A DNA stretch of 64,000 bases from Polytrichum commune (lineage: Eukaryota; Streptophyta; Polytrichopsida; Polytrichales; Polytrichaceae). The position numbers and the translations under genes are program-made. The notes beneath the pieces were generated by a model. It saw only the letters and a program-made list of their open reading frames with translations, had not been told where the DNA came from and did not search any database. Positions 1-64,000 of this stretch are shown here, piece after piece (the stretch's first letter is position 1; each line of letters begins with the position of its first letter). Location of the stretch: contig OX485805.1 in the NCBI GenBank assembly GCA_950295325.1, positions 24,045,501 to 24,109,500 on the forward strand, written 5' to 3'.

Positions 1-1438
1 TATAATTAGTTAGGCAAACAGTATTTCAGTATAGTAGTATATACTGAATATGACAAAATACAAAACAGAATACAAACAGTATACTGGAAAATAAATATTG
101 TAAAAAGTATTTTATCAAGACAGAATACAGAATATTAGACAATATAGAGTATATATTATAAATAGTATATTTATATTTACATTTACATTTACTGTATATA
201 AACAGAATACTGTTGACAGTATTCAGACAGAATACAGATTTGGTTCAGACAGCATACAGTCTGTATACAAGCAGTATACAGAATACAGAGAATAATACAA
301 AATATAAATTATGGACAGAATACAGATTGTATATAAAAAATATACAATCAGGGTATATACATATATAAGATATATGTATAAACATAATATATATATAAAG
401 CAAGAATGATTCAAAGTTAAGTCAGGATACTCACAGTATTTAGGCAGAGCATTTAGTCACAGCTAGGAGGTTAGTATGTACTGAGGAAGTATACAAATAG
501 TATATATTTGTATATAAAACAAAAAAGGGAATATAGTGAGAATACTTACAGTATTTATATTGAAAATATTTCTGAAAACATGTTAGTGTGTACAAATAAG
601 GTATTTGTACAAAGCAAAATGGATATAAACAGGTGTAAGTCAGAGTACTTACAGTATGTATGCTAAAATGTGGAGCAGAAAGTTAGTAAATATAAATATA
701 AATATATAAATATATATATATATATACTAACTAACTAACTAACTATATTATATTATATTATATTATATATATCAAGAAGAAAAAAATCTGCAGAGGCCCG
801 GTACTCTATGCCGAACTGGAACAGAACATAATAGGGATTAGTTAGAACTGAACAATAAAATAAATCTGGTTGCTGGGCAACCAGGTGAAAATTGGATAGT
901 AACAAAATTCTAGTGAAAATTGGACAGAGTAACAGTAAGAAAGAAGAGAAAAAAAAAATCTGTGTAAATTTTGACAGCAAAACTTTCCTATAGAGTTTGT
1001 CTATGAAAAATTGGACAGAGTAATCTTCCTATGAAGTGGACAACATATCGTTTCTATGAAAGATTTCTAAAGAAAATTGGGCAACATGACAGGTAAGGAA
1101 GGTGAATTGAGAGGTTGTGAGAAAAAGTATGCACTTTCTGAAGTGGAGATTGGAAGAAAACTGTGTACATCATAAGTATATAAAAAATATTCTGAGAGTG
1201 TGGACAGAAAAAATCTATCAGACTCATACGTGTCTAAGTGCATATATATGTAATATCGAATCTACAAAATTCTCTCAAGTGTTCACTCGGTCTCCTCACA
1301 AGAGTATAAGTATTGCTATGCTATCAGAGTAGTATACCAAAACTCTATTCTACGACGAACAATTGTGTGTAGAGATTGTGGATGAAAATTGTCTGAAGAA
1401 AAAAAATGGTAAGGCCAGGAGCAAGTGTTGATAACGTG
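1..1438. other. AT-rich low-complexity DNA, no gene
   Basis: No convincing gene is visible. The first 700 bases are built from degenerate variants of short words such as ACAGTATAC, CAGAATACAG and GTATATA, giving an irregular minisatellite look. From about 880 to 1090 variants of GAAAATTGGACAGAGTAA recur several times. The open frames here are under 80 codons and have tyrosine-, isoleucine- and leucine-rich compositions expected of AT-rich DNA. The region ends where repeat B1 begins. Confidence 0.7.
690..771. repeat. TA / ACTA / TATAT microsatellite cluster
   Basis: Runs of AAATATA and (TA)n are followed by five ACTA units and then several TATAT units. This is a compound microsatellite inside AT-rich DNA. 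Confidence 0.85.
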
Positions 1439-3166
1439 TTGTGAGAGGAAGATAAGTAGTCAGATGGTATTTGGACAGTATGTAGGTGCAATCCTCTAGA
1501 ACTACTTGATACGGTAGGAGAGGAGATTTATACATATAAAATTAATAAAATAATATGTGTGCCATGTGTCACCATCTGTATGCACCTTCGTGTTGGCCAT
1601 ACCTACCTAGGTTGATACCCTCGGGATACCCGGGGAGGTTGCTACAGTCTTAAGTCCTAACTTTGCTGATATCCGGTTTAGGTCTAGGGTCTAATTACTT
1701 ACTTGATACCCTAGACCAGGGTATCCACCCTAACTCTCAAATGGTCTCTGCACCCTAAGCCTGAGATGGCTCAATTACAAATACATCAGATTGTTCAATT
1801 CTATTCTTCTAACAGAAACAACCTGTTCAAGTTTAAGACTTTAGGAAAACTACCAGTTATATTAGAGGAATTTATAGAATATGCCTCACTTTACGAAGAA
1901 AAACCTAAAGGTCTTAACAATTAACCGATTTGACTTTGAAGCAGTAGGATCTCGACTGATTATACCCATAAAATCTCCCCGGACACTATATCAATCAATG
2001 GAAAATCACCATTTGATTTGAAGTAAAATTAAGAATCTCAAGTAAACACTGACCTATATACTAATTCATGGTGCTTTTGTTAGATATTTGATGAATAAGA
2101 GTGGATTTACGTTAGGGTTTGGGCCCAAGAAGCATGGGGTCCACGACACCCCTTCATGGAGCTCACTTTTGGACTCAAGATTGTAAATCAAGCTTAAAAT
2201 TTGGTTTCTTAAGTCGAGTGGAATATTTTTTTGAAACAAGACCTACAAGATTCGACCCACATTTGCACCACTTCATTCTTTCATACTTTGCATTCAAACC
2301 CTAGTGTAAACTCCTTGGGTGGAAATGTTTTTTCATACTTTGCATTCAAACCCTAGCGTAAACTCCTTGGGTGGAAATGTTTTTTCATACTTTGCATTCA
2401 AACCCTAGCGTAAACTCCTTGGGTGGAAATGTTTGCTCTTTGACCAGTACTTATGATCAATTAAACCTGATCTTCTTGTACCGTAATGTAAACCAGTGTC
2501 CAGGGAGGATTTTGGACATAACCAGTCGACATCCTAGTGTTTTCAGACCAACCAGTTATATGTTGATATCTTTCAGTTTTTCTTTATTGAATTGAAGAAC
2601 ATTCTGTAAATCCCTCTCAAAGGATCGGTAATATTCCCGAAGTCTTGATTACGAACTGGTCCGGTTCATCCATAACTAGTGATCGTTTCTCCCCGTTCCT
2701 TGATGTAAACCCACCTTAGGAAGTACGAAGTAAGCAACAAATTCCCAATCCTCAAGAGAGGCAGAAGGATGTGAGTGAAAAAATGAAGCAAGCGGATTTC
2801 CATTCTTTCTGTTAGACTAAGTTCTTTCCAATGATCTAATTTCTTTCTCTACTCTGAATATTTTTAGAATACAAGGTTCATGGGTCCATTTTTTGGAAGC
2901 TGACGTAAGGCATTTCATTCCACTAGCAAATTGCTCAATCTTCAGAGGCAGTCATGTTTTCGAGGAAAACCAGAATAATATTTGGCCTACGCTTAAATTC
3001 TAGAAGAGCAGCACATAGTTATGCCACTATAAGTTGTCCTTTGCAAGGGATTGTCAGAGAACGCTATCTTTCGTCAGCAGTATATTGTGTAAAGGTCTAT
3101 GGATCTCGTGGCCAATGTTTTCCAGAATGTCCCGGATGCACATAAACCTTCAGTAGCAAGTTTCAC
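1439..3166 (+). repeat. Dispersed repeat B, copy 1
   Basis: This 1.7-kb block is nearly identical to 49658-51623. The similarity starts at a shared TTGTGAGAGGAAG and stops abruptly at TTTCAC, after which copy 1 runs into segmental unit 1 and copy 2 into a callose synthase fragment. Copy 1 has three copies of a 52-bp tandem repeat where copy 2 has two. It lacks about 80 bases found in copy 2 near 49830-49910 and lacks the MITE found in copy 2. Short open frames (for example 2954-3145) are conserved only because the copies are nearly identical, and I recognise no protein. Its middle (about 2480-2700) is related to sequence in the GMP synthase intron at 39340-39600, so it probably belongs to a mobile family. 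Confidence 0.85.
2280..2435 (+). repeat. 52-bp tandem repeat, 3 copies
   Basis: Three consecutive copies start at TTCATACTTTGCATTCAAAC (2280, 2332, 2384). The period of 52 is not a multiple of three, so the repeat does not encode a repeated peptide in one frame. Confidence 0.9.
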
Positions 3167-6100
3167 ATCACTTGCACAACGTGAATGTGTAGGGCTTCTG
3201 TTTGTTTCGGCGTCGTACGCCATTGTTACGTCAGGTGTAAAGCATTTGATTGTCAGAGGTGTATTTTCTTTACTTTTCGTTCAGCGTGTAGAATACGATA
3301 ATAACAATAATCATACGCAACGCCAGGACGCTACAAATGCCTTCAAGAGCAAGCGTCCTCAATGCATTTCAGAACTTTCATATAATTTGAGAATGCAAAA
3401 GATCCGCTCAGAATTTGTTTGATATTCACTGATGATGCTGGTCATCTCCATAGTCTAACATGTATAATTCGTTGAAATCATCATCACGGATAACTGCGAA
3501 CACGCATAATTACAAACAGACTTCTCTTCACAAACTCTCCAAATAGCTTTTCTCACTGCGTTAAGCAAATAAGTAGAACCAAAGTATTTCCTTTAATCAT
3601 CACAACAAACCCACACACCATAACTATACATTTCAGAACAAGGTATCGTCAGACAGCATTGACTCTCATCCACAGTAATTACCGTGTCAGAAGGTGTCCT
3701 AAGATTTTGTGTTTGTATGTCCTCACTCGATACCCAATTGCAACATTCCAACATTCCGCACAATACTGCACCATGTATCACATCACCAACTGCCGGAATA
3801 TGTTGCTTTCATCATCGTCCGAGAACACCGTCGATGAATAACACCTTTCATAAAACTACCTTTTCCTCAGTTCAGGTCTCCAAATAGCTTTCTTCATTGC
3901 GTGTAGCATATAAGTAGAACGAAAGTATTTGTTTCATCATCATCGGAACAAATTCAACAAATTCACCAACGCCTAATACATTTTCGAACATACTATCGTC
4001 ACACAACTTTCACTCTCATCCTCAATGTTTCACTCACATTCCCTGTTCATATATTCACCCGATTCACACCTTCTAAATATCATTCGGATTCAGAAAGAAC
4101 GCAGCATGTTTCACATCACGGAGTCAGTCCAAGTGTTGGAAATATGTTGATTTCATCATTATCCATTCTCTCACCAAATAGCTTTCCTCATTACGTCAAG
4201 CATATAACTAGAGCCAAAGTATTTTCTTTAATCATCACAACAAACGCACTCACCACCATAACTGTACATTTCAGAACAAGGTATCCACAGTGATTACCGT
4301 GTAAGAAGGTGTCCTAAGATTTTGTGTTTGTATGTCATCACTCGATACCCAATTCCAACATTCCACACAATTCAAAGATACTAAAAAAATGCACCATGTT
4401 TCACATCACTAACTGCCGAAATATGTTTTCATCATTATCCGATTACACCTTAAAAACAACCTTTTCCTCAGTTCAGGTCTCCAAATAGCTTTCTTCATTG
4501 CATGTAGCATATAAGTAGAACGAAAGTATTTGTTTCATCATCATCGGAACAAATTCAACAAATTCACCAACGCCAATGATATCGTCACAACTTTCACTCT
4601 CATCCTCAATGTTTCACGTCTAAGAAGACGTCCTCACATTCCCTGATCCTATTTCATCACTATATTCACCCGATTCACACCTTCTACATATAATTCAGAT
4701 TCAGAAAGAACGCAGCATGTTTCACATCACGAAGTCAGTCCAAGTGTTGGAAATATGTTGTTCTCATCATTATCCATTCTCTCACCAAACTTAAGCATCA
4801 GATTGTCAGAGGTGTTTTAAAAGTTTCCACATCTTTACATTCAGCGTGTAGAATAAGATTAACAATCATCATACGCTCTAATCAACAACCCCACACAAGC
4901 TTTCAGACACCTAACGGCACAAGCCGAAGGAAATAACAGACATTTCAACATGGCATCATTTCAGTCCGCCCGTCTGCATTTCGTCATCACCAAGCACCCC
5001 TCCCCAAGGAACCAAAACTACACAAATAAACCTCTTGCTGTAATGCAATGTATACATGTGAGCAGGAACATTTGACACCGGAGTTACAAATCACTCCAGG
5101 TTGGTAAGATCCATCTCTACTTCCTTCTAGCAACCATATTTAACGCCAACGAGCAAATCTGCATTTCTGTCTTCCCTAGAGAACACCGAAACACAGCTAC
5201 CTCAGGCGCTGGTAATGCTTGCACACGGATCAAATATAACCATGGTACCCAACTCCACATTGCAATCGTCTTGCTCAGTTAAATAAATACTGTCTCTGCA
5301 CATACAGCTTCCGCTGACCTCAGATGTCCAGACATAATACGTTTTTTCGTCATCATAGCAACGCTCGTCTCTACATTCAAATCAAATAGATGTCAACAAC
5401 CCTTCGTACCAAGGCCGAGTCGTATACACCGGCTCTGGCATAGCGAGGGCCGCATAAGGCTCAAGCGTTTCCTAGGCGCTTCAGACTCTGCGCTATCGCT
5501 TCAGGGAACGGACCCATCGGCACAGCATACCCGACGATCAGTTTATGAAGCCTTCATAAAACCCTAACAACGACAACCTACAATAATTACATTGCTAAGT
5601 CACAAAACCAAGCGCTCCGCTCGAGCGCTTACCACACAAGAGCGCCCGGAGGGAGACAGAGAGCGAGAGAGAGATGACTGGAAGTGGAGAGTGCAACGCA
5701 TTATACATTAGGTCAGATGACCTAAACTGGATACTCGTGCTAAACGGACACCTGTATTGGAGTGGTGTGTGATTAGGTGTGGATATAAGAGTATCTCCAC
5801 CGCTATCACTATACTCCCCTCTACACCGGATAGTGTAGATATAGGGGCACCAAGATGAAGAGGGGACTCTATTCCCGTGTCAACATAGTGGCTCCTATGC
5901 ATCCAAGCCTCTTGCAATGTTAGAAAGTGCTATTTTCATAACACTTCATAATTTATATGAAAATGTACATGATTACTTTATTGATATTACAAGCATGCTT
6001 ATTTTATTGTCTTATACATTTTGGGACTATAATGTGACATATACAATAGCAAATGGTTTTATAGCGGTGATGCCTCTGTCATTATATTTTAATGTCCTTT

Positions 6101-7945
6101 CATGTATTATAGTTGCAGTAGAGCATCCATTGTCTCTTTGGAGTGGGAATTATAGATTATGATTGGTACTTTCATTGTACACCCACGTGGTATCTTTTGT
6201 TAAAAATGAGGATAAAGTTAGTTTGCTTCACACAAAACCTTGGTGATAAATAAGAGTCATAAGTTAAGAACCGAATGGATAACCTAAGAACACGTTGTTT
6301 GAACTTCTACATTTAAAACTCCACCTTTTTTGTTGATACATATTAGCTCTACATGGGCAAGAGGAGCTTTATCTACCATTCGGGGGATGGTATGAAGGGA
6401 GTGGATGAGATGGATGAAGGATTCATGACATGTGGCACAATACCCTCTCATATAAAGTTATATACAAATTTTGAGTAGCTTTGATGCGAAGTGTTAGTGA
6501 CTTACAAATATAAGGAGTTGTAATTTACATGGTGGTGTGAACATTAAAGCCATGGTGGTAACTTACCATGCAAGTTATAATGTAATAACTGTGAATTTAG
6601 CGGGTAGTGTGAACCCTGCCCTAATGCATTGAACCCATGACCTTCTAGCATAAGACCTTAGTCCATACCACCGGAGCCTCGCCCTTGAAGTGTGAATGTG
6701 CCTTATTGTGCACATAGTTTCCCTCCCCCTTCCAAAGAGGTATCACAAATGTCTTCAATGTTTCTCGATGTTTTAGTCACTCTTGCATGCCTCTACTTTT
6801 TACTTTGGAGCATGTGTCATGATCTTGGAAGTAAACTAGAGCTTGAATGAACACAATGTATCAAAATATACGTTCGAAAGATATGGCACCTCTACATGAC
6901 TTTATTTCTCCACTCTAAATACTCATGTCAAGGGACGACCAATATTGCAAGCACATGTTCAACTACCCTCCCTACAAGCATATGAGACTTGGGCAACTCA
7001 TCATGTGTGTTACAATGTAAGCAAAGTGGAAGATTTCTTGGATTTGTGGTGGACGTGCTGCTCATGTCTTTGATGCTTGTAGTGCCTTTTGGACTCCATA
7101 ACCTCTTGGCTTCAAGCAATTCTCAGAGCAGACACATTTTCAAGGCTTTCAAGTAATATATTTGATGTAGTTCATTGAAATCCACATGCTTAAGTTCTTG
7201 AATAATGCGTCAAATGTCCATATGTTATTCATCACTAGTTGTCCATATCTATTTACGACCAGATTAATAATAGGCATCGGATACAAATGGAACCTGACAC
7301 ACCTATGTATCAATCCCGTCAATTAATTGCGTGGGTTGGGTTACATCTATTTATGACTGGATTAGAGAATATTTGGATTTAGGGTTTAGGTTAGGTCTCA
7401 TTAAATTTCATGTTCGTATAAATTAAATAAATTAAATATATCAATATAATTTATGTGTGCCATGCCCATGGGACACCTAAAATAAGCATTTTTCAAGAAA
7501 TGTTTGGAAAGTGCTAGGATTTGGACAATTGGACTGTCATTGAGACGCACCCATGGCATTTTTTTTTCTTGATTTATATGCACCGCTCTAATTGTTCTAT
7601 GCATCTATTTATGGAACACGTAATTCAATGAGGCCTGGTTTAGGTAAAATTAACCTGTGCGTTAGTTAATTGGATGTGAAGGATTAAAATGCGAGGAGCA
7701 AAATAAAATGTGTACAGAATATGATATATTTAGGATCTAACCCTAAAATTAAAAGAGAGTATCAATTATGATATGTTTATGGATGAATTCACAAGGTACG
7801 AATAAAGCTGGGCGATAGTTAATTTGATCTGAACGAACGGTTATGGGATACAACTGTAACCGAACACAGTTAGGTATGAATCCGAAACGTTAGTATTGGG
7901 TGGATCCGGTTTTCATTCGTTTAGGAGCAAACACACGGATCTCAG
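3167..7945 (+). repeat. Segmental unit 1 (internally deleted)
   Basis: Bases 3590-5640 match the region downstream of the 5S genes in units 2 and 3 (about 23690-25130 and 37380-38690). Bases 5650-6060 match about 25130-25200 and 26130-26460, and 6160-7945 match about 34515-36305 and 58050-59370. Compared with unit 2 it lacks the 5S gene, the 0.87-kb foldback element, and about 8 kb that includes U2. No coding gene is supported. Short frames such as 5917-6162 are not recognisable. The unit is interrupted at 7945 by a hAT element, and its sequence resumes at 21823. Confidence 0.8.
6627..6682 (-). repeat. tRNA-derived SINE-like segment (unit 1)
   Basis: On the minus strand an A-box-like TGGTATGGACTAAGG is followed about 30 bases later by GGGTTCAATGC, resembling a Pol III B box. 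The anticodon-arm region is not foldable enough for a real tRNA. Paralogous copies lie at 34998-35050 and 58527-58582. A SINE remnant is the best guess. Confidence 0.4.
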
Positions 7946-7969
7946 CAGGGCATAAAATTGACACCCTGG
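7946..7969 (+). repeat. hAT left terminal inverted repeat
   Basis: It begins CAGGGCATAAAATTGACACC and is preceded by the target duplication GATCTCAG at 7938-7945. It pairs with 21791-21814. Confidence 0.93.
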
Positions 7970-7975
7970 GGGTGT

Positions 7976-8100
7976 ATTTTGCTTCCTAGAGTGTCCTAGG
8001 ACACCCAAATCTCAAACAGGGTGTCCCCGAGGACACCCAAAAATCCTACAAGGGTGTCCTTTTACACCCAAAAAAAATTCAGGGTGTCCCCTGTACTTGT
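7976..8100 (+). repeat. hAT left subterminal repeats
   Basis: Several copies of GGACACCC and its complement GGGTGTCC occur in both orientations, mirrored at 21716-21800. Subterminal motif clusters are the usual binding sites of hAT transposases. The transposase of this family is not available here to confirm that. Confidence 0.75.
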
Positions 8101-8505
8101 AGGGCCTATCAGCATATATGTTTGACAAAGTTTTTGCAAGTTTTTCTTTTTTGACACGCAAAAACTTGCACAAAAAAAAAATGCACGTCAATTGACACGC
8201 ACATTCTAGAAATTGACACGTATTGTGACTTGTGAAGAAAAAAATCACACGTCAATTGACACACTAGAAATTGAAATGACATGTATTACTTGAGTACTAT
8301 AAAGTGCAGCTCAAGTATTCAGAAAACATAACCCATAACAGTAGGAGAACTTCCTACACTCACTCACATACTTAAGTTCAACTTTGCTCTTGCAATTTCC
8401 TTTGTAACCGGGAGCTAGGACGGTGAACGGAGAGCGAGACTAACTAGGAACATGGCGAGGCAAATGTTTCTATCACCGTGGTGCCTCCACATCCTCCACT
8501 CAATA
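8101..8505 (+). pseudogene. hAT 5' leader and start of interrupted transposase frame
   Basis: This piece contains inverted words of the type GTCAATTGACACG, a possible leader, and an ATG at 8452 (frame beginning MARQMFLSPW). The frame is broken after 18 codons by the CACTA insertion at 8506. Whether this ATG was the original transposase start is an inference from its position between the 5' terminus and the coding remnant at 21264. Confidence 0.35.
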
Positions 8506-8538
8506 CACTAGAAGGAATCCTGTCCAAATCAACCCTCC
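8506..8538 (+). repeat. CACTA left terminal inverted repeat
   Basis: A 33-bp repeat beginning CACTAGAAGGAATC, preceded by target duplication ATA. It matches the complement of 20997-21029 except at position 15. Confidence 0.95.
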
Positions 8539-8559
8539 AGGGTAGCAGGAATTTCACTG

Positions 8560-9365
8560 TAAAAGGGCACCGGTATGGGTGGGTAGTGGTATGTCGCTGC
8601 AGTCCTCATGGCCTAGTTAAAAGCCGGGTGACGGACCCAAAAAACCTCTGTTCACACCTTTTGGGGCTTATGTGGTTGACGGTCCCTATCCCAAGGGTGA
8701 TGCATACCCTTTGCCCATTCTACCAAAATGGGTGGGGTGGATTGGGTTTTGGGTGACATTGGGTAGGCGCCCTCTTGGTGACGTGCACCGGAATTGGGTG
8801 CTTTGTGGTGCGCACCGTCTACCCGAATCGGTGGACATACCTAGATGGCCACCGTTGTGGGTGCACACATGCCATTCACCTATCATGTGATGACACATCC
8901 CACATTGGAGTATATGGAGGGTATGACAAGTAGGGTAAGGGTAAGGGTTGGGTAGGTGTTGGTAGCGGTCGGGTAGCTTTGGGTGGGTGTTGGGGTAGCA
9001 TTGGGTGGGTGTTGGGTTGGCGTTGGGTGGGTGTTGGTAGCGGTGGGTAGCGTTGGGTGGGTGTTGGGGTAGCGTTGGGTGGGTATTTGGGTAGCGTTGG
9101 GTAGCGTTGGGTAGCGTCGGGTAGCGGTAGGTAGCGTTGGGTGGGTGTTGGGGTAGTGTTGGGTGGGTATTTGGGTAGTGTTGGGGTAGTGTTGGGTGGG
9201 TATTTGGGTAGCGTTGGGTAGCGTCGGGTAGCGTTGGGTGGGTGTTGGGGTAGCATTGGGTAGGTGTTGGGGTAGCGTTGGGTGGCGTCGGGTAGCGTTG
9301 GGTGGGTGTTGGGGTAGCGTTGGGTGGCGTCGGGTAGCGTTGGGTGGGTGTTGGGTGGGTTATCC
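8560..9365 (+). repeat. CACTA left subterminal region with G-rich minisatellite
   Basis: Bases 8560-8900 are dense in TGGGT / ACCCA words. Bases 8930-9365 are a minisatellite assembled from GGGTAGCGTTGGGTGGGTGTTGG-like units (about 20-25 bases, with shorter GGGTAGCGTT units mixed in). The plus strand is strongly G-rich with regularly spaced GGG runs, so G-quadruplex formation is plausible. The 163-codon proline- and threonine-rich antisense frame is simply the translation of this repeat. Confidence 0.85.
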
Positions 9366-9769
9366 ATATCTTATGTACTCATTGCCACGACCTTCCAACA
9401 AGTTCACACATTGAGTTGAACTTGTCTGTGCATGTATCCTCGACTATAATTTAGTGCAAAGACATTGGAGAGTGGGAAATGCATCCATATCCAATAGCAG
9501 CTCAAGTGGGCAAGGGACAATGTCCTGAATTGTTATTGTTTCTTGAATTTCCTTCTCAACACACAAATATTCAACAATTTCACATACCCAAGTGGGACAC
9601 AGTATACATGTCAAAACTGCATCTGGATAGTCCCCTTGAAGAAGTGCATTTCCCAAAATCTCCAAAAGTGACAAAACGAATTCGGGCTCTGTTCGCTGTG
9701 CTTGGCTCTTGATGGACTACTGGCGACATATTTTTGGGGAGCTTGTAGATAGAACATCCATCGCTTCTT
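9366..9769 (-). other. Coding-like sequence downstream of the TTLL12 fragment
   Basis: A minus-strand frame (9444-9674) and an overlapping frame (9580-9936) are open, but I cannot match them to the remaining C-terminal exons of TTLL12 proteins. They may be fused genomic flank or diverged exon and intron sequence. No confident gene call is possible. Confidence 0.3.
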
Positions 9770-12700
9770 GACAATGCCACCCATTTGTGGGTGTCAAGGT
9801 GATTCATTGTCCTCCCACCATAATTTTGTAGATTCAGATCCAAAGTTGGATTAGAGATAATGGAATGCAAAGATATACAGAAAAAAAAACCTAAACTGAA
9901 GCTTTTGAGATGTGGATAGACAATGCAAGGTAGCAAGCAATATTAAAGATGATAAGTAGCTCGCACAGATGAAAATTAGTACCAGGAAGTCAGGAGTTCT
10001 CACCATCACTGTGAAGTGTGTTTCATATTCTGACAGGCTGCTGGGCTCTGTTGTGTATACATTATTTGAGAAACGACCCTGCTCAAAGTATTCCTCATCA
10101 GTATGGCCATCCACTTCTGTTGATTGAATTTCTATCTGCTTACTATTACTTTCTACACTCTTTTATGTCACAGCTGCTGACAAAAGATGCTGTCATTGCT
10201 GACACATTACACAAACAAGACATGTATTAATCTGGAACTGACTAAAGTAGTAAGTAGTGTCATCACACCTGATATTCAATGAGCAAAAACAAATGACTTA
10301 CCCAGAAAACATCACATATAAAAATTTCAAAGGGTTGCACACTCCTCAGCAGAACAACATAGCGAAGATCAAACTTTCTCCCGTGGAATAATGCTGGTTG
10401 GTCGATATTCTTCTGACCAATTTTGGGTCCAGTTTCCACTAGCCTCACGAGTGCTGGCAAGCTCCCTACAATAGATGTATCAATGGTGCGGGCCATATTG
10501 CAGGGCTTGACAATCCACAAGTTGTTTTCATTCTTCTCTTCTCGTTCTAAAAAGTCACCAATGAGAGCAGGTAGTTGTCGCTCCATATTGTATGTGGGTT
10601 GTAACCAAGATGGTGACCCAAAAGCCTGACAATGAAATCAGACAAGATCTCTCCTTGAACCTTACAAATGGAGGTCTACAAAGGTCTACAAATTTCTACT
10701 TCACAAGTTAACATGTGTCCAGTAGAATGTCTGCAATGAGCGTCAGTCAAAGATGTGATAACCCCACCTTGGCTTACTAGAGAATTCTCTACATATTGAG
10801 TAAAAAATTCTGCCATTCGTAGACAAACTTTGCAAAATTTTGACTTACAAGACTGCATCTCCCACTTTAAGGTGCCCACATTTCAAAACTTATATTGGTT
10901 ATAAATGGTTGATAAACCTGAACTTTCAATGTTGAAGCACATTCACAAATAACTCAAGCAGTACATGCAAAACCTTTTCCTATCATCTTAACAGCAAACC
11001 TACAACTTCAAGGTGTACTCGGTGAGCTGGGAGAACCTTCTGCATAGTGTCCGCCAGGTTATGCTTCATAACAATACACGCCTCTGATGGGAACTGATTG
11101 ACATATTGGTGTGGTTTAATCCCTGTTGCTTTGCAAAACTCATCCTATATTTGCATATGTGTCCAGATGATGTTGGCATCCTTTGGTTCATCCACTGCAT
11201 ATGCACACAAGACAAAAACCCTAAAGCTTATTTCAAATTCCAGAGTCAACAGTTTTTGCACAGGTTCTTCCTCATCCTCATAACTACTTTCATTACCACC
11301 ATGCCTAAATGTGCAGAAGATACTGGCCACACAGCGAAAAACTATCAAGTTGAGGTTTGATTACACAGAAAGGTATAAGCAAGTATGCTTTCAAGATCAA
11401 AATGTTCCAGATTTTGTTCTCAAAAGAACAACATCTGCCCTTGTGCCTTGAAAGTTCAAGCCTAGAATTCTCAGACCTGAACCTTGCCTTCATCTCAAAA
11501 TGCAAGTGACCAACACTGTTGAGTCAGTGTTGATACATACCCTTCAAGGTTTAATATCTTTGCAGTGCTAACTGACTTAAAGTGATACGTTAAACATTCA
11601 TTCAACTCAAAACCCATCCTTTTAAGTCTTGCTACTATATAAAATACAAACAAAAGATTAAAGCTGAAACCATGTGTTTTATGAGCATTAATTCAATGTA
11701 GTAGCTTCATGTGATTAAATCAACGTGAAATCAGTGTTAATGTATGGATATAGGAGTTTGCTATTCAAGATATATGAGCAGCAAGACTTCCATCCTGAGA
11801 ACAAATACTCCGAGTTGAAGGAGCATTATCAGCTCGCGGTTCCTTGACAACAACTTGCATTAGCTGGTCACAGTGTGACTTATATGCCTGCAACAATCCA
11901 AACAAGTCAATCATCACACAACCTCATCACACTCCATACCATCTAGTTCACACTGCAACAGGCCGGATAAAGCCAAAGATTGATTCCACCTAACAACTCC
12001 CAAAGTTATAGACTCGCCAGGGCATGTTCATTAGTTTATAAAGGGGTATATGCTTGCATGCCTGTTTGAGAACACTAGGAGGAGTATGAAACCAGGTAGT
12101 CAATCTGGAAGATCGTTGTTGTTCCTCTCCAATCCCAAATAGATAATCTCGAGTACACTCCTCTCCATTGTCAATGTCTTGGCAAGGCCACAGCAGCGAA
12201 TAACTGCAGCAAAATCCACACATGAACTGGACAACTTGAGTAGGGCTAGTGATTGGGGAAAAAGAAATGTCTCTATACAACTCTAAATTTGACAAGTTAT
12301 ATCTTTGAGAAGACAGGCCCTTCAGGGTTTGTTCAACCTCTGATAAATCAACCTCTAACATTTTCTAATCGCTTCTGTGGAGGCCAAGAAGCTCTCCACA
12401 AGAGCACAACAAACAAGATCTATGTCTTCCCAGTCCCAAAAGATAGTATTATATACCCTTTGGCATGATAGCTCAACTGAACACACATAAAGGAACTAGC
12501 AAGTATAAAAACATCACCAGAACAAAGATACCAACCTGATTGCAGACTCAAGTGTACCATTGGGTAAGTACATGAAAGGAGCAACTCGGAAATTGGGTGT
12601 ATCACTGTGGCGGAGTGCTGAGCCCAATTCATCCATCACATACCTGAGAGAATTGCCATGATTTTTAAAAGTGAGGTAAGTCCCTTGAGGCATTATGGAC

Positions 12701-13107
12701 TCGTTAGGAGTGATTTTTGGAGAATAGTACTCAGAAACTATATCTGATAGCACGTACCAATTTCTTAAAATAGTTAATCACAAAATAGGCAGGACATGAA
12801 GATTCAAACATAATCCAGAAACCCTAAACCACGTACTTTGAGAACACAACATTACCAGACAGGAGAGTCATCTAGCTTATCTTCATCTGCCAATCGTAAG
12901 TCAAAATGTATTGCCACATTGCACCCATCACTCTCTCAACAAGAGAGCTGTCTTTTGATACTACAGGAAGTCATTGTCTCAAATTGCCTTTCACATTTTC
13001 ATGCCCTTCTTCCAAGATCTTGCTTACAGACAGCCCATTCAACTGCTTGAGATTTGGTAATGCTTCTACAATGCTTGCAGGAGTACAATCCCTCCACAAA
13101 TTGTCCA
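9770..13107 (-). pseudogene. Captured TTLL12-like (tubulin-tyrosine ligase-like) gene fragment with introns
   Basis: Consecutive minus-strand exons match the plant TTLL12 family, which has N-terminal leucine-rich motifs and then a TTL ATP-grasp-type domain. In order, 13107 to about 13031 encodes an LRR-like ALPNLKQLNG. 12643-12536 encodes YVMDELGSALRHSDTPNFR. About 12203-12070 encodes GEECTRDYLFGIGEEQQRS. About 11888-11780 is weaker. 11181-11030 encodes EPKDANIIWTHMQI followed by QYVNQFPSEACIVMKHNLA. 10625-10302 encodes NLWIVKPCNMARTIDT and KFDLRYVVLLRSVQPF. 10078-10004 encodes LSEYETHFTVM. About 9830-9772 encodes a weak NHLDTH motif. Most junctions are GT-AG. An in-frame TAG (11145-11147) directly follows HMQI, and the C-terminal end is missing. 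Retained introns show capture from genomic DNA, not from mRNA. Tubulin modification or histone-linked roles of TTLL12 are unlikely to survive here. Confidence 0.85.
10302..10625 (-). pseudogene. TTL-domain exon of the captured TTLL12-like gene
   Basis: This exon has exactly 108 codons, preceded by an acceptor (TGTCAG before GCTTTTGGG) and followed by a donor (TTCTGG|GTAAGT). It starts with PSWLQPTYNMERQL, typical of the family, and keeps the ATP-binding lysine context VKPCNMARTID and the KFDLRYVVLLRS motif, so this exon alone is undamaged. Selection cannot be inferred from a single copy. Confidence 0.85.
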
Positions 13108-13500
13108 CCTGCACTCACATCACTGTGACCTTCAGACTAGCATCTTTCAATTTGCATAATGTGGTCAAGAAGACACACAAATTGGAGTATAATTATCCAA
13201 ATCCGACAGCAAATCTACTCCGTCCTTAAATTTTCCTTCTAAATAGTCCAATTTCCCAGACTCCCTTCTTTTACTCTCTAGCAAAACCTTGTGTTGTGGC
13301 TTGATAAGATCAAAGTATTAAAGAAGACAAACCTGTAATATTTGCAAGGACTTCAATGCCTTCAGTGTTGCCAAAAATGTTGCTGCAGTTGTGTGAGCTT
13401 TGAATGGCCACAAGCTTGGATCCACCGTAGAATAGCAATCTGTTAATTTCGAATGGAGGAAGTAGGCAGCACCAAAGGCAGAACAACCCTGTACACTACC
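13108..13500 (-). pseudogene. Possible upstream LRR exon of the TTLL12-like fragment
   Basis: The minus-strand frame includes LWPFKAHTTAATFLATLKALKSLQILQ-like leucine-rich sequence and ends at a CAG|GTTTGT donor near 13332. TTLL12 proteins start with a few leucine-rich repeats, so this is a reasonable N-terminal exon, but the match is weak. Bases 13108-13317 look intronic. Confidence 0.35.
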
Positions 13501-15735
13501 TAACAAGATCTCAAAAGAAACTGTAATCCAGGGTTAACAGATGAGCTCAACTTACAATATGGCCATGTAGACAAGCAAGAAGCTTTAGTGAAAAAAAAGA
13601 CCAACCTGTTAACGTGATATTTGCAAATGTGCGCAAACATCACTTTGTACATAACCTGCGTTGGCGATGTTGCAGATTGGCGTTTACGGGTGTCTGTGGT
13701 GGCCCCTTTTGGCTTTGTGGCTGAGCATCCGACTCCGGCATGGACATGGGGGTCCATCCCAACTTCTTGTGAGGACGTGCATGCAATTTTCTGTGTGGTG
13801 TATGCCAGAGGATTTGTTGCCTCGACCATGGTAGTCAGTGTCAATTGTGCGAGTCTCAAACTTTGTCGCTTGGGCAATTCCTAGAACGATGTAGATGATG
13901 GCTTGGGTTTACGGGCTTTTGACTTCTTGGGAACACTGAATTTGCACCTCCACCGCCTTCGTGCATTTCAGAACAATTCATATGTATATTTAATATTCAT
14001 GGAAGCACATCGAAAGGTTAACAATCCAAAACTTGGAGAAACCCAATTGCAGAAAGGAAGCAAAACATCGTTGAGGACATGAATCCCCACATACATCTGG
14101 AAGTTATGAAAGGGCCCATGCTGCGACGTGCGGGACTGGAAACAAAAATAAATTTATCATCCACACGCTCCCTCCATGAGGATTGGGGGCAGGTGTTGTA
14201 GCAATTGTCAATGACAAGAACTAAGCTCTTGTGCAACAATCTTGAACGTTACACAAGTATATATGATCCAACACCACCACAAATGCAGCTAGGATATGTG
14301 CAACTCTCCCTTTAATGAAGTTGGAATGTGGCACACACTGGACGAGCACAAAAATACAAGGAAACCCTAATAATTGCAATCCCCATTGCATGCACTATCC
14401 AAAAAACTTGGGAACAGCTGGGATTTTGCGATGCATTTTTGGGCAACATTTGGTGACAGCACAAAGTTGCGCCTCCATAGATTTGTAGAAGACATGAAGC
14501 ATTGGATGGTTGGTCTTTAGGAATTGCGCATTGTCCGTGCGCACGACCTGCCGATGCAAGTCCTCCCACAACCCATAGGGCATGTCCACCTCCCTCCCTC
14601 CCAGTACTGCCACTGGCACATGCTGGAAACATGTATGACTGCAGGGGGGTTTGGTTCGGGTGTAGGCATGTTTGGGTTTTTTGCCTATCCTAGCGAAAAA
14701 TTTGTCCTCTCTCCATGAAAACATGTCATACTAAACCAAGGGGAGGATAGCCGCACGGAGGTCTTGCATATTCATGTCCGTAACAACAATGGTTGCAGGA
14801 TGGGGGGAAGGAATTAGCATTGGTAGAGCAGGGAGAGCCGTTTCAACAGGGACGCTCCCAGAGGACCCCGATGGAGATGGGAAACCCAAGCAGTCCAACA
14901 TTCCCTCCGCCTCCAAAGAAACCTCGTACTCATGGATGACATCTTGCATGGTTTCCAATTGGCTCTGCAATTTGTGGTTCACAAATGCAAGTTGACGGCC
15001 CACAACCACAATCTCACGCTCTATCTGGTCGCCCTCGGAGGTAAACATCACGAAAGGTGGACAACAAATAAGGGTTTGAGGAGGTTGCTTGGATTTGCAC
15101 TCCACATACCCACAATTTCCTCGCACAAGCGGATTTTAATTTGACACAGTCACAACAATGCAAGCATCAACTGCACCTCACACAAAATACTGGAATGGAG
15201 GCTGCCAACCTGCTGGTCCTCCAAAAAATGGCGTCGAAACAAGTTGCACAGGGAAATTTTAAGTATTCAAAATTAGGGTTTGGAGGAGAACAGGTGGATG
15301 TGACAGTGCGGGCAACCATTGACCACATGCCCAATATCCAGTTCGGGCGAACGGAAAGAGAGAACACCCACAACCCAAGAATAACAAAAACCCAGAAATT
15401 GATCCAACCCACATGTTGTGTTTTGCACTTAATAGTAGTTGGAGTCGTTCTTGGACCTTTGCCACGCGTTTGTTGCGCTCGGCCTCGTAGGTGTCTGGCT
15501 GTTGCACATCAAACCCTTCCTCCTGAACGCCCCCACCCTCTTCCACACTCCCTTCCTCCTCTGCGTTCCCCTCCTCCTGCGCGCTACCTCCACAATCCTT
15601 GTTGCACTTTTTGTCCTCCCTTCCTTCTACAAACACTCGTCCATGCCTGGCTTCCTGCCCTTCTGCCTCCCCCTGCCCCTGGTCACAATCACTCCCTCCC
15701 ACCTCTACTCTTCCATCATCTGCATGCTTCAATTC
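13500..15735 (-). other. Unrecognised coding-like region, minus strand, with coiled-coil potential
   Basis: Several minus-strand frames look exon-like. 15732 to about 15430 has a very acidic, glycine- and glutamate-rich stretch followed by YEAERNKRVAKVQERLQLL. 15126-14731 contains a heptad-like segment (EREIVVVGRQLAFVNHKLQ onward through QDVIHEYEVSLEAEG), then a proline-rich tail. 14724-14395 and 13877 to about 13640 are further open stretches, the last ending at a CAG|GTTATG donor. The motif YE..R.KR...V..RL..L resembles coiled-coil segments in many plant nuclear proteins. It could be a TNPA-like accessory protein of the CACTA element or another captured host gene. I cannot name it, and the plus-strand frames over the same DNA are equally open in places. 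Confidence 0.35.
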
Positions 15736-18104
15736 GCATTGCCCTCTTCCTTCGATGCACTGGAATATAGGCTACGAGGAGCCAGCGCCCAGAAACTCGA
15801 CCTCTCCACTCTCCTGGACAACTCCAACGCCAACATCCCGCAATAATTTGGCACGCTCAAAGAATCCCAAGTAGGCAGGCGTGGAGGACTTCTCCATGCG
15901 AGGGAAGGATTATACGAATACAACACACGAACCTGCGCACATACAATACCCTAGCTGAGCACATGGGCGAGGTGGGTGCCACAGTCACCGGGTTTGGTGA
16001 TTGTCACCAACATTGGGAACTGTGTAGGCGGACAACACATCTCAAGTACGTGCAGCATGCGAAGCATCTGATCATGTTCCTAGTTCTTTGCCAATAACAC
16101 AATGATGTTTGGACATTATTGTGCAAATTATCTCATGGTACATTTTGTGCGTTCAAAGCGATTTTGCTTGCATTGGCCACAATTTAATGATTTGAGCATA
16201 TGTGGACTCATTATCACACCACATAGGTGTGGTTGAAGTGGGTAGTCACCATGCTTGCGGATTCAACAATGTTTACAAACAACCAACAGCCATGAAATTA
16301 TCCAACACTCCCATTTGGACATAGGCATGTCTCTGCATATAAACATACATGTCTCAATTGAATTTTGGCGGGCTCTCTGACACAATGCATTGGAATTGTC
16401 GCAGAAGTAGTAGCCACATATAAAAACCCAACACAAAGACCGAGCTACCAACATGGGAGATTCGGCGCCTCGAGGTGACCTGCACAATCCTATACGTGTC
16501 GCAATGCGGGATAAGAAGTTATGGCGTCGAGAGAAGGCCATGTATGCAGAACACCGCATATGCATATGCATTACATTTTCCAGAAAATACATCACGGTGG
16601 CTGTATGAAAGCATGTCGTGTAGTTAGGTCTTAGGTTCGGGTTCCAATTGAGAAAACCACACATGGAAGACTAAATGAGTGTCAGATTGAATTGTAGATA
16701 ATCGCAATTAGGCTCATTGATAGACCACAATGGTTACCAATCCACCAATAAAGAAGACATTCTTATAAGAGATGATTTCTTAAGTGTTTACAGGAGTTAA
16801 TTGTCCTACAGTGGATGAATGGGAGGACACTCAATGCAGTACGCGCAACAGGGTAGTCTCTCTTCTCACAACCCAACCCAAGTAATTCTAATGTGCACAG
16901 TATAAAATCACAACACAGAGAGTCTCGGCTCAAGCATAGACTTTTGTGAACCAAGTATGAAGTACCCGAACCAAGTTTATCATAATGATAATAATACTAA
17001 AACCATCACCATCATAATCAAAACTAATATCAAAACCTATATTTATTAATAGCTCAGGAAGAGGGGCAGACGCCGGATGGTTGGTACAAATTTCCTGCCA
17101 TTAAACACGCTAGCAGCACCAAGTCATGTATAACGCATTCAACGGGAATCGAACTTGGAACGCCTTAAAACTAACATCCTCCCCCAACCATCCGAGGAAA
17201 CCATGACTTGGCAAACACCAACAACACAAAAACACACCTTATACCACAAACGTAACAGTATTTTTGGCTGATAGCTGCACCAGGCTATCCTTATATTACT
17301 TCTGGCTACTGTAGTGTCCATCCTCGGAAGGGGAGAGTAGTATTGTCCCAACTTCCCTTTGTCATGTGGGCATCAGGTCATTGGCATTACGAACGGACAC
17401 TTTATTCACGCCGGCCCCTGCTAAAGGGACCGGAGTTTCTATCTATCTATCTACCCGAACCAAGGCCAAAACCACAGGTTAGCATGAGCAACCACATCAC
17501 ATATACATTCATCCTCAAAATGAAAAGTCAACACCTAGTTTCTTATATGAGATTGCATAAAATATCCTTAAAATGATTATACTTGTGTTGATTTAGGAAT
17601 TCGACCAAAAGTTTGTAACTAATAACAAGAACTACGAACGGCCTAAGCGATTGGGAACCTAAGCTACCGAGCGGAAATGCCAGTCACCAGAGCCTCACAC
17701 AAGTGGTGCCATAGTCTTAGTAACCCAGTAACCAGTCATAAGTGCCCAAGTATCAAGTTCCAATAGGCCATACCGAGGCAGTCCATAGTCTGAGTACGAA
17801 GTCAAAGTCCAAGTATATTCAACATGATGAGGGTGCACTATGATATCTGTGCACAGAAATTGCTATGGTACCACTACATCTCAGTGTGGTGATTATTTTA
17901 TTTTGGTATGTAGAGTTTGTTCGGTGGCATTGATGGTTCCTTGCAAAATTTTAACCTTTTTATCTTGTCATCGCCAGGTATTGTGTTTTTTCCATCATTT
18001 TTGGTTGCTATCTTTTGACTACAGACAATATTGCCTTCATCTTAGTGTGCCAGGAGCACATTTTTCTGGAGGATTGCAGATCGCAAGTGAGTTTGTCAAT
18101 GCAG
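15736..18104. other. CACTA interior, no recognisable gene
   Basis: Open frames up to 133 codons (16263-16664, minus) are cysteine- and histidine-rich and match nothing I know. Near 17140-17210 the minus strand has a B-box-like AGTTCGATTCCC and a GGTTGGGGGAGG word, and a (TATC)4 run lies near 17441-17458. These could be the ends of a SINE, but the evidence is thin. The last 200 bases, rich in T with an acceptor-like TTTGTCAATGCAG, look like the intron preceding the RED/IK exon. Confidence 0.5.
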
Positions 18105-18340
18105 AGCTGCAAGAGCAAACACACTTGATGACTGAAGAGGAGGAAGACAGGGGTTTGGGATATGTCTTCAAGCGTGATGAGCAACGGCTGCAGCAACGCA
18201 GGGAGCGTGTTGATCGTGAGAAGGATACCGATGTCATCTCAGATAGTCACTTTGAGTGCTATCCAAGGCACACACATTACAACCATGAGATTATGGATAG
18301 CGATGAAGATGAAGACTTGACAAAGATGGATATGGGTGGC
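18105..18340 (+). pseudogene. Captured RED/IK spliceosomal protein exon
   Basis: The translation contains MTEEEEDRGLGYVFKRDEQR followed by the most diagnostic stretch HEIMDSDEDEDLTKMDMG, preceded by ECYP. Plant RED/IK proteins (B-complex splicing factors) have an ECYPGYQEYN, a VDSD acidic and a LSKMDMGG motif in the same order just before their C-terminal RWDFETEEEW segment. The acceptor is probably the AG at 18103-18104. The coding match stops at MDMG, near a GGTGGC that could be a poor donor, and the following C-terminal segment is not found. It lies on the plus strand, opposite to the TTLL12 fragment, so the element carries pieces of at least two unrelated genes. It is a fragment and not expected to make functional RED. 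Confidence 0.8.
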
Positions 18341-20640
18341 TGGGTTAGATTCACTCCCTTTCTTTTTGTTGTAGATACTTGCGCAAATTGCAAGTAGAAG
18401 ATGGAGCCTCTAGTGGATGCTTTGATGTTATTCTAGTTGTTAAGGTGCCTGGCTGTTTGGATAGCTTTCAGTAAGTCTGAGATTGCTTCTTCCAACAAGC
18501 CAAAGGAAGGAAGTGCGAACGACATGCATGTAAGGAGTGGCATGTACTTCAAACGAGCGTGAAACATATATACATGTACTTGTGCGGATGTCCGCAATGA
18601 ACTCATAGAAACCACTCGCATCTTAAAGGTTAATGGCATGGCAATCCATATATACAAGATGACGCACACACACATGGTCAACATAGAAAGTACATTACAA
18701 ATGCGATGGTCACCGAACAATCCATTTACATCGAGAAGTGGTGGTGTGTGATGCATCGCAGACCAGAAATCTGGGAAGGCCTATTCCATCACCGTCAGGA
18801 TCATTACCCAAAAAAAATGTGCAAAAATGCTTCCAAGACCAAAAGGGGTTATTCTATGTCGCACATCAATTCACAATCACCGACAAGAACGGTTTGATGG
18901 CCATATGAATCCCCAAAGTCCGCATCATAGAGGTCTCTCCCAGACGACAAACAAGTGTAGTTTTCCAAAACATGTCCGACCACCCATGTCTGCGCACATG
19001 TGGCCAACACAGTCTAGTTCACACCCACAAGTTTCTTGGAGGGTATTCTGATTGCCACTAATTCCCTGCTCGCAGATCCGTAGAACTCCCCCCACATAGG
19101 ATATGCTGCATTGTTTCCGCCACCCCATGGGCGTGTCCCATGTGCATGGCTGAGCATAGGTGCACAACAACCATCGGGCGCAACAAATTCGGGGGATGGG
19201 CAACCACTCCCTTGCAACCCTGGCGATGGTGCGTGTGCAACAGCTAGTTGTTTTACGAAGCAAGCAGGTGGTAGCGATCCCAACATTTGTAGGGACCCGG
19301 AGGAATTCCCTCCGTTGTTGTATTCATTCCCCCCCTCGACATCCAACACAGGAGATAGAGCAACGGCTTGCACACCCGGAATTTTTGCACATGTCGGCTG
19401 CAGTAAGGGGGCCTCCAATATTTGCTGGACAGACTCGTTGACATGTGCCAACGAGCCTTGGATGGGCTGCACATCACTTTGGGCACACCCGCTCCCCTCA
19501 CCCAACAGCAATGGACGTCCTTGCCGAGGGAGTTCCAAGCATCCAGACTTGATATCCGTGGACATGCTGGGTGGGAAGCCTCCAATGTGTGCCTCCATTG
19601 TGTGCCCATCACATTGCAGTGGCCGCGGGCCGCAATGCACAACACGTGCAACATGTGTATTTGTCTTGGTGCAATTGGTATCCCCTACAATGGCGTGTTG
19701 AACACCAAGGCTGGTATTGTGTGTTGATATTCCTGCACGAGCGCGTCGCGGGGAATTGGCTGCCCATCCCGCATATGACGGCTTTAAAGACACATTGGCC
19801 TAGTTGAAACGTCGTTTTTTGCGAGGAATTTCTTGTGCCAAGGGCACGACGAGCGGCGATGCATTTGATCGACCAGAAGGTTATGCGAGGATGGGAGGAG
19901 CTGGATGACACATGATTCGCCGCAAATTATTAATCCGACAACGGTGTACGGACGGATGTGCCGTGTAACAATGACTAACAACCAGGAAAACCACCTATTA
20001 TGATGGTGTAAAGATGCCAAAGTTGTTTCATGGAAGTGAACGCGGGTATGGAACATGTGCAAATTCACACGTACCTAAACTGCCGCAAAACATGAAAGTA
20101 CATGACCCACACCGCAAACAAAAAAATCCCACGGTTCAATTATGAAGTGAGGTTGCAGCGTGCCCACATAAATAGCACTAAACACAAGAAACCCCACCTG
20201 TATTGGCCGCACGCCCAGGTGGCTCGATTCCACACATGCCGCTAAGGGAAACAATTGTGCGTGCGACCTCTGTGTTTGCAGGGAACGCACCCAAACCGCG
20301 GACACGCACATGCACCCTGGCTCTCAATGTTGAGGAGGTGGATTGCGGATGTGAGTCCACCGCATGTTCATGGCGTTTGCGGTTACTGGGAGGGTTGCGG
20401 TCGTCAGCTCCCATTGTGGTTGGTCTGGACCAACAAATTTGAGGCAAATCTGGTCACAAATAAAGCTTCTACGTGTGAATTAAGGCAAATGTTGTTGCCT
20501 CCCACCATAGGGTTTCGTTTGGAACAATACTTCATGTTTGTGCAGAAGCTCGTTCATCTGGGACAATCGGGTTGCTGTTGGGTAGCAGACACCCTGGGAG
20601 AGTACAAACCCATGAAAGGAAAAGACAAGAAATGACCAAA
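18341..20640. other. CACTA interior with a 259-codon minus-strand open frame
   Basis: The minus-strand frame 19793-19014 starts with ATG and stays open for 259 codons. It is rich in glycine, proline, serine and cysteine. I recognise no domain, and the other frames over the same GC-richer DNA are also long (for example 196 codons on the plus strand at 19111-19701), so openness alone is not evidence of a gene. It could be the first exon of an element-encoded protein read together with 15735-13500. The rest of the stretch shows nothing I can support. Confidence 0.3.
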
Positions 20641-20996
20641 ATAAGAGTGGCCCGGGGGGCGCCATTGACATCCAACATGGGTGCCAAGCCAACCAATACG
20701 GGTGACAACCACCCACATACGGTGGCCACCCTCTGAAGTGCATTATGCAACCCATGAACGCCAACCCCTTTGCAACCCTTTGCCCAAAACCCAAACCCGA
20801 AACCCAAAAACCGCTACCCAAGGGCTACCCAAAGGGTGGCGGTCACCCGATTGGGTAGACATGGTAACCGTCACCCATGTCAACCAGGTCACACCCAACA
20901 TTTACCGACATGTACCCAAACTGCAGCCGCGGCGGCAGTCAGACTGCGGGTTACAGATAGAATGGCAGTGGACACAAACCCTGCCAGCACCGCAGG
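20641..20996 (-). repeat. CACTA right subterminal region
   Basis: Dense ACCCA / TGGGT words (for example CCCAAACCCGAAACCCAAAA, and GGCTACCC repeated) mirror the left subterminal zone in inverted orientation. These are the expected binding-site clusters of a CACTA TNPA-like protein. Confidence 0.75.
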
Positions 20997-21029
20997 GGAG
21001 GGTTGATTTGGACACGATTCCTTCTAGTG
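20997..21029 (-). repeat. CACTA right terminal inverted repeat
   Basis: It ends GATTCCTTCTAGTG, is followed by target duplication ATA (21030-21032), and is the inverse of 8506-8538 with one mismatch. Confidence 0.95.
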
Positions 21030-21263
21030 ATATGAGTTTTTTCTTGCTTCCAACCAATGTGAGTTTTTCTTGCTTTTCAACCAAAACTATTTTGAGCAAT
21101 TCCCTTTGAATCACATGCTTTTAGCCCTGTCTGTTTTTCAACAGACTTGACACTTCTTCATCGAAATGCTCGTTTATGGCTTCAGAGTTTCATTGACCAC
21201 TTCTGCACTAATGGAGGGAATCTTTTTGATGAGCGTGGTTTAAAATCAGAGCTTTGAGGTTTT

Positions 21264-21584
21264 TTGGATACGCTTCATATTTCATGTGGTGGTCTTAAAA
21301 TGCACCAAGCTTGGATGGTTTATTCTTCCAATTTGGACTTTGTTGGAAGATATCCTCATATGACAAAGTTGTGGCAAGTTGTTCTTGTAATTCCTGCTAG
21401 TACAGCTTCTTGTGAGAGAGGATTTTCTACTCAAAATCATATTAAATCTACTTTACGGTGTAGTTTGGTATTAGAGACTTTGGAAGCACAAATGAGAGTT
21501 GCAATGGCAAAAATCCCCATAGAGGCCATTGACTTTGAACAAGTATGGGTAAAGTGGTGTGCTATGAAAGGCCGCCGCTTGTAG
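21264..21584 (+). pseudogene. hAT transposase C-terminal dimerisation domain (remnant)
   Basis: The frame reads KLWQVVLVIPASTASCERGF followed by STQNHIKSTLR, then a leucine- and methionine-rich helix. VxPxSxASxERxFS and the downstream K..LR are the hallmark of the hAT C-terminal dimerisation domain. Only about 106 codons remain. The BED finger and the RNase-H-fold catalytic region are not visible between 21030 and 21264, where all frames are broken. The remnant lies just inside the right hAT end, as expected. It cannot supply transposase. Confidence 0.88.
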
Positions 21585-21715
21585 GTTTGATTTGCATTGC
21601 AAGTTGTGATATGTAGTGATTTTTTTGATTTTTAATTGAAGTTTTGAAATGATATTATATATTTTTCAAAATTGTAGCTATTTTGACAAAAAAAAAATTT
21701 TAAGAGAAATTTATG

Positions 21716-21800
21716 AGGACACCCAAAAATTGGAGCAGGGTGTCCTTGGGACACCCAAAATTTGGGACAGGGTGTCCCTTGGAAATTTGGCTAGGGTGTC
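21716..21800 (+). repeat. hAT right subterminal repeats
   Basis: GGACACCC and GGGTGTCC occur several times next to the right terminal repeat, in mirror arrangement to the left end. Confidence 0.75.
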
Positions 21801-21814
21801 AAATTTATGGCCTG
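21791..21814 (-). repeat. hAT right terminal inverted repeat
   Basis: The complement begins CAGGCCATAAATTTGACACC. It is followed by GATCTCAG at 21815-21822, identical to the octamer before the left end. Confidence 0.93.
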
Positions 21815-22117
21815 GATCTCAGATTCAAATCGAACCGAACACACTTATGTCTTAATCCAAAACCCTAAAATAAGTTTCGATGTTGGCTTATTTACAAATT
21901 TTGGGTCATTGCGACTGGATTGAAAACAGATGTGGATCTTCATCCAATTACGGTTTTCATGCATTTATGACTGGATTAAAAATAGGTCTGGATTTCGTGC
22001 TCTTTACGACCGGATTGAAAATAGGTGTTGGATACAAAGGGAACCGGCTACGTAGGAGCGACTGATAGTACAAGAGGAGTAACAGATGTATATATGAACA
22101 AATAGTTTTGTTGATAT

Positions 22118-22738
22118 TAGAGTTATCCGTAAAGTGAGCTGAAGAGAGGGTTTTGGGCCTGGATTTGAGAAAATTGTGTGACAGGCCCTAAAAGTGGAGC
22201 AGGTGTCTATAGCTATAAAAAAACACATGCACAAATCTTTTGAGGGACCGGAAATGGTGAAAAAAAAAATTTGCTCCTGTGTTGCGAGCGCGCCCCGGGA
22301 ATTTAGGGTCGCTTTGTCAGACCAACTAGTTATTTAGTAAGTAAAGTACCGGTTACCAACCAACTAGTTATTTAGTAAGTAGAGTAAGGGTAACCAAATA
22401 GGTAGTTAGTAAGTAGGCCTACCTAGCTGCCTAGCCACTAGGCCCGACACCACCCTAAAGCCGGCCTCCCCGAAAAAAGACATGAGGTGGCAAGCATCTC
22501 CCCGGCCCCCACCTACCTTGGTGGCAAGCACCACCAAGGCACGCATGACGGCCTCAACCACGAATAGGCGGACCCTGATTCTCTCATCCAAAAACAAGCA
22601 GACCAGCTCTGACCCTAAACCCAAGCCTTGTGTATTATGCCCCGGAATTCAAGAGCCTTACTTTGCGTTTCCATGGGTTTGTGTGAATAGTGCACTCATA
22701 ATTTGTCAAAACACAAGCTTACTTTACGGATAACTCTA
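22118..22738 (+). mobile_element. Non-autonomous TIR element, unit 2 only
   Basis: The ends carry inverted repeats of about 22 bp (TAGAGTTATCCGTAAAGTGAG on the left and its near-complement ending GGATAACTCTA on the right). A TA dinucleotide at each border could be a target duplication. Unit 3 lacks it (junction near 36593), although it also lacks a few flanking bases, so the empty site is not exact. The interior has no transposase but contains a direct repeat of ACCAACTAGTTATTTAGTAA (22322 and 22361). Superfamily unassigned. Confidence 0.6.
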
Positions 22739-23242
22739 TTACTATCATGTAATAAAGCTGCTGACAGTAATCTCTTTGTATTATTATTATATTAGGGTTC
22801 TGAAAGGCGTAGCATTAGCAGATGCGATGTGTTTGGTATATGAGTATATGTTTCATAGTAGACTATGATGTGGTATTCCGTTTTTGCTGTGGTTTAGTGT
22901 GTGATGCAAGATAATGGTTTGAAAGAAGAATAACATTGGGTCATGTTGGATGAGCAGTGCTATGGCATGAACTCTATTATAATGTACGACACGAGAAAAG
23001 TATCAGTTTCATGTACTGGTGCATAAATTGGGATTAGACATGAGGTTGTGTTGAATACACACTGCTATGGACCAGAAAAAAGAGTATTGATTAGGACATA
23101 TTTAGGATTTTGATGAAAAAGTGTGGATGTATTCGATGCATTGGTAGATGGATCTATTCATGGTGGATGAGATGAATTCATGAGTTAATTGGATGGTTTC
23201 GCAATGCACGCAGAAGGGGATGAAGGAAAAGAGAAGTAAATT

Positions 23243-23361
23243 GGATGCAGCACCAGGACTTCCCGGGAGGTCACCCATCCCAGTACTATTCCGGCCCAAA
23301 GGCGCTTAACTTCAGAGTTCTGATGGGATCTGGTGTAGTAGCCTTGGTATGACCGCATCAC
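23243..23361 (-). rRNA. 5S ribosomal RNA (unit 2)
   Basis: The minus strand gives a 119-nt 5S sequence with the plant core AGATCCCATCAGAACTCTGA, the internal control region around AGTTAAGCGCCTTTGGGCCG, and the 3' part GGGATGGGTGACCTCCCGGG. T-rich sequence (CTCTTTTCC) follows about 15 bases after the 3' end and could terminate Pol III. It differs from the unit 3 copy at about three positions. It is a solitary gene within a 14-kb unit, not part of a classical 5S tandem array, so expression is uncertain. Confidence 0.93.
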
Positions 23362-23499
23362 GATGGAGTGGAGAGCGCAGATGGTAGTTATATTGGTGCT
23401 ATTCCGTAGGGGAGCCTTCAAGAAAACCGTGTACAAGGAATGGTTAGAAAACTTTTACTCCCATCCAAAGAAGGTGTCTATCTCATTGAAAGACTCTAT

Positions 23500-24240
23500 T
23501 GATGATGTCAGAATCGCGCATCGTCAGACAACTGTCACTCTCATCCACAGTGATTACCGTGTAAGAAAGATACTAAGCTTTTGTGTTTGTATGCCATCAC
23601 TCGATAACCAGTTCAGACATTCTCCACAATTCACAAAGAACGCACCATGCTTCACATCACAAACTGCCGGAATATGTTTCTTTCATCATCCCGACAAACC
23701 CACACACCACCATCACTATGCATTTCAGAACAAGGTATCGTCAGACAGCTTTGACTCTCATCCACAGTGATTACCGTGTAAGAAGGTGTCCTAAGATTTT
23801 GTGTTTGTATGTCATCACTCGATACCAAATTCCAACATTCCGCACAATTCAAAGAACGCACCATGTTTCACATCACTAACTGCCGGAATATGTTGCTTTC
23901 ATCATCATCCGATAACACCGTCATTTCATAAAACCACCTTTTCCTCCAAATAGCTTTTTTCATTGCATGTAGCATAAGTAGACAGAGCTTATTTGTTTCA
24001 TCATCATCGGAACAAACTCACCAACGCCGAATACATTTTCGAACATACTATCGTCACACACCTTTCACTCTCATTCTCAATGTTTCACTCACATTCCCTG
24101 TTCATATATCATCACTATATTCACCCGATTCACACCTTCTAAATATCATTCGGATTCAGAAAGAACGCAGCATGTTTCACATCACGAAGTCAGTCCAAGT
24201 GTTGGAAATATGTTGATTTCATCATTATCCATTCTCTCAC
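23500..24240 (+). repeat. Diverged tandem repeat of about 180-220 bp next to the 5S gene
   Basis: Three or more degenerate copies share the order TATCGTCAGACA, CTCTCATCCACAGTGATTAC, GAACGCACCATGTTTCACATC, and GGAATATGTT..TTTCATCATC. Related copies fill 3590-4780 in unit 1 and 37270-37990 in unit 3. No protein is encoded consistently. Confidence 0.7.
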
Positions 24241-25239
24241 CTAATATTAGCATCAGATTGTCAGAGGTGTTTTAAAAGTTTCCACATCTTTGCATTCAGC
24301 GTGTAGAATAAGATTAACAATCATCATACGCTCTAATCAACAACCCCACACAAGCTTTCAGACACCTAACGGCACAAGCCGAAGGAAATAACAGACATTT
24401 CAACATGGCATCATTTCAGTCCGCCCGTCTGCATTTCGTCATCACCAAGCACCCCTCCCCAAGGAACCAAAACTACACAAATAAAACCTCTTGCTGTAAT
24501 GCAATGTATACATGTGAGCAGGAACATTTGGCACCGGAGTTACAAATCACTCCAGGTTGGTAAGATCCATCTCTACTTCCTTCTAGCAACCATATTTAAC
24601 GCCAACGAGCAAATCTGCATTTCTGTCTTCCCTAGAGAACACCGAAACACAGCTACCTCAGGCGCTGGTAATGCTTGCACACGGATCAAATATAACCATG
24701 GTACCCAACTCCACATTGCAATAGTCTTGCTCAGTTAAATAAATACTGTCTCTGCACATACAGCTTCCGCTGACCTCAGATGTCCAGACATAATACGTTT
24801 TTTCGTCATCATAGCAACGCTCGTCTCTACATTCAAATCAAATAGATGTCAACAACCCTTCGTACCAAGGCCGAGTCGTATACACCGGCTCTGGCATAGC
24901 GAGGGCCGCATAAGGCTCAAGCGTTTCCTAGGCGCTTCAGACTCTGCGCTATCGCTTCAGGGAACGGACCCATCGGCACAGCATACCCGACGATCAGTTT
25001 ATGAAGCCTTCATAAAACCCTAACAACGACAACCTACAATGATCACATTGCTAAGCCACAAAACCAAGAACTCCGCTCGAGCGCTTATCACATAAGAGCG
25101 CCGAGAGAGCACGAGAGAGAGAGATGAGTGGAGGTTGAGAGTGCAAGACATTATACATAAGGTCAGCTAACCTAAATTGGGTTACTCGTCCTAAACGGAC
25201 ACCTGTATTTGAGAAGGGGATGCCGTTAAGCCGCTGGGG

Positions 25240-26106
25240 CTAGAGCTCATGCCATTTGGCGGGGCCCAGTTGGCCGAGCCATGACCCATCATGGGGAAGA
25301 GGGTCTCAGGCTTGGCCCTTGATCCAGCACCCCGGGTAGTCCCGAAATGTTTTTTAATCCCGATCGATAATTCCAAAATAATTATCGTCTTTCCATTCTT
25401 GAAGACCGTTTGTTCACAAATTCCATATTAAGAGCACTTCACTTTGAAGGTCCAAAATTCAATATATATTTTCATTTCCCATTAGTAAATAAGTAATGAA
25501 CAACGACTTTAGTCTTGACGTGCGATTGAAAGCATGTAAATGAATGTCAATAAAGCATATAAGGAACTTGAAAGTAAAAGATAGTGCAAAATTCTCATTA
25601 GCATTGAGCTCATAATGTATGGGACTTACCATTTGAAAGGTTCTTTTGTCATTCTCAAATGAAACTTATATTTGTGTTTTGCTTTTAGTTTGTTTATTTT
25701 ATGATATTTTAGTTAATGCATTCTACTTGCACATGTATTCATACATATTCAAACTAATTAAGCGTGATTGAATGTGATTAAGTGTATCAAGCTTGTATAA
25801 TTATAAGTAACTCAAAAAGTATACTTACCAAAATACCAAAAGTTCACACTTAATAAGTTCAAATATGTATGAATACTTGTGAGAGTAGAATGTGTGGACA
25901 AACAACCTTCAAGAATGCAAGGGTAGTTTTATTTTGGAATCAGGCGATGCGGGCAACATTTGTTAGTCATGATTCCAAAAACCAAATAAAAAAATAGCGG
26001 AAATGTCCAAAGTGTTGAATCGCACGCCCCAGGCATGAGACAGTCTTCCTCCATGATGGGGTCATGGCTTGGCCAATTGGGGCTACCCAAACGGCATGAG
26101 CTCTAG
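25240..26106 (+). mobile_element. Foldback-type element with long inverted arms
   Basis: The ends are CTAGAGCTCATGCC and its complement GGCATGAGCTCTAG, and the inverted arms run about 180-200 bases each with diverged pairing (GGCCGAGCCATGACCCATCATG opposite a related stretch). The AT-rich centre is itself partly palindromic around TATTCATACATATT. A relative occupies 44110 to about 45035 in unit 3, where the right end is truncated. Unit 1 lacks it between GGACACCTGTATT and GTGTGGATATAAG (about 5745-5785). No target duplication could be fixed. Confidence 0.65.
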
Positions 26107-26463
26107 TTGAAGCCTTGTGAAGCTTAGGTGTGGAGGCAATAGTGTCTCAACCGCCACCACGGGATATATCTCCCACACTATTATAGAGGGACGTAGACAC
26201 AATGATCACCGTTGTATTGCAACAAAACTCCCTCTATATTGATGAATGTATATTTAGAGGCACCAAGACAAAAAAGTGAACTTCGTCTTATTGTAGTAAT
26301 ACAGTGGTTTTTTGTTGTCCAAATTTTTGTAATGCTATAAAATAATATTATTCATAGCACTTCATCCTTTATATTCAACTTCACATGGGTATTTTAAGTA
26401 TATGAGCATGTCATGTCCATTTATTGTGTTACACGTTTTTGGATTATAATATACAATAATATG

Positions 26464-27092
26464 CCGCTTAAGTACGCACTCTGAACCGGAGCCGTTGGTG
26501 CGCACTTTGGTAGGTGTGTACTTTACTCATATCAATTTCTAAACCCTTTGATTCGATGAAACATGAGATAACCCGCTTGATCGAAGCCTAACAATGTGAA
26601 ATCATTGCAAAGTTGAGCAAGCTGAACACACCGAGCAAGCATGCAACGTTTGATGATGCAAACAATGAAGAATATTGTGTTGTTATGATGAGGATGTTGA
26701 TGAAGTTTTGGAAACGATGTAAATTGAAGAAGAACCACCTATCGATGACGAAATCCAGCCTATCAAGACATTTGGTGAATTTGAAAGTGCTACCGACTTC
26801 AAAGGCTTTGAAGTTCTACACATCACTGTCCTCAACAACAAAGACCAATTGCTTTGCTCCGATGTTCGAACGGAAGTTGGGCATATGTATGATGAACCGC
26901 AACGATCATTTGAGACGTTTCAGCAAAACATTTACAATTTGATTTTGAATGTCAAGCGTAAAAAAACTTATGCATATGTGGCAAATGACTCTGCGTGACA
27001 TGTTCAAACAATCAAGTACGAACCCTAATTTTTGTCAATAAAATTGCGCACTTAATTGGGATGCGTACTTAAACGGGTGCGTACTTAAGCGG
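26464..27092 (+). mobile_element. TIR element with decayed coding remnant
   Basis: The ends are a perfect 16-bp inverted repeat, CCGCTTAAGTACGCAC at 26464-26479 and its complement at 27077-27092, with a second inner copy of the word near the right end. Between them a frame is open from 26723 to the TGA at 26996-26998 and is acidic, with GEFESATDFKGFEVLHITV inside. This looks like the C-terminal tail of a transposase, possibly a pogo/CENP-B-like one, but no catalytic motif is left, so the family is not assigned. Unit 3 lacks the whole stretch. Confidence 0.55.
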
Positions 27093-27356
27093 GAGATTAC
27101 TAATGTGTAGAGTAGCAATTGGTGTTGTAGTGGTGGAATGCACCACCACTACAGTGTTGAGGCCTCTCCATGAGTACTCATAAGCTCCTTGAGGAACTCT
27201 ACTGTCGCATTGGAGATATATATGGTGGTTGCATTTAGAGATGGCCTAAGATCGGATACCAACAAAAAGACATTGTTTAGATTAGTTGAACTAAGTGCTC
27301 ATGATTTCTTAACCAATATAGTGTTGATAGTGAACATATTCGTTCCGAGCCCGCAA

Positions 27357-27380
27357 GGGGGGGGCCGGGGGGGGGGGGGG
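27357..27380 (+). repeat. Poly-G tract
   Basis: Eight G, CC, then fourteen G. This is an unusual homopolymer in AT-rich DNA. The length may be unreliable because of sequencing slippage. Confidence 0.85.
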
Positions 27381-29710
27381 TAAAAGTTATATGATGATCA
27401 TTTAAGGACACACGTCATAATCTCCAGTTTTGCAATCAACAAGATATGCATATGTTTAGTACAAAATGTGAGGAAAATTGGTTCTAACACAATTTGGAAT
27501 TACTAATCAACTTGCATTATTTGCATGTCATGTGTTTTTTTAGAGGTGGGTGCACCTCTAAACTTGTCCTTTTAAGGTCAACTTACCTTTGTCGAAGAGT
27601 GATTTTCCTTGTATGATCATGCCACCGATTAGTGCAATGAAGCGGATACGAACACTTTATGTATTCTAGTGGAAGGTTTCTTTGAGAGGAGTTGTCTTCT
27701 GCAATTCTTATCCCATTTTTTAGCCTTTAAGTTCAATCCCGGCGCAACACAAGGACTACGAACATGATGGAGCCAAGAAAACTGCAACCATCGCAACTAC
27801 TCTCCCTTACACCTTGTATCATATTTGGCAAGTAAGGGCACCTAAGTTGTGGTTGTGGTTGTGGTTGTCACAAATGCACTTCATCCATGCTTGTCCCTCT
27901 AAAACATGTTCAAAGAAAATATATTACCACCACCAACCACTAAATCAGTGATTGTGTGTAAACTTGTAAAGACACCTTGAAATGGAGTTGGATATCATAG
28001 AAGCAAAGTAGCACAACCTATCCACACATTCATGAATGAATGGAGGAGGCAACCAAGTGGTGGACACAAGGTTACCATTTTACTAGAACACTATGGCTGG
28101 CAAAGGGAGCTCTAGATGCATTCAGAGTTATGTTTGATACCATGTCTTCCTCTTCTTTGTTTTACCCACGCATGTCAAGCCGTCACGTCTTCTCCTCTTT
28201 TTATTCTTGTTCTTCCTATTCCATTGCTCAAGTTTATTATATTTTATTATATTTTAAAGATAGCACTTTGATGTTTTGTATTGGGAACATGATGACCAAA
28301 TTATTTATGAGGCATATACTAAGTGATCAAGAACTTGTGGATTCACACCATGAAAAAGAAGGAGAGATTGAGAGATGACTTGACATGGATGAGAGATGAG
28401 TCCACGTTTAGGCATAGATTGAGCTCGTATACAAACTCAACACGGGGTTATATAACCAGGCTGTAGGCCAAGTGCTATTTTGGGGGGGGTCCATATGACA
28501 CAGTTGATGGTATGTCAACCATCCTACTCATAAATGAGCCACTGATACATAATACACGTTCACCAAAGATTTCTCGAAGAATTTACCTTGCATCACAAAT
28601 CTCTCGTACAAGGAACATATTTCATGTACCTTGCATCCAAATATAAACATTGACTTCACACGATTTAATCACATTAAAGTGCAACACTCAAACTAATTGT
28701 ATACTGGAAATGCAATTTAATTCATCTCACCAATTGATGGTGCATATAATTCACATGATTTTCTTAATCAAACATATGTATTTGATTAGTGTGTGGATGA
28801 GTTAGATCTAACAACGCAACCAAAGAAGACTTGTGTTTATAAGAGATTGAACTAAGTGCTCAAACTTATTCAATACAATTGGGGGACCTAGGTATTCACT
28901 CAAATAATAAACACATTCAAATGCATTTTCAACATCAGTACTAAGTCAAAGGAGGTCTGATTTTTTAGATCCAAATTTTTGTGATGTTTCATCATAGTCT
29001 TGCTAGTGCAACAAGACATTTGTAGTGGTAAATATGATCGGAAAGTTGGAGAACATGAAAAAAGAGAGCCACGTAACACTCATGTACCTGTTTTGCTACA
29101 TCGTTGGTGTGAGATCACCACCTTCATATGAGATGGCTGTTCTTCATTCTACATATATCAACAGTTTCCAACATTCACAAAGCCAGAGATATTGTTGAAT
29201 GGAGGATCTAGCTTGTTCAATTTGGTTCCTCAATGAGCAGCATATTTAGAGCATTCTCGACGAACTAATTAAATTCCAGTGTCCTGGACATTGGTGGAGG
29301 AATTGAGACTTGGACTACATGTCTGACGAGTTGCTATAAATCTACCTGACCCTGCACTGTGATTTCATCACAAGCATGTGAAATTAGGTCACATACTTGA
29401 GAATCTCACTCGAAAGCATGGAGCAAAATTCAGAGAACGAAGGCAGTCCCTGCATTGAGGATCAGGTTGCTCTGTGTTAATGTTGAGCATGAAGAACTTC
29501 AATCATGTAGTAATCCAGACGAGATGCATGGACAGAGAACGAAAGAAGCTCACTGTTCAACATTGGATTTTGAGCGTGGATGTTGCACTTTCAGCAAGTG
29601 ATGTTGCGAAATTCAACAGATTTCTACTTCCCACATGACAGCCTTCTCAAATTTCTAGAAATGGCCACACTGAGGGAATTTGGAGAGCAGAGCAGGTGAC
29701 GATAGGGTTG
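27381..29710. other. Unit 2 DNA between the TIR element and U2, no gene
   Basis: Shared with unit 3 (45060-46900) except for 28485-28755, which is replaced there by unrelated sequence. A frame of 112 codons at 28040-28378 has a 109-codon counterpart at 45449-45778. Both are open, but the protein is unrecognised and contains a T- and TTC-rich stretch typical of noncoding DNA. Confidence 0.5.
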
Positions 29711-29757
29711 ATCCCATAGTGATAGGGAAGACAGAAACTCGAAGGCGAGGTACAAGA
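29711..29757 (+). promoter_or_regulatory. U2 snRNA promoter: USE-like and TATA-like elements (unit 2)
   Basis: ATCCCATAGTG at 29711-29721 (8 of 11 to the plant USE consensus RTCCCACATCG) lies 71 bases before the RNA start, and TACAAGA at 29751-29757 lies 31 bases before it. These are the positions of the USE and TATA box in plant snRNA genes. The matches are imperfect. Another TTCCCACATGA occurs farther up, near 29627. Confidence 0.55.
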
Positions 29758-29781
29758 ACGACAGGGATGGAAGGAAGAAGC

Positions 29782-29977
29782 ATACCTTTCTCGGCCTTTT
29801 GGCTAAGATCAAGTGTAGTATCTGTTCTTATCAGTTTAATATCTGATACGAGGCTCATCGAGCCTCACGATATTAATCTAATTTTTTCTCGGGTGCGGGT
29901 TCATTTGGCAGCTTGCTGCCAGAACTCGCGAGCATCGCCTTGGTATTGCACTACCTCCTTGGCAGGCGCAACCCTCC
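29782..29977 (+). ncRNA. U2 spliceosomal snRNA (unit 2)
   Basis: It begins ATACCTTTCTCGGCCTTTTG, the universal U2 5' end. The branch-point-recognition sequence GTGTAGTATCTG is intact, stem IIa is a perfect hairpin (GAGGCTCATCGAGCCTC), an Sm site AATTTTTTC follows, and stem-loop IV carries TTGGTATTGCACTACCTCC, the loop bound by U2A' and U2B''. The length is about 196 nt, normal for plants. The 3' end is set by length and is uncertain by several bases. The RNA is identical to the unit 3 copy as far as I can see. It pairs with the intron branch point in the spliceosome. Confidence 0.95.
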
Positions 29978-32519
29978 CCCTCTAGGGATCCCAGCAACCG
30001 AAAATTGCATATTGACAGGGAAAGAAGTAGAGTTTGAATTCTCTTGAACTGTTCTCAGGTTCGATGACTGAGAACAATGGGCGTCAGGGGAGAAAATTGA
30101 ACTTATTCTTGTGTTTTTTTCCCGCCCTTATGTGTATGAATGTATTGCCATTCACGAATTCCATGCAATTTTGTCCTCCTTTCATCGACTACTTTTGATT
30201 AAAATTAAAAGTAGTTGATCATACCCCTAAAGCCTAAACCCTAAAATCATGTACCATGGATGCATGGCATGAGGTTTTCCTTTGACAACATTGTAAAGAA
30301 TAAGTGTAGAGTATATGGTGGTGTCATTTTGAACCCAAAGAAGTGACCATGCACCAAAAAATGAATGTGTTGATTTTTTTTAATATATCTCCAAAAAGGG
30401 TAGTTTAGGGAATTTTCGTCATGTTTAACCTTCTCCCCTACTTCTTCCCTTCTCTTCCTCTCAACTATGGAAAGGTTTGGCAAAAATATGTATATATAGT
30501 TTTTTCTTTTCTTAAACAACGTTTCTTTGTTATGGTCCCACCATAAAACCCATTGAACCATGACAATGGATGATATAGGCATGAAAATAGGCCTTTTGGG
30601 GACCTCAAGTTCCATGGTCACTCTTTTATTTTATTTTTCTTGATGTTAAACGAAGTGAACCCGGGATGAATTTAACTGCCAATCACATATTCTAGAGGAG
30701 CAAGGGACGACTTCATGGTCCATGATGTAAATATCCATTTTGGGCACTATAGGTTTATAATGTTGCAATTATTGTCCCTTACTAAGTGATTTTCCATCCA
30801 AGTTTCAATCATCCATGGCAATATTTCAAGCACAAGGGTTAATGTTACTACAAACGTTGGACTAGTATATAGATAAATGCATAGTGTCAATGATCAACAT
30901 CAATAACAATATCAAAGGACCTACTTGTGGATATCATAATTTTAATATTAATCAAATATCGATATTTGGTCCGGATCTTTATATATCCGAGTTGTTATTT
31001 GGGTCAATGCCATTCTAAACCTTGTTGACACTAAGGCAATTTCAACTAGATAGGAAAGTTATTGTGTGGCATATAGGCCCAGATGGTACCCAAAATGGGA
31101 ATCATCTTCATATGTCCATACCTTATTAACATCAACACATATGAAATACTCATTATAAATACTCAAATGGTATTCAAGAAAACAATATTGTTCCACCATT
31201 GGCTACTACTTCCATTGACAATTTCATGGTTATAATGGTATTGTGGTACCATGGGGAGTGCAATAGAAACATGCCCCTCCCAAATGTGTTGTTCCTTCAT
31301 TCTAATTGGGTTCCATTAGACTATTCAGGGGTCATTTCAACTTAAAATAGAAACAATCATGCCTTACCAAGTTTCTCTACGATTTCACACTCCCTCATGG
31401 CATGTATCATGAGACTTTACCTTGTTTGTTTAGCTGGAGCTTTGTGGAAGGAGGGGATTATTTCTAATAAAATTCAGAATGTGATGGAGATTGCGCATGC
31501 ATATTGTTGCAATCCACTTGGAATGTTGGACATATGAGAGGGATTTAAGACTTGCATATTAGGCAACATAAGAAAAGCAACTTGCCTTGATTAATCAATT
31601 ATTTGCGCACATGTCATTGCAAATGAATTGCTTCTGGCACCTATTATGTAGATATTTTTCATGGAGAAAGTGTGATTTATCCTCATCACTAAAGAATGTC
31701 ATTGGTGAAATTCCACACTAATCAAAAAATTGGATGCGTAATGAAGTTTGAAATAGAAGGCAACCTTGCAATAAATCATAGTTCCAAAAAGGCATGAGCA
31801 ATTATTTGTCCTAATTTTTGCACACCTGTTGTAACTCTAAACATGTGATACACAAAGAGAATTACCAATCGATCTTTGCAACCAATATAATTGTTTATTA
31901 TAGCTTAAAAAATGAAGGTGCAAATTTTGATTTTATTATTTTTCTTTTTCATTGAGCACAAGAGGTGTGTGGCCACCAAGCTAGTCTCTATGTCAAATAG
32001 AGAGAAGATTTCATAATCAAGAACTGAACTGTCAACACCTCCATTTGGTTTTAGGGACCTCTCCATTATCATCCATAGTTTAGGATCACTTCTAAATTTT
32101 GATTTAGAAGCAATCTAGTTGAATGGGTTGGGTTACAATCTTTTTGTGCCTTGTTACCACGTGGTTAGAGAGTTGTTGGTTGCTTGTCATCAAGGCATGT
32201 GACTTTGGTTTATGATTCTTTCATAGTAGGTGGTTTATCAAGGTTAATTTGGTAGTTTGCACATGTGATTTAGTCATCAAGCGGGTTCCTTCTCAAAGTC
32301 GCGAAGGATTAAAAGTAAAAAAATTGAATTTGATACACATATTTCATATATGATAATTTTACAAAACTCTCCCTCCATAATTGTAATGAATTTATATTTG
32401 TTAGGCATTCAAAAAGCTCCCTTTATAATTGTTACAATGTTGACTCACTATAAATGTTAGGAAAAATTTACTCCAGAGCCTAACATTTATAGAGGGTGGA
32501 CTATATGTTGGATGTTGGC
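29978..32519. other. U2 3' flank, no gene recognised
   Basis: Nearly identical to 47171-49532 in unit 3. A minus-strand frame of 124 codons (30247-30621) and its 123-codon counterpart (47486-47857) differ by an in-frame three-base deletion, but the residues match nothing I know. CCTAAACCCTAAAA near 30230-30245 is a short telomere-like word present in both copies. Confidence 0.5.
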
Positions 32520-32760
32520 AAGACGAATCTAGAAGACATTCATGGCATTGAGGGTTGTATGCATCTTTAATCTCTATTATATGACGAAACACTCATGCAA
32601 GGGCTTCCAAATTTGACAAATTTGGTTAGCTTGAAGTTTCTCATTGTAGTGGATGTTTGTCCTTGACAGCATTGAAAAACATCAAGGGCCTACCCACACT
32701 CGAGATTCTTAGGTGTGGTATTGGAAATGCCATTTGGTCACCCTTAGGTGTGAATTTAAG
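32520..32760 (+). pseudogene. Decayed leucine-rich repeat remnant (NLR-like), unit 2
   Basis: One frame reads ETLMQGLPNLTNLVSLKFLI and continues, after a frame break at CCTTGACAGC, as ALKNIKGLPTLEILRCG. The spacing of L, N and P residues is that of plant NLR leucine-rich repeats. Stops and frameshifts interrupt it. A matching remnant lies at about 56035-56265. Confidence 0.5.
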
Positions 32761-34997
32761 AACGGGCACCACAAAGACATATGCTTAGAAAATATTGGAC
32801 TACATGCTCAAAAGTTGTTAGCCATTACATGTGGAGTATTTACACATTAATTTAGGAGACCTATATGATCATTTAATCAAAATCTTCACTTACGCTTTGA
32901 ATAAGATACTCACATGAGCTCCAATAAGTATGAGGGGAAAGCTTACATGAACAATTTGGATTTTTTGATGATCTTATGGAACTAATGGAGTGTTTCGTTT
33001 GCTATGAAAAACAAACACATAGTTGACAATGTCTAATTAAGGCACATTTATTGTAGTTGAAGAATGTGTTTGACCTCAATGATCTTTCCTCTTATTAAAT
33101 GGAACCCATGGGTTGAAGACAAACGATATACGAATTCGAGGGCAAAAATTGTCAAAGGGTTTCCCATGCTTTGGCCTTGAATAAAAGATACAAATATAAA
33201 ATTCATTAAAAAAAGTAAACCCCTAAATCATTAAACGTGTTAAAAGTATACTAGATAAAATACTTGACATACAAAAATAACATATGTAGGGTTAAAGTCA
33301 AACCAAAATTAATGACAACTAATATGTTTAGCATGTTAGGATATTAAAAATAACATATGGAGACAACCCCCTGAACAAATATTATATTTTTGAATAATGC
33401 ACTACACAAACATCTAAACTTAAACAATCTATATATGCAAATAAATTTATTTGAATGAAAATCATATAACAACACTACCCTTAGAACTCTACATCCTACA
33501 AGATTACAAGTCATTCTAACATATCTATATAATTAGACAAGGAGGGCCTACCCACCAAATTACAACCCACCTTCTAAAACAAGTTCCATCTCTCTCACCC
33601 ACCCAATGAATTCATCCAAAATTTGTTACCAAACGAGCAAATGTAGATGTTGGTAACACCAACTCACATTCATACCCAAGGGTCAACAATGTATGATGTA
33701 AAACCACTTCACTCATTCCAAAAAGCATACACTATGTTAATAACTTGTGAAAGGAACAAGTATTTGGTAGGATACACATGGGCTTATTTGACCGAATGTG
33801 GGTAGCATTGGGTTGACATTGTAATGTTCTTTGTGGGTATCATGCATCCCTATTATCCTAAACTCATGTGTAAGGTGTTTCAATGAGTTACAAAAACAAG
33901 CAGTGTGTACCACAACCTTGTTTGTTGATTCATGGTGGATCTCAGAGGTCAACAAATGATTGTTCGTTTCAAATCTTCTTTTACATACAAGTATCAAATG
34001 TGCATATTGTATGGCAATCATGTTAATTTGCTTGAATGTATTTTTTGTTTTTCGTTCCCGATAATTTTAATTGTGTTTCTAGTATTTTCACTAACAAGAT
34101 GTGTGCGGTTGCTCTTTCACCAACAAGTATTGTAGTACCTTTACCACTTTGGCTATTCATAGGTGAATAGTTAATATACTTTATATTTCAGATATTGTAA
34201 TCGCATATTTATAGGGGGAAATGTCCATATTCATTTTTGAGATTTTCAAACAATTATTTTTAAATCGGTGTTCCTAAACATAATGTAATTAGTACCGAAG
34301 TGCTAAAGGTACTATGGTATTATGAAGAGTGGGGCTACTTTCCATCCTCTTGTAGTAATATCATTGATGGACAGTTGATATTTTATAGTTTTTATAGCAA
34401 GGGACTCTTTGACAAATCTATCATTGCAATATGTGAATTCTAAAAATAGGATTACATGGTATGTGTCGGTACTTCTGATGGAGGGTTGTTATATGGGTGA
34501 CATGTGACATAAATTATGTTTGGTACTTTCATTGTACACCCACGTAGGGTTCTCACCACATAGTATCTTTTGTTAACAACGAGGATAAAGTTGGTTTGCT
34601 TCACACAATCCCTTGGTGATAAATAAGAGTCACAAGTTAAGAACCTAGTGGATAACCTAAGAACACGTTGCTTGAACTTCTACATTAAAAACTCCGCCTT
34701 GCATGTTGATACGTATTAGCTCTACAGTGGCAAGAGTAGCTTTATCTACCATTAGGGGGATGGTATGAAGGGAGTGGATGAGATGGATGAAGGAGGCACG
34801 ACATGTGGCACAATACCCTCTCATATAAAGCTATGTACAAATCTTGAGTAGCATTGATGTTAGTGAGTTACCAATACAAGGAGTTGTAATCAACATTATG
34901 GCGTGAACATAAAAGCCATGGTGGTAACTTACCATGCAAGCTATAATATATGTAATAATTGTGAATTTAGCGGGTGGTGCAAACCCTGCCTTAATAC
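32761..34997. other. Unit 2 DNA without recognisable gene
   Basis: AT-rich, shared with 56280-58526 in unit 3. A minus-strand frame (33737-34021, longer at 57267-57689 in unit 3) includes an open peptide of about 90 residues that is conserved, but I do not recognise it and the two copies are too alike to test for selection. Confidence 0.5.
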
Positions 34998-35050
34998 ATT
35001 GAACCCATGACCTTCTAGCATAAGACCTTAGTCCATGCCACCGGAGCCTT
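34998..35050 (-). repeat. tRNA-derived SINE-like segment (unit 2)
   Basis: The same A-box-like and B-box-like words as at 6627-6682, here with TGGCATGGACTAAGG and GGGTTCAATG. Confidence 0.4.
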
Positions 35051-37019
35051 GCTCTTGAAGTGCGAATGTGCCTTATTGTGCACATAGCTTCCCTCCCCCA
35101 TCCAAAGAGGTGTCGCAAATGTCTTCAATATTTCTTACTGTTTTAGTCATTCTTGTAGGCCTCCGCTTTTTTCTTTGGAACACGTTGTCATGATCTTGGA
35201 AGTAAACTAGAGCTTGAATGAACATGATGTATCAAAAGGTACGTTCGAAAGATATGGCACCTCTACATGACTTTAATTCTCCACTCTAAATACTCATGTC
35301 AAGGGACGACCAATATTACAAGCACATGTTCAGTTACCCTTCCTACAAGCATATGAGACTTGGGCAACTTGTCATGTGTGTTACAATGTAAGCAAAGTGG
35401 AAGATTTCCAGAATTTTTGGTGGACGTGGTCCTCATGTCTCTGATGCTTGTAGCTAGTGCCTTCTAGACTCCATAACCTCTTGGCCTCAAGCGATTCTCA
35501 GAGTAGGCACATTTTCAAGGCTTTCAAGTAAAATATTTGATGCACTTCATGGAAATCCACATGCTTAAGTTCTTGAATAATGCGTCAAATGTCCCTATGT
35601 TATTTCATCACCACTTGTCCATATCTATTGTACCTAGACCATGCTTCATGGAACCCGACACACCTATGTATCAATCCCGTTAATTATATGGGTGGGTTGT
35701 GTTACATCTTTTTATGACCGGATTAGGAAAATGTTTGGATTTAGGATTTAGGTAAGGCCTCATTAAATTTGGCGTTTGTATAAATTAAATATATTAATAT
35801 AATTTATGTGTGTCAAGTCCTTGGGGCACCTAAAATAAGCATTTGTCAATAAATGTTTGGAAAGTGTTTGGAATTGGACAACTGGATTGCACAGACTTGT
35901 CGTCGAGACGCACCCCTAGCATTTTTGAAATTTTGATTTTCTTAATTTATGTGCGCTGCTCTAATTGTTTTATGCGTCTATTTATGGAACACCTAATTCC
36001 ATGAAGCATGGTCTAGGTACAATTAACCTGTGCGTAAGTTAATTGGATGTGAAGGATTAAAATGGTGGAGCAAAATAAAATGTGTACAGAATATGATATA
36101 TTTAGGATCTAACCCTAATTTTTTTTAAAAGAGTATCGATTATGATATGTTTATGGATGAATTCAGAAGGTACGAATTAAGCTGGGCGATAGTTAATTTG
36201 ATTTGAACGAACTGGTCTGGGATACAACTGGAACCGAACACAGTTAAGTATGAATCCAAAACATTAGTATTGGGTGGATCCGGTTTTCATTCGTTTAGGA
36301 GCAAACACACGGGTCTCAGATTGAAATCGAACCGAACACACTTAAGTGTTAATCCAAAACCCTAAAATAAGTTTTGATATTGACTTATTTCCAATTTTCG
36401 GGTCATTGCGACTGGATTGAAAACAGGTGTGGATCTTCATCCAATTACGGTTTTCATGCATTTATGACCGGATTAAAAATAGGTCTGGACTTCGTGCTCT
36501 TTACGACCAGATTGAAAATAGGTGTTGGATACAAAGGCAACCGGCTACGTAGGAGCGACTGATAGTACAAGGAGTAAGAGATGTATATATGAAAAGCTGG
36601 TGACAGTAATCTCTTTGTATTGTTATTATATCAGGGTTCTGAAAGGTGTAGCATTAGCAGATGCGATGTGTTTGGTATATGAGTATATGCTTCATAGTAG
36701 ACTATGATGTGGTATTCCGTTTTTGCTGTGGTTTAGTGTGTGATGCAAGATAATGGTTTGAAAGAAGAATATTCAGTGTAGGATATAACATAGGGTCATG
36801 TTGGATGAGCAGTGCTAAGGCATGAACTCTATTATAATGTACGACACGAGAAAAGTATCAGTTTGATGTACATAAATTGGGATTAGACATGAGGTCGTGT
36901 TGGATGTATTCGATGCATTGGTAGATGGATCTATTCATGGTTGGTGAGCTGAATTCATGAGTTAATTGGATGGTTTCGCAATGCACGCAGAAGGGGATGA
37001 AGGAAAAGAGAAGTAAATT

Positions 37020-37138
37020 GGATGCAGCACCGGGACTTCCTGGGAGGTCACCCATCCCAGTACTATTCCGGCCCAAAGGCGCTTAACTTCAGAGTTCTGA
37101 TGGGATCTAGTGTAGTAGCCTTGGTATGACCGCATCAC
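37020..37138 (-). rRNA. 5S ribosomal RNA (unit 3)
   Basis: A 119-nt minus-strand 5S gene, paralogous to 23243-23361. In RNA sense it has CACTAGATCC where the other has CACCAGATCC, CTCCCAGGAAG where the other has CTCCCGGGAAG, and TCCCGGTG where the other has TCCTGGTG. The second change turns a U-G pair opposite CTGGGA into a U-A pair, so that helix is preserved. The same T-rich 3' flank is present. Confidence 0.93.
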
Positions 37139-38690
37139 AATGGAGTGGAGAGCGCAGATGGTACTTATATTGGTGCTAATCCGTAGGGGGGCCTTCAAGA
37201 AAACCGTGTACAAGGAATGGTTAGAAAAGTTTCACTCCCATCCAAAGAAGGTGCCTATCTCATTGAAAGACTCTATTGATGATGTTAGAATCGCGCATCG
37301 TCAGACAACTGTCACTCTCATCCACAACTCGATAACCAGTTCAGACATTCTCCACAATTCACAAAGAACGCACCATGTTTCACATCACAAACTGCCGGAA
37401 TATGTTTCTTTCATCATCCCAACAAACCCACACACCACTATAACTATGCATTTCATAACAAGGTATAGTCAGACAGCTTTGACTCTCATCCACAGTGATT
37501 ACCATGTAAGAAGGTGTCCTAAGATTTTGTGTTTGTATGTCATCACTCGATACCCAATTCCAACATTCCACCATGTTTCACATCACTAACTGCCGGAATA
37601 TGTTGCTTTCATCATCGTCCGATAACACCGTCGATGAATTACAGCTTCTTTCTTGAAACAAACCTTTTCCTCAGTTCAGGTCTCCAAATAGCTTTCTTCA
37701 TTGCATTAAGCATATAAGTAGAACGAAAGTATTTGTTTCATCATCATCGGAACAAATTCAACAAACCCACCAACGCCAATGACATCGCCACACAACTTTC
37801 ACTCTCATCCTCAATGTTTCACGCCTAAGAACGTGTTCCCATTCCCTGTTCCTATATCATAACTGTATTCACCCGATTCACACCTTCTACATATAATTCA
37901 GATTCAGAAAGAACGCAGCATGTTTCACATCACGGAGTCAGTCCAAGTGTTGGAAATATGTTGATTTCATCATTATCCATTCTCTCACCTAATATTAGCA
38001 TCAGATTGTCAGAGGTGTTTTAATGTTTCCACATCTTTACATTCAGCGTGTAGAATAAGATTAACAATCATCATACGCTCTAATCAACAACCCTACGCAC
38101 CAGCTTTCAGACACCCAACGGCACAAGCCGAAGGAAATAACAGACATTTCAACATGGCATCATTTCAGTCCGCCCGTCTGCATTTCGTCATCACCAAGCA
38201 CCCCTCCCCAAGGAACAAAAACTACACACATAAAACCTCTTGCTGTAATGCAGTGTACACATGTGAGCAGGAACATTTGACACCGAAGTTACGAATAACT
38301 CCAGGTTGGTAAGATCCATCTCTACTTCCTTCTAGCAACCATATTTAACGCCAACGAGCAAATCTGCATCTCTGTCTTCCTGAGAGAACACCGAAACACA
38401 GCTACCTCAGGCGCTGGTAATGCTTGCACAGTAATCAAATATAACCATGGTACCCAACTCCACATTGCAATCGTTTTGCTCAGATGAATAAATACTGTCT
38501 CTGCACATACAGCTTCCGCTGACCTCAGTTGTCCAGACATAATACATTTTTTCGTCATCATGGCAACGTTCGTCTCTACATTCAAATCAAATACATGTCA
38601 ACAACCCTTCGTACCAAGGCCGAGTCGTATACACCGGCTCTGGCATAGCGAGGGCCGCATAAGGCTGAAGCGTTTCCTAGGCGCTTCAGA

Positions 38691-38812
38691 CCCCGACGCC
38701 GAAGCTCCCCACCTCAAGAAGCTTGTGAGTTTGTCTTCGCACTAAGATTGTCGCTCCTGTTTGCATTTGTTGTGATTTGTGGGACAGTGACCCATGCGGA
38801 GAGCCAGGAGTA
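38691..38812 (+). repeat. 122-bp inverted repeat, left copy (GMP synthase sequence)
   Basis: Matches the complement of 43737-43858 with one substitution seen (CACTAAG against CACTGAG). It covers a possible upstream exon end (...HLKKLV, donor-like CTTGTGAGT), a short intron and the first codons of the GMP synthase exon. It begins exactly at the left edge of the inserted block. Confidence 0.92.
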
Positions 38813-39781
38813 TGGGCGCATGGAAATCACCGCCGTGAAGGGGAGCAGGCTCTATGGTGATGCGGATAGTTTCCCTAACCAGACTGTGTGGATGAGCCAT
38901 GGTGACGAAGCTGTTAAGTTGCCCCCGGGATTCTCAGTTGTGGCTACAAGTTTGCAGGGGAACATTGCTGCCATCGACAATGCTGAGGCTAACATCTATG
39001 CTTTCCAGTACCATCCTGAGGTAACATTCGTCTGTAAACCCTCGTTGGCTATGTGCATAATCGTGGTTGAATTCGTAAGGGTTTAAGGTTGCAAGGGTTT
39101 AAGTTGATGCTCCAATTTGTGAGGGTCTGGAGGTTCGAATCTTGCTCTCTGGGGGGGGTCCTTAACCTCTTGTGTGTGGTTGCTATGTCTGCTCACGAGG
39201 AGATGGTATCATCGTGGGATGCATTTCGTAGAGAGGATTGCAAATTTTAATTTAAAGAATGTAAAAAGGCATGATTTCCAATTTGTTAGGGTTTAAATAC
39301 ACTACTCAATCACACCAAAAGTCAGATGTTTTGGAATAGTTAATGTCTCAATAACTTGGATTCAGTGTCCAGGGGAGATTTTTGAGCACAATTGGTCGAT
39401 ATCCTAGTGTTTCCAAGTCCAACCAGTTACATGTTGACATATTTCAGTTTCTCTTTATTAAATTTGGGTATATTCTCTAAAGTCCTCTGAGATGATTGGT
39501 AATTTTCCTGAATTCTTTGAAATTTAACCGAGTATTTCTCAAACTCAACTAGTTCATCTGTAACTAGCAGCCAGTTTCTCCCCGTTCATCACTATGTTGC
39601 TTCTTTCATGCTTATTTGATCCCGAAATGCAAGCATCAGGTGAATTGATAATTTATGTTGCATTCGGCAGGTCACTCATGTTGAGAAGGGAATGGAGACT
39701 CTGAGGCATTTTCTGTTGGATGTGGGTGGTATCTCGGCCGACTGGAAATTGCAGGATGTTTTGACAGAACAGATAGATAGG
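38788..39781 (+). pseudogene. GMP synthase (glutamine amidotransferase) fragment, two exons
   Basis: Exon 38788-39020 encodes ESQEYGRMEI, QTVWMSHGDEAVKLPPGF, and ends at FQYHPE with donor GAG|GTAACA. Exon 39671-39781 follows acceptor GGCAG and encodes GMETLRHFLLDVGGISADW and LQDVLTEQI. This is the second half of the class I glutaminase domain of GMP synthase, which makes GMP from XMP and glutamine. The catalytic His and Glu of the triad (YHPE) are present, but the nucleophile-cysteine exon and the entire ATP-pyrophosphatase and dimerisation domains are absent. Both exons are undamaged, so the capture is fairly recent, but no active enzyme can result. Confidence 0.88.
39340..39600 (+). repeat. 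Repeat-B-related element in the GMP synthase intron
   Basis: CAGTGTCCAGGGGAGATTTT, GATATCCTAGTG, CCAACCAGTTA.ATGTTGA.AT.TTTCAGT and TTTCTCCCCGTTC follow in the same order as at 2485-2700 and 50715-51145 with about 75-80% similarity by eye. A short inverted relative lies at 49600-49650. It is probably an old transposon-derived repeat. Confidence 0.65.
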
Positions 39782-42700
39782 GTAGGACCCATTGTTTGTC
39801 GGTAAACCCCTTCTGTGGGTCTTGCCATAGGCCACTCCACCAATGGTATTTGTGTACAAGGGTGTTGATGTCAGCGCCCAAAGACAATTTTAGGTACTTG
39901 TATTTGGGGAGTGGAGATCAAAAGGGTGCCCTCAGTACTTGCAGCCCCTTGATTTTTTGCCTCAGCCTCAAAAGGATGGGAAATCCACTTGGGCCCCATT
40001 GAGCCCAGTGCTATCAAAACTGAGATTCCTGATACTAAGCAGACATGTGCAAAGGCTCTCCCCCTCCTTGCCTCTTATACTATTTTGATGTACCTTGGAA
40101 CTACTGTTTGGTTGATACATTGTCCGAGCACATTGTTTTAGTGTACTTTGGTATTGCTACATTTTAATGCTGAGTCAATTTCACTCTAAAATTATTATTA
40201 CAGTCTATCTGCAAACAAATTCAGGTCAAAGTGCACTCTTAGTCAATTATGGTGGTTGTGACGGTGAGAGGACACACTCCTCACAATGAAAGGTTGCGGG
40301 GCCTTAAGTTTAGGTGTCTTGCGAGTGCTCTTGCAACATCACTTTACTCTCCTGTTCTTGCATAATATGTTCTCATTGAGCAGATAATGTTATGACCACA
40401 TTAAGGTTATGATATTTAGTTTGAGTAGACTGATTCAGAAAGAATGCACCTTTGCACATAGCATCCATTACACGAAGCGATGAGCAATCACATTCTGAAC
40501 CTTTTGATAAATCCTTAGCGTCTCTGCTCACTTGACACTACCACTGGAGTTTTTAGGTTATCTCTAGCTAGGATTTAGTTGGCTTTTCCACCAACGCTGC
40601 TAAGTAGTGCTAAGCCTACCTGGAAGCTTAACTGACACCTTGTAAAACCCATTCTTATTCAAAAGTAACATCAATGATACAGCTGTGAGAGATACAACAT
40701 CATACTTAGTTAATGTAGGAGTTGCAGGTCCATTAGATAACATTGACATGATAACGCTCCATGTAGCTTGTGGAAAATGTTATTGTTGCCTACCCATTTC
40801 TTTACTTATGCACGTTTTTAAGTACAGAGGACTTCCTGCTTGATTGTGGTAAAAAATTTCTGTCAATGAGGTTACATTTCTGAAATAATATTATCAATGG
40901 AAAGCAGTAAACCTTATCTTCATACTCCAATTATTGCGTCGATGTATTGCACATAAGTACAAAAGCTCATACTGTGTCCGAATCTATACATTAATGTGTA
41001 AGAGGACTTGGGGTTTTGAATTGTCCGTCAAACTTTGAAATGATCTCTCACTAGTTTGTCTCTCTTGATTTCTGGCCCGTCGACTGCTTTATGTCATTTT
41101 CATGTTCTGCAACCTGGATGATGTATTGGATAGAAATACTTGACAGGTCATTTTGTGAATCCTGAAGGTTGCTACCACTTCCTTTGGACAATAAATCTCT
41201 GCAATTCACAGGTTTTTGGTCCACCTTGTAGAGAAACACCCAACCCTCAGTACACATGGCAGTTTATAACCACCTCTCCAAATGGCATCACTCAACCACA
41301 TGACAGTTGGTGTACTGAGAGATTAAGCGCCACGAGTATTCACGATTTATATCCAATCAAATGGAAAATGTAATGTACAATTAGATTTATGGTAGAATAT
41401 AGCATCAAAATTCTTCCATATCCAAACAGCTAACTCACCTGAAATTGCCAGCGGCTACGCTGGATTTCGAGATGTCCTCGAAGAGCAATCCAAAGAACCA
41501 TCACATCTAGTTAATTTTGCTATTGAATGGTATTGTTAAGACCTGTCTTCAACTGGTTCACCCAAAACTGAACAATAGGAGATAACTTGTGAAACAGGAC
41601 TGTAACTCTGAGACGACTTATGCACTGACATAAGAATGGGAGATGCGGGATTGTTAGCAAAAGAGGTAAAGAAGAGCATTCACAGGTTTTCAATTGGAAG
41701 AAAATTGGTCAACTTTCTATGAACCAAAGCAATCTCCAGCTACCATCCACAATCGATCACATTTGAAGAATTTGACAACCAAAATCTATTGGAACACATC
41801 CCTAACTCTTGCCCTTCTGCAATACACCGCCGAAGGACATCCTGACCTCATTTTGAACGCAATCACCTGAGGGCCTTACGTAACGCCAAATCTTAGCTCA
41901 TGACCAATGTAATTGTCAATCTAAAGAACCATGTTACGGAGACATCGTCATATCATCAGGCCTCCTACTATACTTTCAAAACACGACGGCAACTGCAAAA
42001 CCGCATGAATCAGGTGCTTATTCAGTGACACGAGACTGAGGTGAGGGAGAGACGAGCAAGAATACATTGAGGTAAAAATGACAAATTTGGGTTTTCTTGT
42101 CAAAAGAAGAAATACTTCATTTCATATCCAAGTACGTCGCCCGGCCATCAGAGGCATCCCTCTGTGGCCCAGCACAAATTAAGTTGGCTGCTTGAGTGGA
42201 GAGAGAGTCAGAGTACCGAAGGCAAAAAGCTACAACCAAGCCGGCCAAATCCAAAACTGAACTCATCGATCCAAGCACATGATGCTTCTGTGGAGTGCTC
42301 GCTTACTAACTAATTCTCATTCCAGCACAGATAGGAGCGGCGGTCATTTTGAGTAATGAGATTCTCCGGAGACCTGTTGCCTCCATCATTGAGCCAGTTC
42401 CTGAACTCCTGCTATTGTACCTTTGCAATTTCTCGCTTATTAGACCTTATCGCCGCATTCAGCAGCCTCCAGACCTCTGCTCTGCCAAAATTGTGACCCG
42501 GTACGGACGCGTACTGCTGTACATCGTCTCCGAAACTTGCCCCTTTCTGCAGCTGCACTGGCGAATGAGGAAATCCATGTCCTCGATGTCCACAGGCTCG
42601 TTCATTGACCAAACCTAGCATCAGAGAACTTCACAAATGCATCGCTCTGCCCTTCGAGTTGCTGACAATAGAAGTTGGCGCTCAAACAGGGGACGCATCC

Positions 42701-43736
42701 AATCACCACCCAGTGCCATTCAATGACAATCCCTACTTGAACTTGGCAGTACCCTGAACCCAAAACCCAAAACCCTTTTAATTCGTGTTGATAACAACTA
42801 CGTTTCTTAGCAGTGTTGCCGGTGAACAGCTATGTAATTTGGATTTATCACCATGATCAACCCCAACATGTCTTTGGTAATCTTTGAAATTATGGGGCCT
42901 CTGTGACTTGCTTTCTACACCACTTTCCACGCACATTGGGTTGATATTTCTCATTCGCTTCATTACAGGAAGATACTCAATGGTTTGAAAACAACATGAA
43001 TAAATCAACAAAACTAGGGCATCTTCAACTCAGGTGGCAATACAGTCACATTGCAATATAAAAGTATCAAGGATTGGAGTTAAGGGAAGTGCGGCCTCAC
43101 CACCTGTGTGACAGTGGTGAACACTGCCTTCTGGAGCAACAATGCGAGCTGGGGAGGTGCAGTTTGATGAAGTATTTTGCTCATTAATCCAATGTTCGGC
43201 GAATTGGATGCCCGACACTCGGTGATTTGAGCTATGCAGGTAGACGGAGGGGCAATCTTACTTGCATGGCTGTCAATCGGCCGCTTCGTATGCAATAGTC
43301 GGTGTCATCCGTAAAAGATGAAGTCCTCCAGAATGAAATATGACAAGATTTGAAAGCACACGACATTTTCTGCAAGCAAGAGTTACCAACAAATTCCAAG
43401 AACCCTCAGCACTTGTAGAACTCCACTTCCACGAAAAGAAAACGATTTAATCAATCAGCATAAGCTCAAAACCAATCTATTACATTCTCTTGAGACTATT
43501 TACAAGGGCGGTGAGCAAAAATCTGAAAGTCTTCTTCCGTTTCCATAGAGAATACGTACCAAGAAGGCAGGGGCAATTGGCTCGTGAAGCCCATGTGGCC
43601 CAAATTCAGATTCCGCCACGAATTCCCGCGACTTAAGCATCGATCACACCACTGATGAACTGCAGATTCGTGACTTAAGCCTCGATCACATCACTGATGA
43701 ACTGCATATTATCCAAGCTTGGGGGGCCCTACAAAG
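39782..43736. other. Inserted block interior, no recognisable gene
   Basis: This may be intronic and flanking DNA carried with the GMP synthase exons. Open frames (for example 42349-42618 plus, 42412-42621 minus) resemble no protein I know. A 41-bp direct duplication is noted separately at 43629-43710. Confidence 0.5.
43629..43710 (+). repeat. 41-bp direct tandem duplication
   Basis: GACTTAAGC.TCGATCACA.CACTGATGAACTGCA occurs twice in a row with two substitutions. Confidence 0.85.
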
Positions 43737-43858
43737 TACTCCTGGCTCTCCGCATGGGTCACTGTCCCACAAATCACAACAAATGCAAACAGGAGCGACA
43801 ATCTCAGTGCGAAGACAAACTCACAAGCTTCTTGAGGTGGGGAGCTTCGGCGTCGGGG
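43737..43858 (-). repeat. 122-bp inverted repeat, right copy (GMP synthase sequence)
   Basis: Complementary copy of 38691-38812. On the minus strand it reads into VTHAESQEY and then leaves the gene at GAGTA, followed by unrelated sequence. Confidence 0.92.
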
Positions 43859-44109
43859 CGTGTGTAGCCAAGCTGCTTGGGATGGGGAGCTTGCATGCGG
43901 GCCCTGGACGGGCATGACGGCCCGGGTATCGGCTCTCGTTCCCAACGGGCTCTCATTCCCATGAGCACGGAAATTTGCGGGCAGTGAATGAGGGCAGGGA
44001 AGCACATCTGCCCGGGGCGGGGCGGGGGGCCTGGGCACATGTGATCTAGCCCTGGGCGTCCTAAACGGACACCTGTATCTGAGAATTGGATGCCGTTAAG
44101 CCGCTGGGG

Positions 44110-45035
44110 CTAGATCTCATGCCATTTGGCGGGGCCCAGCTGGCCGAGCCATGACCCATCATGGGGAAGAGGATCTCGGGCTTGGCCCTTGATCTAGCAC
44201 CCCGGGCAGTCCTGTCATTTTAAAGAAAAATCCCGACCGACAATTGCAGTCTGCCCCGCCCGATTCCAAAATAATATCGCCCTTCCATTCTTGAAGGTCG
44301 TTTGTTGACAAATTCCATATTAAGAGCACTCACTTTGAAGGTCCAAAATTTAATATATATTTTCATTTCCCATTAGTAAGTAAGCAATGAACAAGGATTT
44401 TAGTCTTGACGTGAGATTGAAAGCATGTAAATGAATGTCAATAAAGTATATAAGGAACTTGAAAGTAAAAGATAGTGCAAAATTCTCATGAGCATTGAGT
44501 TTTTAATGTATGTGACTTGCCATTTGAAAGGTTCTTTTATCATTCTAAAAGGAAAATCATATTTGTGTTCTGCTTTTAGTTTGTTTATTTTATGATATTT
44601 TAGTTAATGCCTTCCACTTGCACATGTATTCATACATATTCAAGCTAATTAAGCGTGATTGAGATGTAATTAAGTGTATCAAGCCTAAGTAATTATAAGT
44701 AAGTCAAAAAGTATACTTACCAAGGTAATTAAGCCTAGTTATATCTCAAATGCGCTTACTTTAATTAAATATGATTTATTACATGCAATCACGCTTAATA
44801 AGTTCAAATATGTATGAATACTTGTGAAAGTAGAATTTGTCGACAAGCAGCCTTCAAGAATGCAAGGGCGATTAATTTTTGGAAGTAGGTGGGGCGGGCA
44901 ACAATTGTCAGTCGGGATCCCAAAAATCCATAAATAAATAAATAGCGGAAATGTCCAGAGTGTTGGATTGCAAGCCACAGCCTTGAGACCTTCTTCACCC
45001 TTGATGGGATCATGGCTCGGCCAGGTCGGACCATC
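44110..45035 (+). mobile_element. Foldback-type element, unit 3 copy
   Basis: Relative of 25240-26106. The left arm begins CTAGATCTCATGCC. The right arm retains GGGATCATGGCTCGGCCAGG but lacks the terminal GGCATGAGCTCTAG, so it is truncated on the right. It lies just after the right junction of the 5.4-kb block. Confidence 0.55.
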
Positions 45036-46364
45036 TAATCTATTGGAGCAATCAAGTGGATACGTACAATTTATGTATTCTAGTGGAAGGTATCTTTGAG
45101 AATAATTGCCTACTACAATTCTTATCCCATTCTCTAGCCTTTGGGATCAATCCCGGTGCAACACAATAACTACGAACTAGATAGAGCCAAGAAAGTGAGT
45201 TGCAACCATCGCAGCTACTCCCCCTTACACCTTGTATCATATTGGCAAGTATGAGCACCTAAGTTGTGGTTGTGGTTGTGGTTGTCATGAATGCACCTAA
45301 TCTATGCTTGTCGCTTTAAAATACGTTTGAAGAAAATATATTACCACCATCAACCACCAAATCAACGATTGTGTGTAAAAACACATTGAAATGGATTGGG
45401 ATATCATTGAAGCAAAGTAGTACACCCTATCCACACATTCATGAATGAATGCAGGAGGTGACCAAGTGGTGGACACAATGTTACCATTTTACTAGAACTC
45501 CATGGCCGTCAAATGGAGCTCTAGATTTATATAGAGTTACGTTTGATAGCACGTCTTCCTTTTTCTTTACCCACACATGTCAAGCCTTCACGTCTTCTCC
45601 TATTTTTATTGTTGTTCTTCCTATTCCATTGCTCAAGTTTATTTTATTTTATTTTAAAGAGAGCACTTTGATGTTTTGTATTGGGAACATGAAGATCAAA
45701 TTGTTTGTGAGGCAGATACTAAGTGATCAAGAACTTGTGAATTCACACCATGAAAAAAAAGGAGATATTGAGAGATGACTTGACATGGATAAGAGATGAG
45801 TCCACGTTTAGGCATGGATTGAGCTTGTATACAAACTTAACATGGGATTACATAACTAGGCTATGGGCCAAGTGCTATTGGCACTTTAACACATTTAAGT
45901 TGCAATATCTCTATGTTAACCTACTACATAAGGTGCGCGGGCCTTGTTTGGTCATTTTCTTAATCAAGCATACGTATTTGATTAGTGTGTGGTTGAGGTT
46001 AGATCGAACAACGGAACCAAATAAGAGATTGAACTAAGTTCTCAAACTTAGTCAACACAATTGGGGGACCTAGGTATTCACTCAACGAATCAACACATTC
46101 AAATGCATTTTCAACATCAGTACTAAATCAAAGGAGGTCCAATTTTTTAATCCAATTTTTTGTGATGTTTTATCATAGTTTTGCTAGAGCAAACATGACA
46201 CTTGTAGTGGTAAACATGATTGGAAAGTTAGAGAACATGAAAAAAAAGAGCCACGTAACACTCATGTACCTGTTTTGCTAAATCGTTGGTGTGAGATCAC
46301 CACCTTCATATGAGATGGCTGTTCTGCATTCTACGTAACTCAACAGTTTCCAACATTCACAAAG

Positions 46365-46381
46365 CCTAAACCCTAAACCCC
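46365..46381 (+). repeat. Interstitial telomere-like insertion
   Basis: CCTAAACCCTAAACCCC sits between AAAG and ATATTG where unit 2 has only AAAGCCAGAGATATTG (29181-29193). This is two units of the plant telomere repeat CCCTAAA gained in one paralogue. Confidence 0.8.
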
Positions 46382-46903
46382 ATATTGTTGAATGGAGGAT
46401 CTAGCTTGTTCAATTTCGTTCCTTAATGAGAAGCATGTTCAGAGCATTCTCCGCGAACTAATTAAATTCCAGTGACCTGGACATTGGTGGAGGAATTGAG
46501 ACTTGGACTACATGTCTGATGAGTTGCTATAAATCTACCTGACCCTACACTGTGATTTCATCACAAGCATGTGAAATTAGGTCACATACTTGTGAATCTC
46601 ACTCGAAAGCACTGAGCAAAATTCAGAGAACGAAGGCATTCCCTGCATTGAGGATCAGGTTGCTCTGTGTTAATGTTGAGCATGAACAACTTCAATCATG
46701 AAGTAATCCAGACGAGATGCATGGACAGAGAACGAAAGAAGCTCACTGTTCAACATTGGATTTTGAGCGTGGATGTTGCACTTTCAGCAAGTGATGTTGC
46801 GAAATTCAACAGATTTCTACTTCCCACATGACAGCCTTCTCAAATTTCTAGAAATGGCCACACTGAGGGAATTTGCAGAGCAGAGCAGGTGAAGATAGGG
46901 TTG

Positions 46904-46950
46904 ATCCCATAGTGATAGGGAAGACAGAAACTCGAAGGCGAGGTACAAGA
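46904..46950 (+). promoter_or_regulatory. U2 snRNA promoter: USE-like and TATA-like elements (unit 3)
   Basis: ATCCCATAGTG (46904-46914, position -71) and TACAAGA (46944-46950, position -31) are identical in sequence and spacing to those of the unit 2 gene. Confidence 0.55.
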
Positions 46951-46974
46951 ACGACAGGGATGGAAGGAAGAAGC

Positions 46975-47170
46975 ATACCTTTCTCGGCCTTTTGGCTAAG
47001 ATCAAGTGTAGTATCTGTTCTTATCAGTTTAATATCTGATACGAGGCTCATCGAGCCTCACGATATTAATCTAATTTTTTCTCGGGTGCGGGTTCATTTG
47101 GCAGCTTGCTGCCAGAACTCGCGAGCATCGCCTTGGTATTGCACTACCTCCTTGGCAGGCGCAACCCTCC
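46975..47170 (+). ncRNA. U2 spliceosomal snRNA (unit 3)
   Basis: Full-length second U2 gene: 5' ATACCTTTCTCGG, branch-point-recognition GTGTAGTATCTG, stem IIa, Sm site and stem-loop IV (TATTGCACTACC) are all intact and I see no difference from 29782-29977. The 3' end is set by the usual length of about 196 nt. Promoter and flanks are also nearly identical, so either the duplication is recent or the copies are being homogenised. Confidence 0.95.
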
Positions 47171-50100
47171 CCCTCTAGGGATCCCAGCAACCGAAAATTG
47201 CATATTGACAGGGAAAGAAGTAGAGTTTGAATTCTCTTGAACTGTTCTCAGGTTCGATGACTGAGAACAATGGGCGTCAGGGGAGAAAATTGAACTTATT
47301 CTTGTGTTTTTTTCCCGCCCTTATGTGTATGAATGTATTGCCATTCACGAATTCCATGCAATTTTGTCCTCCTTTCATCGACTACTTTTGATTAAAATTA
47401 AAAGTAAATCAATTCCGTATGCAAGGCATGGTTTAGGGTATGATCAAAAGCAGTTGATCATACCCCTAAAGCCTAAACCCTAAAATCATGTACCATGGAT
47501 GCATGGCATGAGGTTTTCCTTTGACAACATTGTATGGAATAAGTGTAGAGTATATGGTGGTGTCATTTTGAACCCAAAGAAGTGACCATGCACCAAAAAA
47601 TGAATGTGTTGATTTTTTTTAATATATCTCCAAAAAGGGTAGTTTAGGGAATTTTCTTCATGTTTAACCTTCTCCCCTACTTCTTCCCTTCTCTTCCTCT
47701 CAACTATGGAAAGGTTTGGCAAAAATATGTATATATAGTTTTTTTTCTTAAACAACGTTTCTTTGTTATGGTCCCACCATAAAACCCATTGAACCATGAC
47801 AATGGATGATATAGGCATGAAAATAGGCCTTTTGGGGACCTCAAGTTCCATGGTCACTCTTTTATTTTATTTTTCTTGATGTAAAACGAAGTGAACCCGG
47901 GATGAATTTAACTGCCAATCACATATTCTAGAGGAGCAAGAGACGACTTCATGGTCCATGATGTAAATATCCATTTTGGGCACTATAGGTTTATAATGTT
48001 GCAATTATTGTCCCTTACTAAGTGATTTTCCATCCAAGTTTCAATCATCCATGGCAATATTTCAAGCACAAGGGTCAATGTTACTACAAACGTTGGACTA
48101 GTATATAGATAAATGCATAGTGTCAATGATCAACATCAATAACAATATCAAAGGACCTACTTGTGGATATCATAATTTTAATATTAATCAAATATCGATA
48201 TTTGGTCCGGATCTTTATATATCCGAGTCGTTATTTGGGTCAATGCCATTCTAAACCTTGTTGACACTAAGGCAATTTCAACTAGATAGGAAAGTTATTG
48301 TGTGGCATATAGGCCCAGATGGTACCCAAAATGGGAATCATCTTCATATGACCATACCTTATTAATATCAACACATATGAAATACTCATTATAAATACTC
48401 AAATGGTATTCAAGAAAACAATATTGTTCCACCATTGGCTACTACTTCCATTGACAATTTCATGGTTATAATGGTATTGTGGTACCATGGGGAGTGCAAT
48501 AGAAACATGCCCCTCCCAAATGTGTTGTTCCTTCATTCTAATTGGGTTCCATTAGACTATTCAGGGGTCATTTCAACTTAAAATAGAAACAATCATGCCT
48601 TACCAAGTTTCTCTACGATTTCACACTCCCTCATGGCATGTATCATGAGACTTTACCTTGTTTGTTTAGCTGGTGCTTTGTGGAAGGAGGCGATTATTTC
48701 TAATAAAATTCATAATTTGATGGAGATTGCGCATGCATATTGTTGCAATCCACTTGGAATGTTGGGCATATGAGAGGGATTTAAGACTTGCATATTAGGC
48801 AACACAAGAAAAGCAACTTGCCTTGATTAATCAATTATTTGCGCACATGTCATTGCAAATGAATTGCTTCTGGCACCTATTATGTAGATATTTTTCATGG
48901 AGAAAGTGTGATTTATCCTCATCACTAAAGAATGTCATTGGTGAAATTCCACACTAATCAAAAAATTGGATGAGTAATGAAGTTTGAAATAGAAGGCAAC
49001 CTTGCAATAAATCATAGTTCCAAAAAGGCATGAGCAATTATTTGTCCTAATTTTTGCACACCTGTCGTAACTCTAAACATGTGATACACAAAGAGAATTA
49101 CCAATCGATCTTTGCAACCAATATGATTGTTTATTATAGCTTAAAAAAATGAAGGTGCAAATTTTGATTTTATTATTTTTCTTTTTCATTGAGCACAAGA
49201 GGTGTGTGGCCACCAAGCTAGTCTCTATGTCAAATAGAGAGAAGATTTCATAATCAAGAACTGAATTGTCAACCACCTCCATTTGGTTTTAGGGACCTCT
49301 CCATTATCATCCATAGTTTAGGATCACTTCTAAATTTTGATTTAGAAGCAATCTAGTTGAATGGGCTGGGTTACAATCTTTTTGTGCCTTGTTACCATGT
49401 GGTTAGAGAGTTGTTGGTTGCTTGTCATCAAGGCATGTGACTTTGGTTTATGATTCTTTCATAGTAGGTGGTTTATCAAGGTTAACTTGGTAGTTTGCAC
49501 ATGTGATTTAGTCATCAAGCCGGCTCCTTCTCCTTGCCCCTCCCCTGAGCGCCACTTGGATTAACAAAAATGTTTTTTGGGTGTACTTCTTATCAATCCA
49601 AGGAATGGAAGAAACCGACTACTAGTTACAGACGAACCGGTTGAGTTTGAGAAATTTTTGTGAGAGGAAGATAAGTAGTCAGATGGTATTTGGATAGTAT
49701 GTAGGTGCAATCCTCTAGAACTACCAGACACGGTAGGAGAGGAGATTTATACGTATAAAATAAATAAAATAATATGTGTGCCATGTGTCACCATCTGTAT
49801 GCACCTTCGTGTTGGCCATACCTACCTAGGTCGATGACTAGGTTGATACGATCGGGATAACCGGGGTTAAGTGTCTCTAATGATGATTAACAGCTCTATA
49901 CCCTCGGAATACCCGGGGAGGTTGCTACAGTCTTAAGTCCTAACTTTGTTGATATTCGGTTTAGGTCTAGGGTCTAATTACTTACTTGATACCTTGGACC
50001 AGGGTATCCACCCTAACTCTCAAATGGTCTCTGCACCCTAAGCCTGAGATGGCTCAATTACAAATACATCAGATTGTTCAATTCTATTCTTCTAACAGAA

Positions 50101-50573
50101 ATAACCTGTTCAAGTTTAAGACTTTAGGAATACTACCAGTTATATTAGAGGAATTTATAGAATATGCCTCACTTTACGAAGAAAAACCTAAAGGTCTTAA
50201 CAATTAACCGATTTGACTTTGAAGCAGTAGGATCTCGACTGATTATGCCCATAAAATCTCCCCGGACACTATATCAATCAATGGAAAATCACCATTTGAT
50301 TTGAAGTAAAATTAAGAATCTCAAGTAAACACTGACCCATATACTAATTCATGGTGCTTTTGTTAGATATTTGATGAATAAGAGTGGATTTACGTTAGGG
50401 TTTGGGCCCAAGAAGCATGGGGTCCACGACACCCCTTCATGGAGCTCACTTTTGGACTCAAGATTGTAAATCAAGCTTAAAATTTGGTTTCTTAAGTCGA
50501 GTGGAATATTTTTTTGAAACAAGACCTACAAGATTCGACCCACATTTGCACCACTTCATTTTTTTCATACTTT

Positions 50574-50666
50574 GCATTCAAACCCTAGTGTAAACTCCTT
50601 GGGTGGAATGTTTTTTCATACTTTGCATTCAAACCCTAGCGTAAACTCCTTGGGTGGAAATGTTTG
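50574..50666 (+). repeat. 51/52-bp tandem repeat, 2 copies
   Basis: TTCATACTTTGCATTCAAAC starts at 50574 and 50615. The paralogue at 2280 has three copies. Confidence 0.85.
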
Positions 50667-50799
50667 CTCTTTGACCAGTACTCATGATGAATTAAACCTG
50701 ATCTTCTTGTACCGTAATGTAAACCAGTGTCCAGGGAGGATTTTGGACATAACCAGTCGACATCCTAGTGTTTTCAGACCAACCAGTTATATGTTGATA

Positions 50800-51019
50800 C
50801 TCCCTCTGTTTCACAATAAAACCATGGTTTCTGCATAAACTCCGTGCCAGAATAAAACCATGGTTTCGTTACGGACCTCCTCCGGGCATGACAGAGACGT
50901 CGGCAACTTTTTGGCAGCTCCCAATTTTGGTTAAAAAGCGCATTGTGGTTCAAATCCGGTCACTGTTCTTAATCCCGCACTGAAATAGAAACCACAATTT
51001 TATTTTGAAACAGAGGGAG
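50800..51019 (+). mobile_element. Stowaway-like MITE
   Basis: A 220-bp element with terminal inverted repeats CTCCCTCTGTTTCA...AATAAAA and complement, flanked by TA on each side (50798-50799 and 51020-51021). Repeat B1 has the empty site GTTGATATCTTTC with a single TA at 2567-2568, proving precise insertion with TA duplication. CTCCCTC ends and TA targets are typical of Stowaway (Tc1/mariner-derived) MITEs. The interior repeats the word AATAAAACCATGGTTTC. Confidence 0.93.
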
Positions 51020-51623
51020 TATCTTTCAGTTTTTCTTTATTGAATTGAAGAACATTCTGTAAATCCCTCTCAAAGGATCGGTAATATTCCCGAAGTCTTG
51101 ATTACGAACAGCTCCGGTTCATCCATAACTAGTGATCGTTTCTCCCCGTTCCTTGATGTAAACCCACCGTAGGAAAAAATAAGCAACAAATTCCCAATCC
51201 TCAAGAAAGGCAGAAGGATGTGAGTGAAAAAATGAAGCAAGCGGATTTCCATTCTTTCTGTTAGACTAAGCATGTGAGTTCTTTCCAATGGTCTAATTTC
51301 TTTCTCTACTCTGAATATTTTAAGAATACAAGGTTCATGGGTCCATTTTTTGGAAGCTGACGTAAGGCATTTGATTCCACTAGCAAATTGCTCAATCTTC
51401 AGAGGCAGTCATGTTTTCGAGGAAAACCAGAACAATATTTGGCCTACGCTTAAATTCTGGAAGAGCAGCACATAGTTATGCCACTATAAGTTGTCCTTTG
51501 CAAGGGATTGTCAGAGAACGCTATCTTTCGTCAGCAGTATATTGTGTAAAGGTCTGTGGATCTCGTGGCCAATGTTTTCCAGAATGTCCCGGATGCACAT
51601 AAACCTTCAGTAGCAAGTTTCAC

Positions 51624-53025
51624 TAGTCCATCTTGCAAACAATAAAGCTCTTACGGCAGCTGTAGCATCACAATCACTTGTTCAGCTAGGGCTGCTCGAT
51701 CATGGCTTTACCTATGGTAATCGAGATTGGGCTGGAGAGAGGCTTCCGCACAGCCATGAGTGACTTCTTGACTATGCAGCTTCAGCTTGCGTCTGTCTTT
51801 TTCACTTTCTCCTTGGGAACAAAGACTCACTACTTTGGTCGGACAATTTTGCACGGTGGTGCCAAATATCGTCCAACTGGTCGAGGGTTTGTTGTAAGGC
51901 ATGAGAGAACTACAGACTATATTCACGGTCTCACTTCACAAAAGGGATTGAGCTTCTTTTACTGCTCATTGTATACACGCACCATATACATGTCCCGCTC
52001 TGCAAGTGGAGCAGTTATGTACATTTTGATCACCTTTTCAATGTGGTTCCTGGTAGCATCATGGTTATTTGCACCTTTCTTGTTCAATCAGTCGGGCTTT
52101 GAGTGGCAGAAGATTGTCGAAGACTGGGATGATTGGAACAAGTGGATCAGTAACAGGTGAACATCTTGCGCGCCAATTTGCTTAGTGCAATTACTTGAAT
52201 TTCTAAATCTCGCTGTGTAAAACAGCTCCACATGTGAATAGTGTATCTGTATGCAGTATCTTAATACTCCTATACGTGTTATTCCTATGGCAGGGGAGGA
52301 ATCGGTGTGGAAGGTGCCAAGAGTTGGGAGTCCCGGTGGGATGAAGAGCAAGAACATTTAAGTTTCACAGGGTTCCGAGGACGTTTGATAGAGTGCATAC
52401 TGGCCATGCGGTTCTTCCTCTACGAATATGGCATAATCTACCATTTGAACATTGTGCAAACATCAAACAATCTGAGCATCAGTGTACGTCCCAAACCATT
52501 CCATGAGATCTTGATAACTGTGATGTTTGTGTTATTTCCTCAACATATGATCTGCTTGTTGATCTTTTTGGGTGGTGTTTTTTGTTACCAGGTATATGGA
52601 CTTTCGTGGCTGGTCATATTGGCAGTAATTGCAGTATAGAAGGTTTCTTCCAAAACTCCTGACCTCAATTGTTTTGATTATGGAGAAACGTGGGGAGGTA
52701 TAATGAGAAATCGGGGGAGATTTTTAATCTGTTGAGATAGGTTCCTGGAGATTGGTGTTTCGGTTTTTCGCTAAAGCTGCATCTCTACACACAGATTTGC
52801 ATAAACCATCCATGACATTTAATTTACTTACTACATATGCAGATTGTCTCGATGGGACAAGATAAATTCAGTGCGGACTTTCAGCTGATGTACAGACTGT
52901 TAAAGGCATGTCTCTTTGTTGGTTCTATATCTGTGATCGCCGTCCTACATGTGAGGCAGTTCACTGTTGGTGATCTATTTGCTAGCATTTTGGCGTTCAT
53001 ACCCACAGGGTGGGCATTGCTCCAG
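51624..53025 (+). pseudogene. Callose synthase (GSL) C-terminal fragment, decayed
   Basis: The exons match plant plasma-membrane beta-1,3-glucan synthases near their C-terminal membrane domain. 51624-52158 encodes NNKALTAAVASQSLVQLGLL, EIGLERGFRTAMSDF and FSLGTKTHYFGRTILHGG. 52294-52483 encodes GGIGVEGAKSWESRW. 52592-52642 encodes VYGLSWLVILAV. 52843-53025 encodes DKFSADFQLMYRLLK and ILAFIPTGWALLQ, with a donor after it. All introns keep GT-AG ends. Damage comprises a 4-base GATC frameshift at LGLL before MALPM (about 51697), a roughly 10-base deletion after VVRH that shifts the ENYRLYSRSHF segment out of frame until a compensating indel, and an in-frame TAG at 52637-52639. The catalytic N-terminal part and last exon are absent. 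It is a transposed dead fragment. Confidence 0.92.
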
Positions 53026-53687
53026 GTAATTTCACTTCTTTTATATTCTCTTTGGTCGTATGAGTGAGCCATGCATCTAATAGTGGAGTTAGAAAATAAC
53101 AAACATACAACATGTTCACACCTAATATTGGGGTGACTATCAAATATTATGTGGCATTTTATGTGTCCCTTGCTGTTAAGCAAAGTGGTAAGATACCACT
53201 TACTACTAAGTTATCATTAGCTCTTTTGTTAAGGTTTAGCCTAAAATAAGGTGATAATGTACATGTCCGAGAAACAACCAATTATGTCAATGCTAACTTC
53301 ATCACTAAGTGTGGGCATAGAAATGTTGTAATAATAAAGGCATAGGCGCTAACCTGATTATGTTAATTCGCCATTCTTACTTAGTGTATCCAATAAACAA
53401 TCCTTTTTAAAGAACAGTTGTAGATTGAAACTCAAGGGGAACATGGAAACAATTTTAATAAAACCGTATGTTTATTGAGCAGATTGCACAATTGTGCTTG
53501 CCATGCCCACTAGACGTACCAACTCACTTTTTGGTCGAATCACAACGGTGAAATGTTGTGAACATATGTGAAACTCTGTATCTAGCTCTAGCTAGGTGCT
53601 CGTGGTTTCTGTACATACTTATTCACATAGCACACATCTGAAAATCATGATTGAATAATCATGTCAAGCTTATTCTTCATTGGAAAT
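53026..53687. other. Spacer between callose synthase fragment and Dof-repeat gene
   Basis: AT-rich, with no gene. The expected last callose synthase exon (GLWGSVR..ARGYE-type) is not found. AATAAGC on the minus strand near 53670 could serve as a polyadenylation signal for the convergent gene. Confidence 0.5.
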
Positions 53688-55181
53688 CTATTGGATTCCC
53701 CATTCCATAGGATCGGCAGGCAATTGTAACATTGCCATGAAATTTGGGGAATCGATGTTTAGCAGTTCAACTGGATTATTTTCGTCCAGTATTTGTTCAC
53801 TTGCTTCTTCTGGAACGTCAGGTATTTTCAACATTTCCATGAAGCTTGAGAAATCGAGATCTCGCAGCTCAACCGGATTAGTTTCGTCCAATTTTTGCTC
53901 AATTGCTTCTTCCGGAACGTCAGATATTTGCACCATTCCCATGAAACTTGAGCAATCGAAATCTGGCACCTCAGCCTGTTTATTTTCCTCCGGTGTTTGA
54001 TAATTTGCATCTTCCGGGGCGTCAAGCGATTCCCACTTATTCATGAAACTTGGGGTATCGACATTTAGCAGGTGCTCAATTGGATTGTTTTCGTCCAGTA
54101 TTTGTTCACTTGCTTCTTCTGGAACGTCAGGTTTTTCCATCATTTCCATGAAGCTTGAGAAATCGAGATCTCGCAGCTCAACTGGATTAGTTTCGTCCAA
54201 TTTTTGCTCAATTGCTTCTTCCGGAACGTCAGATAATTGCACCATTCCCATGAAACTTGAGCAATCGAAATCCGGCACCTCAGCCTGTTTATTTTCCTCC
54301 GGTGATTGATAATTTGCATCTTCCGGGGCATCAAGCGATTCCCACTTATTCATGAAACCTGGGGAATCGACATTTAGCAGGTGCTCAACTGGATTGTTTT
54401 CGTCTGATATTTGTTCACTTGCGTTTTCCGGAACGGCAGATAATTGCATCGTTTCCATGAAACTTGAGCAATCGACATCTGGTAGCTCCGCCAGAGTAAT
54501 TTCGTTCAATGTTTGCTCACTTGTTTGTCCCACGACATCACGTGATTGCATCATTCCCGAGAGACTTGGGGAGCCTGTATCTTGGAGCTCATCCCAATTA
54601 ATCTCACCCAGAAAGCTTTCAGCTCCCGCTTCCGGAACGTAACGCGATTCCATCAATTCCACGATACTTGAGGAATCGGCGTTTGGCAAAAAATCTGAAC
54701 CAATTTTGGTCAACATATGCTCGGTTGGCTCTCCCGGAACATCGACAGCTTGCGCCCAACGATTCATGTTGGGACTTCGCCGTCCTCCGTATGTGAAGGA
54801 CGTTTTACAGGCTCCACACTTGTAACGTGGTTGTCCGACGTTGCCATTATTGAAGTACAGGAACTTGGAAGTTCCGATTCTCTCACAACTTGGGTTCGGA
54901 CATGGAACCTCTGCAATATTTGGGAGGAGTTCTGCGAATGCAACCGCAATCTTCGCGTAGCCTCCAGCATGTTTCTTTCTTCGGGAGGCGGGATTGTGCG
55001 TGAAATATTTTTTGCACCCCAAACATTTGTATCTCGGTTGCTGGATGTTTTTGTTGTTCAAGAACTTATACTCCGCATTAGTGGAGCTGCAAAACGGGCA
55101 TGTCTTGGTGACACCCACGTACATGGCAGGCTCCACAACTCTTTTGGGCCTCCCCATTTTGGCGGCCAACTCCTTCTTCAT
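53688..55181 (-). CDS. Tandem Dof-like zinc-finger protein with ten 34-residue acidic repeats
   Basis: A single intact 497-codon frame, the longest in the window. Residues 1-20 include a basic GRPKR motif. Finger 1 (C28, C31, C53, C56) has the exact Dof spacing CX2CX21CX2C and the core NNKNIQQPRYKC. Finger 2 (C94, C99, C122, C125) is CX4CX22CX2C with KFLYFNNGNVGQPRYKCGAC. Both continue into basic residues. From residue 148 to 490 come ten consecutive repeats of 34-35 residues (consensus VPEEASEQ.LDENNPVEL.DVDSSSFM.MMQ..D), very acidic with a hydrophobic SFMEMM core, then PMEWGIQ and stop. Repeats 5-7 and 8-10 are near-identical triplets. Normal Dof transcription factors have one finger binding AAAG and no such array. 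A DNA-binding activator is a reasonable inference, with the repeats acting as activation or protein-binding modules. The start is the first ATG after an in-frame break, and a second ATG is at codon 9. It lies inside a transposed block, convergent to the callose synthase fragment. Confidence 0.85.
   Translation of the reverse strand: MKKELAAKMGRPKRVVEPAMYVGVTKTCPFCSSTNAEYKFLNNKNIQQPRYKCLGCKKYFTHNPASRRKKHAGGYAKIAVAFAELLPNIAEVPCPNPSCERIGTSKFLYFNNGNVGQPRYKCGACKTSFTYGGRRSPNMNRWAQAVDVPGEPTEHMLTKIGSDFLPNADSSSIVELMESRYVPEAGAESFLGEINWDELQDTGSPSLSGMMQSRDVVGQTSEQTLNEITLAELPDVDCSSFMETMQLSAVPENASEQISDENNPVEHLLNVDSPGFMNKWESLDAPEDANYQSPEENKQAEVPDFDCSSFMGMVQLSDVPEEAIEQKLDETNPVELRDLDFSSFMEMMEKPDVPEEASEQILDENNPIEHLLNVDTPSFMNKWESLDAPEDANYQTPEENKQAEVPDFDCSSFMGMVQISDVPEEAIEQKLDETNPVELRDLDFSSFMEMLKIPDVPEEASEQILDENNPVELLNIDSPNFMAMLQLPADPMEWGIQ
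53712..54740 (-). repeat. 102-bp coding tandem repeats (ten units, with a 309-bp triplet duplicated)
   Basis: DNA encoding residues 148-490. Each unit is 102 or 105 bases. The last six units are two 309-bp blocks (about 54329-54021 and 54020-53712) differing at few positions, while units 1-3 are much more diverged. That gradient shows stepwise amplification with the newest expansion at the C-terminal end. All length changes are multiples of three, so the frame has been kept. Confidence 0.9.
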
Positions 55182-55600
55182 GACGGATGTTGGGACGTAG
55201 GAAGAGAATTAAAGAACGACAATCAGCTCATGAGGAACTCAAGAACTGATAAATTGTAAGATGAAATGCCTCGTTTGTGATGCTCTTCGACGAAATCGAA
55301 AATTCTACAAAATTCTGAGAGTGAGAGAGAGACAGAGAGCGCAAGAGAGTGAGAGAGAAAGAGAGACAGCGCAAATGACTCTGTCTTCCTCTGACGGGCA
55401 CTCATAGTATGAGCACACGACGAAGCACAGGTTGACACGTGGCGGTTAAGTGGCCCCAAGGAATTAAGTTAATGACGGAGATGGATGAAAACGCGTTGTA
55501 CGATATTCATCCACGAATGTTGACCTAAATGGATGAGAACGACGTCATTTGATGATTCTAAAATTAAGCACTGGATTAAACCTAGATTATTCCACACCCA
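55182..55600 (-). promoter_or_regulatory. Leader and promoter of the Dof-repeat gene (CT-rich tract, ABRE/G-box)
   Basis: Reading on the minus strand, a CT-rich tract (CTCTCTGTCTCTCTCTCAC and similar, 55319-55370), common in plant core promoters and leaders, lies 140-190 bases before the ATG. The ABRE/G-box core CACGTG at 55436-55441, in the context GACACGTGGC (plus strand), lies about 255 bases upstream. A TTGAC word overlaps it. ACGTGGC is the classical abscisic-acid-response element bound by bZIP factors. This suggests a functional promoter was carried along, but expression is unproven. Confidence 0.5.
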
Positions 55601-56044
55601 TGTATAGTCCACCCTTGTTAAATGTTACACTTATAAACGTTAACTCATTATATTTGTTAACAAAATCCTACTCCCTTCATATTGCTAACTAGAATGTTAA
55701 CTATGTTAAATGTTAACAATAATTTATTTCTCTCTTTGTTAATTTGCTACTTATAAATGTTAGCCTACGAAATACATCCAATGTTGTGTGATGACATCCA
55801 TTACATTGACTCACAACCTTTCAAAGTCGCAAAGGATTAAAAGTAAAAGATTGAATTTGATACACATATTTCATATATGATAATTTTACAAAACTCTCCC
55901 TCCATAATTGTAATGAATTTATATTTGTTAGGCATTCAAAAAGCTCCCTTTATAATTGTTACAATGTTGACTCACTATAAATGTTAGGAAAATTTTACTC
56001 CAGAGCCTAACATTTATAGAGGGTGGACTGTATGTTGGATGTTG
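55594..56044 (+). mobile_element. Palindromic MITE-like segment at the right edge of the 6.3-kb block
   Basis: CCATGTATAGTCCACCC followed by TTGTTAAATGTTA on the left pairs with TAACATTTATAGAGGGTGGAC.GTATGTTGG on the right. Inner copies of ATGTTA and TAACAT recur. In unit 2 only the right half is present (32296-32522), so the block boundary at 55823 falls inside this palindrome. It might mark how the block inserted. Confidence 0.45.
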
Positions 56045-56265
56045 GCAAGACGAATCTAGAAGACATTCATGGCATTGAGGGTTGTATGCATCTTTAATCT
56101 CTATTATATGACGAAACACTCATGCAAGGGCTTCCAAATTTAACAAATTTGGTTAGCTTGAAGTTTCTCATTGTAGTGTATGTTTGTCCTTGACAACATT
56201 GAAAAACATCAAGGGCTTACCCACACTCGAGATTCTTAGGTGTGGTATTGGAGATGCCCTTTGGT
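56035..56265 (+). pseudogene. Decayed leucine-rich repeat remnant (NLR-like), unit 3
   Basis: Paralogue of 32520-32760 with the same frame break (QGLPNLTNLVSLKFLIV, then ALKNIKGLPTLEILRCG after a shift). Confidence 0.5.
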
Positions 56266-58526
56266 CACCCTTAGGTGTGAATTTAAGAACGGGCACCACA
56301 AAGACATATGCTTAGAAAATATTGGACTACATGCTCAAAAGTTGTTAACCGTTACATGTGGAGTATTTACACATTAATTTAGGAGACCTATATGATCATT
56401 TAATCAAAATCTTCACTTAGTACGCTTTGAATAAGATACTCACATGAGCTCCAATAAGTATGAGGGGAAAGCTTACATGAACAATTTGGATTTTTTGATG
56501 ATCTTATGGAACTAATGGAGTGTTTCGTTTGCTACGAAAAACAAACACATAGTTGACAATGTCTAATTAAGGCACATTTATTGTAGTTGAAGAATGTGTT
56601 TGACCTCAATGATCTTTCCTCTTATTAAATGGAACCCATGGGTTGAAGACAAACGATATACGAATTTGAGGGCAAAAATTGTCAAAGGGTTTCCCATGCT
56701 TTGGCCTTGAATAAAAGATACAAATATAAAATTCATTAAAAAAAGTAAACCCCTAAATCATTAAACGTGTTAAAAGTATACTAGATAAAATACTTGACAT
56801 ACAAAAATAACATATGTAGGGTTAAAGTCAAACCAAAATTAATGACAACTAATATGTTTAGCATGTTAGGATATTAAAAATAACATATGGAGACAACCCC
56901 CTGAACAAATATTATATTTTTGAATAATGCACTACACAAACATCTAAAATTAAACAATCTATATATGCAAATAAATTTATTTGAATGAAAATCATATAAC
57001 AACACTACCCTTAGAACTCTACATCCTACAAGATTACAAGTCATTCTAACATATCTATATAATTAGACAAGGAGGGCCTACCCACCAAATTACAACCCAC
57101 CTTCTAAAACAAGTTCCATCTCTCTCACCCACCCAATGAATTCATCCAAAATTTGTTACCAAACGAGCAAATGTAGATGTTGGTAACACCAGCTCACATT
57201 CATACCCAAGGGTCAAGGATGTATGATGTAAAACCACTTCACTCATTCCAAAAAGCATACACTATGTTAGTAACTTGTGAAAGGAACAAGTATTTGGTAG
57301 GATACACGTGGGCTTATTTGACTGAATGTGGGTAGCATTGGGTTGACATTGTAATGTTCTTTGTGGGTATCATGCATCCCTATTATCCTAAACTCATGTG
57401 TAAGGTGTTTCAAGGAGTTACAAAAACAGGCAGTGTGTGCCACGACCTTGTTTGTTGATTCATGGTGGATCTCAGAGGTCAACAAATGATTGTTCGTTTC
57501 AAATCTTCTTTTACATACAAGTATCAAATGTGCATAGTGTGTGGCAATCATGTTAATTTGCTTGAATGTATTTTTGTTTTTCGTTCCCAATAATTTTAAT
57601 TGTGTTTCTAGTATTTTCACTAACAAGATGTGTGCGGTTCCTCTTTCACCAACAAGTATTGTACTACCTTTACCACTTTGGCTATTCATAGGTGAATAGT
57701 TAATATACTTTATATTTCAGATATTGTAATCGCATATTTATAGGGAAAAAATTTCCATATTCATTTTTGAGAGTTTCAAACAATTATTTTAAAATTGGTG
57801 TTTCTAAAAATAATGTAATTAGTACCAAAGTGCTCAAGGTACTATGGTATTATGAAGAGTGGGGCTACTTTCCATCCTCTTGTAGTAATGTCATTGATGG
57901 ACGGTTGATATTTAGTAGTTTTCATGGCAAGGGACTCTTTGACAAATCTATCATTGCAATATGTGAATTCTAAAAATAGGATTACATGGTATGTGTCGGT
58001 ACTTCTAATGGAGGGTTGTTATATGGGTGACATGTGACATAGATTATGTTCGGTACTTTCATTGTACACCCACATAGGGTTCTCACCACATAGTGTCTTT
58101 TGTTAACAACGAGGATAAAGTTGGTTTGCTTCACACAAACCCTTGGTGATAAATAAGAGTCACAAGTTAAGAACCTAATGGATAACCTAAGAACACGTTG
58201 CTTGAACTCCTACATTAAAAACTCCGCCTTGCATGTTGATACGTATTAGCTCTACAGGGGCAAGAGGAGCTTTATCTACCATTAGGGGGATGGTATGAAG
58301 GGAGTGGATGAGATGGATGAAGGAGGCACGACATGTGGCACAATACCCTCTCATATAAAGCTATGTACAAATCTTGAGTAGCATTGATGCAAAGTGTTAG
58401 TGAGTTACCAATATTAGGAGTTGTAATCAACATTATGGCGTGAACATAAAAGCCATGGTGGTAACTTACCATGCAAGTTATAATGTAATAATTGTGAATT
58501 TAGCGGGTGGTGCAAACCCTACCCTA
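56266..58526. other. Unit 3 DNA without recognisable gene
   Basis: Near-identical to 32761-34997. It includes the minus-strand 140-codon frame 57267-57689, unrecognised. Confidence 0.5.
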
Positions 58527-58582
58527 ATACATTGAACCCATAACCTTCTAGAATAAGACCTTAGTCCATGCCACCGGAGCCT
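58527..58582 (-). repeat. tRNA-derived SINE-like segment (unit 3)
   Basis: Third copy of the segment at 6627 and 34998. The B box is mutated to GGGTTCAATGT-like sequence. Confidence 0.35.
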
Positions 58583-59370
58583 CGCTCTTGAAGTGCGAAT
58601 GTGCCTTATTGTGCACATAGCTTCCCTCCCCCATCCAAAGAGGTGTCGCAAATGTCTTCAATATTTCTTACTGTTTTAGTCATTCTTGTAGGCCTCCGCT
58701 TTTTTCTTTGGAACACGTTGTCATGATCTTGGAAGTAAACTAGAGCTTGAATGAACATGATGTATCAAAAGGTACGTTCGAAAGATATGGCACCTCTACA
58801 TGACTTTAATTCTCCACTCTAAATACTCATGTCAAGGGACGACCAATATTACAAGCACATGTTCAGTTACCCTTCCTACAAGCATATGAGACTTGGGCAA
58901 CTTGTCATGTGTGTTACAATGTAAGCAAAGTGGAAGATATCCAGAATTTTCGGTGGACGTAGTCCTCATGTCTCTGATGCTTGTAGTGCCTTCTGGACTC
59001 CATAACGTCTTGGCCTCAAGCGATGCTCAGAGTAGGCACATTTTCAAGGCTTTCAAGTAAAATATTTGATGCACTTCATTGAAATCCACATGCTTAAGTT
59101 CTTGAATAATGCATCAAATGTCCCTATGTTATTTCATCACCACTTGTCCATATCTATTTACGACCAGATTAATAATAGGCATCGGATACAAATGGAACCT
59201 GACACACCTATGTATCAATCCCGTCAATTATATGGGTGGGTTGGGTCACATCTTTTTATGACCGGATTAGAAAAATGTTTGGATTTAGGATTTAGGTAAG
59301 GCCTCATTAAATTTGGCGTTTGTATAAATTAATATAATTTATGTGTGTCGTGCCCTTGGGGCACCTAAAA

Positions 59371-60801
59371 CGAGCCACTTGGGGCCGAGGCCCCCCGTTG
59401 GTGGGAGGAGGAGGCCCCTCGTAGGAGAGGCGGTTCATTCGTATGCGGGTGTGAAGTTAAGACCAAACTCAATCATGATTTGCTCAGTAACGGGGGGGGG
59501 GGGGGGGGAAATAACGCAAAAAAAAACTTAGATTGATATCTTTGAGGTATAATTACATGTTGGCTTTGTGATCTTCACATTTCCTCATCCAAAAAACGCG
59601 ACGTAGATTGTTCACAACATGCTTCCATTTTTTATCTAACTTATGATTAGTGTAACTTAATGTAACTCCTTTGGGGTATCCCACTTACATTACATTTTGA
59701 GGTGGCCCTAGCATGCATTAAAAGCACACTCATATATAGCAAAATGATGATGGTAATTAGGACTACATGAAGGAGGTAATCGATATCCTCAACAAACAAA
59801 AGAGAATCTACCAAGACTTCGTGGAAGATGAAATGATTAAATCAGGAACAAAGTACAAGTTACGTATTTGAGGATCACAGAGTAATCTCCATTTGAATCT
59901 CTCGTGCACACCAAACCCGAAATCTGAAACCTTCCAGCATGTAAAAAGAAGATTCATTACCATGGTAGGGTGTTTCTGCAATTTTTATTTGTAAAATAAA
60001 CATAGGCTTGCTATAAAACTCAAACACTTGACTACATTATTTATCTCATTTAGTGAGGGTGGGATAATAGTGCGTGTGGGTATTGGATATACTCACAACA
60101 AAACTATTCACAACATTCATGCTATTCATACCAACATCAGTGTCTCCTTATTATCTAAGTTTCTTTCCCAAATTAATCTAGTTCAAGTGATATGAGGTGA
60201 ATCAACAACAAACCTATAGGGGGTCAAGTTTTGATGTTGGATGGATGAGATATACGCTTGTATGCAATAATTCCCCCTCTCCAAATATTTTGGAGTTGTG
60301 TATGCAGGTAGATTACTTGGTTTATTCACAAACAGGTAGGTTTCATGCAAGGACAGTCGAGTAAGCATAATGAACTAAAATGTTTTACAAACAACACACA
60401 ACATCACAAGTGCAGGATAAATTGTCAACCAAGTCCATTTCACTTTATATAATAATGCTAAAAATACAGTTTATGTTGGGAGGACAACCTAGTGCTGATG
60501 TCCAATTGCCTGGGGTAAGAGAATCTCTCAGATGGCACATGGTGTACTACAGTCGCATAATTTAGCTAATACTTGTCCCAAGAAAACTTTGATGTGTCGA
60601 TTTTTTCCCTAAATAACCCTTTGAGGATGTGTGTTGAAGTTTATGTTCATGATTCTTTAATGACCAAAAGAGCCCTGATTCAACTCCCAGTAAAGTTCTC
60701 CCTACAAGTTTGTATTCCTATTGAATGATTTCCCTTGTAAAGGGACAATATATACACACTACTACCAGATTTAACAAGACTGACACTTCCTTCTTGACAA
60801 C
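59371..60801. other. Right flank of the array, no gene; G-rich patch and poly-G
   Basis: Similarity to units 1 and 2 ends at about 59370 with a GC-rich patch (GGCCGAGGCCCCCCG), followed by a run of 17 G at 59492-59508. The rest is AT-rich and I see no gene. Frames of about 61 codons are not recognisable. Confidence 0.5.
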
Positions 60802-63800
60802 TCAGACAAACTCAGACAGGACTTTGAAGGCAGATCGTTTGGTAAAAAGGTCATCAACATGTTGAATCATAACACGTTTCCGGCCACCTCGCGGTCTCAT
60901 TCTGAATTCAATATCTTCAGCCTCAAAATCTACAACCTGTACAAGCCAGAACTAATGTCAATGAATAGGTCAATTTTGAGAGATGGTAGTATTAGGTCAG
61001 AACGTTCTTTGCCATGAGATGTGCTGCAAAGTAGTCACTGTGCTCTATGATTTAGACACCTATCACCAAAAAATGACTCATATATCATTGTTGTACACTT
61101 AGACTTGGTTCAATAACCTACAAGAGAATACTTGCTCCTAAAGACGTAACAATTACATTCCTATCAAGAAGTAAATCCAATGTGAAGGAAAAGTACAGTC
61201 AACTGGAGAAGCCTTGTCACATGTGTGAGAACTAAGACCTCAATGACCTCATGTATGCAGACTTTCCACAATGAAGAGATGATGGTTTACTAGAATTGAG
61301 TGCAAAACCTTTAGTACCTCTGATGACTGAGAGTGAACAACAGCTTCATGCTTGTCACGCACAACCTTGTATGGAATTCGCATAGTGCACCAGGTCCAGT
61401 TGGTATCTTTCAAGGTGCAGATAAAGAGCACCAAAGAAACAGAAAAAGCTTACAATTTCTTGTATTGGAGGTTCATAATCAGGCAAATTAGAAAGTTTTG
61501 CCTCCGCCAGCTCAAGCTCTCTAGAAGCCACCAAAATTTTCTCCTGCCACATAGCTTCTCATTTCTCGTTACTGGCATCATCACTTGTGCTGTAGCTATG
61601 TAAACATAGCCTGTTCAGTTCTTGAATGAATCAGAACTCAGCCTAATGCCCTTCAGTGCGTTTCTCAATGGAGGATGAGTTTTGTATTCACTTTGAAAGG
61701 GGACGATGAGTAGTACTTTAGGTTTGCAAACCTTGTGCAAATTTATTCAACTTGAATTCTTCGGTTCTTTTTACAGCAGTTAGCCTCATATTAGATGCCC
61801 ATTGTTCTTTTCCTTGTTCTGACTCCTTTGAGAATGCGTTCACATGTGATGTGATATAATGATGTCAGAGATGTCGTCTTCTTTGGGATTGTAAGCCTAA
61901 TTTCATGTTTGCAACGCGATTTGTGATTGTTGTATTGCAGGATTTTTGTTTTTTGTTTTTCAAAATTTCTCCATTATAGCTCCTATCTGAGATGGAGACT
62001 TTCAAAATCAAACAAGAGGACGATAGAACCAGCTTGGGCAAATTTAGGGCGAGGCCGCAGGGAAATTTTGTCGCCGAGGTTCTCAAAATCATGAAGAAGA
62101 AATTAGGACACGATGGCATTTTGCTCGATGACACCACGGAGCTTACTGACACTGATCTACTCACTCCAGGACACCCTTGTCAGTACTTGTAATTTGCGTT
62201 CTGCTAAGTGCAGCAACCACAATTTGCAACCGCACACACCCGATGAGAGTTACATTCTACTATTTGCCGTGTGTCTGAATCTAAATCTTTTAAGAGCAGG
62301 TGCTACATTGCAAAAATCTTTAGAGGAGCTGCTGTGATGTTCAGCTTGTACGGAAATAGACAATGCACATATATCCTAAACCTACATCTCAAGAGCCATA
62401 AACCATAAACCCTCAACCCAAACCTTCAAGCTTGAGTTTATGCGTCCTACAGTTGAATTTCCTCTTCAGTTCTAGTGTGCAAATCCAAATCAACTGTAGA
62501 CCAGACCCGCTATCTCATCAATAACTAAGAAATCTCAAGGGTTTGGGGTTTAGTGAGGTAACACATTTTATGAGGGTACAATCATCGTGCCTCTTGAAAA
62601 ATCAGCCCATGATACTCTGAGAATTTAATTCAAGGCTTGTTTTGCCTTTAAGCTGCATGCTTGCTTGAGGAATATTACACACGACCAACACCTAGGACAT
62701 GAAATGACCCTCGAACTTTATAATCTCTGACTGATAATGACCAGAGAAGGTAATGTCTACTTATAATTTCCGTTCTGCTTGGATACAGCAAGTGCAATTT
62801 GCAACTAGAAGTTGAGGATATCCAATGGCACTTACAGTTTTACTATTTGCCGCATGTCAGAATCTTTAGAGCAGGTGCTACACTGCAAAAATCTTTGGAG
62901 GCGCCGCTGTGACGTTCAGCTTGTATGGCAAAAGCCAACGCACAAATCCTACCTACATCTCCAGAGCCATAAACCATAAACCTAAAATCTGAACCCATAC
63001 ATTCAAGCTTGATTGTATGCTTCCTAAAGTAGTAATCTCCTCTTCAATTATAGTGTACAAACCTCAGGATTCCTCGGCTTCGGGGATCACCTATACTAGC
63101 AACATTACCAATGAGCAAGCTGCCCGCTCAAAATAGGTCGAATTTCACAACATTTCCACACAGTTCTTAGATTTGTAATTTCGCTAATGATGCAGAGCCA
63201 GGAACGGCGACCTCCCATGTCCGAAGCCCACATTGCAGCAAGTTCAGACAGCGCTCCCTCGACAAGCATTCCAAGTCCAATGAAAGAGAGGCATGTACCT
63301 ATGATCTATCGCACATGAAGCACTCACAAACAATCATCACAGACCATACCCCCTACCGTCCTCCCTACGCAGAAAGCCCAAATTCTCAAACATTGTTAAC
63401 CGAGAAACATATATGCAAGCATCATCGTATCACTCACCAGCGACATAACCCCTGAGCAAGCCATCCGGCCCACTGTTACAGCATCCCAGCAATGTGGTCG
63501 CCAGCAAAAGCCCACAAATCAGCTTCGCAGCAGCCATGGCAAAAGATGGGATCTCCTGCTCCCAAAACACCCACTTCTACTACAAAACACGAAACAATTC
63601 GAACCCACAAATGCTCTCAAATTCCACACTGACTGGACATTTTTTTGTTAAACCACCCACACACACACACACATACACATACACACACACCAGTTCTGGC
63701 TGCAAGAAGCTGGCCGAGGTGCACACTTCCCCGCCACGAAGACGATGAAGCCGAGCTGAGTAGTGCACAGGCTTTCAGTGAAGAAATTGAAGGAATTTTT

Positions 63801-63928
63801 TTGCGCAACGGTGCAAAGGAGGCACGCAGGAGCGAGGATTGAGAGGTGCGTGGCTCTTGCAGTGCGAAACAGGAGGTTGAAGAAGAATGTGCCACCACAG
63901 ATGCGGCCCTCGCCATAGCCACCATCAT
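60802..63928 (-). CDS. Probable multi-exon gene with chloroplast-transit-like N-terminus, product unknown
   Basis: Pieces are listed in minus-strand order. Exon 1, 63928 to about 63683, starts MMVAMARAASVVAHSSSTSC and is rich in Ser, Ala and Arg without acidic residues until late, as in plastid transit peptides. It ends in a GT-rich tract with a possible GTATGT donor. Exon 2, 63555-63438, encodes EIPSFAMAAAKLICGLLLAT with a hydrophobic stretch and ends at CTG|GTGAGT. Candidate exons follow at about 61560-61455 (ASRELELAEAKLSNLPDYEP), 61409-61320 (NWTWCTMRIPYKVVRDKHEA) and 60936-60802 (DFEAEDIEFRMRPRGGRKRV...HVDDLF), which ends in TGA at 60802-60804. I do not recognise the family. One junction (61455/61409) does not keep phase as I drew it, and joining the two exon groups into one gene is an inference. 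They could be two genes, or partly a pseudogene. Confidence 0.4.
61992..62190 (+). CDS. Short hypothetical coding exon, plus strand
   Basis: A 66-codon frame with protein-like composition (QGNFVAEVLKIMKKKLGHDG then ILLDDTTELTDTDLLTPG). It is preceded by a T-rich stretch and could end at the GTCAGT near 62179. It lies within the span of the minus-strand gene's introns. No family recognised and the gene may be only this exon. Confidence 0.3.
62183..63062 (+). repeat. Local direct duplication of about 300 bp
   Basis: 62183-62485 and 62757-63062 share ACTATTTGCCG, AGCAGGTGCTACA.TGCAAAAATC, GTTCAGCTTGTA.GG and CAAGAGCCATAAACCATAAACC-like words in the same order, about 75-80% alike by eye, separated by 270 unrelated bases. 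Function unknown. Confidence 0.75.
63655..63690. repeat. (CA)n microsatellite
   Basis: Imperfect CA/CATA run exactly at the 3' boundary of the proposed first exon of the minus-strand gene, so length variation could affect splicing there. Confidence 0.9.
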
Positions 63929-64000
63929 CGTTCCTTACTCCTACCAATTTGTGCTTCTCAAATCTGGCAGGCATGCAGCAATTCCACCCCAACTTTTCGA

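Follow-up and report, generated by a model that had tools for sequence, protein, structure and literature searches.

A tandem Dof-like protein with an acidic repeat array, and its gene family, in the moss Polytrichum commune

The locus and the finger-bearing head of its longest frame

The window is a 64-kb stretch of the Polytrichum commune genome (C3:24045501-24109500) within an assembly of 408 Mb in 64 contigs, whose seven large, numbered contigs point to n = 7. Its longest open frame, hereafter the window gene, runs uninterrupted from ATG to TAG on the minus strand (53688..55181) and encodes 497 amino acids; the runner-up spans 259 aa and starts at GTG. Sixty simulated first-order Markov windows of 64 kb gave a longest ATG frame of 145 aa on average and of 187 aa at most. 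An open frame arisen by chance was rejected on this comparison, and the intact 497-codon frame reported in the first-pass annotation stands. An exon of a neighboring 1,3-beta-glucan (callose) synthase gene lies at 51690..52160 on the plus strand (PF02364, E 1.2e-35). The window also holds two tandem runs of one 52-bp unit (TTTCATACTTTGCATTCAAACCC...), separated by 48 kb (2279-2434 and 50560-50665), and a G-rich minisatellite of about 400 bp with a GTTGGGTAGC-type unit (8947-9355). Elsewhere in the assembly, fourteen LHC-type matches of equal best profile score lie on both strands of about 95 kb (C5:1751760-1846160; L029-L034 and others), and PsaL matches occur at three places on C2 (65.09-65.13 Mb) and once on the small contig C31. 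The PsaL protein of this plant agrees with a moss origin: its best PDB chain is 8htu_L at 388 bits, ahead of four chains at 322, 319, 313 and 311 bits and of 30 more among the matches listed at 294 bits or less, and 8htu, 7xqp, 6l35 and 7ksq are structures from Physcomitrium patens. An LHC protein points weakly in that direction, with 8htu and 7xqp in second and third place behind a longer chain matched in two stretches.

The first 140 residues of the window protein form a basic head, with 25 K/R against 6 D/E. Near its start is the element K-M-G-R-P-K-R (residues 8-14; 55140..55160, minus strand), which we take to be AT-hook-like. Two four-cysteine knuckles follow on the same strand. Finger 1 (residues 28-56; 55014..55100) has exactly the Dof spacing, CX2CX21CX2C, and finger 2 (residues 94-125; 54807..54902) is spaced CX4CX22CX2C, both as stated in the first-pass annotation. 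The kinship of the two fingers with Dof, proposed at the same time, is supported by the Pfam profile PF02701, which matched the protein in two stretches (E 4.5e-20; 72 bits, above the curated cut-off of 26.6), and by a sequence search of the PDB, in which the Dof chain of CDF1 (8xuf_C) aligned with finger 2 at E 8.3e-6, the sole match below E 0.2. The AlphaFold model of the finger module was of low confidence (mean pLDDT 53), both of our AlphaFold models being built from 12-13 sequences. With this model Foldseek again placed the DNA-bound CDF1 Dof (8xuf_C) at rank 1 (probability 0.99, rmsd 1.7, E 0.26); no match for the module reached E 0.001 or better, and the weak matches below rank 1 included zinc ribbons with different roles, among them those of RNA polymerase subunits.

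A textbook Dof protein has one zinc finger. The window protein shares with the Dof transcription factors (PF02701, for example CDF1) the four-cysteine knuckle, the NN and QPR motifs, the finger 1 spacing and the rank-1 match, and differs from them in having two fingers, the altered spacing of finger 2 and the acidic repeat array. It also lacks the W of RYWT and most of the GGTLRNVPVGGGxRK arm; the full arm RYWTxGGTLRNVPVGGGxRK, as all eight canonical fingers found in the assembly have it, is present in neither finger. At the knuckle positions that are invariant in those eight canonical fingers, finger 1 keeps 11 of 20 and finger 2 keeps 14 of 20, the latter in an alignment that leaves out three residues, the third picked for best fit. 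At the invariant positions of the C-terminal arm the figures fall to 5 of 16 and 3 of 16, respectively. Five further loci with one PF02701 match each (L046-L050) keep 12-15 knuckle and 5-8 arm positions, and from this gradation we infer a stepwise departure from the canonical Dofs. AAAG recognition, which the first-pass annotation carried over from known Dofs, cannot be assumed; because most of the canonical C-terminal arm is lost, binding of AAAG by these fingers is doubtful, and the DNA site of the tandem Dof-like fingers has probably changed.

The acidic array and its three-unit blocks

Downstream of the fingers the protein consists of an acidic array (residues 165-497; 53691..54689, minus strand), in which 79 D/E stand against 12 K/R in 333 residues. 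The count of ten units given in the first-pass annotation was correct: nine have 34 or 35 aa, the first of them being degenerate, and the tenth is shortened to 25 aa. The approximate core of a unit is D-[IVL]-D-x-x-S-F-M-x-M-[MWV], with S8 kept in 36 and F9 in 29 of the 39 full-length units. A structure prediction, which had been proposed earlier as a check on the array, gave no fold: AlphaFold left the array unstructured, at pLDDT 24-46 by blocks of ten (model mean 40), and low pLDDT in such a low-confidence model is weak evidence of disorder.

The amplified unit of the array is a block of three units (309 bp), because Tandem Repeats Finder detected a period of 309 bp (score 1282) and the self-identity of the array peaks at a distance of 103 residues. 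At that lag, the highest of ten lags compared, self-identity was 0.62, against 0.35 at lag 34; 2000 shuffles, each scanned over lags 10 to 119, gave 0.17 at most. The first block (units 4-6, residues 268-370) covers 309 bp at 54072..54380 and the second (units 7-9, residues 371-472) covers 306 bp at 53766..54071, both on the minus strand. The first-pass description of the array as acidic-hydrophobic is upheld, and its repeat number varies, the intact genes of this type having 7 units (L010, L011 and L012), 10 (the window gene) or 13 (L009). We propose that the arrays grow by unequal exchange of the in-frame three-unit block (7, 10, 13), which would leave the fingers untouched.

The gene family and its coding status

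A PF02701 profile search of the genome returned at least 82 matches, at least 60 of them over the cut-off, such genome-wide counts being lower bounds. They include at least eight canonical Dof fingers, scoring 113-120 bits, and at least 16 open frames with two or more matches over the cut-off: 15 have two and one (L023) has three. Four further frames have two matches each, at least one of which is below the cut-off. One two-finger module is common to 13 of the 16 multi-finger frames, which form three subfamilies: W (the window gene and L009-L012) with the C-terminal acidic array; L013 (L013, L015 and L016) without an array; and L017, whose five genes (L017-L020) have acidic repeats of another kind N-terminal to the fingers. 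Across all 13 aligned modules each of the eight cysteines is conserved without exception, as are both copies of NN and of QPRY. Because these cysteines do not vary, the CX4C spacing of finger 2, which is common to 13 of 13 modules, is, as judged from the alignment, a trait of all three subfamilies and not a defect of the window copy. Six of the seven W- and L013-type relatives keep GRPK, the exception being L016 with GRSC, and the five L017-type genes have KKxRKR at that position. A tree was built from 50 finger segments after removal of six identical ones, and the program warned of few columns and long branches. In it, the finger 1s of the three subfamilies clustered together with support 99/98 and the finger 2s of the W and L013 types with support 96/93; the L017-type finger 2s and one L024 finger joined the other finger 2s in a weak fork (92/76).

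Other arrangements of Dof-like fingers were encountered in the course of this search. L023 (C4:7642000-7645500) is a single 681-aa frame with three Dof-like fingers (three PF02701 stretches) and poly-T and poly-H runs, and at L024 (C6:44467000-44474200) four Dof-like frames stand in a row, by pattern three one-fingered and one two-fingered. In L013 (residues 275-302) and L016 (residues 240-267) a strongly acidic segment is followed, close to the C-terminus, by a CX2CX20CX2C-like motif that may be the remnant of a third finger.

The genome search located the array at seven loci, each of them finger-linked: five intact genes and two broken copies carrying stops (C3:50.86 Mb and C3:29.01 Mb). An array without finger remains was not found among the 13 matches of the genome search, in which an absent match is no proof of absence. 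The acidic repeat of the L017 type gave six matches, only within the five L017-type genes, and in L019 its region is also enlarged. No kinship of the two kinds of acidic repeat was detectable with hhalign (probability 0.4), whose short profile may miss a distant link. All five array genes encode proteins with similar ends, apart from a short extension in L010. The window gene and L009, about 112 kb apart, share one orientation, and since their flanks match at 94 and 96% identity beyond the gene, the sequence comparison identifies the two as a segmental duplicate.

Selection was assessed by dN/dS between paralogues. Over the whole gene, the comparisons of the window gene with L010, L011 and L012 gave 0.37, 0.34 and 0.36, by which the first-pass reading of an intact gene gains selection as a further argument. 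The fingers gave 0.37, 0.19 and 0.15 in the same comparisons, and the tails 0.37, 0.42 and 0.52, the pairing of the tails being uncertain where unit numbers differ. Among the equal-length seven-unit genes L010, L011 and L012 the tail values were 0.32, 0.47 and 0.67. Eight of the ten array-gene pairs fell at 0.32-0.57 for the tail, the close pairs of the window gene with L009 and of L011 with L012 giving 0.64 and 0.67, and the tail exceeded the finger in 8 of 10 pairs (one tie, one undefined). The nearest pair, the window gene and L009, stood at 0.72 overall on few changes (12.5 synonymous, 35.5 other). The L017-type acidic N-terminus, by comparison, gave 0.74-1.12 in those 9 of 10 pairs that have a synonymous change. 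By these substitution patterns, purifying selection acts on the genes that carry the array.

A chance frame or a decaying pseudogene is a reading to which we attach next to no probability. The two broken array copies would suit decay, but the length of the frame is far past chance and neutral decay soon loses the frame: of 500 copies simulated without indels, 28 were still free of stops at a divergence of 5% and 2 at a divergence of 10%, yet paralogues at dS of about 0.3 are still open. A family in which all homologues are broken, named earlier as grounds for abandoning the proposal, was likewise rejected, as 5 of 7 array loci are intact with dN/dS below 1. The transposase zinc-ribbon profiles InsA, IS1 and IS1595 matched the window protein below cut-off, and a transposon gene appears unlikely.

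What the array may do

The window protein may be a nuclear regulator of the Dof lineage, with two knuckles on DNA and an acidic array that recruits a coactivator, a reading whose chances we hold to be even. The two tandem zinc knuckles and the basic N-terminal element would bind DNA. Each unit of the long acidic tail, which is probably disordered, would contribute a short acidic-hydrophobic motif for docking, and these motifs would engage a coactivator, for example Mediator. When the three-unit block is exchanged unequally, the number of docking motifs would change (7, 10, 13) and the fingers would be spared, and repeat number may set the strength of action. That the protein binds zinc and DNA, resides in the nucleus and activates transcription, and that the number of units matters to its function, are all predictions from the sequence. 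The reading as a whole is supported by the array having been found only in the finger-bearing clade and by the sister subfamily, which has a different acidic repeat before the same fingers. Activation domains of the VP16 and p53 type are acidic, carry several hydrophobic patches and are probably disordered. In Gal4, according to the part of PMC8044209 consulted, several hydrophobic patches within one acidic region bind Med15. The window array resembles these domains in its acidity, several hydrophobic patches and probable disorder, and differs in its regular tandem units of 34-35 residues and in that its function is predicted.

The array was compared with two sequence rules for such domains. 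The FxxPhiPhi motif, from work on acidic activators, occurs in 5 of the window gene's 10 units, where shuffling inside each unit gives 0.93 on average, the units being mutual copies and not independent; in the other array genes it occurs in 8/13, 4/7, 5/7 and 5/7 units, with shuffle means across genes of 0.35-1.34. The rule that combines acidity with W, F, Y and L over 39 residues gave 25 passing stretches in the window protein, a number reached by 8 of 200 whole-protein shuffles, and in the 13-unit paralogue L009 the real count was reached in 65 of 200. When M was added to the rule, a change of our own, none of 200 shuffles reached the real count in either protein. Family proteins without a passing stretch numbered 5 of 18 by the original rule and 3 of 18 with M added. 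The array has a low pLDDT and an excess of acidic residues, but the original rule sets it apart from shuffles only weakly. By pN among the seven-unit genes, the motif core did not clearly evolve more slowly than the linker (0.079 vs 0.110, 0.102 vs 0.118 and 0.040 vs 0.035 in the three pairs).

That last result also suits neutral repeat growth, in which unequal exchange acts in a disordered tail and the gene works while copy number is without effect. The higher dN/dS of tails than of fingers in 8 of 10 pairs and the values for the L017-type N-terminus (0.74-1.12 in 9 of 10) point the same way. Copy number, however, changes by whole in-frame three-unit blocks, and the tails, close pairs aside, are still constrained (0.32-0.57 in 8 of 10 pairs). 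We give this account appreciable weight while doubting it, and it is compatible with the activator part of the reading above. The pairing of a basic head with an acidic tail would also fit autoinhibition or competition, the tail folding onto the finger head or mimicking DNA so that a longer array makes a weaker protein; with only 5/16 and 3/16 canonical arm positions, DNA binding is perhaps already weak. A purely electrostatic tail would, however, have no need of a regular hydrophobic core, here with S8 in 36/39 and F9 in 29/39 units, and we consider this reading rather unlikely. Equally improbable in our estimation is an adaptor without sequence-specific DNA binding, whose knuckles would bind protein or RNA and whose array would be a multivalent scaffold. 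The loss of the C-terminal arm and the weak structural matches below rank 1 to other zinc ribbons, for example of RNA polymerase subunits, would agree with it, but all 13 aligned modules keep both QPRY, both NN and the full set of eight cysteines, and the top match by both sequence and structure is a Dof in complex with DNA.

The architecture had been called undescribed, and for the array this holds among the literature matches listed, where no acidic array of this kind on Dof-like fingers was found, subscription papers being mostly outside coverage. For multi-finger Dof genes it does not: the consulted part of a 2024 review (PMC10842470) lists 16 multi-Dof genes from Aquilegia, Actinidia, Rhododendron and mosses (Physcomitrella patens has 4 of them and Ceratodon purpureus 3) and terms them an uncharacterized novelty, maybe artefacts. 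The part of PMC13161181 consulted names 11 species, no moss among them. The genes of PMC10842470 resemble ours in having more than one Dof domain, mosses included; no repeat array is reported in the part consulted. The same part has the domains of one gene grouping together, whereas here the finger 1s of three subfamilies group instead (99/98).

In this genome the data speak against the artefact explanation, and genes that the consulted part of PMC10842470 treats as possible artefacts here make up a family that numbers 16 or more open frames, beside at least eight canonical fingers. We tentatively suggest, as a broader conjecture that may well prove wrong, that tandem Dof-like proteins are a second Dof-derived class of moss regulators, with two or three knuckles, the arm lost and a new DNA site, in which acidic docking arrays would have been gained repeatedly on either side of the fingers and growth by three units would act as a heritable dial of activation. 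The relation of motif number to output is usually approached with synthetic constructs. The paralogues, whose natural arrays have 7, 10 or 13 units, are a ready-made series on the number of activation motifs, if such they are, and its relation to output.
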